From Rhodovulum tesquicola (GTDB lineage Bacteria; Pseudomonadota; Alphaproteobacteria; Rhodobacterales; Rhodobacteraceae), in NCBI RefSeq assembly GCF_024128855.1, contig NZ_JAMYDV010000020.1, positions 1 through 46,968 on the forward strand: a stretch of DNA of 46,968 nt. The letters run 5' to 3'. The notes under the pieces are model-generated. The model was given only the letters and a program-made list of their open reading frames with translations, had not been told where the DNA came from and did not search any database. Below, one piece after another: positions 1 through 46,968 of the stretch (positions are counted from its first letter, which is position 1; every line of letters starts with the position of its first letter). Made by a program: the position numbers and the translations under genes.

Positions 1-554
1 AAAAACCAAACGGTGCGCCATCCCTAAACAGCGCCACCCGCCAGCAATCATCCCCGATTGTCAAAACCCAGACCAGTCTCACAACCCGTCCAGACCACCA
101 ACGCCACCTCAGCGCCGCCGGTGAGGGAGGTATCTAGTCAGCACCGAAGAGAGTCGCAAGAGGTTTTTTTGCCGAGGGACAAAATTTCTGTCCCGACCAT
201 CCGGGGCAGGGGCAAACGCGCCGTCCGTGCGGCGGGATCGGGTTGTGACAGGCATGAGGCCGCCCGGGGTTCACCGGCAGCACGGACAACCCCGCCGTGG
301 CAGGGCGATCCCTGTGGGCCCCGGTGTTTCAGGGACGCCTGTCGAAGGCCCGATTGGACCGCGCGGCGACGACCCCCGGGTCGTCGGTCATACACGGGCG
401 TCCGTACGACCCGGAAGGAACAGGCCATCATTTGCCGGGCGGATCCCGCGCATGGTGCCTGCGTGACCTGCTCCGACGTCGCGCGCCGATCGTGCAGATT
501 GACGGCCTCTCTTCGATCTGCCACGTCGCAAGCGCCATTTCCTGAGAGGCGATC
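1..554. other. Non-coding leader region before the first gene
   Basis: I see no convincing gene here; the open frames on both strands lack ribosome-binding sites and recognisable protein character. Two dyads stand out. GGGACA (176-181) and TGTCCC (189-194) flank an A/T-rich 7-base loop, next to a run of seven T (165-171). GACGACCC (368-375) and GGGTCGTC (378-385) form an almost uninterrupted 18-base palindrome. Either could be an operator for the gene that starts at 555. The region may also hold the end of a gene lying to the left of the window. Confidence 0.5.
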
Positions 555-1559
555 ATGAAGGACAAGCCGCTTGACCGGGCCGAACGGGCTCTGCTGACCG
601 TCATCCGCGAGATCGACGACAAGCGCGGTGGGGTGGACCGCGACAGGCTCTCCGTCATGGCCCGGGGGCGCGGGCTGGAGGTTGCAAGACCGCTCGCCTC
701 GCTGGTGGATCGCGGGCTGATCGAGGAAATTCATCGCCGCCCGCTCCTGCTGGCCCGGGTGTTCGGGGCGCGGCCTGCGCTGCTGTTCAGGCTGACGCCG
801 TCCGGGCTGGCCGCCGCGGCGGAAACCGACCCGGCGGCCGAACCCGAAATGGGGGCGTCCGGGTCGATTGCGCCTGTCGTGGAGCCGCCTGCCGCCGGGA
901 TCGGCGAGCCTGAACCGGATCCGGCAGGCCCGGACCCCGTGGCGGCGCCGCCTGCCAACCCTCTGAAAACAGGGCATTCGCCCGTCGAGGACACCGCCCC
1001 GGCCAAGGCGGCGCGCGCGGTCGGGGGGCCTGCGCGGGCAGCGCGGCCGGATCGCAGGAATTTGGCGGCGTTTACCGAGGATCTGGGCGGGGCGCCGGTT
1101 TCCGCGGGGGGCGTGTCGCTGTCGCACGGGGTCGAGCCGGAGGTCATGGAGGGGCTGCGCGACGTGCTGGCGGGCCTCGGGATGGAGCTGACCTTTGCCG
1201 GTGAGGCGCTGGTCGGCGACCGGATTGCGCGCGGCGAGACGGCGGGCGAGGCGCTGAGCCAGGTCGTGCTCTTCGCCTTTGCCCATGCCGCCCGCGAGGA
1301 CATGGCCTCCGGCGGCGCGCTGGCGGCGCTGGGTTTCGGGGAATATGCGGGCGAGGTGGCGGCGGAGCTGAAAAAACTCAATGCTGCCGGGCTGATAGAC
1401 GCCGACCGGTGCGAGGCCGTGCTGTCCCGTATTGTCGTTCTGGCGGGGGATGACGCGGCGCGCGACCAGGTCGTCGCCGAGATCCTGGCCGATCCCGTCG
1501 GGGGTCTCCTGCCCCCTGCCCTGGTGCCGGAGGAGCTTCGCCCGGCGGGAGATTCCTGA
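555..1559 (+). CDS. Unknown protein with N-terminal winged-helix-like domain
   Basis: A 334-residue protein I do not recognise. Residues 1-75 look like a small winged helix of MarR type: a helix with ERALLTVIREID, then a helical pair, then an aliphatic wing ending in LFRLTPSGLAAAA. Residues 80-175 are a low-complexity Ala/Pro/Asp-rich linker. Residues 185-334 are predicted helical (MEGLRDVLAGLG, AGEVAAELKKLNAAGLID). I see no signal peptide or membrane segment. The ATG is preceded by GAGAGG at 544-549. It is convergent with epmA. A role as DNA-binding regulator is only inferred from the N-terminal pattern. It is preferred over long minus-strand frames here because it has a ribosome-binding site and plausible secondary structure. 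Confidence 0.7.
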   Translation: MKDKPLDRAERALLTVIREIDDKRGGVDRDRLSVMARGRGLEVARPLASLVDRGLIEEIHRRPLLLARVFGARPALLFRLTPSGLAAAAETDPAAEPEMGASGSIAPVVEPPAAGIGEPEPDPAGPDPVAAPPANPLKTGHSPVEDTAPAKAARAVGGPARAARPDRRNLAAFTEDLGGAPVSAGGVSLSHGVEPEVMEGLRDVLAGLGMELTFAGEALVGDRIARGETAGEALSQVVLFAFAHAAREDMASGGALAALGFGEYAGEVAAELKKLNAAGLIDADRCEAVLSRIVVLAGDDAARDQVVAEILADPVGGLLPPALVPEELRPAGDS

Positions 1560-1591
1560 TCCGGGCGGGGCCGCGCAAAATCGGAAAACCG

Positions 1592-1622
1592 TCGGACTTT
1601 CATCGGACTTTCATCGGACTTC
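1592..1622. repeat. Tandem 11-bp direct repeat, nearly three copies
   Basis: TCGGACTTTCA occurs twice in tandem (1592-1602, 1603-1613), followed by a third copy that diverges at its end (1614-1622, TCGGACTTC). It lies between the convergent ends of the 555-1559 gene and epmA. The 11-bp period puts the copies on one face of the helix. I see no T-run or hairpin that would make it a terminator. Confidence 0.85.
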
Positions 1623-1694
1623 TGGCCCGACAGGGAACGACTGCGCGCGGCCCTTCCCGACCTTCGGACCCGGTAGGACCGCGCGGCGCGCGCC

Positions 1695-2732
1695 TCAGCC
1701 GGGCGGGGTCCAGAGGACATCCTCGATGCGCGGGGCGGCGGTGGCCAGCATGGCCAGCCGGTCGAATCCCAGCGCGATGCCCGAGGCGGGCGGCATCAGC
1801 GCCAGCGCGGCCAGGAAATCCTCGTCCAGCGGATAGCGTTCGCCGTAGACGCGCTGTTTCTCGTCCATCTCGGCGGCAAAACGGCGGCGCTGTTCGGCGG
1901 GGTCGGTCAGCTCGCCGAAGCCGTTGGCCAGTTCCACGCCGCAGGCATAGACCTCGAAGCGCTCGGCCTCGCGCGGGTCGTCGGGGCAGGTGCGGGCAAG
2001 GGCGGCCTCGGCGGCGGGGTAGCGGTCCAGGATGGTCACGCGGCCCATGCCCAGATGCGGCTCGACCCGGGCGACCAGGACGCGGCTGAGGATGTCGGAC
2101 CAGGTGTCATCCCCGGCCAGCCCGATCCCGGCGCCCGTGGCCTGCGCCGCCAGAGCGTCGCGGTCGGTCGTGCCATCGGGCCGGATCGTGGCCAGCAGGT
2201 CGATCCCGGCATGGCGCGCGAAGGCTTCGGCGACCGAAAGCCGCTCATAGGGCTGGAACGGGTCGCAGTCGGCATCGCCGTGGCGAAGAAGGGTCGTGCC
2301 CGCCGCCTGGCAGGCCAGCCGCAGCATCGCGGCGGTATCGTCCATCAGGACGGCGTATTCCTCATGCGCGCGATACCATTCCAGCATGGTGAATTCGGGG
2401 CTGTGGCGCGGGCCGCTTTCGCGGTTGCGCCAGACATGGGCAAAGGCGGCGATCCGCGTCTCGCCCGCCGCCAGCAGTTTCTTCATCGCGAATTCGGGCG
2501 AGGTATGCAGATACATCCGCCGCGCCACCCCGTCATTGCCGATGGCGTCGGTCGCAAAGGCGTGCAGATGCGCCTCGTTTCCCGGGCTGACGGCCAGCGC
2601 GGCGGGGTCGACCTCGGTGAAGCCCTCCCCCTCCAGCCAGCCCCGGATCGCGGCCTGGATGCGGTTGCGGGCCAGCAGCGCGGGGCGGCGGTCGGCATGC
2701 CGGTCGGGGTGCCACCACGGGGTCTGGGTCAC
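1695..2732 (-). CDS. epmA: Elongation factor P beta-lysine ligase EpmA (GenX/PoxA)
   Basis: A class II lysyl-tRNA-synthetase paralogue without the anticodon-binding domain. It attaches (R)-beta-lysine to the conserved lysine of EF-P in the cytoplasm. Motif 2 is visible as [26 protein letters not shown] and is preceded by the motif [17 protein letters not shown]. Motif 3 is [12 protein letters not shown] near the C-terminus, and the [10 protein letters not shown] segment is typical of the LysRS fold. I chose the GTG at 2732 ([10 protein letters not shown]) because GAAAGG lies 8 bases upstream; a TTG at 2765 would add 11 residues but has no such site. It is divergent from efp, its substrate gene, with about 100 bases between them. 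The partner EpmB (lysine 2,3-aminomutase) is not in the window. Confidence 0.93.
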
Positions 2733-2833
2733 GATCTGCGCCTTTCGTCTGGAATTTCGCGCCAAGTTCGGCTAGGGGCCTGTCCGATCCGGCGCTTAAC
2801 GCGCGCAACGCCTGTCCACAAGGAACCCGCCCA

Positions 2834-3400
2834 GTGAAAGTCATCGCCTCCTCGCTCCGCAAGGGCAATGTCGTCGAAAAGGATGGCCAGCTCTATGTCG
2901 TTCTCAAGGCCGAGAACTTCCACCCCGGCAAGGGCACGCCGACGACATCCGTCGACATGCGCCGGATCTCGGACGGGGTGAAGACCACCGAACGCTGGAA
3001 GACCACCGAGCAGGTGGAAAAGGCCAATGTCGACGAACGGGAATACGATTTCCTGTATGACGATGGCGAGGGCTATCATTTCATGAACCCCGAAACCTTC
3101 GATCAGGTCGTGGCCAGCCCCGACGTGATCGGCGATTCCGCGGCCTATCTGTCGCCGGGAATGCGGGTGTTCCTGCAGACCTTCGAGGACAACCCGATCG
3201 CGATCGAGCTGCCGCAGAAGATGGTGGTCGAGGTCATCGAGACCGAGCCGGTGGTCAAGGGGCAGACCGCGTCCTCCAGCTACAAGCCCGCGATGACCAA
3301 TATCGGCGTCCGGGTGATGGTGCCGCCGCATATCGACGTGGGCACGCGGATCGTGATCAACACCGCCGACAATACCTATGTGGAGCGGTCGAGGGACTGA
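2834..3400 (+). CDS. efp: Translation elongation factor P
   Basis: EF-P, 188 residues, the standard length. It binds stalled ribosomes between the P and E sites and promotes peptide bond formation at polyproline stretches. The N-terminal KOW-like domain carries the modification loop HPGKGTP with Lys33 as the expected target of EpmA, encoded divergently next door. The C-terminal OB domain has the family signature region [24 protein letters not shown] (residues about 151-174). The start is GTG at 2834, preceded by AAGGAA (2819-2824). The 3' end overlaps the convergent regulator gene by 25 bases. Confidence 0.96.
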
Positions 3401-4395
3401 GCGGCCCCGCCCCTGCCCCGCCATGCGGCGGGGGTGACGCCCTCGGCCTGCCGGAAGGCCCGGATCAGGTGCGAGGCGTCGCAGAACCCGGTGGCGGCGG
3501 CGATCTGCGTCACGGAGCGGTCCGAGCGGTCGAGCAGAAGGCGCACCTGCGCCAGCCGCACCCGCAGGAAGGCGGCGTTGGGGGTCTGGTCCAGAGCCTC
3601 GCGGAAATGGCGTTCCAGCTTGCGGCGGCTGACGCCCAGGCGCGCCGCGACCTCGGCCACGCCGGGCGGGGCGTCAAGGTTCTGCTGGATGTGCAGCAGC
3701 GCCTTGCGCACCAGCGGATCGCGGGTCTTCAGGTCGAGCGGCAGGCCCGGCTGCGGATCGTCCCCGGCCCTTTCCTCGGGGATGATCATGATGCGCAGGC
3801 TTTTTTGCGCGGCGGCCCGACCGATATGGCGTTCGACCAGAAAGGCGGCCAGATGCGCCGAACTGGCCCCGCCCGAACAGGTCAGCCGGTCGCGATCCAC
3901 CACGAATATGCGGTCGGAGACCGGCACCAGCCCGTCGAACTGTTCCAGGAAATCGTCATGGTGAAACCAGCTGACGCAGCAGCGATAGCCCTGCATCAGC
4001 CCGGCCCGGTGCAGCACGAAGGCGCCGGTGCACACGCCGACCAGCGGTATCCGTGCCTCGGCGGCGCGGCGCAGGAAGGCGGTATAGGCAGGCTCCAGCC
4101 GCTCGATCTCGTCGATCAGGCCGCCAACCACCACGATGTAATCGAAGCGCGCCGGATCGCCCAGGGCCTCGTCCGGGCCGATCGCGATGCCGCAGCTTGA
4201 CCGGACGGGGTCCATCGTCGCCGACAGCACCTTCCAGCTGCAATGGATCGGGCGCGAGCGGTCGCCCTCGTCCGCGGCAAGGCGCAGCACGTCCACGAAA
4301 TTCGCGAAGGCCGACAGCGTGAAGCGCCGCGCCAGAACGAAGCCCACGCGCAGGCGCGGGCGAAAGGGCGGCGCGGGGGCAAGGGGTCTGGCCAT
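3376..4395 (-). CDS. GlxA-family AraC-type regulator with DJ-1/PfpI domain
   Basis: A 339-residue transcription factor. Residues about 10-195 form a class I glutamine-amidotransferase-like (DJ-1/ThiJ) sensor domain with the nucleophile-elbow Cys in [14 protein letters not shown]. Residues about 225-325 hold two AraC helix-turn-helices: [22 protein letters not shown], and [32 protein letters not shown]. GATase1-type AraC proteins include GbdR and SouR, which control glycine betaine, dimethylglycine and sarcosine catabolism in Pseudomonas. This gene is divergent from soxBDAG, so a role as its sarcosine-responsive activator is likely but inferred. A 6-bp inverted repeat in the shared promoter region (4407-4425) is a candidate operator. 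Confidence 0.9.
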
Positions 4396-4406
4396 GACGC
4401 GATCAT

Positions 4407-4425
4407 AATGCGGTTCTGACGCATT
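4407..4425. promoter_or_regulatory. Inverted repeat, candidate operator between glxA-like gene and soxB
   Basis: AATGCG (4407-4412) and CGCATT (4420-4425) are perfect arms around a 7-base spacer. It is the clearest dyad in the 101-base divergent intergenic space and starts 12 bases from the regulator start codon. That the regulator binds here is inference from position. Confidence 0.4.
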
Positions 4426-4496
4426 CCTACTGTGATTTCACGCCGGTTTCTGCGACGGTCGGCCATTGCGGAATGAGGCCCCCCGAGGAGTGCGCC

Positions 4497-5750
4497 ATGA
4501 CCCGTTTCTCTGCGATGTCGCTGTTGAAGAACGCGCTGACCGGCCAGAAGGGCTGGGGCGAGCAATGGCCCGACAGCCAGCCCAGGGCGGAATATGACGT
4601 GGTGATCGTCGGCGCGGGCGGGCACGGGCTGGGGGCGGCCTATTACCTGGCCAAGGAACACGGCATCACCAATGTCGCGGTGATCGACAAGGGCTGGCTG
4701 GGCGGCGGCAACACGGGCCGGAATACCACGATCATCCGGTCGAACTACCTCTATGACGAAAGCGCGCGGCTTTACGATCACGCGGTGGACCTGTGGGAGG
4801 GGCTGAGCCAGGAGCTGAACTACAACGTCATGTTCTCGCGCCGGGGCGTGATGATGCTGGCGCATAATGTCCATGACATCCACAGCTTCCAGCGCCACAT
4901 CCATGCCAACCGGCTGAACGGGGTGGACAATGCTTGGCTGACACCGGGCGAGGCCAAGGTGTTCTGTCCGCCGCTGAACATCTCGCCCAAGGCGCGTTAT
5001 CCGGTGCTGGGGGCGGCGTTGCAGATGCGGGCGGGCACGGCGCGGCATGACGCGGTGGCCTGGGGCTATGCGCGGGCGGCGGCGGCGCGCGGCGTGGACA
5101 TCATCCAGAACTGCCCGGTGACCGCGATCCGGCGCGGGGCGGATGGCGCGGTCGAGGGGGTCGAGACCGCCCGCGGTTTCATCCGCGCGAAGAAGGTCGC
5201 GGTGTCGGCGGCGGGGCATACCAGCGTGCTGATGGACAGCGCAGGGATCCGCATGCCGCTGGAAAGCTATCCGTTGCAGGCGCTGGTCAGCGAGCCGGTC
5301 AAGCCCTGTTTCCCCTGCGTGGTGATGTCGAACACGGTGCATGCCTATATCAGCCAGTCCGACAAGGGCGAGCTGGTGATCGGCTCGGGCACCGACCAGT
5401 ATACGAGCTATTCCCAGAGGGGCGGCCTGCCGCTGATCGAGCATACGCTGGCCGCGATCTGCGAGGTGTTCCCGATCTTCAACCGGATGCGGATGCTGCG
5501 CAAATGGGGCGGCATCGTGGACGTGACGCCGGACCGCTCGCCCATCCTCGGCAAGCTGCCCGTGAAGGGGCTTTACGTCAATTGCGGCTGGGGCACTGGC
5601 GGGTTCAAGGCGACGCCGGGGGCGGGGCATCTGCTGGCCTGGACCGTGGCGAAGGACGCGCCGCACCCGATCAACGCGCCCTTCACGCTGGAGCGGTTCA
5701 CCACCGGCCGGCTGATCGACGAGGCGGCGGCCGCGGCCGTCGCACATTGA
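4497..5750 (+). CDS. soxB: Sarcosine oxidase beta subunit
   Basis: FAD-dependent catalytic subunit of heterotetrameric sarcosine oxidase, which oxidises sarcosine (N-methylglycine) to glycine plus a one-carbon unit and H2O2. A Rossmann dinucleotide site is visible at residues 35-51 (VVIVGAGGHGLGAAYYL). The family sequence GNTGRNTTIIRSNY follows at 71-84. His184 in TARHDAVAWGYARAAA is in the region that holds the covalent FMN histidine of characterised beta subunits. GWGTGGFKATPGAGH marks the C-terminal FAD contact. I use the ATG at 4497 (MTRFSAMSLL), which has GAGGAG 6 bases upstream, rather than the in-frame ATG at 4473. It is first in a four-gene operon, with soxD 10 bases downstream. Confidence 0.96.
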   Translation: MTRFSAMSLLKNALTGQKGWGEQWPDSQPRAEYDVVIVGAGGHGLGAAYYLAKEHGITNVAVIDKGWLGGGNTGRNTTIIRSNYLYDESARLYDHAVDLWEGLSQELNYNVMFSRRGVMMLAHNVHDIHSFQRHIHANRLNGVDNAWLTPGEAKVFCPPLNISPKARYPVLGAALQMRAGTARHDAVAWGYARAAAARGVDIIQNCPVTAIRRGADGAVEGVETARGFIRAKKVAVSAAGHTSVLMDSAGIRMPLESYPLQALVSEPVKPCFPCVVMSNTVHAYISQSDKGELVIGSGTDQYTSYSQRGGLPLIEHTLAAICEVFPIFNRMRMLRKWGGIVDVTPDRSPILGKLPVKGLYVNCGWGTGGFKATPGAGHLLAWTVAKDAPHPINAPFTLERFTTGRLIDEAAAAAVAH

Positions 5751-5760
5751 GGACAGACCC

Positions 5761-6060
5761 ATGCTGCTGATCCATTGCCCCTATTGCGACGAGACCCTGC
5801 CCGAGGCCGAGTTCGCCTATGCCGGCGAGGCCCATATCGCGCGCCCCGCCGATCCGATGGCGACCAGCGACGAGGAATGGCGCGATTTCCTGTTCATCCG
5901 CACCAATGCGAAGGGTCCGCATTACGAACGCTGGCGCCATGTCCATGGCTGCGGGCGCTTCTTCAACGCCATCCGCGACACGGTCAGCGACCGCTTTCTG
6001 ATGACCTACAAGGCGGGCGAAGCGCGCCCCGCCCTGCCCGCCAAGGAGGGCGCCGAATGA
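5761..6060 (+). CDS. soxD: Sarcosine oxidase delta subunit
   Basis: Small zinc-binding delta subunit of heterotetrameric sarcosine oxidase, 99 residues, the usual size. The N-terminal LIHCPYCDE supplies two Cys of the zinc site. GEAHIARP and HVHGCGRFFNAIRDT supply the remaining His/Cys ligands and the family signature. It stabilises the complex and has no catalytic site of its own. The stop codon overlaps the soxA start in ATGA, so translation is probably coupled. Confidence 0.96.
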   Translation: MLLIHCPYCDETLPEAEFAYAGEAHIARPADPMATSDEEWRDFLFIRTNAKGPHYERWRHVHGCGRFFNAIRDTVSDRFLMTYKAGEARPALPAKEGAE

Positions 6061-9050
6061 GCCGCTATCGCATTCCGGGCAAGGGCCGCGTGGATCACGC
6101 CGCGCCGGTCCGGTTCAGCTTCGACGGGCGCAGCTATACCGGGCTGCGCGGGGATACCGTCGCCTCGGCGCTGCTGGCGAATGGCGTGCATCTGATGGGG
6201 CGGTCCTTCAAGTATCACCGCCCGCGCGGCGCCGTCACCGCCGGGTCGGAGGAGCCGAACGCGCTGATCGGCACGTCGCGCGGCAAGGGCCGGTTCGAGC
6301 CGAACACGCGCGCCACCATGCAGGAGCTGCGCGCGGGGCTGGTGGCGGAAAGCCAGAACAAGTGGCCGGGGCTGGGCTTCGATCTGGGTGCGGTCAATGA
6401 CCTAGCATATCCGCTGTTCTCGGCGGGGTTCTATTACAAGACCTTCATGTGGCCGCGCGCCTTCTGGGACCGGGTCTACGAGCCGGTGATCCGCGCCGCC
6501 GCGGGGCTGGGCCGGGCGCCGAGCGAGCCTGATCCGGACCGCTATGCCTCGCGCTACCTGCATGCCGATCTGCTGGTGGTCGGCGCGGGGCCTGCGGGGC
6601 TGGCGGCGGCGCGCGCGGCGGCGCGCGCGGGGCTGCGGGTGACGCTGGTGGACGAACATGCCGAGATGGGCGGTGCGCTTCTGTCCGATCCGGGCGTGGT
6701 GATCGAGGGGCGCCCGGCCTGGGACTGGCTGGCGGCGACACTGGACGAACTGCGCGCGCTTGGCGTGCGGCTGATGTGCCGGACCACGGCCATCGGGTAT
6801 TATCATCAGAACATGATCGGGCTGTGCGAGCGGGTGACCGACCATCTGGACAGCCCGCCCGAGAACGCGCCGCGCGAACGGCTGTGGCGGGTGCGGGCGG
6901 CGCGGGTGGTGCTGGCGCAGGGCGCGATCGAAAAGCCGCTGGTCTTTGACGGCAATGACCGGCCGGGCGTGATGCTGGCGGGGGCGGCGCAGACCTATCT
7001 GCACCGCTTTGGCGTGCTGGTGGGCAGGCGGGCGGCGGTCGTCACCGCGCATGACAGCGCGTATTTCGCGGCCTTCGACCTGGCCGATGCGGGGGTGCGG
7101 ATCGCGGTTCTGGTGGACACGCGCGATGCCCCGCCCGCCGCGCTGCTGGACCAGGCGCGGAGGCGCGGGATCGAGGTGCTGGCAGGCCATAGCGTGACGG
7201 CGACGACAGGGCGGCTGCGCATCCGGTCGGTCCGGGTGAACCGGGTTCGGGACGGGCAGGTTGCGGGCGGGCGGGCCATTGCCTGTGACTGCCTGCTGAT
7301 GTCGGGCGGCTGGACGCCCTCGCTGCACCTGTTCTCGCACACGAAGGGCAGCCTGATCTGGGACGAGGCGGCGCAGACCTATCTACCCGGCGAGACCATC
7401 GAGGATTGCCATGTGGCGGGCGCGGGCAAGGGGCTGTGGGGCTATGGCGCCGTGCTGGCCGATGGCGATGCCGCCGGGGTGGCCGCGGCCAGCGCGCTGG
7501 GGCGCGCGGCGGCCGGGGCGGCGCCCGCGGTGGCCCATGACCGCACGGGCAGCGGCGAGGCGCTGCGCGAATTGCCCAGCGACCTTGCCCCGAGCCTTGC
7601 CCGCGCCTTCGTCGATTTCCAGAACGACGTGACCGCCAAGGATATCCGCCTTGCCGTGCGCGAGGGGATGAAATCCATCGAGCATGTCAAGCGCTACACC
7701 ACGACCGGCATGGCGACCGATCAGGGCAAGCTGTCGAACATCAACGGGCTGATGATCGCGGCCGACACGCTGGGCAAGGCACCGCCGCAGGTGGGGCTGA
7801 CCACCTTCCGCCCGCCCTACACGCCCACGACATTCGGCGCGCTGGCGGGCTATCACCGGGGCAGCCATTTCGAACTGACGCGCAAGACCCCCATCGACCC
7901 CTGGGCCGAGGAACACGGCGCGGTGTTCGAGCCGGTCGCGCAATGGCGCCGCGCCTGGTATTTCCCTCGCCCGGGCGAGGACATGGAGGCGGCCGTGGCG
8001 CGGGAATGTCTGGCGACGCGGGCCTCGGTCGGGATCTTCGATGCCTCGACGCTGGGCAAGATCGAGGTGGCGGGCCCCGATGCGGTCGAGTTCATGAACC
8101 GCATGTATACCAACCCCTGGACCAAGCTGGCGCCGGGGCGGACGCGCTACGGCCTGCTGCTGGGCGAGGACGGGTTCATCCGTGACGATGGCGTGATCGG
8201 GCGCCTCGCGGACGATCTCTTCCATGTCACCACGACCACTGGCGGGGCGGCGCGGGTGCTGACGATGATGGAGGATTACCTTCAGACCGAATGGCCCGAT
8301 CTGCGGGTCTGGCTGACCTCGACCACCGAACACTGGGCGGTCGCGGCGCTGAACGGGCCGAATGCGCGCAAGGTGCTGGAACCGCTGGTCGAGGGGCTGG
8401 ATATCTCGGCCGACGCCTTCCCGCATATGTCGGTCGCCGAATGCCGTGTCGCGGGCATCCCCGCGCGGCTGTTCCGGCTGAGTTTCACGGGCGAGCTGGG
8501 CTTCGAGATCAACGTGCCCGCGCGGCATGGCGCGGATCTGTGGCGGGCGCTGATGGCGGCCGGTGCGCCCTTTGACATCTGCCCCTATGGCACCGAGACG
8601 ATGCATGTCCTGCGCGCCGAAAAGGGCTTCATCATCGTGGGGCAGGACACCGACGGCACGGTGACGCCCGAGGATGCGGGGCTGGGCTGGGCCATCGGCA
8701 AGGCCAAGCCCGATTTCGTCGGCAAACGCTCGCTGTCCCGGCCCGACATGGTGGCGCCGGGGCGCAAGCAGCTGGTCGGGCTGCTGACCGAGGAGGACGA
8801 CGTGAGGCTGGAGGAAGGCGCGCAGATCGTGGACGACCCCGATCAGCCGCTGCCGATGCGGATGGTGGGGCATGTGACGTCCTCCTACCGCTCGGCCACG
8901 CTGGGGCGGTCCATCGCCATGGCGCTGATCGAGAACGGCCATTCCCGCATCGGCGAGGTGGTCCATGTCCCGATGCCGGGGCGCACGCATCGCGCGCGGA
9001 TCACCGGAACGGCGTTCTACGACCCCGATGGCGCCCGGCTGAAGCTGTGA
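6057..9050 (+). CDS. soxA: Sarcosine oxidase alpha subunit
   Basis: The 997-residue alpha subunit binds NAD+ and tetrahydrofolate, so the methyl group of sarcosine can leave as 5,10-methylene-THF. Residues 1-100 are the 2Fe-2S-ferredoxin-like fold typical of this subunit. A Rossmann nucleotide site lies at 172-187 (LLVVGAGPAGLAAARA). The C-terminal half (about 620-997) is the T-protein/GcvT-like folate-binding domain, with FDASTLGKIEVAGPDAVEFMNRMYTN and RLSFTGELGFEINVPA. The start is the ATG of the ATGA overlap with soxD. It is followed at once by soxG. Confidence 0.97.
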   Translation: MSRYRIPGKGRVDHAAPVRFSFDGRSYTGLRGDTVASALLANGVHLMGRSFKYHRPRGAVTAGSEEPNALIGTSRGKGRFEPNTRATMQELRAGLVAESQNKWPGLGFDLGAVNDLAYPLFSAGFYYKTFMWPRAFWDRVYEPVIRAAAGLGRAPSEPDPDRYASRYLHADLLVVGAGPAGLAAARAAARAGLRVTLVDEHAEMGGALLSDPGVVIEGRPAWDWLAATLDELRALGVRLMCRTTAIGYYHQNMIGLCERVTDHLDSPPENAPRERLWRVRAARVVLAQGAIEKPLVFDGNDRPGVMLAGAAQTYLHRFGVLVGRRAAVVTAHDSAYFAAFDLADAGVRIAVLVDTRDAPPAALLDQARRRGIEVLAGHSVTATTGRLRIRSVRVNRVRDGQVAGGRAIACDCLLMSGGWTPSLHLFSHTKGSLIWDEAAQTYLPGETIEDCHVAGAGKGLWGYGAVLADGDAAGVAAASALGRAAAGAAPAVAHDRTGSGEALRELPSDLAPSLARAFVDFQNDVTAKDIRLAVREGMKSIEHVKRYTTTGMATDQGKLSNINGLMIAADTLGKAPPQVGLTTFRPPYTPTTFGALAGYHRGSHFELTRKTPIDPWAEEHGAVFEPVAQWRRAWYFPRPGEDMEAAVARECLATRASVGIFDASTLGKIEVAGPDAVEFMNRMYTNPWTKLAPGRTRYGLLLGEDGFIRDDGVIGRLADDLFHVTTTTGGAARVLTMMEDYLQTEWPDLRVWLTSTTEHWAVAALNGPNARKVLEPLVEGLDISADAFPHMSVAECRVAGIPARLFRLSFTGELGFEINVPARHGADLWRALMAAGAPFDICPYGTETMHVLRAEKGFIIVGQDTDGTVTPEDAGLGWAIGKAKPDFVGKRSLSRPDMVAPGRKQLVGLLTEEDDVRLEEGAQIVDDPDQPLPMRMVGHVTSSYRSATLGRSIAMALIENGHSRIGEVVHVPMPGRTHRARITGTAFYDPDGARLKL

Positions 9051-9064
9051 AGAAAGGATATCCC

Positions 9065-9571
9065 ATGCAAGTCACGGTCGAGGAACTGGCCCCGGTCGCG
9101 CGGTTTTCCCTGCGGGTGCGCGACAAGGGCGTCGCGGCGGTGGGCAAGGCGCTGGGGCTGACGCTGCCGGGCCGCATCGGCGAGCGCGCCGACAGGGGCG
9201 ATCTGACCGCGCTCTGCCTTGGTCCCGACGAATGGGTTCTGACCGCGCCCGAGGACGCGCGCGACCGGATCGCCGCCGATCTGGCCGCGATCTATGCACG
9301 CGCGCCGCACAGCCTGACCGACATCTCGGATCGCGAGATCAGCCTGCGGATCGCGGGGCCAGCGGCGGCGACGCTTCTGTCCATCGGCTGCCCGCGCGAT
9401 CTGGACCGGCTGGAGCCGGGGCGCGGGGTGCGCACGCTGTTCGACAGCGCGACCGTGGTGCTGTGGCGCGACGGCCCAGAGGCGTTCCGGATGGATGTCT
9501 GGCGCTCCTTCGTGCCGCATGTCCGCCCCTTGCTGGAGATCGGGCAAGAGGAACTTGCCGCCGGTCTGTGA
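9065..9571 (+). CDS. soxG: Sarcosine oxidase gamma subunit
   Basis: Gamma subunit of heterotetrameric sarcosine oxidase, 168 residues, a GcvT-related fold that packs on the alpha subunit. Typical features are LCLGPDEWVL and LTDISDREISLRIAGPAAATLLSIGCPRDLD. I use the ATG at 9065, with AGAAAGGA at 9051-9058 just upstream, rather than the GTG at 9047 that overlaps the soxA stop. It ends the sox operon. Genes for formyl-THF metabolism (purU, folD, glyA) that often follow soxG are absent here. GCCCGG (9580-9585) and CCGGGC (9591-9596) form a hairpin just after the stop. Confidence 0.95.
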   Translation: MQVTVEELAPVARFSLRVRDKGVAAVGKALGLTLPGRIGERADRGDLTALCLGPDEWVLTAPEDARDRIAADLAAIYARAPHSLTDISDREISLRIAGPAAATLLSIGCPRDLDRLEPGRGVRTLFDSATVVLWRDGPEAFRMDVWRSFVPHVRPLLEIGQEELAAGL

Positions 9572-9672
9572 GCGCGCGTGCCCGGAATCGCCGGGCGACG
9601 CCGGAAAGCGGGCCGCTCATGGTCGCGTCGATGCGTTTGCCGCCCGCGCCCCCTGCCCCGCCCGTTTCGCGA

Positions 9673-11136
9673 TCAGGCCAGCGTATCCTTGACGATCCGC
9701 CCGCCCTTGAGGATCAGGCGCAGCGAGGTTTCGGGGGTTTCGAGCCAGGCGAGATCGGTTTCCGGATCGCCCTCGATCACCAGCAGATCGGCCAGCGCAT
9801 CCTCGCGGATCACGCCCAGGGCCCCGGCATAGGGCGCGCGGTCGCCCGACAGGGCCAGCAGCGCGCCCGCCGCGCCGGTGGCCTTGTGCAGGGCTTCGAG
9901 CGGCGACATGAAGCGGGCGAACTTGGCCAGGTTGCGGCCCTGCAACGCGCCGCCCTGCGCGTTGAACAGGATGTCGGTGCCGAAGGCGACATTCACGCCA
10001 TGCTTGCGCGCCAGATCGAAGGCGCGCACCGTGCCCTCGGCGACCTGCTGCTGCTTGGCGATCTGGCGGGGGTCGGTATAGGCGTTGGAATCCTCGTCGG
10101 CGAGGAAGGGCTGGATCGACCACCAGACGCCATTGTCGGCCATCATGCGCACGGTGTCCTCGTCTGCCAGCTGGCCGTGCTCGATGGATTTCACGCCGGC
10201 GGCGATGGCCCGCCGGATGCCGGTCGAGGTGTAGACATGGGCGCAGACATAGGTGCCCCAATCCTCGGCCGCCTCGACCGCGGCGCGCATCTCGCGTTCG
10301 GTATATTGCGTGGCGTCCAGCGGATCGTAAAGCGAGGCGACCCCGCCGCCCGCCATGATCTTGAGCTGGCTCGCCCCCTTCATCAGCTGTTCGCGCGCGG
10401 CGCGCAGGACCATGTCGGCGCCGTCGGCGATCTGCGCGACACCCTGCCGTTCGATGTAGTTCGCGGGCGTGTCGGGAAAGCGCGGCAACTCGTTCAGCAG
10501 GCGGAAATCGCCATGCCCGGCGGTCTGCGAGATCATCGCGCCCGAGGGGAAGATGCGCGGCCCGGCCACCACGCCGCGGTCGATCGCCATCTTCAGCCCG
10601 AAGGCGGGACCGCCGACATCGCGCACGGTGGTGAAGCCGCGCATCAGCGTGGCGCCCGCCTCGCGCCCGGCCATCAGGTGAACGAAGCCGATATCCTGCG
10701 TCAGCGCCACGATCTGGCTGACCGCGACCAGCGTCGCATGCCAATGCGCGTCGATCAGGCCGGGGATGACTGCGCGCCCGCCGCAGTCGATCCGCTCTGC
10801 CTCCTGCGGGCCCTGGCCGGTCGGCGGCAGGGCGGCGATCCGCTCGCCCGCGATCAGGATGTCGACGCCTTCGCGCAGCGCCAGCGTCTCGCCGTCGAAG
10901 AGGCGCAGATTGGTCAGCAGCAGCGGGCGGCCGGGCGTCTGGGCGCGGATCTCGCGCGGGGCGAGGCCGAAGCCCGCGAACATGCCCAGCACGGCCGCCG
11001 TGCCGCCGATCATCCGGCGCCGGGTGATGTCCGCCTCGATCCGGGCAAAGGCGGCCTGCGTCCCGGGCGCGCCGCAATGGCAGATATCGACGGGCGCGCG
11101 ATCTGCCGGATCGGCAGAGTGACAGAGCTGGCACAT
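9673..11136 (-). CDS. Metal-dependent amidohydrolase with Cys-rich N-terminus
   Basis: A 487-residue amidohydrolase of the imidazolonepropionase/prolidase-like group. Metal ligands and catalytic residues can be placed: HWH at 131-133, the likely carboxylated Lys259 in LKIMAGGG, His300 in VCAHVY, His320 in SIEHGQL and Asp388 in FGTD. The start is ATG at 11136, with GGAGGG 6 bases upstream. Two oddities precede the enzyme domain. Residues 1-21 are Cys-rich (MCQLCH, then ICHCG), and residues 38-62 resemble a twin-arginine signal (TRRRMIGGTAAVLGMFAGFG), though placed unusually far from the start. The substrate is unknown. It lies between the sarcosine oxidase operon and the amide operon and is divergent from the latter. 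Confidence 0.88.
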   Translation of the reverse strand: MCQLCHSADPADRAPVDICHCGAPGTQAAFARIEADITRRRMIGGTAAVLGMFAGFGLAPREIRAQTPGRPLLLTNLRLFDGETLALREGVDILIAGERIAALPPTGQGPQEAERIDCGGRAVIPGLIDAHWHATLVAVSQIVALTQDIGFVHLMAGREAGATLMRGFTTVRDVGGPAFGLKMAIDRGVVAGPRIFPSGAMISQTAGHGDFRLLNELPRFPDTPANYIERQGVAQIADGADMVLRAAREQLMKGASQLKIMAGGGVASLYDPLDATQYTEREMRAAVEAAEDWGTYVCAHVYTSTGIRRAIAAGVKSIEHGQLADEDTVRMMADNGVWWSIQPFLADEDSNAYTDPRQIAKQQQVAEGTVRAFDLARKHGVNVAFGTDILFNAQGGALQGRNLAKFARFMSPLEALHKATGAAGALLALSGDRAPYAGALGVIREDALADLLVIEGDPETDLAWLETPETSLRLILKGGRIVKDTLA

Positions 11137-11469
11137 GTTCGACCCTCCGGCGACCTTTTCGAGCTTGAAGCTATGCGTCCCGCCCCGCGAGTCAACGCAA
11201 GCGGAGACCGGCACCGCGGGGCGCGGGGGCGGTCGACGCGGCAAAAGGGCCATTCCCGGGCGCGACGCGCTGCCGCATGATTGATCAAGGCGCGCAAGAA
11301 TCGGGCAGAATCGCTGACCTGGGGGGTCCGGCCGATTGTCCCGCTTGCCCGCATGTGGATCATGTGGTGAAGTCGGGGAAAGGTTTCTGGTCGGCAATCG
11401 GGCCCCGGCCCCCTGCGTGGGGGACTGGGGCTTTTTTCGTTCGGCCCGGCACGGAAAGGAACGGGTTCA
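11137..11469. other. Divergent intergenic region with attenuator-like leader
   Basis: No gene is seen. The left part carries the amidohydrolase promoter and ribosome-binding site. The right part forms the leader of the AmiC-like operon and holds a strong intrinsic terminator (11402-11437). GGCCGATTG (11330-11338) can pair with CAATCGGGCC (11395-11404), with one bulge, and the second arm overlaps the 5' side of the terminator stem. The two structures would therefore be mutually exclusive. A TTGATCAA palindrome lies at 11281-11288. Confidence 0.6.
11402..11437 (+). terminator. Leader terminator, probable target of ANTAR antitermination
   Basis: GCCCC (11402-11406) pairs with GGGGC (11427-11431), and CCCCC (11409-11413) with GGGGG (11419-11423), around the loop TGCGT. 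Six T follow at 11432-11437. It sits 33 bases before the GTG of the AmiC-like gene, in the same direction. A full intrinsic terminator inside the leader of an operon that encodes an ANTAR protein matches the Pseudomonas ami system, where AmiR antiterminates the leader. Confidence 0.85.
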
Positions 11470-12600
11470 GTGGCAACGGCACGGATCGGATTGCTCTTCT
11501 CGACGACCGGCCCCTATTCGGCGCTCGGCCGCAGCGCGCTTGACGGCGCGTTGATGGCGGTCGCCGAGGTCAATGCGCGCAATGGCCTGACGCTTGTGCC
11601 GGTCTGCGCGGATCCGCGGGGCGTTCCGGCGGATTACGAAAGGCTGGCGGCCGAGCTGCTGGGCCGGGGCGATCTGCGGCATATCGTGGGCGGCATCACG
11701 TCATGGTCGCGCAAGGACATGATCCCGGTGATGGAGCGGCATGGCGCGCTGCTGTGGTATCCCTGCCCCTATGAGGGGTTCGAGTGCAACGATCATGTCG
11801 TCTATCTCGGCGCCTGTCCGAACCAGCATCTGGTGCCGCTGATCGACCATGTGCTGCGCAAGGGGCATCGGCGGGCCTTTCTCGTCGGGTCGAACTATGT
11901 CTGGGGCTGGGAGACGCTGCGCGTCGCGCGGGAATGGTTCGCCGGTGGGCAGGGGGGCGAGGTCACGAGCGAACGCTATCTGCCGCTTGGCGATACCGAT
12001 TGCGGGCATCTGATCGAGGAAATCGCGGCGCAGCAACCCGATCTGATCGTCAACAGCCTGATCGGGCCGTCGAGCCATGCCTTCATGCAGGCGCTGTCGC
12101 GGCTGGATCTGCCGGGGGGGCGGCCGCTGGTGATCAGCGCCAACCAGACCGAGGCCGATCTGGACATCCTGGGCCCTGCGGCGGACGGGATGCTGTCGAT
12201 CGGGGCCTGGTTCGAGACGCTGGACGATCTGTCCACGGTCGCGTTCCGCAACCGCATCGCCGGGCATTACGGGGCGTCCTACCGCGCATCCTGCAACTTT
12301 GCCACGGCCTATACGGCGGTGCACCTGCTGGCCCGCGGGCTGGAGCGCGCCGGGCATGACGATCCGCGCGCGGTGTTCGAGGCGGTGGCGGGCAGCCCCG
12401 AGGACACGGTTCTGGGGCCGGTGACGATCGACCCGGTCACGCGCCACACCAGCCTGATCCCGCGCCTTGCCATGGCCGAGTCGGGGCGGTTCCGGATCGT
12501 GGACGACCCCAAGATCGCGCTGGCCCCGGACCCCTATCTTGCGCGGGTCCGCGCGCCCGTGCCGCCCCGTGCAACGCCAAATCTGAGGATCGTGTCATGA
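11470..12600 (+). CDS. amiC: AmiC-like amide sensor / periplasmic-binding-fold regulator
   Basis: A 376-residue protein of the urea/amide-type binding family. It starts directly with the binding fold (MATARIGLLFSTTGPYSALG) and has no signal peptide, as expected for a cytoplasmic sensor such as Pseudomonas AmiC, which holds AmiR inactive until amide binds. Family patterns include RHIVGGITSWSRKDMIPVMERHGALLWYPCPYEGFE and FLVGSNYVWGWE. The GTG start has AAAGGA 9 bases upstream. The 3' end overlaps the AmiR-like gene in ATGA, which fits the paired function. The true ligand here may be a small amide, urea or a related compound. Confidence 0.88.
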   Translation: MATARIGLLFSTTGPYSALGRSALDGALMAVAEVNARNGLTLVPVCADPRGVPADYERLAAELLGRGDLRHIVGGITSWSRKDMIPVMERHGALLWYPCPYEGFECNDHVVYLGACPNQHLVPLIDHVLRKGHRRAFLVGSNYVWGWETLRVAREWFAGGQGGEVTSERYLPLGDTDCGHLIEEIAAQQPDLIVNSLIGPSSHAFMQALSRLDLPGGRPLVISANQTEADLDILGPAADGMLSIGAWFETLDDLSTVAFRNRIAGHYGASYRASCNFATAYTAVHLLARGLERAGHDDPRAVFEAVAGSPEDTVLGPVTIDPVTRHTSLIPRLAMAESGRFRIVDDPKIALAPDPYLARVRAPVPPRATPNLRIVS

Positions 12601-13187
12601 CATCGCGACTTGATCTGAACTTTGCCGGCCGCCGCGCCGTCGTGCTGCACCCGGCCGAGAGCGTCCGGGCCGAACTGATCGCGCGTCTTGCCGCGCTGGG
12701 GGTGGAGGCGTCTGCCGACTGGCCCGCAAGCGCCGCGGTGAGCGCGGCGGATTTCCTGTTCGTCGACGTGGACATGGGCCATGACGACCAGATCCCGTGG
12801 GAACCGGGAACCGCGCCGATCCCGCTGATCGGGCTGGTGCGCTCGGAAAGCCCGGGGCGGCTGGCCTGGGCGCTGGGGCAGAATTGCGATGCCTTCCTGT
12901 CGCAGGCGGCGCTGGGGCTGGTCTACTCGACGCTGGTGATCGCCGCCGCCAAGTCGGCCGAGCGCCTGCGCGTGCGGCGCCGCGAGGCCGAAACCGCCCG
13001 CCGCGCCGGGATGCGCGACGTGCTGGTGCGGGCGGTGCTGGCGATCATGCAGGCCGAGGGCGTGGACGAGCTGGCCGCGCTCCGGCAGTTGCGGGCCTTT
13101 GCCATGGTCGAGCGGCTGGCGCTGGAGGATGCCGCGGCGCGTTACCTCAACGACCGGCGCGGCCGCCGGGCCGGGACGACGCGATGA
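12597..13187 (+). CDS. amiR: AmiR-like antiterminator with ANTAR domain
   Basis: A 196-residue response-regulator-like protein. Residues 10-115 form a pseudo-receiver (RRAVVLHPAESVRAELIARLAALG, FLFVDVDMG). A helix around 120-140 acts as coiled coil. Residues about 135-190 form an ANTAR RNA-binding domain (LVRAVLAIMQAEGVDELAALRQLRAFAMVERLALEDAAARYL). ANTAR proteins bind tandem RNA hairpins and prevent leader terminators from forming. The strong terminator at 11402-11437 is the obvious target. It overlaps its neighbours on both sides by ATGA, so the sensor, this regulator and the transporter are translationally coupled. Confidence 0.87.
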   Translation: MTSRLDLNFAGRRAVVLHPAESVRAELIARLAALGVEASADWPASAAVSAADFLFVDVDMGHDDQIPWEPGTAPIPLIGLVRSESPGRLAWALGQNCDAFLSQAALGLVYSTLVIAAAKSAERLRVRRREAETARRAGMRDVLVRAVLAIMQAEGVDELAALRQLRAFAMVERLALEDAAARYLNDRRGRRAGTTR

Positions 13188-14071
13188 CCGACGCCACGGC
13201 CGCGACGCCGCCCCGGCGCCAGGGCTCGGTTCTGGTCGCGCTGTTGCGGCGGCCCCGGTCCGCCTTTGGACTTATCGTGATCCTGACGATGGTGGGCGCG
13301 GCGGTCTTCGCGCCCTGGCTGATGCCCTATGACCCGAACGACCAGATGTTCGACGGCCTCAGCCTGGAGGGCGCGCCGCTGCCACCATCGTCGGAATTCT
13401 GGCTGGGCACCGACCTGCTGGGGCGCGACCTGTTCTCGCGGCTGATCCTGGGCGCGCAGACCTCGCTGATCATCGGGGTGCTGGCCAACGGCATCGCGGT
13501 GCTGCTGGGCGCGACGGTGGGCATCACGGCGGGGTATTTCGGCGGCTGGATCGGCGGCATCCTGATGCGGTTTACCGACCTGATGATGGCCTTTCCCGCG
13601 CTGTTGCTGGCCATCGTGCTGGCCGCGATCTTCAAGCCCTCGCTGCTGATCGTGGCGATGGTGATCGCGATGGTGAACTGGGTCCAGATGGCCCGCGTGA
13701 TCTATACCGAGACCCGCAGCCTGGCGCAGCGCGAGTTCATCGAGGTGCAGCGCGCGATGGGCTCGTCCACATTCCGCATCCTCGGCCGCCACATCCTGCC
13801 GCATCTGGTCTATTCGATCATCGTCTTCGGCACGCTGGGGATCTCGACCACCGTGCTGCTGGAGGCGACGCTCAGCTACCTGGGCGTCGGCGTGCAGCCG
13901 CCCACCCCGTCCTGGGGCAACATCATCTACGAGAACCAGACCTATTTCGCCAACGCACCCTGGCTGGTGTTCTTTCCCGGCCTTGCCATCGTGCTGCTGG
14001 CGCTGGCCTTCAACCTGTTGGGCGACGCGTTGCGCGACACGCTCGACCCGCGGCTGAAGGGGCGGCACTGA
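13184..14071 (+). CDS. ABC transporter permease, DppC-like
   Basis: Inner-membrane permease of the peptide/opine/nickel ABC family, 295 residues. It has an N-terminal cytoplasmic stretch, a first membrane helix (FGLIVILTMVGAAVFAPWLM) and five further hydrophobic segments. The HPLGTD-like motif appears as FWLGTDLLGRDLFSRLILGAQTSL. The EAA loop is RSLAQREFIEVQRAMGSSTFRILGRHILPH. The start is the ATG of the ATGA overlap with the ANTAR gene. The DppC-type gene comes before the DppB-type gene, the reverse of the usual order. Confidence 0.93.
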   Translation: MTDATAATPPRRQGSVLVALLRRPRSAFGLIVILTMVGAAVFAPWLMPYDPNDQMFDGLSLEGAPLPPSSEFWLGTDLLGRDLFSRLILGAQTSLIIGVLANGIAVLLGATVGITAGYFGGWIGGILMRFTDLMMAFPALLLAIVLAAIFKPSLLIVAMVIAMVNWVQMARVIYTETRSLAQREFIEVQRAMGSSTFRILGRHILPHLVYSIIVFGTLGISTTVLLEATLSYLGVGVQPPTPSWGNIIYENQTYFANAPWLVFFPGLAIVLLALAFNLLGDALRDTLDPRLKGRH

Positions 14072-14991
14072 TGTGGGCCTATGTCGTCCGCCGGCTGGGC
14101 GAGTCGCTGCTGATCCTGCTGGGGATCAGCGTGGTGACATTTGCCCTGCTCTACCTCGTGCCCGCCGATCCCGCGCGCCAGATCGCGGGCCGGTCCGCCA
14201 CCGCCGAGACGGTGGCCAACATCCGAGCGCAACTGGGCCTCGATCAACCGTTCCACGTCCAGTATGTCCGCTATCTCGGCAACCTGCTGCAGGGCGATCT
14301 GGGCCGGTCCTACCTGCAGCGCACAGAGGTGTCGGAACTGATCGCCGCGCGGATGCCGGCCACGCTCCTGCTGATGGGTGCGGCCATCGTGGTGGAACTG
14401 ATCCTCGGGCTGACCATCGGCGTCATTGCCGCGCTCCGGCGCAATTCGGCGCTGGACCAGTCGCTGATGGTGTTTTCCTTCGTCACCATCTCGGCGCCGC
14501 AATTCGTGGTGGGCATCCTGCTGCTCTATGTCTTCGCGGTGCAACTGAACTGGTTTCCCATCGGCGGCTACGGCACATTTGCCCATCTGGTGCTGCCCGC
14601 GATCACCATCGGGCTTCTGGGCACGGGCTGGTATTCGCGCATGATGCGCAGTTCCATGATCGACGTTCTGGCGCAGGATTTCGTGCGCACCGCGCGGGCC
14701 AAGGGGCTGGGCAAGCTGCGCATCATCCTGCGCCATGTCGCGCCCAACGCGATCCTGCCCGTCATCGCGATGATCGGCATCGACATCGGCCTCTTCATGT
14801 CAGGCATCGTCGTCGTCGAAAGCGTGTTCGGCTGGCCCGGTATCGGCCAGCTGGCCTGGCAGGCGATCCAGCGCGTGGACATTCCCATCATCATGGGGGT
14901 CACGCTGGTTTCGGCCTGTTTCATCGTGCTGGGCAACCTTCTGGCGGACCTGATCGCGCCGCTGGTGGACCCGCGGATCAAGCTCAAATAA
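14071..14991 (+). CDS. ABC transporter permease, DppB-like
   Basis: Second permease subunit of the same ABC importer, 306 residues. The N-terminus MWAYVVRRLGESLLILLGISVVTF is typical of DppB proteins, as is the segment LGLDQPFHVQYVRYLGNLLQGDLGRSY. The EAA loop is VLAQDFVRTARAKGLGKLRIILRHVAPNAILP, and about six hydrophobic segments are visible. It overlaps the previous gene by one base (TGATG). Confidence 0.94.
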   Translation: MWAYVVRRLGESLLILLGISVVTFALLYLVPADPARQIAGRSATAETVANIRAQLGLDQPFHVQYVRYLGNLLQGDLGRSYLQRTEVSELIAARMPATLLLMGAAIVVELILGLTIGVIAALRRNSALDQSLMVFSFVTISAPQFVVGILLLYVFAVQLNWFPIGGYGTFAHLVLPAITIGLLGTGWYSRMMRSSMIDVLAQDFVRTARAKGLGKLRIILRHVAPNAILPVIAMIGIDIGLFMSGIVVVESVFGWPGIGQLAWQAIQRVDIPIIMGVTLVSACFIVLGNLLADLIAPLVDPRIKLK

Positions 14992-15011
14992 CCAACAGGA
15001 GAGGAAGACCC

Positions 15012-16637
15012 ATGAAAAAGACGCTTGCCACAAGCATTCTGGCGCTGGGAACGGGTTTCGGCCCGGTTCAGGCGCAGGATTTCCTGGATGCCAAGCAGGG
15101 CGGCGCGATGATCGTCACCTACAAGGACGACGTCTCCACCCTTGATCCGGCCATCGGCTATGACTGGCAGAACTGGTCGATGATCAAGTCGCTGTTCGAC
15201 GGGCTGATGGATTACGAGCCCGGCACCACCGAACTGAAAAAGGACCTGGCCGAGGATTACACCATCTCGGATGACGGGATGACCTATACCTTCACGCTGC
15301 GCCAGGGCGTCAAGTTCCACAATGGCCGCGAGATGACGGCCGAGGACGTGAAATATTCGCTGGACCGGGTGACCAATCCCGCGACGCAAAGCCCCGGCGC
15401 CGGCTTCTTCGGCTCGATCGAAGGCTATGACGCGATGGCCGCAGGCGAGGCCGACAGCCTGTCGGGCGTGACCGTGATCGACCCCTACACGGTCGAGATC
15501 AAGCTCTCGCGCCCCGACGCCACCTTCCTGCATGTGATGGCGATCAACTTCTCGTCCATCGTGCCGAAAGAGGTGGTCGAGCAATATGGCGAGGATTTCG
15601 GCAAGAACCCGGTCGGCACCGGCGCCTTCTATCTTGAAAACTGGACGCTGGGCCAGTCGCTGACATTCGCCCGCAATACCGACTACTGGAACGAGGGGCT
15701 GCCCAAGCTCGACAAGATCACCTTCGAGATCGGGCTGGAACCCATCGTGGCGCTTCTGCGGCTGCAACAGGGGCAGGCCGACATCCCCGGCGACGGCATC
15801 CCGCCCGCCAAGTTCCTCGAGGTGACGCAGGATCCGGCCTTCAAGGATCTGGTGATCGAGGGCGGGCAGTTGCATACCGGCTATATCACCATGAACGTCA
15901 ACATGGCGCCCTTCGACAACGTCAAGGTGCGTCAGGCGGTGAACATGGCGATCAACAAGGACCGCGCCGTGCGCATCATCAACGGCCGCGCGGTGCCCGC
16001 CAACCAGCCGCTGCCGCCCACGATGCCGGGCTATGCGCCCGATTACGAGGGCTATGCCTACGACCCCGAGGCGGCCAAGGTGCTGCTGGCCGAGGCGGGC
16101 TTCCCCGACGGGTTCGAGACCGAGCTTTACGTCTTCAACACCGACCCGAACCCGCGCATCGCGCAAAGCTTCCAGCAGGATCTGGCGGCCATCGGCATCC
16201 GGGCGGAAATCCGCAGCCTCGCACAGGCCAACGTGATCGCCGCGGGCGGCGAGCCGGACCAGGCGCCGATGATCTGGTCGGGCGGCATGGCCTGGATCGC
16301 CGATTTCCCCGACCCGTCCAACTTCTACGGGCCGATCCTGGGCTGCGATGGCGCGGTGCAGGGCGGCTGGAACTGGTCGTGGTACTGCAACGAGGACCTG
16401 GACGCAGCGGCCAATGCCGCCGACGCGATGACCGACCCCGCCGAGGCCGAGGCTCGCGAGGCCGCCTGGCGCGACATCTACCTCAAGATCATGGAGGATG
16501 CGCCCTGGGTGCCGGTGTTCAACGAACAGCGCTTCACCATGCGCTCGGCCCGTCTGGGCGGCCCCGACGCGATCTTCGTCGATCCGGTCCATGTGCCGGT
16601 GAACTACGACTTCGTGTATTCGACCGATGTGCAATAA
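15012..16637 (+). CDS. ABC transporter solute-binding protein, family 5 (SBP_bac_5)
   Basis: A periplasmic binding protein of 541 residues with a Sec signal peptide (residues 1-21, cleavage near VQA-QD). The family 5 pattern follows: DDVSTLDPAIGYDW, FTLRQGVKFHNGREMTAEDVKYSLDRV, FGKNPVGTGAFYLENW, and VRQAVNMAINKDRAVRIINGRAVPANQPLPPTMPGY. It captures the substrate for the two permeases just upstream. The family takes peptides, but also many other amphipathic or amide solutes, so the substrate is open. It has a good ribosome-binding site (AGGAGAGGAAG) and overlaps the formamidase gene by 11 bases. Confidence 0.95.
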   Translation: MKKTLATSILALGTGFGPVQAQDFLDAKQGGAMIVTYKDDVSTLDPAIGYDWQNWSMIKSLFDGLMDYEPGTTELKKDLAEDYTISDDGMTYTFTLRQGVKFHNGREMTAEDVKYSLDRVTNPATQSPGAGFFGSIEGYDAMAAGEADSLSGVTVIDPYTVEIKLSRPDATFLHVMAINFSSIVPKEVVEQYGEDFGKNPVGTGAFYLENWTLGQSLTFARNTDYWNEGLPKLDKITFEIGLEPIVALLRLQQGQADIPGDGIPPAKFLEVTQDPAFKDLVIEGGQLHTGYITMNVNMAPFDNVKVRQAVNMAINKDRAVRIINGRAVPANQPLPPTMPGYAPDYEGYAYDPEAAKVLLAEAGFPDGFETELYVFNTDPNPRIAQSFQQDLAAIGIRAEIRSLAQANVIAAGGEPDQAPMIWSGGMAWIADFPDPSNFYGPILGCDGAVQGGWNWSWYCNEDLDAAANAADAMTDPAEAEAREAAWRDIYLKIMEDAPWVPVFNEQRFTMRSARLGGPDAIFVDPVHVPVNYDFVYSTDVQ

Positions 16638-17567
16638 CTGCAATCACACGATCCACGGTCGTCATCATCATTTCGGGTGGGATCGTTCGATCCCCCCCGT
16701 CGCCACCGTGGCGCCCGGGGAATCGGTGCATTTCGAATGCGTCGATGCCTCGGGCGGGCAACTCACGCAGGGCAGCAGCGCCGCCGATCTGGCCAGCCTG
16801 TCCTTCGAAAGGGTCAACCCGGTCACCGGCCCCGTCTATGTGGACGGGGCCAGACCGGGCGACGTGCTGAAGATCACCATCGACGGCTTCGCGCCGTCGG
16901 GCTGGGGCTGGACGGCGAACATCCCGGGCTTCGGGCTTCTGGCCGACCAGTTCCCCGAAGCGGCGCTGAACATCTGGTCCTATGATGCCGACACGCTGGC
17001 CCCCGCGCTTTACTGCGACGTGGCGCGCGTGCCGCTGAAACCCTTTGCCGGGACCATCGGCCTTGCCCCGGCCGAGGCGGGGCATCATTCCGTGGTGCCG
17101 CCAAGGCGGATGGGCGGCAACATGGACATCCGCGACCTTGCCGCGGGCACGACCCTTTACCTGCCCGTCGAGGTCGAAGGGGCGCTGTTTTCCATCGGCG
17201 ACACCCACGCGGCCCAGGGCGATGGCGAGGTGTGCGGCACCGCGATCGAAAGCCCGATGAACGTCTCGCTGACGCTCGATCTCATCAAGGACCAGCCGCT
17301 GAAATTCCCGCGCTTCACCACGCCGGGGCCGGTGACGCGGCATCTGGATGCCAGCGGCTACGAGGTGACGACCGGCATCGGCCCCGACCTGATGACCGGG
17401 GCGCGCGACGCGCTGGCTGCCATGGTCGACCTGATCTGCGCGCAGCACAAGCTGTCGCCTGTTCAGGCCTACATGCTGTGTTCGGTCTGCGGCGACCTGC
17501 GGATCTCCGAGATCGTGGACATGCCGAACTGGGTTGTGTCCTTCTACCTGCCGCGGATCGTCTTCGA

Positions 17568-17571
<4 letters not shown>
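16627..17571 (+). CDS. Formamidase/acetamidase family amide hydrolase
   Basis: A 314-residue metal-dependent amidase of the FmdA/AmdA family, which hydrolyses short aliphatic amides to ammonia and acid. Metal-binding and family residues are visible in GRHHHFGWDRSIPP, GAPGxxH-like PAEAGHHSVVPPRRMGGNMDIRDL, SIGDTHAAQGDGEVCGTAIESPM and YMLCSVCGDLRISEIVD. The length is slightly under that of typical FmdA (about 400), as in the short acetamidase subgroup. An extra N-terminal CxxC (MCNNCNH) resembles the MCQLCH start of the amidohydrolase at 9673-11136. It lies inside the transporter operon, between the binding protein and the ATPase, so it probably acts on the imported substrate or its product. 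Confidence 0.92.
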
Positions 17572-19361
<1,790 letters not shown>

Positions 19362-19385
19362 CCGCCGCCCTTTCAGGAGGATCCC

Positions 19386-20057
19386 ATGAGCTGGAAGACC
19401 GCCTTTCGCTCGTTCTACTACGAAACCGCCGACGCGCCCGAGGACATCGTCCTTCCACCCGCCGAGACCGTGCTGCTGGTGATCGACATCCAGAACACCT
19501 ATCTGGAGCCGAAGGACACGCCCGGGGAAAACACCCGCTGGCAGCCCTTCTTCGACCGGATGCGCGAGGTGGTGATCCCCAACACCCGCGCGCTGCAGGA
19601 CTGGGCGCGGGACGCGGGTATCGAGGTGATCCATGCCCGCATCGCCTGCCTCAAGGAGGACGGGCGCGACCGCTCGCTATCGCAGAAGAAACCGGGCTTC
19701 AACTACCTGCTTCTGCCCAAGGACCGCGCGGACAGCCAGATCGTGGACGCGGTCGGCCCGCGGGCGGACGAGATCGTGGTCACCAAGACCACCGACAGCG
19801 CGCTTACGGGGACCAACCTGCGCATGATCCTGCACAACATGGGCATCCGGCATGTGATCGTGGCGGGCATCTTCACAGATCAATGCGTCAGTTCCAGCGT
19901 GCGCAGCCTGGCCGATGAAAGCTTCGACGTCGTGGTGGTCGAGGATTGCTGTGCGGCGGCAACCGACGAGCTGCACCGCCATGAGCTGGCCGTCATCAAC
20001 ATGATCTACTGCCATGTCGTCAGCAGCGCCGAGGTCAGGGGGTTTCTCGCGCGCTGA
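19386..20057 (+). CDS. Isochorismatase-fold cysteine hydrolase
   Basis: A 223-residue cysteine hydrolase. The catalytic triad is clear: Asp34 in LLVIDIQNTYL, Lys134 in VVTKTTDSAL, and Cys167 in VAGIFTDQCVSSSVRSL. Family members include N-carbamoylsarcosine amidase, biuret hydrolase, ureidoacrylate amidohydrolase and isochorismatase; the triad alone does not separate them. It is the last gene of the amide operon, with CAGGAGG 5 bases before the ATG. The nearby sarcosine oxidase makes N-carbamoylsarcosine amidase, which releases sarcosine, an attractive guess. It remains an inference. Confidence 0.92.
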   Translation: MSWKTAFRSFYYETADAPEDIVLPPAETVLLVIDIQNTYLEPKDTPGENTRWQPFFDRMREVVIPNTRALQDWARDAGIEVIHARIACLKEDGRDRSLSQKKPGFNYLLLPKDRADSQIVDAVGPRADEIVVTKTTDSALTGTNLRMILHNMGIRHVIVAGIFTDQCVSSSVRSLADESFDVVVVEDCCAAATDELHRHELAVINMIYCHVVSSAEVRGFLAR

Positions 20058-20069
20058 GGCGCGCCCCTG

Positions 20070-20942
20070 TCAGGACCCGGTCGGCCCAGACTGGGCGTCG
20101 ATGTCCAGCCCCAGATCCAGCGCCGGGGCCGAATGGGTCAGCGCGCCGGACGAGATGTAGTCGACCCCGGTTGCCGCGACCTCGGCGATGCGGTCGAGCC
20201 GCATGTTGCCCGATGCCTCGGTCACCAGGCGCCCCTCGACGCGGCGCACCGCCTCGGCAAGCTGGTCGGTGGTCATGTTGTCCAGCAGCACGACATCCGC
20301 CCCGCCGATCCGAAGGACGGTGTCGAGCTGGTCCAGCGTATCGACCTCGACCTCGATCTTCATCATGTGCGAGACGGCGGCGCGGGCGGCGGGCAGGACC
20401 CGGTCGAGCCCGCCACCCGCGGCGATGTGGTTGTCCTTGATCAGGATCGCGTCGGACAGATCGAAGCGGTGGCTGGAGCCGCCGCCATGCAGGACGGCCA
20501 GTTTCTCGACCATGCGCAGCCCCGGCGTGGTCTTGCGCGAGCAGGTGATGCGCGTGGCGGTGCCGCGCGTTTCGGCGACGAATCCGGCGGTCAGCGTGGC
20601 GATCCCCGACAGCCGCGCGGCAAAGTTCAGCGCGACGCGCTCGGCCGCCAGGATCGCGGCGGTCTCGCCCGTGACGCTCAGCAGGGTCTGCCCGGCGGCG
20701 CAGGGGGTCCCGTCGGCGGCAAGGGGCCGGATCGCAAGGCCCGGATCGACCAGCCGGAAGGCCAGCGCCGCGACCGCCAGCCCCGACAGCCGGCCCGCCT
20801 GCCGGGCGCGCAGATGGGCGGTGCAGGTGGTCCCCGGCGGGATCACCGCGCGGCAGGTGACATCGCCCATGCGGCCCAGATCCTCCAGCAGCGCGGCGCG
20901 GACGAGCGGTTCAAGGATCAGGTCGGGCAAGGGCGGGATCAT
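20070..20942 (-). CDS. nadC: Nicotinate-nucleotide pyrophosphorylase (carboxylating)
   Basis: Quinolinate phosphoribosyltransferase, 290 residues. It converts quinolinate and PRPP to nicotinate mononucleotide, CO2 and pyrophosphate in de novo NAD synthesis. Diagnostic residues are RKTTPGLR (136-143), GGGSSHRFDLSDAILIKDNH (153-172), EVEVDTLDQL, and the C-terminal VDYISSGALTHSAPALDLGLDI. The start is ATG at 20942. It lies 24 bases downstream of nadA in the same operon and ends 12 bases from the convergent hydrolase gene. Confidence 0.97.
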   Translation of the reverse strand: MIPPLPDLILEPLVRAALLEDLGRMGDVTCRAVIPPGTTCTAHLRARQAGRLSGLAVAALAFRLVDPGLAIRPLAADGTPCAAGQTLLSVTGETAAILAAERVALNFAARLSGIATLTAGFVAETRGTATRITCSRKTTPGLRMVEKLAVLHGGGSSHRFDLSDAILIKDNHIAAGGGLDRVLPAARAAVSHMMKIEVEVDTLDQLDTVLRIGGADVVLLDNMTTDQLAEAVRRVEGRLVTEASGNMRLDRIAEVAATGVDYISSGALTHSAPALDLGLDIDAQSGPTGS

Positions 20943-20966
20943 GCGGGCACCTGCGGGCGGGGGGCG

Positions 20967-22007
20967 TCAGGCACGCCCGATCTCGATCATGCGCTCGACC
21001 GCGCGGCGGGCGGGGGCCACCAGGTCGGGGGCCACGGTGACCTCGCCCTGCATCGCATGCAGGCAGGCGAGGATTTTTTCCAGCGTGATCTTCTGCATGT
21101 GCGGACAGAGGTTGCAGGGCCGGGTCAGCGACACTTCGGGCAGTTCGGCCGCGATATTGGCCGCCATCGAGCATTCGGTGACCAGCAAGGCGTTGGACGG
21201 GCGGCGCGCCCGCAGCCAGGCGATCATCGCGGCGGTGGAGCCTGCGAAATCGGCCGCGTCCACCACGTCGGGCGGGCATTCGGGATGGGCGATCACGATG
21301 GCGTCGGGGTTCGCCGCGCGCCAGGCGCGCAGATCCTCGGGGGCAAAGCGGTCATGCACGATGCAGGTCCCGCCCGCCGGGATCACCCGCTTGCCGGTCT
21401 CGCGCGCGACATTGGCGGCAAGGTGGCGGTCGGGCGTCAGGATGACCGTGTCGCCCGGCATCGCCTCGACCACCTGCACCGCGTTGGCCGAGGTGCAGCA
21501 CACATCCGACGCCGCCTTGATCGCCGCGGGCGTGTTGACATAGCAGACCACCGCCGCGCCGGGATGGGCGGCGCGCAGCGCCTCGATCTCGGTCAGGCTG
21601 GCGGCTTCGGCCAGCGAACAGCCTGCGGTGGCATCGGGGATCAGCACGGTCTTGCCAGGATTCAGCACCTTGGACGTCTCGGCCATGAAATGCACGCCCG
21701 CCTGCACGATCACCGCGGCCTCGACCCGGGTGGCCGCCTGCGCCAGTTGCAGGCTGTCGCCGACGATGTCCGAGACGCCGTGATAGATCTCGGGCGGCAT
21801 GTAGCTGTGGCCCAGGATCACCGCGTTGCGCCGTTGCTTGAGCGCGTCGATCGCGAGGATCAGGGGCGCGTGGCGCGCCCAGTCCTCGGGCGGGATGACA
21901 TGGGCGACACGGGCATAGCGGTCGCGCGTCGCCTCGAACTTGTCGGGCGACGGGGTCAGATCGTAGTGATCGGACAAGCTAACGGAAGCCGTAACGGTGT
22001 CGGACAT
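20967..22007 (-). CDS. nadA: Quinolinate synthase
   Basis: NadA, 346 residues, a 4Fe-4S enzyme that condenses iminoaspartate with dihydroxyacetone phosphate to quinolinate. The likely cluster ligands are Cys130 (ATAGCSLA), Cys244 (AHPECPPDV) and Cys301 (CNLCPHM). Other family motifs are AVILGHSYMPPEIYHGVSDIVGDSLQLA and VHFMAETSKVLNP. The start is ATG at 22007, with GGAGG 5 bases upstream; longer in-frame extensions to 22250 lack support. nadB, normally between or beside nadA and nadC, is missing here, so the iminoaspartate source must be encoded elsewhere. Confidence 0.97.
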   Translation of the reverse strand: MSDTVTASVSLSDHYDLTPSPDKFEATRDRYARVAHVIPPEDWARHAPLILAIDALKQRRNAVILGHSYMPPEIYHGVSDIVGDSLQLAQAATRVEAAVIVQAGVHFMAETSKVLNPGKTVLIPDATAGCSLAEAASLTEIEALRAAHPGAAVVCYVNTPAAIKAASDVCCTSANAVQVVEAMPGDTVILTPDRHLAANVARETGKRVIPAGGTCIVHDRFAPEDLRAWRAANPDAIVIAHPECPPDVVDAADFAGSTAAMIAWLRARRPSNALLVTECSMAANIAAELPEVSLTRPCNLCPHMQKITLEKILACLHAMQGEVTVAPDLVAPARRAVERMIEIGRA

Positions 22008-22152
22008 TGCGCCCTCCTCGACTGGGATGTTAGCGCTATCGCGGCGGGCAACACCCCGTCCAGCATCCGGGCGCGCGACCATTTGGCGCAGCGCGGGGCA
22101 CGCGCGATCCGGCAAGGACGCATCGTCATGGCCGCGGGCCTTGCGCCGGGGA

Positions 22153-22176
22153 CCGCCGCCGACGGACCGGCGGCGG
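22153..22176 (-). terminator. GC-rich hairpin after the serine hydrolase gene
   Basis: CCGCCGCCG (22153-22161) and CGGCGGCGG (22168-22176) form a 9-bp perfect stem with a 6-base loop, 9 bases after the stop of the minus-strand hydrolase. There is no U-tract, so it may be a weak terminator or a 3' stabilising hairpin. Confidence 0.4.
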
Positions 22177-22185
22177 CCGGGGGCG

Positions 22186-23391
22186 TCACGCGACACGGGA
22201 ATGGCGCAGGTTGCGGTAGAACGCGGTTTCGAAATCGAGATAGCCGCCAAAGGAGACCGGATCGCCGAAAGGCAGGATCTGGGTGGCCCAGAAGCCGCCG
22301 AAGCCGTTCTGCCGGTCGATCCAGTAGAACAGGTTAGCCAGCCCCGCCCAGCCGATGGCCCCGGCGGGCCGCCCGGTCGGGGCCTCTTCCTGGTTGACCA
22401 TGAAGGTCAGGGACCAGCCTTTCTTCAGCCCCGGGAAGAACTCGGCATCGTTGGAGAGCGACGGGATCACGCCGGGCAGCATCACCACCTGCTGATGCGG
22501 CTGAAGCCCGTTCTGCACCGCCATCGCGACGGTTTCGGGTTTCAGCACGCGACCCTGCGGCCCCATCCCGTCATTCAGCCACATGCGGATGAACTTCATG
22601 TACTCGCCCACCGTGCCGTAAAGCCCGTGCCCGGCCATGTCGATCTCGGGATTGTCGGGCAGCGCGAAATCCAGCGGCGTCAGCGACCCGTCCGCGCCGC
22701 GGGCATGGACGGTTGCGGTGCGCGCCTTCATCTCCGCGCTGCGGGTAAAGGCCATGTCGGTGATGCCCAGCGGCGCGAAGACGTGGTCCTTCAGGACCTC
22801 GGACAGCCGCTTGCCGCGGATGCCCTCGACCACCTGGCCCGCCCAGTCGATATTGCTGCCATATTCCCATTTCTCGCCGGGATCGAACAGCAGCGGCGTC
22901 ATCAACGCCTCGCGGCTGGCCGTCACGACCGAGGGCTGGCCATGTTCGGCGGCCATCTTCAGGTAGTCGCGGTTGAAGAAATCATAGCCGAAGCCGGCCG
23001 TGTGCAGCAGCAATTGCCGCGTGGTGATGTCGGATTTCGGCGGCCTGAAGCGCGGGACGCCGCCCGGTCCGAACCCCTCGAGCACCTGCAATTCGCCCAG
23101 ACCGGGGGCATAGTCCCTGGCCGGGGCGTCGAGATCGAGCAGCCCCTCCTCGACGCATTGCAGCACCGCGGTCCCGCCGATCGCCTTGGTGGTCGAGAAG
23201 ATGGCAAAGACCGTGTCGGTCGTCATCGCCGTTCCTGTCGCAAGGTCGCGTGCCCCCCGCGCGCCCTCGTAGACATTGCCCTGCCGGTCGGTGAGCATCG
23301 CCACCACACCCGGCACGCGCGCCGCCATCTCGCCCTGCGTCACGCCGTCGAGCACGGCATCGAAGGCGGGTTTCCATCCGTTGGTGTTCAT
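22186..23391 (-). CDS. Beta-lactamase-fold serine hydrolase (class C / esterase family VIII)
   Basis: A 401-residue serine hydrolase with the class C beta-lactamase fold. The SxxK nucleophile motif is STTK at 66-69, and the tyrosine motif is Tyr177 in [12 protein letters not shown] third motif is probably HGLYGTV. I see no signal peptide, so it is more likely a cytoplasmic or peripheral esterase or transesterase (EstB-like) than a periplasmic antibiotic-degrading enzyme. The ATG at 23391 has GGGAGGAAAGG directly upstream. It is a single-gene unit behind nadA in the same direction. The substrate is unknown. Confidence 0.9.
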
Positions 23392-24129
23392 CCTTTCCTC
23401 CCTTTGACGTCTGTTCCGCCCCGGCGGTTCCCGGCGCAGGGGCCTTCGTCCGGTGCAATCCGGTCCCTTCATGCACGGTCCCGGCCAGTCCGGCGCAGGT
23501 CCGGCGATGGCTGCCAAGGCCGCAGCATAGGACATAACCCGCCGCGCCTTGCCGGGAAGATCCGCGCCCGGCTGCGACGTCACCAGCGGCGGGTTGGCGG
23601 CGGCGTCACGAGGGCGAGCCGCTCGGCCTGCCGGTCGGGACGGCCGGGAAGCGGGCGCCTCATCGGGAATCCGGAAATCAACGGCTCGTCGAGTCCAACC
23701 CGCAGAAACCGCGTTTATTGCGGATTACATATGCCTTTCCGGAACAAGGCGTTTCCCGGCCCCTGCATCACCCTCGCCCGGCACGTCGCACCGGGCGCGT
23801 TGCGGGGCGCAGATCTGCCCTTTTCGGTCGAAACGGCCGCAGATCGGCCAGCACAGGCGTCCGGCACGCCCCTTGCATGCGATGAGAAACGACCGTTTAC
23901 TGCCGACATATCAAATTGCAAAATGACCGCGCCGCGGCACCGTCCCGCCCGATCCGCGGCTCGACCCTCCGCGGGGAATGCGCCAGGGCCGGTTTCGCCG
24001 GACCGCGTCCGGTCAGCCGGTTCAGGAGAGGTTCAACGGCCCTGCGGCCTGTGCCGGGCGGCGTCCGGGGGGGGCCATGCCGCCTTTTCGAGGCGCTGGC
24101 CGAACGGCGTGAGCGGCCCCCCCTTTCCG
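23392..24129. other. Long non-coding gap
   Basis: I find no supported gene in these 738 bases. The right side (from about 23,700) has several A/T-rich stretches in otherwise GC-rich DNA, around 23709-23745 and 23884-23930, which could be promoter elements. CCGC (23709-23712) and GCGG (23720-23723) flank a GTTTATT loop. The minus-strand hydrolase promoter should lie in the left third. Confidence 0.45.
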
Positions 24130-24699
24130 TCAGGCCCCCGCGCGGCGGCGCAGGACCAGCATCGCCCCCAGCCCCGCCAGCAACAGCGGCAGCCCCGCGG
24201 GCAGCGGAATCGGCGCAAGCTGGCCTTCGCCCGTGGCCACGACCTTATAGACCTCGCCGCTCTCCAGCCCGGCCAGCGGATCGGCGCCCACCTCGGTGTT
24301 GAAGAACAGCTCGACGCGCAGCGCGTCGCCGAACAGCGCCGCGGCGCTGCCGGTCAGCATGTCGAAGACCAGCGTCAGCAGATCCTCCTCGGCGGAAACC
24401 GAGGCCAGCAGACCGCCGAGGAACAGATCGGCCCCCTCGTAGAGATCGAGAAAGCCGTCCAGCGTGCCGTAGGGGTCGGCCTGGTCGAAGACCAGCGCCA
24501 GATCGGCGGTCAGGGCCGCCGAAAGCCCCGACCCGTTCACCAGCGCATCGGCGCCGAACAGCGTCAGGTCGCCCGTGCCGTCAAAGACGGTGAACGCGGC
24601 CTCGCCATCGGGCAGGTCGATGATCGGCGCGGCGCCCGCGGACAGGGCCGGGAAGGCGGCCGCCAGCGAGAGCGCGAGCGAAGCAAGCAGGTTGCGCAT
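24130..24699 (-). CDS. VPLPA-CTERM surface protein
   Basis: A 189-residue exported protein. Residues 1-23 are a Sec signal (LLASLALSLAAAFPALSAGA). The C-terminus has the sorting signal of the VPLPA-CTERM type: PIPLPAGLPLLLAGLGAML (a short motif, a membrane helix), then an Arg-rich end. Such proteins are handled by an exosortase in Rhodobacterales. The middle is acidic and rich in Leu/Ala/Gly, without domains I can name. It starts at ATG 24699, 35 bases after the giant nuclease gene in the same direction, so the two are probably co-transcribed and linked in surface or matrix function. Confidence 0.85.
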   Translation of the reverse strand: MRNLLASLALSLAAAFPALSAGAAPIIDLPDGEAAFTVFDGTGDLTLFGADALVNGSGLSAALTADLALVFDQADPYGTLDGFLDLYEGADLFLGGLLASVSAEEDLLTLVFDMLTGSAAALFGDALRVELFFNTEVGADPLAGLESGEVYKVVATGEGQLAPIPLPAGLPLLLAGLGAMLVLRRRAGA

Positions 24700-24733
24700 G
24701 TTCTTGTACCCTTTCACGTTTTCAAACCGCCGC

Positions 24734-27700
24734 TCACGCGACCGCCCAGGAGAAGTTGTCGATGAAGGTGATGTTGTCCACATCGACGCCCGCGCCCTGG
24801 ATATAGATCGCGTCGTTCATGCCCAGCGGATCGTCCAGATAGACCACCACGCTGGACCCGGCCTTCTGGATGCTGGCCACGCTGACCCCCGCACCCAGCC
24901 CGATCGCGTCCACGCCGATCTCGTAATCGAGGATCGTGTCACGCTCGCGCACGCCGTTCAGGGTCTCGTCGCCGAAGAAGAAGACATCGGCCCCTGCCCC
25001 GCCCGTCTGGGTGTCGAAATTGCCCGCCCCGCTGACGATCACGTCATCGCCATCGGTGCCCACCAGCCGGTCGCGGCCCGCGCTGCCGAAGACGAAGTTG
25101 AACTCGGGCTCGTCGATCACGGTATCCGCGCGCCATTGCAGGTTCTGGATCCGCGCATCGCTGTCGCGGCCCGCATCCTCGATGGCAAAGGCGGTTTCGG
25201 GCGTGGCATGGTTGGCCGCCAGATATTCGGCAAAGGCATCCTGTTCGGTGCCGTTGTCGGCAAAGACCGCCACGCCGTCGCGCAGACCGTCGGCCACCCC
25301 GTCGCCATCCAGATCGGTCAGGTTGACCCGGTTCGTCGCCGCCCCGGTCGGGAAGGGATAGCCGTCCCCGCCATCGGCGAGGAAGCCCAGCGTCACGATC
25401 CGCACCGTGGCCGAGCCATCGCCCACCAGCACGCCGTCGCGCATCAGGACATCCAGATCCTTGCCGTCCGCGTCGGTGATCGCGGCATTGACGATCCGCG
25501 CCCCCACCGGCTGCGAGGGGTCATGGCTGAACTGCACGCCCGAGACCTGCGGGAACTGGCCCGCCGCGCCCGGCAGACCGGCAACGCCATGTTCCAGCAG
25601 CGCCACCAGTTCGGCCCGGGTGACGGTCAGCAGCGTCAGGTCGTTGTTGAAGGCCAGCGACGCCTTGATGTCGGCCTCGGAAATGCCGCCCTCGGGCTTG
25701 ATGACATTGCCCGCGCTGTCGGTGATCTCGCCATTGGCCTGGCGCACGAAGCCGGTGCCGCCCGGGGGCACCACCGTCTCGCCGATCGAGGCGCGGATGC
25801 CGCCGCCATTCTTGATCGAGACCATCACGCTGTCATCGAATTGCCGTGCATAGGCAAGGTTGGCATCCGCCGTCAGGTTGCCCAGGTTGGTTTCCTGCAC
25901 CCGCACCCCGTCGGGATCGCTGCCCGAGGCCGTGCCCGAGCGGTTGCCGTTCAGGAAGACCGAGGAGATCCCGAAGACATTGCCCTCGGTCGCGATGATC
26001 TGGGCCTCGATGGCCTCAACGATGGCGGCCACCTCGGGATCGACCATCCCCTCGGCTCCCAGCGCCGCAACGCCCGCATTGTCGGTGGCATAGGCCCCCG
26101 AGACGGAGGGATCGTAGCTTTCGGGGATGATCCGGCCCTCGGCGTCGAAGTCGATGACCAGGCGGCCGACATATTTGTAGCTGCCATCGGTGTTCACCAC
26201 CGCGGTCACCCCGCCATCGGCATTGTCGACGAAGATCGGATAGGTTCCCTGCACGCTGTCGCCGTCGATCACGCGGTCATCTTCATCGAACAGCCGCGTG
26301 TTCGACCCGCCCGCGACGATCACGTCGACACCCGACAGGCGGCCCGCCAGCGCGACCTCGATGTTCAGGACCTGCATATGCGCCAGCAGGATGACCTTGT
26401 TCATTTCGGGGCTGGCGGCCAGCAGCGCGTCGACCTCTGCCTGGATGATCGCGGCCAGCGCGTCCAGTTCGGCCTCGGTCGGCGTGGTTCCGGCCCAGAC
26501 CGGCGCGATGGTCACGTTGCCGGGGCTGGAGATGCGGCCCAGCGTCGGCGTGACGGCGCCCACGACGCCGATCGGTTCGCCATTCACGTCGATCACGGTC
26601 GAGGAGGTGATCGAATTGGGCAGCGGCGCCTGCCCGCCCTGCACCGCAAGCGGGGCAAGGTTGGCATCGGTCGTGACGTCGAGATTGACCCCGAGATAGG
26701 GCATCGCCGTGCCGCCGAAATCCAGCCCGTCCAGCGCCGTGCCCGACAGGGACGAGAAATCGCCCGGCGCCGCGCCGCTGATCAGACCGGCCAGAACCGC
26801 GGTGCCCTTGTCGAACTCGTGATTGCCGAAGGCGACGGCCTGGAAGCCCATCTCGTTCTGGATCTGGATATCCGCGATCCCGCCCGAGCCGAAGGCCGCG
26901 GCCGAGGCGTCGAAGAACACGCCCGGAATGAACGCATCCCCCGAGGCCAGCCGGATCGTGTTGTCCGCAAGCCCGTCATTGCCCAGGTCCTGCTCCTCCA
27001 GCGCGTTCAGCACCGCCGAGGCGTTGGGCGCGTAGAGGATCGAGCTGCCCGAGGCCTCCTGGTCGGCCATGTGCAGGATTTCCAGCGTGTAGACCATCGG
27101 CGCGATGCCGAAATCGAGCCCGACAAGGATCGGGTCATGGTCCGAGGACCGGAACGCATCATCGCTGTAAAGCGCGGGGTTGCGGCCGAAATCCAGATTG
27201 TAGTCGAAGGCGTCCGGCTCGTCGGCATTGATGTTCCAGTAGGCCGCGCCGGTCACCTTGGCCGTCAGCCCGCCCGAGGCCAGCGCATAATCCAGCGTGC
27301 CGGTCTGGCCGTCGAAGACATAGCTGATGCCGTCGGGGTCATGGACCGCGCCCAGATCGGTGTAATCGTCCGCCGTGCCGGAGACGCCATCGGCGCCGCG
27401 CAGGATCGTCGTGATCGGGTCTTCCTTCCGGTAGGCGTTCAGATCGCCCAGGATCAGGATGTCGTCCTCGCCCGTGCCGGTCGGATCGCCGGCCAGCCAG
27501 TCGACCAGCGCCTCGGCCGCCAGGGTGCGCACGGTGGAACTGGCCCCCTGCCCGTCCCCGATGTCGATATCGCCGCCCACGGCCGAGCCCTTGGATTTCA
27601 GATGGGTGACCACGGCGGTAAAGCTTTCGCCCGAGGCGATCTCGGTGAAGGTCTGCGCCAGCGCCGGACGCTGCACGCCGACACTGGCGAAGCGGGCATC

Positions 27701-30040
27701 CACGGTTTCGTCCAGCAGGGCGAAATCGCCGTTCAGCGTGACGGTGGTGGTGTCGTAGATGAACGCCACCTTGATCGCGTCGCCTTCGAGCACGCCGCCC
27801 ATCGCGCCCTCGATCGGGCCGGTCTCGACATGGGCATAGCTGCCGCCCGCCGCGTTCAGCGCCGAGACCAGCGCGATCAGCGAGGTCGAGCCCATCGGAT
27901 CGTTCTCGATCTCGATCAGGCCGATCACATCCGCCGCAACCGCCTTGATCGCGGCCACGAGTTTCGCCTCCTGCCGCTCGAACTCGGCCACCGAATTGGC
28001 GCCGCGCGGGGAAAGCGTGCCATCGGGGCCGGTCGTGCCGGTGATGGTGGTGAAATAGTTCAGCACGTTGAAGGCCGCGACCTTCAGGGTCCCCCCCACA
28101 TCCGGCGGCGTCGCCTCGCGCGGGTTGGTCTGGATCAGGGTGCCTTCGCTGGGCAGGTGGATGCGATATTCGGGCTCTTCGCTGGAGGAGGCGGAATCCT
28201 CGGAATAGCCGAGAACGCCGGTCAAGCCGGTATAGACATCGCCCATCCGGAACACGTCGCCGCCGTCCAGACGCCCGTCCGCGCCCAGAAACGGCACCAG
28301 CAACTCGGCCGGGTTCTGCACGTTCAGCCCGTCATCCAGCACCAGCGAGCGCGCGGCGACCTGTTTCAGGTGCTCCTGATAGCCCTCGACGCTGGGCTCG
28401 TTGACCTGGGTAAAGGTCTCGATCCGTCCATCCGAGGTCAGCCGGATCGTGCCGAAGCGGTCGAGCTGGAACAGTTCGCTGACCGTCATCTCCTGCGGGA
28501 TGGTGACGCGCATCCCCTCATAGGCTTCCAGATTGGCGACGTAATCGCCATCCGCATCGCGCAGCACCGTGGCGGTGGGGAAGCTCAGGACCACCGCCTG
28601 GGGCAGGTCATGGCCGCCCGACTCGACGCTGACCGAGGACGCGGCGATCCGCGTCTCGCCGAACTGTTCCTGCACCACGCCCGCGACGGTGACCAGATCG
28701 CCGACCGCAACCGCGGCGGTTGCGGCGACGAAGATCCCCTCGGACGACCAGGGGTCGTCATCGGCATCGGCATCCTCTTCCTGGATGTAGAACCCGCCCA
28801 GCCCCGGCAGGACCTGGGTCACGACGGCCTGCACCCGCACCGACTCGCCCAGCATCGGGCTTTCATCCGCCGCGCCCGGCACCCCGACCAGCGTGCCGTC
28901 GGCAAGGTTGGTCGAGCCTTGAACCTGATGGATCTTCACGTCCTGATAGGCATCCTCGTCGATGGCGAAGGTCCCCGCCCGGGGATTGTTCACGGCGGGA
29001 TCGTTGTTGAAGTCGAGGATGCGGAAATCCGCGGCCGTGTCGGTATCGGCACCGTCCACCACGCGCGCCGCCCCCGCAGGCAGGAAGGTCCCGTCCGGCC
29101 CGACCACCGGCGCGTCGAAGAAGAACGTGTCCCCTGCCCCGCCATCGGTGATGCCGACCGCGTCCAGCACAATCTCGGCGCCGCTGACCGTGCCGCCGGT
29201 GATCGAGGCGGTCTCGACCAGCGCCAGCGTGTAGCTGCCGTTCTCGATGAAGTTCAGCGGGATATCCGCGTTCGGCGTGGCGCCATATTCGCCGGCCACC
29301 AGCGCGTTGCCCACAAGGAAGAACCCGTTCTCGCCGAGGGCGTGATCGTCGGCGAAATCGAACCGCGCGTCGATCTGGCCGATCGCGCTGCCTGCATCGC
29401 CCTCGACCACGATCAGGCTGAGGCCCGCCAGCGACTGGCCGGGCTGGCCGAAGAGTTCGACATATTCGACATCCGTGCTGACGGTCGAGCCGAGCACCGC
29501 GTTGATCACCAGCTTCTGCGCGGTGCCGTAGGTGCCCAGCGGGAAGGGTGTCGCCGCACCGGCATTCGAGGTCTGATTGTCATTGGCATCCTTGCCCGAG
29601 AACAGCCATTCGGACGGGTCGAAGATGGCGCTGGGGGTCGCGCCGGGCTTGCGATAGGCCCAGCCATCCTCGTAATCCCAGACCGTGCCGGTGCCGTCCA
29701 GATTCGGGTCGCCGAACAGATCGACCACCACGCCGCCGAGGAACAGTTCGATCGCGTCATCGCCATTGATCGAGGCCGCGGCGGAGGTGAAATCGGGCGC
29801 GAAGCCGAAATAGGCGGAAAACCCGGTGCTTTCGGTCGCGACATAGATATGGCTGCCGCGGCTGGCCGGGATCGCGGGGAAGGTGAATTCCTGCCCGTCC
29901 GTGCCGCCCCCGTTATTGGCCGAGCCAAGCCCGTAGACCGACAGATCGGCAATATCCTCGAGGACGTAAAGCTCGATGGCCTTGGGCAGGCCGCCCGCAA
30001 GCGGGCCGTCGAAGATACCGGTGATCAGCAAGCTGGACAT
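24734..30040 (-). CDS. Giant secreted ExeM/NucH-type nuclease fused to 5'-nucleotidase with RTX tail
   Basis: A 1768-residue multidomain extracellular enzyme. Residues about 1-330 hold two lamin-tail-like domains, and about 380-480 an ExeM/OB-like domain. An endonuclease/exonuclease/phosphatase domain spans about 650-977 (VAAFNVLNYF, GLIEIEND, ILGDLNAYRKEDP, SSDHDP). A metallophosphoesterase domain spans about 983-1300 (GNHEFD) and a 5'-nucleotidase C-terminal domain about 1350-1560 (IKNGGGIRASI). The tail from about 1650 has a few Ca-binding RTX nonapeptides (GTDGDDVIV, GGAGADVFF). There is no N-terminal signal, so type I secretion is expected. The likely job is to degrade extracellular DNA and nucleotides to release phosphate; a PHO box upstream supports this. 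In the phosphoesterase domain, motif I reads HMADQE and the last motif GGSNTRL, unlike the usual DxH and GHxH. Confidence 0.93.
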   Translation of the reverse strand: MSSLLITGIFDGPLAGGLPKAIELYVLEDIADLSVYGLGSANNGGGTDGQEFTFPAIPASRGSHIYVATESTGFSAYFGFAPDFTSAAASINGDDAIELFLGGVVVDLFGDPNLDGTGTVWDYEDGWAYRKPGATPSAIFDPSEWLFSGKDANDNQTSNAGAATPFPLGTYGTAQKLVINAVLGSTVSTDVEYVELFGQPGQSLAGLSLIVVEGDAGSAIGQIDARFDFADDHALGENGFFLVGNALVAGEYGATPNADIPLNFIENGSYTLALVETASITGGTVSGAEIVLDAVGITDGGAGDTFFFDAPVVGPDGTFLPAGAARVVDGADTDTAADFRILDFNNDPAVNNPRAGTFAIDEDAYQDVKIHQVQGSTNLADGTLVGVPGAADESPMLGESVRVQAVVTQVLPGLGGFYIQEEDADADDDPWSSEGIFVAATAAVAVGDLVTVAGVVQEQFGETRIAASSVSVESGGHDLPQAVVLSFPTATVLRDADGDYVANLEAYEGMRVTIPQEMTVSELFQLDRFGTIRLTSDGRIETFTQVNEPSVEGYQEHLKQVAARSLVLDDGLNVQNPAELLVPFLGADGRLDGGDVFRMGDVYTGLTGVLGYSEDSASSSEEPEYRIHLPSEGTLIQTNPREATPPDVGGTLKVAAFNVLNYFTTITGTTGPDGTLSPRGANSVAEFERQEAKLVAAIKAVAADVIGLIEIENDPMGSTSLIALVSALNAAGGSYAHVETGPIEGAMGGVLEGDAIKVAFIYDTTTVTLNGDFALLDETVDARFASVGVQRPALAQTFTEIASGESFTAVVTHLKSKGSAVGGDIDIGDGQGASSTVRTLAAEALVDWLAGDPTGTGEDDILILGDLNAYRKEDPITTILRGADGVSGTADDYTDLGAVHDPDGISYVFDGQTGTLDYALASGGLTAKVTGAAYWNINADEPDAFDYNLDFGRNPALYSDDAFRSSDHDPILVGLDFGIAPMVYTLEILHMADQEASGSSILYAPNASAVLNALEEQDLGNDGLADNTIRLASGDAFIPGVFFDASAAAFGSGGIADIQIQNEMGFQAVAFGNHEFDKGTAVLAGLISGAAPGDFSSLSGTALDGLDFGGTAMPYLGVNLDVTTDANLAPLAVQGGQAPLPNSITSSTVIDVNGEPIGVVGAVTPTLGRISSPGNVTIAPVWAGTTPTEAELDALAAIIQAEVDALLAASPEMNKVILLAHMQVLNIEVALAGRLSGVDVIVAGGSNTRLFDEDDRVIDGDSVQGTYPIFVDNADGGVTAVVNTDGSYKYVGRLVIDFDAEGRIIPESYDPSVSGAYATDNAGVAALGAEGMVDPEVAAIVEAIEAQIIATEGNVFGISSVFLNGNRSGTASGSDPDGVRVQETNLGNLTADANLAYARQFDDSVMVSIKNGGGIRASIGETVVPPGGTGFVRQANGEITDSAGNVIKPEGGISEADIKASLAFNNDLTLLTVTRAELVALLEHGVAGLPGAAGQFPQVSGVQFSHDPSQPVGARIVNAAITDADGKDLDVLMRDGVLVGDGSATVRIVTLGFLADGGDGYPFPTGAATNRVNLTDLDGDGVADGLRDGVAVFADNGTEQDAFAEYLAANHATPETAFAIEDAGRDSDARIQNLQWRADTVIDEPEFNFVFGSAGRDRLVGTDGDDVIVSGAGNFDTQTGGAGADVFFFGDETLNGVRERDTILDYEIGVDAIGLGAGVSVASIQKAGSSVVVYLDDPLGMNDAIYIQGAGVDVDNITFIDNFSWAVA

Positions 30041-30469
30041 GAGAACCCCTGTTGTTCGCGCTGACAAAAGCAATCATGGGGCATAGCGGCGATTGTTAAC
30101 GATTTATGAACCGGTATTCGAAGCTTTCCTGACAGTTTGATGACGGCGGCCAGCGCGGCGGCATGAAAGTTGACAGCCGCAACCGTGGGCGGGTGGGGCC
30201 GTTCGGGCGGCGGTCCCGGCGGTCAGGTGGGCGGAACGCGAGAAAGCCTGCGGGTTTCGGCCGAAAATGCCGCAAGATATTGTTTTTAAGGCATATTAGC
30301 GCCGTTCTGGCCGTCATGCGGGACCTTTGGACGAGCCCCCTGCCCTTTCGCGGGATTGCATCGAGGACAAGCCCCTGATCTTGCGGTTTCGCTGGTTGCA
30401 TTGGTGGGACCAGCTCGCGGGATGCGCGGGCAGACAAGGTCCGGGCCAGACTTGACGACCGGGGGGCAA
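30041..30469. other. Intergenic region between nuclease promoter and repC end
   Basis: No gene is seen. The left part holds the nuclease promoter with the PHO box (30129-30146). A half-matching parS-like sequence, GTTGACAGCCGCAACC, lies at 30169-30184; only its left half agrees with the two perfect sites. An A/T-rich stretch at 30278-30300 (TATTGTTTTTAAGGCATATT) could be a promoter or an easily melted segment. Confidence 0.5.
30129..30146 (-). promoter_or_regulatory. PHO box upstream of the secreted nuclease
   Basis: On the minus strand the site reads CCGTCAT-CAAA-CTGTCAG. The PhoB consensus is two CTGTCAT-like heptamers with a 4-base A/T-rich spacer; each half matches in 6 of 7 positions. 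It points toward the nuclease start and ends 89 bases from it. This predicts induction by phosphate starvation. Confidence 0.65.
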
Positions 30470-30485
30470 GTTGACAGCTGTCAAC
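30470..30485. other. parS centromere site, copy 1
   Basis: GTTGACAGCTGTCAAC is a perfect 16-bp palindrome and fits the repABC centromere pattern GTTNNNNGCNNNNAAC. It ends one base before the last base of the repC stop codon. The same 16 bases plus TCA recur at 31695-31713, on the other side of repC. RepB (ParB) should bind here. Confidence 0.85.
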
Positions 30486-31649
30486 TCACGCGGCCTTCGG
30501 CCGCAGCAGGGCCATCACCATCGGTCCGGGCGAGAAGGACCCATCGGCCGCCTTGCGGGACAGCGCGCGGAGATAGCCGCCGGGCGACTGGATGTCCGAG
30601 ACCCGTTGAAGGATGGCGGCTAGGGTGATGGCTGCCACCTCTGGCCCCATGTCGCGTTGTGCCTCTGTCCAGGCGTCGGGGCTGATGCCCATCATGCCGC
30701 GGACGAAACCGGCCAGCGCAACAAGCTCCTGCCAATGCCGGGGTGCGGTGGGGGCGTAGTCGAGGATATCGGGACAGGCCTTCAGCACAAGCGCTAGCGG
30801 CAGGGCAGGGGGGCTCGATCCCTGTTCCGGTGTCCTGGCCTTCGCGGTTTCACGGCAGGATTCAAATTCAAGTATATTGGTGTCTGAATTCTGATAGTGC
30901 CGCTCATTTTCGCGGTCATTGCCGCCCATTTCGTCTGTTTCGGTCAGCAGGGCGGTCAGGTCGTCCCTGAGTCTCGCGAGCGTGTCGCGCAGGATTTCCA
31001 GTTCGGCGAAGGCAAGCTTTCGGCGCATCGCGCGCTGGATATCGTGAAGGCGGAGGTTCAGCGCGTCCCAGTTGCCTTGCAGGCCCGCCTGCTGGGCGTA
31101 TTCGGCCAGCTTGATGGCGTCGCGCTTCATCAGGGTCACGTCCTCGCGCAGGCGGCGCATCCGGTCGGCAGCGGCGCGCGCCTCGGCGGCGGCATGGGTG
31201 ATGCGGCGGGCCTGGACCAGCAGGGGGCGCAGGTCGAAGCCGAAGGCCCGGGCGATGGTGCCGTTGGGGCCACGGGCGGCGTAGCGCTTTCCGTTGGGGC
31301 TGTCATGGCGGGCGATCAGGCCCGCGGCGACAAGGGCCGCGAGGTGACGGCGCAGGGTGCTTTCGGCCATGCCATGCGCGCGCTCGGACAGGGCCGCGTT
31401 CGACGGAAAGACGATCAGCGGCGCGGTCTCGGACAGGATCGTGCCGGGGTGAAAGCTGATCAGCGCGTTCAGCACCGTCAGATCGCGGTCGCTGATCCCG
31501 AATGCGGCGCGGGCGGCGCAAAGCTCGCGGAAAAGTTCCCATTTGTCGAATTCGGGAAGGCTGGCGGGGCGGCGGGCCTCGCGTACCTGTTCCAGCAGGG
31601 CAGCCGTCACCGGCCGCCGCCCGAAGGGCGTCGTTGTCAGATGCTCCAT
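30486..31649 (-). CDS. repC: Replication initiator RepC
   Basis: RepC, 387 residues, the replication initiator of repABC replicons. The N-terminal half is helical with a winged helix (LTVLNALISFHPGTILSETAPLIVFPSNAALSERAHGMAESTLRRHLAALVAAGLIARHDSPNGKRYA). The C-terminal part holds WQELVALAGFVRGMMGISPDAWTEAQRDMGPE and SPGGYLRALSRKA, which are typical of RepC. In this family the origin lies within the gene. I use ATG at 31649 rather than the GTG one codon earlier; no strong Shine-Dalgarno sequence is seen, fitting low, controlled expression. It is flanked on both sides by identical parS palindromes. Confidence 0.95.
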   Translation of the reverse strand: MEHLTTTPFGRRPVTAALLEQVREARRPASLPEFDKWELFRELCAARAAFGISDRDLTVLNALISFHPGTILSETAPLIVFPSNAALSERAHGMAESTLRRHLAALVAAGLIARHDSPNGKRYAARGPNGTIARAFGFDLRPLLVQARRITHAAAEARAAADRMRRLREDVTLMKRDAIKLAEYAQQAGLQGNWDALNLRLHDIQRAMRRKLAFAELEILRDTLARLRDDLTALLTETDEMGGNDRENERHYQNSDTNILEFESCRETAKARTPEQGSSPPALPLALVLKACPDILDYAPTAPRHWQELVALAGFVRGMMGISPDAWTEAQRDMGPEVAAITLAAILQRVSDIQSPGGYLRALSRKAADGSFSPGPMVMALLRPKAA

Positions 31650-31694
31650 CACGTTTCACGAAGGCAAGATTTTTCGTCCGCCGCAACGACGCCT

Positions 31695-31710
31695 GTTGAC
31701 AGCTGTCAAC
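31695..31710. other. parS centromere site, copy 2
   Basis: GTTGACAGCTGTCAAC, identical to the copy at 30470-30485, in the repB-repC intergenic space. The TTGACA inside it (31696-31701) can also serve as a -35 element for plus-strand transcription toward repB, so partition-complex formation here could affect the counter-transcript. Confidence 0.85.
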
Positions 31711-31729
31711 TCATGGCCCAAGATCGGAG

Positions 31730-31785
31730 GTGCTAGACAACGATTGGGGCCTCTCGGGATACGTCTCGGGGGGCTTCTTCTTTGG
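31730..31785 (+). ncRNA. Putative counter-transcribed RNA (incompatibility RNA) of repABC
   Basis: repABC units carry a small antisense RNA in the repB-repC gap that limits RepC synthesis. Here a plus-strand TTGACA (31696-31701) and a weak -10 (CAAGAT, 31719-31724) are spaced 17 bases apart. Downstream, GCCTC and the GGGGGGC at 31770-31776 can form a short stem, followed by TTCTTCTTT. The position, orientation and terminator-like end fit; the exact ends are guesses. Confidence 0.4.
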
Positions 31786-31830
31786 TCCTGCCTTTACTGT
31801 GCCTCCTTTGTCATTGCGCTGCTCTTGCTC

Positions 31831-32769
31831 TCACTTCCCGCGGGCGGTGGACCACTCGCGGTGAAGACGGGCGAGGTTCTCGACGAGCCAGTCCTCGAAC
31901 CCCTCGGCTGTCCGGTTCTCGACGCTGACGACCGTGGTGCCGCGCTTGCGCGCGACGCGGGCCAATGCCGCGCCATCCTGGGTGCGCACGGTCTGGGGCG
32001 GCGGGGCAGGGGGGCGGGGGCGGACCAGCGCGGCCATCACCGCCTCGAAGCGGGCATCCGAGGTCTCGCCCTTCGCGGCCTCTGTCAGGTCGCGGCCCCT
32101 GATCCGGTCGGCCAGCGCCACCCAGCGGTCCCGCCCGATGCCCGGCGCCGAACCGATCGCCTCGATCAGCGCGACGGGCACCCGGTCGGCGACGGAAAGC
32201 ATACGGGAAATCAATGTCTTGTCGACATGAAGGGCATCGCAGATCACCTTGCGGTCATAGCCCGCATCGCGCATCTGGCGGGCGAAATTCGCCCGTTCGA
32301 TAAAGGTCAGATCGCGCCTTGCGGCATTTTCCTGACCCTGGGCGATCACCAGTTCGCGGTCGTCCAGCACCCGCACCATCGCCTTGACCGGCATGTGCAG
32401 CGCCCTGAGCGCGGCGACGCGGCGCCGGCCATAGACCACCTCGTAGCGTTCGGCATCGTTCGGGTTCGGCCGCAGCAGGACCGGCACCTGCTGGCCGTAA
32501 AGGCGGATCGACTCGATCAGCTGGTCGAGATCGGGGTCTTCGTGGTCGAGCCGGTCGCGAAAGCCGCCCTGGTCGATCATCCGGGGATCGACCTCGGAGA
32601 TCGAGCGGGATTTCAGCTCGGCGATGGACTGGCTGACCGCGCCGATCGCGCCCTTGGAATAGCGCGGCCGCGCGGCGTCGATGCGGGCCGGGGCAGGGGC
32701 GGCGGGCGGGGTCTCGGGTTCGGCCGATTTCGTTTCGATCAGGCCCTTCAGCAGATCCTTACGCGCCAT
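31831..32769 (-). CDS. repB: Partition protein RepB (ParB family)
   Basis: RepB, 312 residues, the centromere-binding CTPase of the repABC partition system. The ParB N-domain is visible around residues 55-130 (VDPRMIDQGGFRDRLDHEDPDLDQLIESIRLYGQQVPVLLRPNPNDAERYEVVYGRRRVAALRAL), where YGRRRVAAL takes the place of the GERR box. The central helix-turn-helix follows (FARQMRDAGYDRKVICDALHVDKTLISRMLSVADRVP), and the C-terminus is a dimerisation domain. It starts at ATG 32769 and overlaps the repA end by 11 bases. Its binding sites are probably the two GTTGACAGCTGTCAAC palindromes around repC. Confidence 0.96.
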   Translation of the reverse strand: MARKDLLKGLIETKSAEPETPPAAPAPARIDAARPRYSKGAIGAVSQSIAELKSRSISEVDPRMIDQGGFRDRLDHEDPDLDQLIESIRLYGQQVPVLLRPNPNDAERYEVVYGRRRVAALRALHMPVKAMVRVLDDRELVIAQGQENAARRDLTFIERANFARQMRDAGYDRKVICDALHVDKTLISRMLSVADRVPVALIEAIGSAPGIGRDRWVALADRIRGRDLTEAAKGETSDARFEAVMAALVRPRPPAPPPQTVRTQDGAALARVARKRGTTVVSVENRTAEGFEDWLVENLARLHREWSTARGK

Positions 32770-33949
32770 CGCCGCGCCCCCATGCATTCTGGACCAGCGC
32801 CTCGATCTCGCCATTGACGGCGTTGAGGCTTTCGATCGCGCGCTCGTAGGTCGAGCGGGTGAACTGGGTCTTTTCCACCTCGTAGAGCGTCTGCTTGGTG
32901 ATCCCGGCATCCGAAATGGCGGTGGATTTCAGCATCGGGTGATTCAGCACATGATCGCCGAACATCGAGCGCATGAAGCTGACCATCTGGTTCTGCGGCC
33001 CGTCGCCGGGTTCGTAGCGGGTGATGAGATAGCGCAGCCAGTCATAGGACATGTCCGCGCCCGCCTCGGACACGACACCCAGCAGGTTCGAGACCATCAG
33101 CAGGAACTGGCACATCGACATCACGTCCAGCATCTGCGGATGCACCGTCACCAGCACGGCCGTCGCCGCCGACAGCGCGGACATGGTCAGGAATCCCAGC
33201 TGCGGCGGGCAATCGATCACCACCACGTCATACTCCGCCTCGACCTGGGCCAGGGCGTCGCCGACACGGGTGAAGAAGAAGCTGCCCGACCGGTTGGCGA
33301 GTGCGCGCGGCGTCTCGTGCTCGAACTCCATCAGGTCGAGATTGCCGGGGATGATGTCGAGATTGGTGAAATAGGTCTTCTGGATGACCTGGGCCAGCGG
33401 CGCGGGCTCGTCATAGCGGATCGCATCGTAAAGCGTGCCGCCGTCCAGCAGGTCGAATTCGGGCTGGAAGCCGTGCAGCGCCGACAGGCTGGCCTGCGGG
33501 TCCAGATCGACCGCCAGCACGCGGTAGCCGTCCAGCGCCATCTTCTGCGCCAGATGCGCGGCGGTGGTGGTCTTGCCCGAGCCGCCCTTGAAGTTGATGA
33601 CGGTGATGACCTGCAGGTGATCGCCATTGCGTCGGCCGGGAAGATAGGTGCCGGGGCTCTTGGCGCCCGCCTCCAGCAGCCTGCGCAGGGACTGGATGTC
33701 CTCGGGCGTGTAATAGCGCCGCCCGTTGCCGCGAATCTCGGGGCTTGGGCCCTTGCCGTCCAGATGCAGCTTGCGCAGGTAGGCATCCTTGACGCCCAGC
33801 AATTGCGCGGCCTCGCCAGAGGTGAACTTGCGCAGGGTGCGTCTGGCGTCCGGCGGGAAGAGCTGTGCCCTATGTGCCTGCAATCGCTCGGAAAGTTTCT
33901 GAGCATGTTCCCCGACCAGCAGGTCGATGCGTTCTTGCCTGTATGCCAT
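32759..33949 (-). CDS. repA: Partition ATPase RepA (ParA family)
   Basis: RepA, 396 residues, a type Ia ParA ATPase that segregates the replicon and represses its own promoter. Residues about 40-95 form a MerR-like helix-turn-helix (FTSGEAAQLLGVKDAYLRKLH, RRYYTPEDIQSLRRLL). The deviant Walker A is KGGSGKTT at 121-128. Walker A' is VLAVDLDPQASLSAL and Walker B VVVIDCPPQLGFLTMSAL. It is the first gene of the repA-repB-repC operon. AACCG (33968-33972) and CGGTT (33980-33984) form a dyad just upstream of its start, a candidate autoregulatory operator. Confidence 0.97.
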   Translation of the reverse strand: MAYRQERIDLLVGEHAQKLSERLQAHRAQLFPPDARRTLRKFTSGEAAQLLGVKDAYLRKLHLDGKGPSPEIRGNGRRYYTPEDIQSLRRLLEAGAKSPGTYLPGRRNGDHLQVITVINFKGGSGKTTTAAHLAQKMALDGYRVLAVDLDPQASLSALHGFQPEFDLLDGGTLYDAIRYDEPAPLAQVIQKTYFTNLDIIPGNLDLMEFEHETPRALANRSGSFFFTRVGDALAQVEAEYDVVVIDCPPQLGFLTMSALSAATAVLVTVHPQMLDVMSMCQFLLMVSNLLGVVSEAGADMSYDWLRYLITRYEPGDGPQNQMVSFMRSMFGDHVLNHPMLKSTAISDAGITKQTLYEVEKTQFTRSTYERAIESLNAVNGEIEALVQNAWGRGDGA

Positions 33950-34252
33950 TCTTGCCCTCGGCCCCGGAACCGTTTGTTACGGTTTCCCGCGTTTTGTTCC
34001 GTTTGTAGCGTATATTACTGGCCGAGGGATGGGATTCGGGCAAGCCTTTTCTGTATCTTGTGTGACAGGCGGGGACAGCCACAAGACCGGTGCGGCCGGG
34101 GCGGGGTCGGAGCCGGGGCGCCGTGGGCCGGGCCCAAGCCCTGTCCACATTGACAGACCGCCATCATAGGACCATATTAACCGGACATATGACCACATGA
34201 AGGACCGGCCGTTCCGGCAGGGTTCGACTGGTCGGTTCCGGACACGCCACCC
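33950..34252. promoter_or_regulatory. Divergent promoter region between repA and the patatin operon
   Basis: No gene is seen. Left part: the dyad AACCG/CGGTT (33968-33984) and an A/T-rich stretch with TATATTACT (34011-34019), which reads as a -10-like TAATAT on the minus strand toward repA. Right part: the plus-strand promoter at 34150-34178 and the near-palindrome GGACATATGACC (34183-34194). Confidence 0.55.
34150..34178 (+). promoter_or_regulatory. Sigma70-type promoter for the patatin operon
   Basis: A perfect -35 TTGACA (34150-34155), a 17-base spacer and a -10 CATATT (34173-34178, 4 of 6 matches) point at the gene starting at 34253. The dyad GGACATATGACC (34183-34194) lies where transcription should start, a good place for a repressor. 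Confidence 0.5.
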
Positions 34253-34747
34253 ATGACATTCTCCATGCAAGACGACGACGACAGCCCGGTTTCAACGCCC
34301 ACCGATATCGGCCGGACTCTGGGCCGCGCGCTGGTCGAGCACGGGCTCGACGACCGTCACGCCGCCCGGCTGGCCATGGTGGCGAACGCGGTCTTTGCGG
34401 GCGGGCAGGCGGCGCGCATCACCGCGCTCAAGGCAAATCCCGGTCGGCTGATCGACCTGAGTGCGGAAAGCGGGCCGCAGCGCGTGGCCGATGCCAAGAG
34501 CCGCGACCGGCGCGAGGCGATGGTCGTCGCCAGCGAGGACATGGAACTGCTGATCGAGACGCTGGCGCGCGCGGTCGAGCCGCGCTTTGCCTCGGGCCGG
34601 GAGCTGTGCGCGCGCTTTGCCCATGACCGGCCCGCAACCCGGGCCGCGCTGGCCCCGCCCGACGAGGCGGCGCATGTCACGCCCACGCTGGCCGAGGCGC
34701 TGCATGGACGGCGCGCGGGGGCAGGGCAGGGCGCCGGGGTAGAATGA
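34253..34747 (+). CDS. Unknown protein, first gene of the patatin operon
   Basis: A 164-residue protein I do not recognise. It starts with an acidic, disordered stretch (MQDDDDSPVSTPTD), followed by helices (IGRTLGRALVEHGLDDRHAARLAMVANAVFAGG). A mixed region with LIDLSAESGPQRVADAKSRDRREAMVVASEDMELLIETLARAVEPRF comes next, then a Pro/Ala-rich tail. There is no signal peptide or membrane segment. ATG 34253 and ATG 34265 are both possible starts; neither has a clear ribosome-binding site, so a short or leaderless start is possible. It is coupled to the next gene by an ATGA overlap. Confidence 0.6.
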   Translation: MTFSMQDDDDSPVSTPTDIGRTLGRALVEHGLDDRHAARLAMVANAVFAGGQAARITALKANPGRLIDLSAESGPQRVADAKSRDRREAMVVASEDMELLIETLARAVEPRFASGRELCARFAHDRPATRAALAPPDEAAHVTPTLAEALHGRRAGAGQGAGVE

Positions 34748-35214
34748 TCATCCTGGGCGCCCAGCCGACGATGCAATTCGTCGACGGCAACGGCGCGCTG
34801 CCCGTCTTTCGCCATCTTGCGGACACCAACGCCCGGGTCGCGCTGACCGCACCGGGGCTGACCTATGCCGCGGATGTCATCGCCACCCAGCCCGAGCCCG
34901 ACCGCACGACCCTGACAAACAGCCTGGACGACATCCTGCGGCAATGCCGTCCGCCCGAGGGGCCGGGTCTGGATGCGCCGGTGGCGGCCTACAAGTTCCT
35001 GCCTTTCGGGCTGGACGAGATCGAGGCCTTTCCCCCGATCGCGCGCGCATTGGCGGGGGCGGGGCTGGCGCGCGGCACGCTGGAGATCCAGATCCTTGCC
35101 ATCGCGCGCACCGTCGACCTGCCGCTTGCGCTGCTCGACGGGCCTCGGGACCGGGACATGCTCGCGGCGCTGGGGGCGGCGGGCTTCCATCTGCAGGCCG
35201 TATGGATCGGCTGA
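34744..35214 (+). CDS. Unknown protein, second gene of the patatin operon
   Basis: A 156-residue protein of unknown family. It begins with a short hydrophobic strand (MIILGAQPTMQFVDGNGALPVFRHLADTNARVAL) and ends with an alpha/beta pattern (ILAIARTVDLPLALLDGPRDRDMLAALGAAGFHLQAVWIG). The end is loosely reminiscent of the last strand-helix units of PIN-like domains, but the acidic triad cannot be placed with confidence. It is translationally coupled at both ends: ATGA with the gene before, and a 13-base overlap with the patatin gene. The tight coupling suggests that the three proteins work together. Confidence 0.65.
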   Translation: MIILGAQPTMQFVDGNGALPVFRHLADTNARVALTAPGLTYAADVIATQPEPDRTTLTNSLDDILRQCRPPEGPGLDAPVAAYKFLPFGLDEIEAFPPIARALAGAGLARGTLEIQILAIARTVDLPLALLDGPRDRDMLAALGAAGFHLQAVWIG

Positions 35215-36257
35215 ACGATCCCGGCGCACTTGCCCCGCCGCGCGCTGCCACGATCCTGGCCCTGAAGGGCGGCGGCTATATGGGCCTTTACACCGCGCAT
35301 CTGCTGGCCCGGCTGGACGCCTTTCGCCGCGCGCGAGGCATGCAAGGCACGCTGGCCGACAGCGTCGAGGTGATCGCGGGCACCTCGGTCGGTGCGATCC
35401 TGGCCGCGGGCCTGGCGGCCGGGCTGTCGCCCGCGCGCCTTGTCGATCTGATCGAGACCGAAGGGCTGCGCATCTTCCCGCGCCGGTCGGTCCTGCACCG
35501 CGCGCCCGGCCTGATCCGTGCGCGGTTCTCGCCCGGTCCCCTGCGCGAGGTGCTTGAGACCGCGCTTGGGCCGATCACGCTGGGCGATCTGCGCCATGTG
35601 CTGGTGATCCCGGCGGTGAACGAGACGCGCGGCCGTGCGGTGCTGTTTCGCAGCCACGACCCCGCCCAGCACCATCTGCGGCTGGTCGATGTGGTGCTGG
35701 CCTCGGCTGCGGCCCCGCTATACTTTCCGCGCCATGCGATCGGGGGCGAGTTCTTCACCGATGGGGGGCTGGCCGCGAACGGTCCGGCGCTGGCCGCCGC
35801 ACTGGACCTGCGTGCGGTTTTCGGGGTGCCGGTCGACTGCCAGAGCGTGCTGTCCCTTGGCACGACGCTGGCCGCGCCGCGTCCGCACCCGGCCCGCGCG
35901 CGGGCGGCCTGGGGGGCGCTGGACTGGCTCTGGCGGGGCAACCGGCTGCTGGACCTGCTGCTGGGCGGGCAGGTCGATCTGCAGACCGATCTGCTGCGCA
36001 GTCTCGGACCCCGCCGCCTGATCGTTCTGGACGAGGAACTGGGCCCCGGGGAGGCCGATGCGGTCCATCTGGTCGATGCGGGGCTTGACGCCCGCGCCAC
36101 GCTGGCCGAGGCCGCCGCCCGCACCGCTGCCCGCATCCCCCCCGACCTGCGCGAGGACCTGGACCGCCTGCTGGCCCGCCGTGCCCGCCGGCTGGCCTTT
36201 GTCACCGTGCCCGGCGCCCTCCGTTCCCGGCCCTGCCTGATCCCGCCCGAGGCGTGA
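35202..36257 (+). CDS. Patatin-like phospholipase
   Basis: A 351-residue patatin-fold lipid acyl hydrolase. The oxyanion-hole motif is GGGYMG (23-28). The nucleophile elbow is GTSVG (60-64) with Ser62, and the catalytic Asp is Asp187 in DGG (187-189). No signal peptide is seen, so it acts in the cytoplasm or on the inner membrane face. Its length matches phospholipase effectors such as CapV of CBASS, but no CD-NTase is nearby. It overlaps the preceding unknown gene by 13 bases. The family also includes housekeeping lipid hydrolases, so a defence role is open. Confidence 0.9.
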   Translation: MDRLNDPGALAPPRAATILALKGGGYMGLYTAHLLARLDAFRRARGMQGTLADSVEVIAGTSVGAILAAGLAAGLSPARLVDLIETEGLRIFPRRSVLHRAPGLIRARFSPGPLREVLETALGPITLGDLRHVLVIPAVNETRGRAVLFRSHDPAQHHLRLVDVVLASAAAPLYFPRHAIGGEFFTDGGLAANGPALAAALDLRAVFGVPVDCQSVLSLGTTLAAPRPHPARARAAWGALDWLWRGNRLLDLLLGGQVDLQTDLLRSLGPRRLIVLDEELGPGEADAVHLVDAGLDARATLAEAAARTAARIPPDLREDLDRLLARRARRLAFVTVPGALRSRPCLIPPEA

Positions 36258-36373
36258 TCCGGCCCCGGGGTCGGGTGGCCGGCGGGTGATGGCCTTGTCG
36301 GCGGGGATCGGCATCGCGACGACGGATAACCGCTTGACGGGCGCCGAGCACAAACCTAAGCATGGCGGCGCTT

Positions 36374-36447
36374 GGCGAGTTGGCGGAGTGGTTACGCAGC
36401 GGATTGCAAATCCGTGTACGCCGGTTCGATTCCGGCACTCGCCTCCA
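36374..36447 (+). tRNA. tRNA-Cys (anticodon GCA)
   Basis: The acceptor arms GGCGAGT (36374-36380) and ACTCGCC (36437-36443) pair perfectly, with discriminator T and encoded CCA at 36445-36447. The anticodon stem GCGGA/TCCGT encloses the loop TTGCAAA with anticodon GCA. The T arm is GCCGG-TTCGATT-CCGGC. It lies beside a tyrosine integrase, so its 3' end is the probable attachment site of the element to the right. Confidence 0.95.
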
Positions 36448-36493
36448 TTTACTTTCAAATACTTAGGGCAAAACGGCGACAGCCTCGCGGCTT

Positions 36494-36521
36494 GGTTTGC
36501 CAACCCGGTTTGCCAACCGGG
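36494..36521. repeat. Two direct copies of a 12-bp dyad beside tRNA-Cys
   Basis: GGTTTGCCAACC occurs at 36494-36505 and again at 36507-36518. Each copy is itself an inverted repeat, and the second extends to CCCGGTT-TGCC-AACCGGG (36504-36521). They could be integrase arm sites or a weak tRNA transcription terminator; no T-run follows. Confidence 0.6.
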
Positions 36522-36581
36522 CCCGATCCGCGTCTCATTTCGGGATGGACCGGGCCGCCCCCTTCTCCCCTCTAGACACGG

Positions 36582-36617
36582 AAAACCGGGCGCAGGGCAT
36601 GGCCCTGGCCCGGTTTT
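36582..36617. terminator. Bidirectional intrinsic terminator
   Basis: AAAACCGGGC (36582-36591) and GCCCGGTTTT (36608-36617) are perfect 10-bp arms. Inside them, CAGGGC and GCCCTG pair around ATG. The stem ends in T4 on both strands. It separates the tRNA-Cys transcript from the oppositely oriented integrase gene. Confidence 0.75.
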
Positions 36618-36695
36618 GAACGCGCGGATTGTAAGCCTGATGGGAGCGAGATCGCGACCCGAGGAGCATCGACCTCACCGGCTGGAGGCGCATAC

Positions 36696-37886
36696 TCAGC
36701 CTCGACTTCCCGAGGCTCCTTTCGCTCTCTCGTTCTCCTGTCGCTGCCTCTCCTTGGCCGCCGTCAGCTTGGCCAACACCTCATCCGAGACCTCGGGAAC
36801 GAGCGCGGCATAGCGCTCGATGATGTTGGCGGCATGCCGGATCCCCCATCCCATGGTCACGGCGATCTCGTTCAGGGTGCAGCCCGCCCGCAGGAGCGCG
36901 GTCGCGGCGGTCCCGCGCATGTCGTTCAGGCGCAATTCATCCCGGATGTGGATTTTCGTCCTGTCTGCCTTCGCCGCCTCGTTCGCCCGCTTTTTCAGCT
37001 CGCGAACGATCGCCGACGCCCGCAAAGATGTGAGCCGTTTTCCGGTCAGGGAGGTGATCAGATACTCCTGGTCTTCCGGCGTGGTGTCGATGACGCTCGC
37101 CATTGCCGGTGTGACAGGGATGCTCACGGGCTTCCCGCTCTTAGTTCGCCTGAAGTAAATGCGGCGCCCCAACGGCGTGCTCTGCACATGGCTGCGGGTC
37201 AGAATGCCGATATCCTGCGGCGTCAACCCGCCCTCGGACGCCGCGATCACCACCCTTTTCTCCGCCTCGGTGGCGACTTCCAGCAGGGCATTCACCTCGC
37301 GCGGCAGCCAGATGATCTCGGCCCGGTTCGCCCGATAGGTCTTCTTGACCCCAGAATGATGGTGCATGTCGATGTACCGGGTCTGTTTCGCCCAGTTCAG
37401 CAAGAGCGTCACCACCGCGCCTGCGTAATCATATCTTTTCGGCGAATGGGACCATTTGTTCTTCCAGGTCACGATCTCCGCAATCGAATCGGGCTCTTCG
37501 AACATCTTGATCGGGTCTTCGCCAAATTCGGCTTCGAACGAATTCAGGAAGCTGTCATAGTCGCGGCGAGTGCGTTCCGCCAACTGGACATATTCAGCCG
37601 ATTGCTTGAATTTCACGATGATGGCGCCGGTCGACACGAGGTTCGGCACGTAACACGGCTTGCTGCGAGCGCCGCGCTTGTTCTGGGCTCGCTCTTTCGC
37701 CTCGATATACGCCGCCAGGTATTCGTCGCTTCCCAAGCCAAAGTCCTGGCCGGAATGCCAGAATTGCGGCCCCCCACGGCGAACGTAATGATACTCACGT
37801 ACCGTGCCATCGGCGAGGGTCTTCACCACGATCTGGACCCCTTTCGGCACATTGCTCCGTCGGCTCGTACTACGTTTTCGTGGCAC
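36696..37886 (-). CDS. int: Tyrosine-type site-specific integrase
   Basis: A 396-residue phage/ICE-type integrase ending 248 bases from tRNA-Cys and pointing at it. The core-binding domain is at about 100-200 and the catalytic domain at about 205-370. The catalytic Lys is in RRTKSGKPVSIPV, the second Arg in LNDMRGTAATALL, and the nucleophile Tyr in IIERYAALV. Three usual positions deviate: the first Arg region reads EGGLTPQDIG, the His of HxxR is Asn (NDMR), and the later His is Trp (MGWG). The Trp change is common in related alphaproteobacterial integrases; the first two are less expected. The start is GTG at 37886, with GAGGAGG 7 bases upstream. It overlaps the excisionase-like gene by 17 bases. 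Confidence 0.92.
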   Translation of the reverse strand: MPRKRSTSRRSNVPKGVQIVVKTLADGTVREYHYVRRGGPQFWHSGQDFGLGSDEYLAAYIEAKERAQNKRGARSKPCYVPNLVSTGAIIVKFKQSAEYVQLAERTRRDYDSFLNSFEAEFGEDPIKMFEEPDSIAEIVTWKNKWSHSPKRYDYAGAVVTLLLNWAKQTRYIDMHHHSGVKKTYRANRAEIIWLPREVNALLEVATEAEKRVVIAASEGGLTPQDIGILTRSHVQSTPLGRRIYFRRTKSGKPVSIPVTPAMASVIDTTPEDQEYLITSLTGKRLTSLRASAIVRELKKRANEAAKADRTKIHIRDELRLNDMRGTAATALLRAGCTLNEIAVTMGWGIRHAANIIERYAALVPEVSDEVLAKLTAAKERQRQENERAKGASGSRG

Positions 37887-38190
37887 GGCGCATCCTCCTC
37901 AACTCGGTAAGGTTGTTTTCGATAGGCTTCGAGGATGTCGGCTCCGACGGGACGATCCCCTGGAGCGCGTTCAATCGCTCGCGCACCAGATGCGCGTCAA
38001 AGAGATGGGGGCGTCCGGGAACAGGCTCGATCCCGGTCTGTCTGACCCAGCGACGAAACTTGGAGTCCGGACCATCGGGAAAGCGCATGACACCGGCCAG
38101 TTCCTCCGCCGTGAGGAACACGAGCGAGGCTGCCGTCGCGGCGTTCCGCACGTGATGTCCGGCAAAGGGATGAGAGTCGTATCCGTCCAT
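37870..38190 (-). CDS. Excisionase-like DNA-binding protein (DUF4224-type pattern)
   Basis: A small protein of 106 residues from ATG 38190 (a GTG at 38202 would add four). The pattern FLTAEELAGVMRFPDGPDSKFRRWVRQTGIEPVPGRPHLFDAHLVRERL matches the small helix-turn-helix proteins encoded next to tyrosine integrases: LTxxEL, then Trp, then GIP-like. It overlaps the integrase start, and both are on the minus strand. It probably sets the direction of recombination or regulates int. The family assignment rests on pattern and position only. Confidence 0.75.
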   Translation of the reverse strand: MDGYDSHPFAGHHVRNAATAASLVFLTAEELAGVMRFPDGPDSKFRRWVRQTGIEPVPGRPHLFDAHLVRERLNALQGIVPSEPTSSKPIENNLTELRRMRRATKT

Positions 38191-38334
38191 GGTGGTCGCC
38201 ACGTGGGGTTCGGTTTTCTTGATGAGGGGGAGATCGGTCCATGCCTGCTCTGCCGGTCGCGAGAACGCGCACGGATTGCCTTCATGGTTAACCGATCGGC
38301 GTCATGACTGGCGGTAACGCGCAAGGGGCATGCG

Positions 38335-38362
38335 TCGGGGCAGAATGAGGCTCCTGCCCCGA
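38335..38362. terminator. Terminator-like hairpin
   Basis: TCGGGGCAG (38335-38343) and CTGCCCCGA (38354-38362) are perfect 9-bp arms with a 10-base loop, and GCGGGTCTTTTCG follows on the plus strand. It lies 24 bases after the minus-strand gene at 38386-38823 and before the excisionase-like gene. Confidence 0.45.
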
Positions 38363-38385
38363 GCGGGTCTTTTCGCTACCGGCCC

Positions 38386-38823
38386 TCAGGTCCGGCCGAG
38401 GAGGAGCCGTTCAGCCTCGAGCCGGTCGAGCACGTCCCGGCGGAGGGCCAGGACCGTCTCGAGCCGGTCGACCAGCCCCGCGAGCGCGCGGCCGTGGTCC
38501 GAGTACTCCACCACCTCCTGGACGATCCCGACGGCATCGCCCTCGGGGTCCTGAAACCCCATGAACTCACGGTGCCGGCCGAGTTCCTCGGCATCGCGCA
38601 GCGCGCGCAGCCGGGTCAGCGCCGCCTCGAAGCCGCCCTCGTGGAGCCGGTCGAACACCTTGTCGTCGCGCAGCGGGGACAGGCATCGCTGGAGGTACGC
38701 CACCTCCTGCGAGTCGGCGCCCGGCTGCATGTCGCGGGCGAGGAGCGCGACCTCCCGCCCGAGGCGGAGCCCCCGCGCCGCCAGGTCTTCCAGGCTTTCG
38801 GATTGGCGATCGTGTTTCTGCAT
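38386..38823 (-). CDS. Unknown helical protein
   Basis: A 145-residue protein I do not recognise. It is charged, Leu-rich and probably all-helical, with coiled-coil-like stretches (LEDLAARGLRLGREVALLARDM, LVDRLETVLALRRDVLDRLEAERLLL). There is no signal peptide. The ATG at 38823 has GGAGAGGGAA upstream. It follows the unknown gene at 38905-39303 in the same direction and shares its helical, Asp/Arg/Leu-rich style. It lies in the accessory region right of the integrase. Confidence 0.7.
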   Translation of the reverse strand: MQKHDRQSESLEDLAARGLRLGREVALLARDMQPGADSQEVAYLQRCLSPLRDDKVFDRLHEGGFEAALTRLRALRDAEELGRHREFMGFQDPEGDAVGIVQEVVEYSDHGRALAGLVDRLETVLALRRDVLDRLEAERLLLGRT

Positions 38824-38874
38824 GTTTCCCTCTCCGGGTTCGCGGGGGCAGCCCCATGCCGCCCCCCGTCACTC

Positions 38875-38897
38875 CCGGCCCCCGGCCTGGGGGCCGG
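38875..38897. repeat. GC-rich hairpin between two unknown genes
   Basis: CCGGCCCCC (38875-38883) and GGGGGCCGG (38889-38897) are perfect 9-bp arms around GGCCT. It lies just after the stop of the minus-strand gene that ends at 38905, so it may be a 3' end hairpin. There is no T-run. Confidence 0.5.
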
Positions 38898-38904
38898 AGG
38901 GAAA

Positions 38905-39303
38905 TCACGCGGCCGCCGCGGCGGCTGGCGAGGGCGGCCCGGCGATCTCGCCGAGAAGGGTCCCGAGGCGATCCGTGAGCCGGCAGAGATCCTCGACCCG
39001 CGGATCGGCGGGGTGAATCTCCGCGAAACGCGCGGCCTCGACGCTGTCGAGATCGTCGACATGGTCGAGGGCGAGCAGCCCGTGCAGCGCCACGAGGTCC
39101 CGTTCGAGCCCGCGCGTGAGGCGGTCCGCGCCGGACATGGCCTCGAGAAGCCCCAGCGCCCGGCTTTCCCAGCGCGCGCCCCCGAGGAGCGCCGCCGCCG
39201 TGACGAGCGCCTCGCCATGTTCGTTGCAGAAGTGGCGCGCCGCTGCCAGGCGCGGGTCGCAGGTGACCGGTGTGCCGGTCTTGAAATTATCCTTGACGTA
39301 CAT
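38905..39303 (-). CDS. Unknown protein beginning MYVKDNFKTG
   Basis: A 132-residue protein of unknown family. The N-terminus (MYVKDNFKTGTPVTCDPRLAAARHFCNEHGEALVTAAALLGG) has two Cys and two His, and the rest is helical (MSGADRLTRGLERDLVALHGLLALDHVDDLDSVEAARFAEI), ending in a run of six Ala. The start at 39303 is strongly supported by GGAGGAAA upstream. It is followed by a hairpin and the unknown gene at 38386-38823, probably as one transcript. Confidence 0.7.
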   Translation of the reverse strand: MYVKDNFKTGTPVTCDPRLAAARHFCNEHGEALVTAAALLGGARWESRALGLLEAMSGADRLTRGLERDLVALHGLLALDHVDDLDSVEAARFAEIHPADPRVEDLCRLTDRLGTLLGEIAGPPSPAAAAAA

Positions 39304-40004
39304 GGGTTTCCTCCATGCGGTGCTGCCGCCCCATGCGGCAGCGTCACAGGACCCGGCGCTGACCTCCTTTCGGTCCGGGGGATGGCGGGCGAAGCGCGTC
39401 GTTGGCAGCAGAAAGGTTGGTATCGGGATGCTTCGACCCGGGTTTCGGTTTCGCGCGGCTGGGGGGTCCGGCGCGGTCTCGCCCCGAGGACCGCGCCGGA
39501 ACCACGGGCCGCGCCCCATGGACCAGTTCGTCCTTGGCCGGCTCGGCAAGCGGCGGTCTTCCTGCGGCGCCCGCGCTCCCGGCGGTCAGGGCGCGGGGAA
39601 GGCATCGGAGGTCAAAAAAAAGTGCGTATCGGTCACGCGGGCCTCGTGGCTCCAGGTCCAGCGGAAGGCATGGTACCTGTAGCGCTCCGTGGCCATGAGG
39701 CGCTCAAAGGCCCGCTGCATCCCGGCCCCAAGAGGCCATCGACCCGGCCCGTGTGATAGCCTGTTCCCTTCAGCGATTGCTGGACCATCCGGTGGGCACC
39801 ATCCGAACGCGCAACACAGGCGCGACGGGCATCCTCCAAGGTGACAGGACGCCTCCCATCCGCGTCCTTCAGGCGAAATGTCCCAGTGTTTCGGCTGTCG
39901 AGAGAGGCTCGCCCCGCCCGATCGGCCGATTACTCCACATTCGCGTTTTGGCTCGGCTCGACACGATACCAATTCCTCCAGGCACCAACAGAAGGAGAAC
40001 TCAC
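39304..40004. other. Gap with inverted repeat and gene remnant
   Basis: The gap contains a perfect 12-bp inverted repeat, TCCGGCGCGGTC (39467-39478) and GACCGCGCCGGA (39489-39500). It also holds the frameshifted peptidoglycan-binding remnant at 39586-39924 on the minus strand. No intact gene is supported. The right end carries the ribosome-binding site (GAAGGAG) of the gene starting at 40005. Confidence 0.6.
39586..39924 (-). pseudogene. Frameshifted peptidoglycan-binding-domain remnant
   Basis: Read on the minus strand, one frame gives LEDARRACVARSDGAHRMVQ, then QSLKGTGYHTGRVDGLLGPG. This matches the PG_binding_1 pattern (VQxxLxxxGYxxGxVDGxxGP). The pattern ends abruptly near 39721. The natural continuation, MQRAFERLMATERYRYHAF and so on to a stop at 39586, is in another frame. 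A single missing base at about 39720-39722 (GGGCCGGG followed by ATGCAG) would join them. No start codon with a ribosome-binding site is seen. It is probably a decayed gene for a cell-wall-associated protein. Confidence 0.5.
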
Positions 40005-40235
40005 ATGCCCATGCATTCAAGCGACCTGCATATCGACACCTTCGGAAACGGCGTCCGCCTCCGCTTCGGTGAGAGGGCCTACCACAAGATGCTGAAGTCT
40101 CCGTTTGCCGACCAGGTCATCCGGGAGAACCGGCGGACCTGGCTGCTTGCCCCGATCGTTGATCGCGATCCGAACCTTGTGGCGGACCAGATCGCGGATT
40201 GGGCGAATGCCGCGGGCCTCAACACGTCCCGCTGA
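40005..40235 (+). CDS. Small unknown protein
   Basis: A 76-residue protein. It reads as a mixed alpha/beta fold (LHIDTFGNGVRLRFGERAYHKML) followed by helices (FADQVIRENRRTWLLAPIVDRDPNLVADQIADWANAAGL). The ATG at 40005 has GAAGGAG 7 bases upstream, a strong site. There is no signal peptide or recognisable family. It is followed 120 bases downstream by another small gene in the same direction. It lies in the accessory region. Confidence 0.7.
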   Translation: MPMHSSDLHIDTFGNGVRLRFGERAYHKMLKSPFADQVIRENRRTWLLAPIVDRDPNLVADQIADWANAAGLNTSR

Positions 40236-40355
40236 CAGGTAACGTGCGGCGGGATCCGGGCGGGCATGCCCCCCCAGGTCCCGCCAGGTCGCTTGGCGAG
40301 AGAAGCGCCATTCGCGCCCGGCAACCCCTCTTGTACAAAAAGAAGGAAGATGAGA

Positions 40356-40721
40356 ATGAAGATAGAAAAGAATACCGCAGGCTACTGTGCGGCACCGCCC
40401 GGGATCGGCTACATCATCCACCACGCCCCGTTGGTCGGGGACATCAGCGCCGGCTCAGTCTGGCTCTTTACCTGCGACCCGTCCAATCCGGACGGCGAGG
40501 ACACGCTCCAGCTTCTGGACCTCTCCGAAGCTCAGGCGATGACTTTCCGGAGCGACGAAGACTACGACCTTTTCGTTGAAGAACGCTCCATCTGTTGTTC
40601 CTTCGACTGGTCACAGACCGGTGCCACGACGCCGCACCGCCTGTTCGAGCGTGCCGGCGCCATGTTTGAAACCGTTCGGGACCTCTTTGAAGAAATGACT
40701 TCGCGCGCCGATGTGACCTGA
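40356..40721 (+). CDS. Unknown acidic protein
   Basis: A 121-residue acidic protein of unknown family. An N-terminal part reads as strands (GYIIHHAPLVGDISAGSVWLFTCDPSN) and a C-terminal part as helices (LFERAGAMFETVRDLFEEMTSRA), with CC in the middle (ERSICCSFDW). ATG 40356 has AAGGA about 8 bases upstream; ATG 40350 is too close to that site. It is convergent with the 560-residue recombinase-fold gene, with 192 bases between them. Small acidic proteins on mobile DNA are often anti-defence or regulatory, but nothing here shows that. Confidence 0.7.
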   Translation: MKIEKNTAGYCAAPPGIGYIIHHAPLVGDISAGSVWLFTCDPSNPDGEDTLQLLDLSEAQAMTFRSDEDYDLFVEERSICCSFDWSQTGATTPHRLFERAGAMFETVRDLFEEMTSRADVT

Positions 40722-40913
40722 GGCCCGGACCGACTGGTACTACATCGCGCCGGGCGCGGATTGCAGGGAGGGCGTAGCCCGACCGGAGATCCGGGCCCGG
40801 CGCGCCGCTCTCATCCTGATTGTCGCGCCGCACGCGCGTGCAGGGCGTCGTGTCGGGATCGGTTGGGCAGGACCTCGACAGCCTCTGGTATCGATGGAAT
40901 AAGCGGCGGTCGA

Positions 40914-42596
40914 TCAGAACTCCCCCTCGAATTCCGCGAACAGCCCCTCGACCAGCTCCTGTCCCCGGGCCATCTGCGCCGCGGCGACGGCCTTGCCCTG
41001 GTAGAACAGCCGGCTCTCCGGGTCGATCTGGGCGCAGAGGGCGAGGGCTGCGTCCACGCCCGCGGGGCCGAGCTTGCCGAGTTCCGTGTGGATCCGGGTG
41101 CGCGCGATATGCGCCCCGGTGCCGAGGTGTTTCCGCCAGACCGTGCTGGGGTAGCCCTTCGACAACGCCGCGCCATCGGACTTGCGAAAAAGGGGGGCCC
41201 GGCGCTCCTGCGCTCTTTCGCGCATCTCGGGCAGATACGCCGGGTCGACCCCCTGGAGCACCAGCGCGTCGAGGAACCGTGTGAGGCGCGGATGAAGGCG
41301 GCCGCGCAGCGGAACCCCTTCCTTGTTTGTCGTGATATCGATCCAGTACTGGCCGTCTTCGAAGACAACATGCTCCCCCCAGCGCAGGGTGCCGTCCTCC
41401 AACCGCAGCGGGAGAAGGGTCCAGAGCGCGAGCACGGCGGCCTCGTTCCGCAACCGGAAGAGGCTGGCCCGGTCGCCCGGACCATGGCTTGCCTCGAGGA
41501 GGCCAAGGGCCAGCGACCAGGTTTCCTGCAGGTCCGGTATCGCGGCGAGCCGGGCCTCCTTGAGCGGCACCACGCCCCGCTTGGCCCGGCGCAGGGTCTT
41601 CTCGTGGGTCTTCAGGGCCTCGAGAATATAGGCCTCCTCGCCAATGCGGTGGCCGAACTGCCGAAGCCGCATCGTGGCGGTGTGCAGTGTCGCCGGGCGG
41701 CGCCCCCGGGCGCGGAGCCGATCCTCGTGAAGCCGGATGCCGGTCAGGCTGAGCGCGATCGGCAGGCCGTTATCGGTCATTGTGCGGGCATAGGCCCGGA
41801 GGGTCTCTTCCATGCTCGTGACCACGCTCTTCGCCAGAGCCTCGTGGCCATCGAGCGCCCCGCCCGCGCGCAGGGCGGCAAGCGTCCGCTGCCAGCCCAG
41901 GGGCAGGTCGGAGAGCGGCAGGCTCAGGTCCGCGGGCCGCGGTTTCGCCGGCTTCCGGCGCTCCTTTTCCGGCGTCTTGAGTTGAATGGCCTCGCGCAGG
42001 GTCAGGACGACCGCGGGGTTTCCCGGCAGCAGGCGCGCCAAGGCGGCTTCGAGCGCGCGCAGGCGGCGGGACGACGTGGTGTCGGCGGAGAACGCCAGGA
42101 AATCCCGGGGCGTCGGGATCTCCACCCCATTCTGGACGGCGAAGACGAGGAACCGGTCGAGAACCCGGAGGTCCTCCAGCGCCACGTCCGACATGCCGGG
42201 CAGGTCCCGGTACGGCGCGAAGTGCGCGCCGGACAGTATTTCCTCCCGGCTGCGCCGATCGCAGCGCCGCGACCGCGGTTTCTGCATCCGGATCGCCTCC
42301 TGCACCACGGCGCGGATCTGTGCGTCGGCGGGCAGGAATTTCCCGAACGCGAGGCGCAGGTCGGCGAGCGCCCGGGCCGATCCGATCTCCTCTGCAAGAG
42401 CGAGGAGGTCGTCGATGCACGGCGTCTCGAGGGACCGGGCCTCGGCCCAGGCGAGGAACCGGTCGAGCATGCGGAGCTCGCGGACGGGGATGTCCGCGAC
42501 CCCCTGCAGGTCACGATAGGGGGCGAAGCGCGGCCCGGCGAGAATGTCCGCCGGGCTGCGGGTGTCATAGGATCGTCTGGCGGTCGTCTCAGTCAT
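40914..42596 (-). CDS. Large tyrosine-recombinase-fold protein with degenerate active site and internal duplication
   Basis: A 560-residue protein. Residues about 13-108 and 115-210 are a tandem duplication: both contain FAPYRDL, a later Leu-Asp-Arg-Phe-Leu helix and LREAIQL/VQEAIRM ends. The C-terminal half resembles a tyrosine recombinase catalytic domain. RNEAAVLALWTLLPLRLEDG carries a candidate first Arg, TTNKEGVPLRGRLHP the beta-hairpin Lys, and RLFYQGKAV a candidate Tyr. The HxxR box reads HTEL, so the second Arg is missing. It is therefore probably a non-catalytic or altered partner of the 608-residue recombinase. The start overlaps the end of that gene by 8 bases, implying coupled translation. 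Confidence 0.85.
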   Translation of the reverse strand: MTETTARRSYDTRSPADILAGPRFAPYRDLQGVADIPVRELRMLDRFLAWAEARSLETPCIDDLLALAEEIGSARALADLRLAFGKFLPADAQIRAVVQEAIRMQKPRSRRCDRRSREEILSGAHFAPYRDLPGMSDVALEDLRVLDRFLVFAVQNGVEIPTPRDFLAFSADTTSSRRLRALEAALARLLPGNPAVVLTLREAIQLKTPEKERRKPAKPRPADLSLPLSDLPLGWQRTLAALRAGGALDGHEALAKSVVTSMEETLRAYARTMTDNGLPIALSLTGIRLHEDRLRARGRRPATLHTATMRLRQFGHRIGEEAYILEALKTHEKTLRRAKRGVVPLKEARLAAIPDLQETWSLALGLLEASHGPGDRASLFRLRNEAAVLALWTLLPLRLEDGTLRWGEHVVFEDGQYWIDITTNKEGVPLRGRLHPRLTRFLDALVLQGVDPAYLPEMRERAQERRAPLFRKSDGAALSKGYPSTVWRKHLGTGAHIARTRIHTELGKLGPAGVDAALALCAQIDPESRLFYQGKAVAAAQMARGQELVEGLFAEFEGEF

Positions 42597-44415
42597 CGAT
42601 CAGCCCGATCATCAGGTCCTGGCCGCGCTCCATCGCCTTCAGCGCATCGATGAATCCGTAGAAGCGCAGCAAGGCGTCGACCGTGTGCCCGGTGCGTCTG
42701 GCGATCACGAGAACCTCCTCGGGATGCTTGTTGAGCAGCAGCGACGCCTGGCCGTGCCGGAACTGGTGCGGATTCATCGGCAAGCCGACGATCGACCGGG
42801 TCGCGTTCTGGAACTCCGCGCGGAACCATCTGTCCGAGACCGGCGCGCCGGGCGTCCGCGGCGACGGGAACAGGTAGAGGTTGTCCTTCGCCCCCGGGAT
42901 CAGCGGCCGGATCTCGCGGACGAACCACAATATGGTGTCGTGGCCGCGATACTTGTTCGGCCGGATCGTAAACTGGATGTCCTCTTCCTTGGCCTTGGTG
43001 TGCGCGGCCGGGATGAAGACCCGGATCGGCGTCTTCCTGCCCTTCTCCGGCACCGTGACCCAGGCACCGGGGCCATAAAGCGTTGCGTTGAGAACATTGG
43101 AGACCCTCAAGGGGGCCCCGGCGATCTCGATCGCGGCGAAGACCGCGCACATGCCGAGGATGCAGACACGCGACCGTTCGCGTCTCGTGAGCGCCCGTCC
43201 CTCGACCTTGGCCCGGTCGAGAATGGCCTCGGCGGCGCGGCGCAGGGCCAGGTAGGAGCCGAGGAATGTCAGCCGCAGGTCGCGCCGGGCGATGAGCCGC
43301 TCGCAGAACGCCCGGTTCCCCGGCGTCATCGTCCTGTCGTCCTTCGCCCCCGCCTTGAGATCCAGGTTGGCTTTCAGCGCCTGCTCCAGCGTCACCGGCT
43401 CTTGACCGGCCACCCGGAGGACCTGGCAAATGGTCTTGAGGTACTTCCGGACGGTGCGCCGCGTGAGCCCCCCTTCGGTCGTCGGCAGGCCGACTCGTGC
43501 AAGCAGGGCGCGGGCCACGTCCGCGGCGCGGGTCTCGTCGAGGCAGGCCGGCAGGCAGCTGTTCGCCCCGGCGTCGAGCGCGCCGATCGAGACGGCGCAG
43601 CGCAGATAGGTGCGGAACGCCGCGCGCGCGACATGCGCATGCTTTTCGTGCCGGGTCGTGTTCTCCTGCGTGATCGGGTCCCAATCGGTCTCGGTAGCAG
43701 CAATGATCCAGGGCTCGAATTCCGCGGCAACGGCCGCCGGGATTTCCAGCGGCGCATCGTGGTGCTCGGGCGCAAACCCGATGGGCTGGGGCGGCAACAG
43801 CGGCAAGGCCTCCGGGACTTTCCGATACGCGTCCATGCGGCGTGCAGCGGTCCGGTGGCTGCTCCGCCGGTTGCCGTGGTAGAGGGACTCGAGTTCGATC
43901 ATGAACGTGCGATCGACCTGCCAGGGCTGCCGATCATGCGCCCGGCAGGTCTGGGCAAAACTCTTGAGAGCGATGAGCTTCTGCGGCGCGATCACCCACC
44001 GCGTCGGATGATCCTTGGTATACGGTTCGAGCACCGCCAGCAGGTCCGACCATCCATCCTCGACATCGCGCAGCGCCTGTTTGGTGGCCGCGATCCCGAG
44101 GAAATTCTCAAGGCTTGTCCGGGTCCGGTTCCGCCATGTGAGATATGCGGCCTCGGTCCGGTTCCAGTCCGGGTCGAACCCGTCGAGCGGATAGAGGCGG
44201 TCGAATTGGTCAAGATCGACCGGGCAGGTCTCGACCGGTCGGTTCAGCTTCCGGGCGAGCGTGCGGATGGCGGCACGGTAGCTGTCGGCGGTTGATTTGG
44301 AAATCTCGCCGGCGATCTCCCGGCGGTCGATATCGGCAAGCACGTCTGTCAGCACCGGTCCTGCCGGCGGAACCGGAATGGCCGTGCCTGATTTCGGCAT
44401 CGTGAGGTTCAGCAT
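42589..44415 (-). CDS. Large tyrosine recombinase of a putative mobile module
   Basis: A 608-residue protein with an intact tyrosine recombinase active site at the C-terminus. Arg is in GAPLRVSNVLNATL, Lys in PEKGRKTPIRVFIPA, His/Arg in MNPHQFRHGQASLLL, His in ARRTGHTVDALL, and Tyr in LRFYGFIDAL. The N-terminal about 300 residues are an enlarged core-binding region. It is far longer than typical phage integrases (about 350-400). The ATG at 44415 has GGGGAGA upstream, and the leader is packed with inverted repeats. It is coupled to the 560-residue recombinase-fold partner. It should catalyse strand exchange for the module. Confidence 0.9.
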   Translation of the reverse strand: MLNLTMPKSGTAIPVPPAGPVLTDVLADIDRREIAGEISKSTADSYRAAIRTLARKLNRPVETCPVDLDQFDRLYPLDGFDPDWNRTEAAYLTWRNRTRTSLENFLGIAATKQALRDVEDGWSDLLAVLEPYTKDHPTRWVIAPQKLIALKSFAQTCRAHDRQPWQVDRTFMIELESLYHGNRRSSHRTAARRMDAYRKVPEALPLLPPQPIGFAPEHHDAPLEIPAAVAAEFEPWIIAATETDWDPITQENTTRHEKHAHVARAAFRTYLRCAVSIGALDAGANSCLPACLDETRAADVARALLARVGLPTTEGGLTRRTVRKYLKTICQVLRVAGQEPVTLEQALKANLDLKAGAKDDRTMTPGNRAFCERLIARRDLRLTFLGSYLALRRAAEAILDRAKVEGRALTRRERSRVCILGMCAVFAAIEIAGAPLRVSNVLNATLYGPGAWVTVPEKGRKTPIRVFIPAAHTKAKEEDIQFTIRPNKYRGHDTILWFVREIRPLIPGAKDNLYLFPSPRTPGAPVSDRWFRAEFQNATRSIVGLPMNPHQFRHGQASLLLNKHPEEVLVIARRTGHTVDALLRFYGFIDALKAMERGQDLMIGLIDD

Positions 44416-44550
44416 GGGCGTGTCTCCCCTGTCGTGTCCGCGATTGCGTGGTCAAATCGCGGAGATGACAGGGACACGCCCGGTGTTTCCGCCCGTGAAA
44501 TGCACCGGGTGATCCTGTCAGGATCGCCTTGTCCGTATCGGCGTGTCCTG
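44416..44550. repeat. Nested inverted and direct repeats upstream of the recombinase
   Basis: GGGCGTGTC (44416-44424) plus CCTGTC (44428-44433) mirror GACAGGGACACGCCC (44467-44481). Inside lie CCGCGATT (44438-44445) and AATCGCGG (44455-44462). Further right are CCCGGTG (44479-44485) with CACCGGG (44503-44509), and GATCCTG-T-CAGGATC (44511-44525). GGCGTGTCCTG recurs at 44540-44550. Such density is expected of a recombination site or a multi-operator control region. Confidence 0.8.
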
Positions 44551-44602
44551 CTCGCGTTTTCCATATCAAAGGTCCTGTTCTGCTCGTGGTTTCGGCGGTG
44601 GG

Positions 44603-45055
44603 TCATTTCGGGGAGGCGGGTTTCAGGGCACCGAAGGCCGGGCGGGCCGAGGTCTTGCGACGGGGAAAATTCGGCCTGTCGCGGAGGCCTTCCCAGGCGT
44701 GGATCTCGGCCGGAATCCACCGCGTCAGGCGCGGACCGAGTTGCAGGGGCGCGGGCATGTCGGCCCGCCCCTCCCGCCGCCAGCGATGGACCGTTTCCCG
44801 ATCCACACCGAGCAAGGCCGCGATATCCGCCGTCGTCATCAGCGGCGTCTTGAGATCCGCGAACTGCTCTGGGGACAGGTCAGGGTTCAGCCCCATCGCG
44901 CGCACGACAACGGGCCAGGGCACCGTGGTCCCTCTGACATTCACGCCGAGAGATTTCAGCAGATTGCGGACGGGCCGAACGTCGTTGCGCCCAGCCTTTC
45001 GGCCGAGCTTGAAATACGTCCTCAGGTCCTCGAGCGTCGCCCGGTCGATGTCCAT
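44603..45055 (-). CDS. Helix-turn-helix DNA-binding protein of the recombinase module
   Basis: A 150-residue protein. The C-terminal part carries an excisionase/MerR-like helix-turn-helix: MTTADIAALLGVDRETVHRWRREGRADMPAPLQLGPRLTRWIPAEIHAWEG (residues about 82-132), with the typical wing and the ITRW-IPAEI-like end. The N-terminal half (LRTYFKLGRKAGRNDVRPVRNLLKSLGV) is of unknown family. The ATG at 45055 has GGAGGT 5 bases upstream. It lies between the Rep-like gene and the recombinase, on the same strand, so it is a likely recombination-directionality or regulatory factor that binds the adjacent repeats. Confidence 0.85.
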   Translation of the reverse strand: MDIDRATLEDLRTYFKLGRKAGRNDVRPVRNLLKSLGVNVRGTTVPWPVVVRAMGLNPDLSPEQFADLKTPLMTTADIAALLGVDRETVHRWRREGRADMPAPLQLGPRLTRWIPAEIHAWEGLRDRPNFPRRKTSARPAFGALKPASPK

Positions 45056-45191
45056 TCCGCACCTCCGGAGGAGGAGAAAGGGAAAACCGGGGCGATCTCA
45101 AAATCCGGGTGCGGGATCTTTCACGGGTAAGGCGGCCACAGGTCGGGGCGCGGCGGGAAAGGCCGAAGATCCCGGGTCAAGAACTGCCGGA

Positions 45192-46079
45192 TCATGACGC
45201 CGTCAGACGCGCGCGCCAGGCCGCGACCGGCTCGACGGCATCCGGCAGGTTCGTCAACGCGACATCGCGGACCGTGGTCGCGTCGATGACAAGGGCCCGG
45301 GTCGTCTGACCCCGACCCCGCGGGCGCTTGAACAGCTGCGGTCTTTGCCATGTCGAGTGCATATGCTCGGCGCGGATGATGACGGTATCGATTCCGGGCA
45401 GCACGTATTGCCAGTGCAGCAGCACCACGAACCGCATGTTCTCGCGCGCCGCGATCTTCTGGAGGCTGCCGACGAACGGCTTGCGCAGACGCGCCCAGCT
45501 CGGGACACCGCCCGCCCGCAACTCTGCGCAGAGATCGGGAACGGCGAAGGCGCATTGCGGTCGGCGCATGCGCCGGACCAGTCCGACCTCGGTATGGAGG
45601 CGGAGCGCGAGAGCGGTTCTCAGGTCGGCAAGCCTGCGAATGTCGAAAAGGCCGTATTCATCATCCCGGAACAGCCAGGCCTCGGCAATATCGCTGAACT
45701 TCCAGCGCACGACCCGGCACCGGTGCTCGAAGCTCAGGACGTCGAACAACCAGGTCTGCCGGAGGATCTCGGCTCCGCGCGTGAGCGACCGGTTGTCGTT
45801 CGCGGCGGCCGTTCCAAGCAAGGTCTTGATCGCGACGCAGGCCCGGGCATGGCCGCCGGCGGGGAGCTCGAAATTATTGCGATACCAGTTCCGCACCTCG
45901 CGGCAGGTCGCATGGATGAGCGCGTGCAAGAGCCGGAGCGCGTCAAGATCGAGCTCTAGGTCGACGACATACTCGTGAAACCCGCGCGGGATGCGGTACA
46001 TGAAGTCGGATTGGATGTCGGTCGGCACGGACGTGACAGCGGCGTCGACGGAGGCGTGGGGATCATCATACGGGGCCAT
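45192..46079 (-). CDS. Rep-like winged-helix protein
   Basis: A 295-residue protein. The middle looks like the tandem winged-helix fold of Rep_3-type plasmid initiators: YGLFDIRRLADLRTALALRLHTEVGLVRRMRRPQCAFAVPDLCAELRAG, followed by SWARLRKPFVGSLQKIAARENMRFVVLLHWQ. I could not identify a family with certainty. The start at ATG 46079 has GAGGA upstream; longer in-frame extension (to 46241) lacks support. It is first in the minus-strand series that leads to the two recombinase-fold genes. If it is a Rep, the module could replicate as a circle after excision. Confidence 0.75.
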   Translation of the reverse strand: MAPYDDPHASVDAAVTSVPTDIQSDFMYRIPRGFHEYVVDLELDLDALRLLHALIHATCREVRNWYRNNFELPAGGHARACVAIKTLLGTAAANDNRSLTRGAEILRQTWLFDVLSFEHRCRVVRWKFSDIAEAWLFRDDEYGLFDIRRLADLRTALALRLHTEVGLVRRMRRPQCAFAVPDLCAELRAGGVPSWARLRKPFVGSLQKIAARENMRFVVLLHWQYVLPGIDTVIIRAEHMHSTWQRPQLFKRPRGRGQTTRALVIDATTVRDVALTNLPDAVEPVAAWRARLTAS

Positions 46080-46594
46080 GGGGTCCTCATTCCGGATCGG
46101 TTCCGTCAGAAGGTGAGACCGATCCCTCGCCGGCGGAAACGGACCGCGCCGTGTCAGCCCGGACACCGGCGGGGCCGCCCCGGCGGCGCCTCGTCCGTGG
46201 CCGGATGACGGTGGCCTCCCGCCGCCCCCAGGCGCCGCCACCCCGTATCAGGGACGCGACGGCGCGCGGAACAGCCTGATCGTCCGAGGGTTTCCGGGTC
46301 TCGAAAACCCGGAAAACCGGAAAAGAGAGAACCCCCTGAAAAGGCCAGGCTTCGCCTCGGGATCGATGAGGGGACCGGGATGAGGGGGCCTCCCCGCCCG
46401 CCGGTTCCTGATCGAGGACAGCACGGAGTCGAGGCGTTTCGCGGCAACCAGGGCCTTATCCGGCCCCCGGGTCACCTCGCGTTTTTCGCCGGGCACGAAG
46501 CGACCAACATTACCCTTGGGACCCTCCTCTCCGTCCCATTATCGCAAACCCGCTTTCGCAAACCCATTGCGGAACCCGAAGAAGGACAGTGACC
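46080..46594. other. Non-coding gap with dyad and direct repeats
   Basis: No gene is supported in these 515 bases. A hairpin TTTCCGGGT (46291-46299) with ACCCGGAAA (46307-46315) is the strongest dyad. At the right end TCGCAAACCC occurs at 46542-46551 and 46556-46565, with a weaker third copy (TGCGGAACCC, 46568-46577), directly before the small DNA-binding gene. Confidence 0.55.
46542..46577. repeat. Iteron-like direct repeats
   Basis: Two perfect copies of TCGCAAACCC with a 14-base period and one degenerate copy 12 bases later. They end just before the ribosome-binding site of the KfrA-like gene. They could be its autoregulatory sites or replication iterons. Confidence 0.55.
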
Positions 46595-46846
46595 ATGACC
46601 GACAAGCCCCGCGAAGGCCGCCCGCCGAAATACACCGAAGCCCAGGTCTCGCGCGCGATCGAGATCGTCGAAGCCGCCGGGGACGAGCCGGACGGCAACA
46701 CCGTCAAGGCCGTCCTGTGCCAGGAATTCGGGGTATCCAGGGGCATCAACGCGCAGAGCCTCGCCGAGGAGGTCAAGCGCCAGCTCGCCGAGCGGGTGCG
46801 CGAGGAGCGCGAGGCTCTTGTCGCGTCGCTGTCGCCTGCCGCGTAA
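46595..46846 (+). CDS. Small KfrA-like DNA-binding protein
   Basis: An 83-residue protein with a basic, proline-containing N-terminus (GRPPKYTE, AT-hook-like), then a helical domain (AQVSRAIEIVEAAGDEPDGNTVKAVLCQEFGVS) and an acidic/basic helix (LAEEVKRQLAERVREEREALVASL). The middle resembles the KfrA N-terminal DNA-binding domain of plasmids. The ATG at 46595 has GAAGGA 8 bases upstream; the GTG at 46589 is too close to that site. Short repeats lie directly upstream. Confidence 0.75.
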   Translation: MTDKPREGRPPKYTEAQVSRAIEIVEAAGDEPDGNTVKAVLCQEFGVSRGINAQSLAEEVKRQLAERVREEREALVASLSPAA

Positions 46847-46880
46847 GCGCAGCCTGACCACCCTTCGGCTTGCCGCGTGA

Positions 46881-46968
46881 CTATTCAGCGAAGTTCCAGG
46901 GCATAAGCTCGGCGATATCGCTCTGCATGTGCTGGTCGAGGATCTTGCGGAGGGTTGCCGCGATATAG
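46881..46968 (-). mobile_element. IS66-family transposase, C-terminal end (runs off the window)
   Basis: The minus strand encodes YIAATLRKILDQHMQSDIAE, then LMPWNFAE and a stop (46881-46883). The ending DI(A/D)ELMPWNF is the typical C-terminal element of IS66 TnpC transposases. The rest lies beyond the window edge, so it is not known whether the copy is complete. Confidence 0.75.

Follow-up and report, generated by a model that had tools for sequence, protein, structure and literature searches.

What is the recombination unit at this locus, and does each of its two recombinases look catalytically complete? The window, by which we mean the whole 46,968-nt stretch of Rhodovulum tesquicola DNA that was analysed, was originally predicted to carry a four-gene element. 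Four genes on one strand had been claimed, and four minus-strand open reading frames were indeed found, the last two with an overlap of 8 bp. The features are as follows.

38386..38823, minus strand: c14, small conserved protein of 145 aa, companion of c2
38905..39303, minus strand: c2, small conserved protein of about 132 aa
39614..39621, minus strand: T8 run after GATACGCAC, weak right-end candidate
40914..42596, minus strand: TR2, 560-aa tyrosine recombinase (open reading frame, structure model, profile alignment)
42589..44415, minus strand: TR1, 608-aa tyrosine recombinase (open reading frame, phage integrase family matches)
44603..45055, minus strand: HTH gene, 150 aa, HTH_17/AlpA/excisionase-like
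45100..45103, minus strand: T-run (minus-strand TTTT), proposed as the left edge by analogy with relatives
45192..46079, minus strand: Rep-like gene, 295 aa, RepE/Pi initiator fold; also listed with a longer start (45192-46241)

Gene calls in the compared loci (L numbers below) came from a codon-usage script, so the gene starts there may be off. Loci duplicating another record were left out of the T-run, catalytic-residue, co-inheritance and Rep-recurrence counts.

Active sites and folds of the two recombinases

TR1 consists of a long N-terminal part and a C-terminal catalytic domain (R437/K474/H550xxR553/H577/Y586), and it matched phage integrase families in profile scans. The TR1 family profile matched XerC-like, XerD and XerA chains among PDB sequences. 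Catalytic residues were counted after leaving out TR1 sequences below 500 aa and TR2 sequences below 380 aa, and 51 TR1 and 47 TR2 sequences remained. All the catalytic residues expected of the 608-residue protein were present: R437, K474, H550, R553 and Y586 were invariant in 51/51 aligned sequences, the window's included.

The 560-residue protein had been described as a degenerate partner without the HxxR arginine. Our alignments contradict this. The TR2 catalytic set is R398/K425/H496xxR499/Q523/Y532, and the HxxR motif is H496-I-A-R499, in the context GAH496-I-A-R499-T. R398, K425 and R499 were conserved in 47/47 sequences, with the match of L037 at R499 doubtful because its contig end cuts it there. 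When the TR2 and TR1 profiles were aligned independently by hhalign (probability 97, E 8.7e-11), the catalytic residues were paired, H496/R499 of TR2 with H550/R553 of TR1. The missing arginine was thus rejected, and the pairing of an active with a degenerate enzyme was not supported; in the alignments of this clade, each active site appears complete.

The other two positions were less uniform. H496 was found in 35/47 sequences, and the remainder had Thr (6), Ile (3), Gln (1), Asn (1) or a gap (1). Tyr532 was found in 43/47; the four other cases were L051 and L055 (Tyr there in another alignment), L037 (cut) and L036 (Asn). Given the variation at His496 and the Asn in place of Tyr in L036, there may be inactive enzymes among the TR2 relatives.

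The recombinase fold proposed for TR2 was borne out by structure prediction. The model (pLDDT 90) matched Cre in Foldseek (E 2e-5), and all 19 PDB matches at E <= 1e-3 were Cre or its derivative Tre. TR2 therefore has both the fold and the R-K-HxxR-Y set of the tyrosine recombinase superfamily. No Pfam, PHROG or NCBIfam match was obtained for the window's TR2, and no relevant PDB match by sequence, family profile included. Its N-terminal domain of about 100 aa occurs as a tandem duplicate (40% identity over 100 residues).

Inheritance of the pair and the left edge of the unit

Of 292 Rhodobacterales genomes, 25 had TR2 relatives, own genome included, as did 7 plasmid records. The family was rare in a sample of the class: 5/384 genomes besides its own, all of other families and all weak, and none among the four own-family genomes of that sample. 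Viral contigs gave 12 pattern matches and no relative.

In 26 of the 31 short loci (two of these being the window itself), TR1 lay next to the TR2 match. A search by TR1 alone showed the HTH gene before TR1 in 22/24 loci and TR2 after it in 23/24; the exceptions are L104, which begins inside TR1, and L125, whose contig stops just past TR1. Four of these 24 loci (L110, L112, L121 and L123) duplicate records of the TR2 search, and L108 and L109 of the 24 are 99.7% identical. The gap between TR1 and TR2 was -14 to +11 bp in 39/43 loci. The TR1 and TR2 distance matrices correlated at 0.978, and 0/2000 permutations were as high. The arrangement is not due to chance, since TR1 and TR2 stand in this order again and again across many genomes. 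By sequence comparison, the two are inherited together as a pair.

Eight loci had TR1 without a counted TR2 and were rechecked. L038, L057, L060 and L094 do have a one-frame TR2, for which the script had chosen a late start or missed the gene. In the others TR2 was cut by the contig end (L034), N-masked (L106) or frame-shifted (L104 and L107, both from strain LL-001, where the frame change is decay or an assembly error). L049 and L058 contain only C-terminal TR2 remnants, without TR1.

With 31.4 bits, the predicted HTH gene exceeded the HTH_17 cut-off of 27 bits, and it is likely a directionality factor or regulator. HTH-TR1-TR2 forms a unit of about 4.2 kb, whose left edge is a T-run in most groups compared. 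The window has TTTT 48 nt before the HTH start and a second TTTT at -31, and by analogy its candidate left edge lies at the T-run, about 45,100. Across 91 pairs from 14 hand-picked T-run loci (window excluded), identity was 27% in the 60 nt outside the T-run and 56% in the 30 nt preceding the HTH start. T>=4 occurred at -62..-30, an interval chosen after seeing examples, in 24/44 loci (shuffle mean 3.2, maximum 8); the T-run was absent in 20/44, some with doubtful gene starts. Homology continued past the T-run for about 85 bp in L112/L113, also in L105/L106 and L119/L122, and for at least 200 bp in L120/L121/L124. Hairpins before the T-run were clear in only 3/21. A scan of 12 elements, their right ends mostly unplaced, for an inverted repeat of the 24-nt left terminus gave nothing convincing; the best score, 18/24 in L044, fell inside TR2.

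The 295-aa Rep-like protein gave no Pfam, PHROG or NCBIfam match at E <= 1. Its label holds because the predicted structure (pLDDT 76) matched initiators of the RepE and Pi type, with 14 PDB chains at E <= 1e-3 and probability 1.00, including 2nra_C (Foldseek E 3.8e-5) and 1rep_C (2.3e-4). With the left edge at about 45,100, the gene lies outside the unit, and it lies outside the T-run edge also in L105, L107, L117 and L147. Rep relatives were found in 7/66 loci, at distances of up to about 8 kb from the recombinases; in the other 59, not all of which have a TR pair, they were absent within the stretch covered. Plasmids with Rep relatives were not found. We thus excluded the Rep gene from the minimal unit: the block of four genes reduces to the recurring HTH-TR1-TR2 trio, and the Rep-like gene is a recurrent companion in some islands. 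No iteron array was detected beside it, with repeat finding carried out at three of the 7 loci. The 500 bp upstream had no repeated 10-mer in 6/7 loci, and the window had one repeated 10-mer pair, part of two degenerate 14-nt copies.

Right ends, islands and rival explanations

A right end of 95-130 bp with a dyad, followed by a T-run, was common to L105, L107 and L142, and when 12-bp dyads were sought after TR2 in 23 loci, only those of these three marked a shared right end. An 81-column end was common to L060 and G262 at different host positions; the G262 contig stops 2.6 kb on. The T8 run of the window was unsupported by comparison as a right end, because its right side matched the own genome alone among 390 genomes of the order. 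The GATGTG-TTT motif occurred 3 times in sense and once in antisense in 399 kb, which is not significant. Comparison of relatives gave the left T-run edge in most groups and right ends in a few relatives. No complete empty site was found when contiguous flanks were sought for L108, L105, L107, L111 and L060. L060 gave a one-sided site, its right flank intact in relatives and its left flank matching elsewhere. For L107, what looked like a flank match proved to be an insertion sequence.

The islands L108, L141 and L142 have common backbone genes and different TR pairs. Several TR pairs have c2 downstream; in the window, two genes on the opposite strand separate it from TR2. c10, a third integrase-like gene, was found near 7 other loci and weakly near 2 more, and is absent from the window. 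CBASS or restriction-modification genes adjoin the TR pair in some members.

Could the trio be a passenger, cargo or relic, of a conventional island that is integrated by int384 and an excisionase-like gene beside a tRNA-Cys? The tRNA-Cys is at 36374-36447 (an Rfam scan gave a tRNA alone above the gathering score), and int384 (36696-37850) exceeded the Phage_integrase cut-off (33.2 vs 27.1 bits). Its 110-aa neighbour is weakly excisionase-like (17 bits, cut-off 23). Some TR pairs have other integrase-like genes nearby, and the two of these that were Pfam-scanned (L032 and L095) carry DUF6538. However, the neighbours of TR1-TR2 vary across its many loci, and its catalytic residues are strongly conserved. 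A repeat of the tRNA-Cys 3' end was not found elsewhere in the contig (best 20/30), although the contig ends at a repeat. We therefore regard a passenger as unlikely. The original four-gene model, in which the element has its own initiator and replicates after excision, agrees with the RepE/Pi fold and with Rep relatives near the recombinases in the 7 loci; the position of the gene beyond the T-run edge, its absence from most loci and the missing iteron array make this model improbable.

A non-catalytic, DNA-binding role of TR2, comparable to that of Tfp in SEs or GinC in GInts, has only a slim chance. In its favour, the window's TR2 diverges more than TR1 and has the poor database matches described above, and His496 differs or is missing in 12/47 relatives and Tyr532 in 4/47. 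In contrast, R398, K425, R499 and the Tyr are retained and paired with the catalytic residues of TR1; an active site no longer in use would be expected to lose them by drift.

The TR1-TR2 pair appears to move genomic islands in Rhodobacterales, and HTH-TR1-TR2 rather likely serves a family of integrative elements (genomic islands) of this order as their recombination module. This rests on the order and co-inheritance of the genes, the completeness of the active sites, a recombinase fold, the T-run as a sharp left edge in most of the groups compared, and the different TR pairs carried by one island backbone. In such a module, TR1 and TR2 would be made as a translationally coupled pair and, as a hetero-complex, would probably bind both halves of the site at which recombination occurs. 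Both may cut DNA, joining the element ends across a short T-rich crossover to which the T-run may correspond. The HTH protein could set promoter activity or direction, and c2 and c11/c14 are possible accessory factors. More tentatively, the family may be a separate class centred on Rhodobacterales: an obligate hetero-pair of long, catalytically complete, unequal recombinases acting at T-tracts, with pairs swapped as cassettes into a shared backbone with defence genes, methylases and, in some, a RepE-fold initiator. If so, that initiator could drive replicative ('copy-out') movement in some islands.

Comparison with known multi-recombinase systems

The proposed kinship with multi-recombinase mobile modules of the Tn554 and RIT type was supported. 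The closest parallels extend to SEs, described as strand-biased circularizing integrative elements with the order intA-tfp-intB-srap (PMC9345347, PMC10214605). As in SEs, two tyrosine recombinases with catalytic motifs, here both with R-H-R-Y, are in one operon at one element end, with cargo beyond the core and a small accessory gene. A T-rich 6-bp crossover is described for SE-6945 (TTTTCT/TTTTTT); the T-runs here, which stand at the left edge in 24/44 loci and at three right ends, may be its counterpart. Unlike SEs, the module has no Tfp gene between TR1 and TR2, which overlap by 8 bp; the HTH gene comes first, both recombinases are long and the host belongs to Alphaproteobacteria. SE ends are described as 13-19 bp imperfect inverted repeats, and SE circularization as leaving no empty site (PMC9345347, PMC10214605).

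GInts are genomic islands with three integrases, ginABCD (PMC5385486). They share with our module an integrase-like operon at one island end, a poorly conserved other end and a small fourth protein; the window has two adjoining recombinases, whereas GInts have three plus ginD, and TR2 keeps the first Arg that GinC lacks. Tn554 and its relatives, described with TnpA, TnpB and TnpC (PMC3414803, PMC10214605), likewise have a small protein and two recombinases, of which one carries a long N-terminal extension. By description, one is long and one ordinary-sized in Tn554-type elements, whereas both are long here (608 and 560 aa) and the HTH gene precedes them. RITs (ritA-B-C), reported as common in alpha- and betaproteobacteria, show similar overlaps of 4-8 bp between recombinase genes (PMC3414803); they differ in having three recombinases in about 3.5 kb, of 315-410 aa in the archetype (PMC10214605). 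The Gamma-Mobile-Trio, as presented in a citing paper (PMC12715929), is also a multi-gene recombinase module with defence cargo. NCBIfam scans of TR1, TR2 and companions gave no gamma-mobile-trio family, the presence of such models in the library being unverified.

In conclusion, our best reading is that the module works like SE, GInt, Tn554 and RIT elements yet fits none of them. The exact role of each enzyme in those systems is described as not established (PMC3414803, PMC9345347). The pairs here combine two complete-looking active sites with many natural variants, and in most groups the left edge is sharp, which makes their division of labour testable by single tyrosine mutants. The SE survey authors report no Tfp/Srap, SE or GInt homologues in Alphaproteobacteria (PMC10214605), where RITs are known (PMC3414803); the HTH-TR1-TR2 family extends the multi-recombinase theme within this class.

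Recombinase active sites and pairing

ORF calling bore out the positions of the four minus-strand genes in the original prediction and the 8-bp overlap of the adjacent putative recombinase genes TR1 and TR2. The window is one entire contig of 46,968 bp in a draft assembly of 80 contigs, with the following features.

30486-33949: repC, repB and repA-like genes, on the same contig as the module
36374-37850: tRNA-Cys, then a phage-type integrase of 384 aa directed towards it; with the next entry, a conventional integration site next to the module
37870-38202: small excisionase-like gene next to the 384-aa integrase
40914-42596 (-): TR2, 560 aa
42589-44415 (-): TR1, 608 aa
44603-45055 (-): HTH gene
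45192-46079 (-): Rep-like gene, 295 aa

We take the window to belong to a repABC replicon, because repC, repB and repA-like genes are present on the contig. The contig terminates in a stretch (46834-46960) that also occurs on four further contigs of the genome, and what surrounds the module on that side is therefore cut off. No second copy of the tRNA-Cys end was found in the contig, and the genome search detected one copy of TR1 in the source genome.

TR1 matched phage integrase families weakly, and its family profile matched PDB chains of XerC-like, XerD and XerA proteins, at E 2e-8 for the best. The catalytic residues R437, K474, H550, R553 and Y586 were the same in every one of the 51 sequences with 500 aa or more, among them the window's. 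TR2 matched no family model at E ≤ 1 and had no relevant match among PDB sequences. It had been described as lacking the HxxR arginine, but the box was overlooked and is H496-I-A-R499. R398, K425 and R499 were kept in 47 of 47 aligned sequences (the R499 match of locus L037 is doubtful, as that sequence is cut there by a contig end), Y532 in 43 and H496 in 35. Profile-profile alignment with the TR1 family (probability 97, E 8.7e-11) paired R398 with R437, K425 with K474, H496 with H550, R499 with R553 and Y532 with Y586. The predicted structure (pLDDT 90.2, built with 27 sequences) had a recombinase fold: all 19 PDB matches at E ≤ 1e-3 were Cre or its derivative Tre. The N-terminal part of the window's TR2, about 100 residues, is duplicated with 40% identity, which is also visible as a DNA repeat. 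By its HxxR box, conserved catalytic residues, pairing with the TR1 profile and Cre-like model, TR2 belongs to the tyrosine recombinases, and its active site looks complete; the claimed novelty, an active recombinase combined with a degenerate one, was wrong.

The TR2 search of the order gave matches in 25 of 292 genomes, the source genome included. By tblastn, TR1 lay beside the TR2 match in 26 of 31 short loci (two of the 26 are the window); those without TR1 include short contigs as well as L049 and L058, in which only a C-terminal remnant is left. The TR1-alignment search of named genomes found 24 loci; TR2 followed TR1 in 23 of these, and in 22 the HTH gene came before TR1. The exceptions are L104, which begins inside TR1, and L125, which ends just past it. 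From the record titles, we take the host genera to be Rhodobacterales, save for L116, a bin labelled Alteromonadaceae, and L120, labelled only Alphaproteobacteria. In 39 of 43 loci, the intergenic gap lay between -14 and +11 bp. The TR1 and TR2 distance matrices correlated at 0.978, a value reached in 0 of 2000 permutations. In the class sample only weak TR2 matches were observed (5 of 384 other genomes), and no relative was found in viral contigs. These results indicate that TR1 and TR2 are a pair and not mere neighbours. The observation itself holds up, and it extends further than the original prediction could show.

Extent and candidate ends

In many pairs of relatives (76-92% DNA identity), homology spanned about 4.2 kb: it began just upstream of the HTH gene and broke off near the TR2 stop. 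The left edge lay at a T-run: identity was 27% in the 60 nt outside versus 56% over the 30 nt that precede the HTH start (91 pairs from 14 hand-picked loci having the T-run; the window is not one of them). Four or more consecutive T at -62 to -30, an interval picked after examples had been seen, occurred in 24 of 44 loci, versus a mean of 3.2 and a maximum of 8 in 500 shuffles. The L042, L043 and L044 subfamily, with a different HTH gene, showed the same kind of edge. Homology extended past the T-run in L105/L106, L119/L122 and L112/L113 (the 14-locus test used one member of each), and did so by at least 200 bp in L120/L121/L124; the L119/L122 homology also continued 1.2 kb past TR2, and L108/L109 were identical throughout. 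By analogy, the candidate left edge of the unit in the window is at about 45,100.

At the right end, L105, L107 and L142 have in common 95-130 bp that contain a dyad, in which 11 of 12 bases pair, and after it a T-run; beyond this the sequences diverge. Dyad and T-run lie 250 bp past TR2 in L105, which makes the element about 4.5 kb long, and about 5 kb downstream in L107. The window offers one weak candidate, for which no comparative support was found:

39614-39621: T8 run

L060 and G262, another genome of its genus, have in common an 81-column candidate end (97.5%) at different host positions, and the L060 insertion disrupts a gene of which two relatives, G249 and G262, have an intact copy. 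No complete empty site for L060 was found in the relatives examined, because its other flank matches elsewhere. Elsewhere in the host region of L060 (L060:6752-7583), G262 and G249 carry an insertion of about 16 kb without counterpart in G076, an occupied/empty pair of another kind.

Companion genes and cargo

The "Rep-like" label was supported by a predicted structure (7 sequences, pLDDT 76) matching the Pi and RepE initiators. Relatives turned up in 7 loci out of 66, one being the window: upstream of the recombinases in the window, L105, L107, L117, L142 and L147, and downstream in L115. In the window, L105, L107, L117 and L147 the gene lies outside the T-run edge, and no iteron array was found by it. 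The Rep-like gene is a recurrent island companion.

Three Limimaricola islands have common backbone genes (a methylase-like gene, 146-aa, 335-aa and 186-aa genes, the small gene c2 and a 141-aa gene), yet carry three different recombinase pairs in between. In 12 of the 36 loci (two of these 36 are one record), one or more of the small genes c2, c11 and c14 lay downstream of TR2 on its strand, no more than five called genes away. In the window's genus, c14 (L096) and c2 with c14 (L097) follow distantly related recombinases. A third recombinase family, c10, occurred near the pair in seven loci, which belong to other clades, and more weakly in two; its Pfam scan gave no match in L068 and L095, the two scanned. 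One of the two DUF6538-domain proteins matched integrases weakly.

L042:14024-16279, L068:15011-16996 and L095:6057-8135: c10 long recombinases related to TR1, beside the pair
L032:12043-14298 and L095:13835-15298: DUF6538-domain proteins, opposite strand, downstream of TR2
39453-39514 (window): strong stem-loop before the c2 gene

No Rfam family was found for this stem-loop. In L096 and L097 a stem-loop sharing a similar core lies ahead of the c14 gene and the c2 gene, respectively, and others directly follow TR2 in L112, L122 and L124. Cargo near the pair included a CBASS cyclase with a SAVED effector in L068 and one methylase each in L124 (type I) and L108 (type II-like); 7 of the 10 proteins scanned had a match and 3 had none.

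Comparison with known multi-recombinase elements

TR1 and TR2 probably work together as a heteromeric recombinase at a T-rich crossover, and the HTH protein would be a regulator or a direction factor. Among experimentally studied systems, SEs, GInts and Tn554 come closest (comparison literature: PMC9345347, PMC10214605, PMC5385486, PMC3414803, PMC8138268, PMC12715929). SEs are described there with two catalytic recombinases, a T-rich 6-bp crossover and a circle that leaves no empty site (PMC9345347, PMC10214605). According to the SE survey, homologues of SEs and of GInts were not found in Alphaproteobacteria (PMC10214605), where RITs are known (PMC3414803). No description of a TR1-TR2 pair in Rhodobacterales was found among the best literature matches in openly licensed papers.

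The module misses a defining feature of each system. Unlike SEs, it has no Tfp; it has two recombinases, whereas GInts and RITs have three; and both of its recombinases are long, which sets it apart from Tn554 as described. What is new here is a variant on the multi-recombinase element theme, and the unusually clean TR1-TR2 pair makes it suitable for testing why two enzymes are needed.
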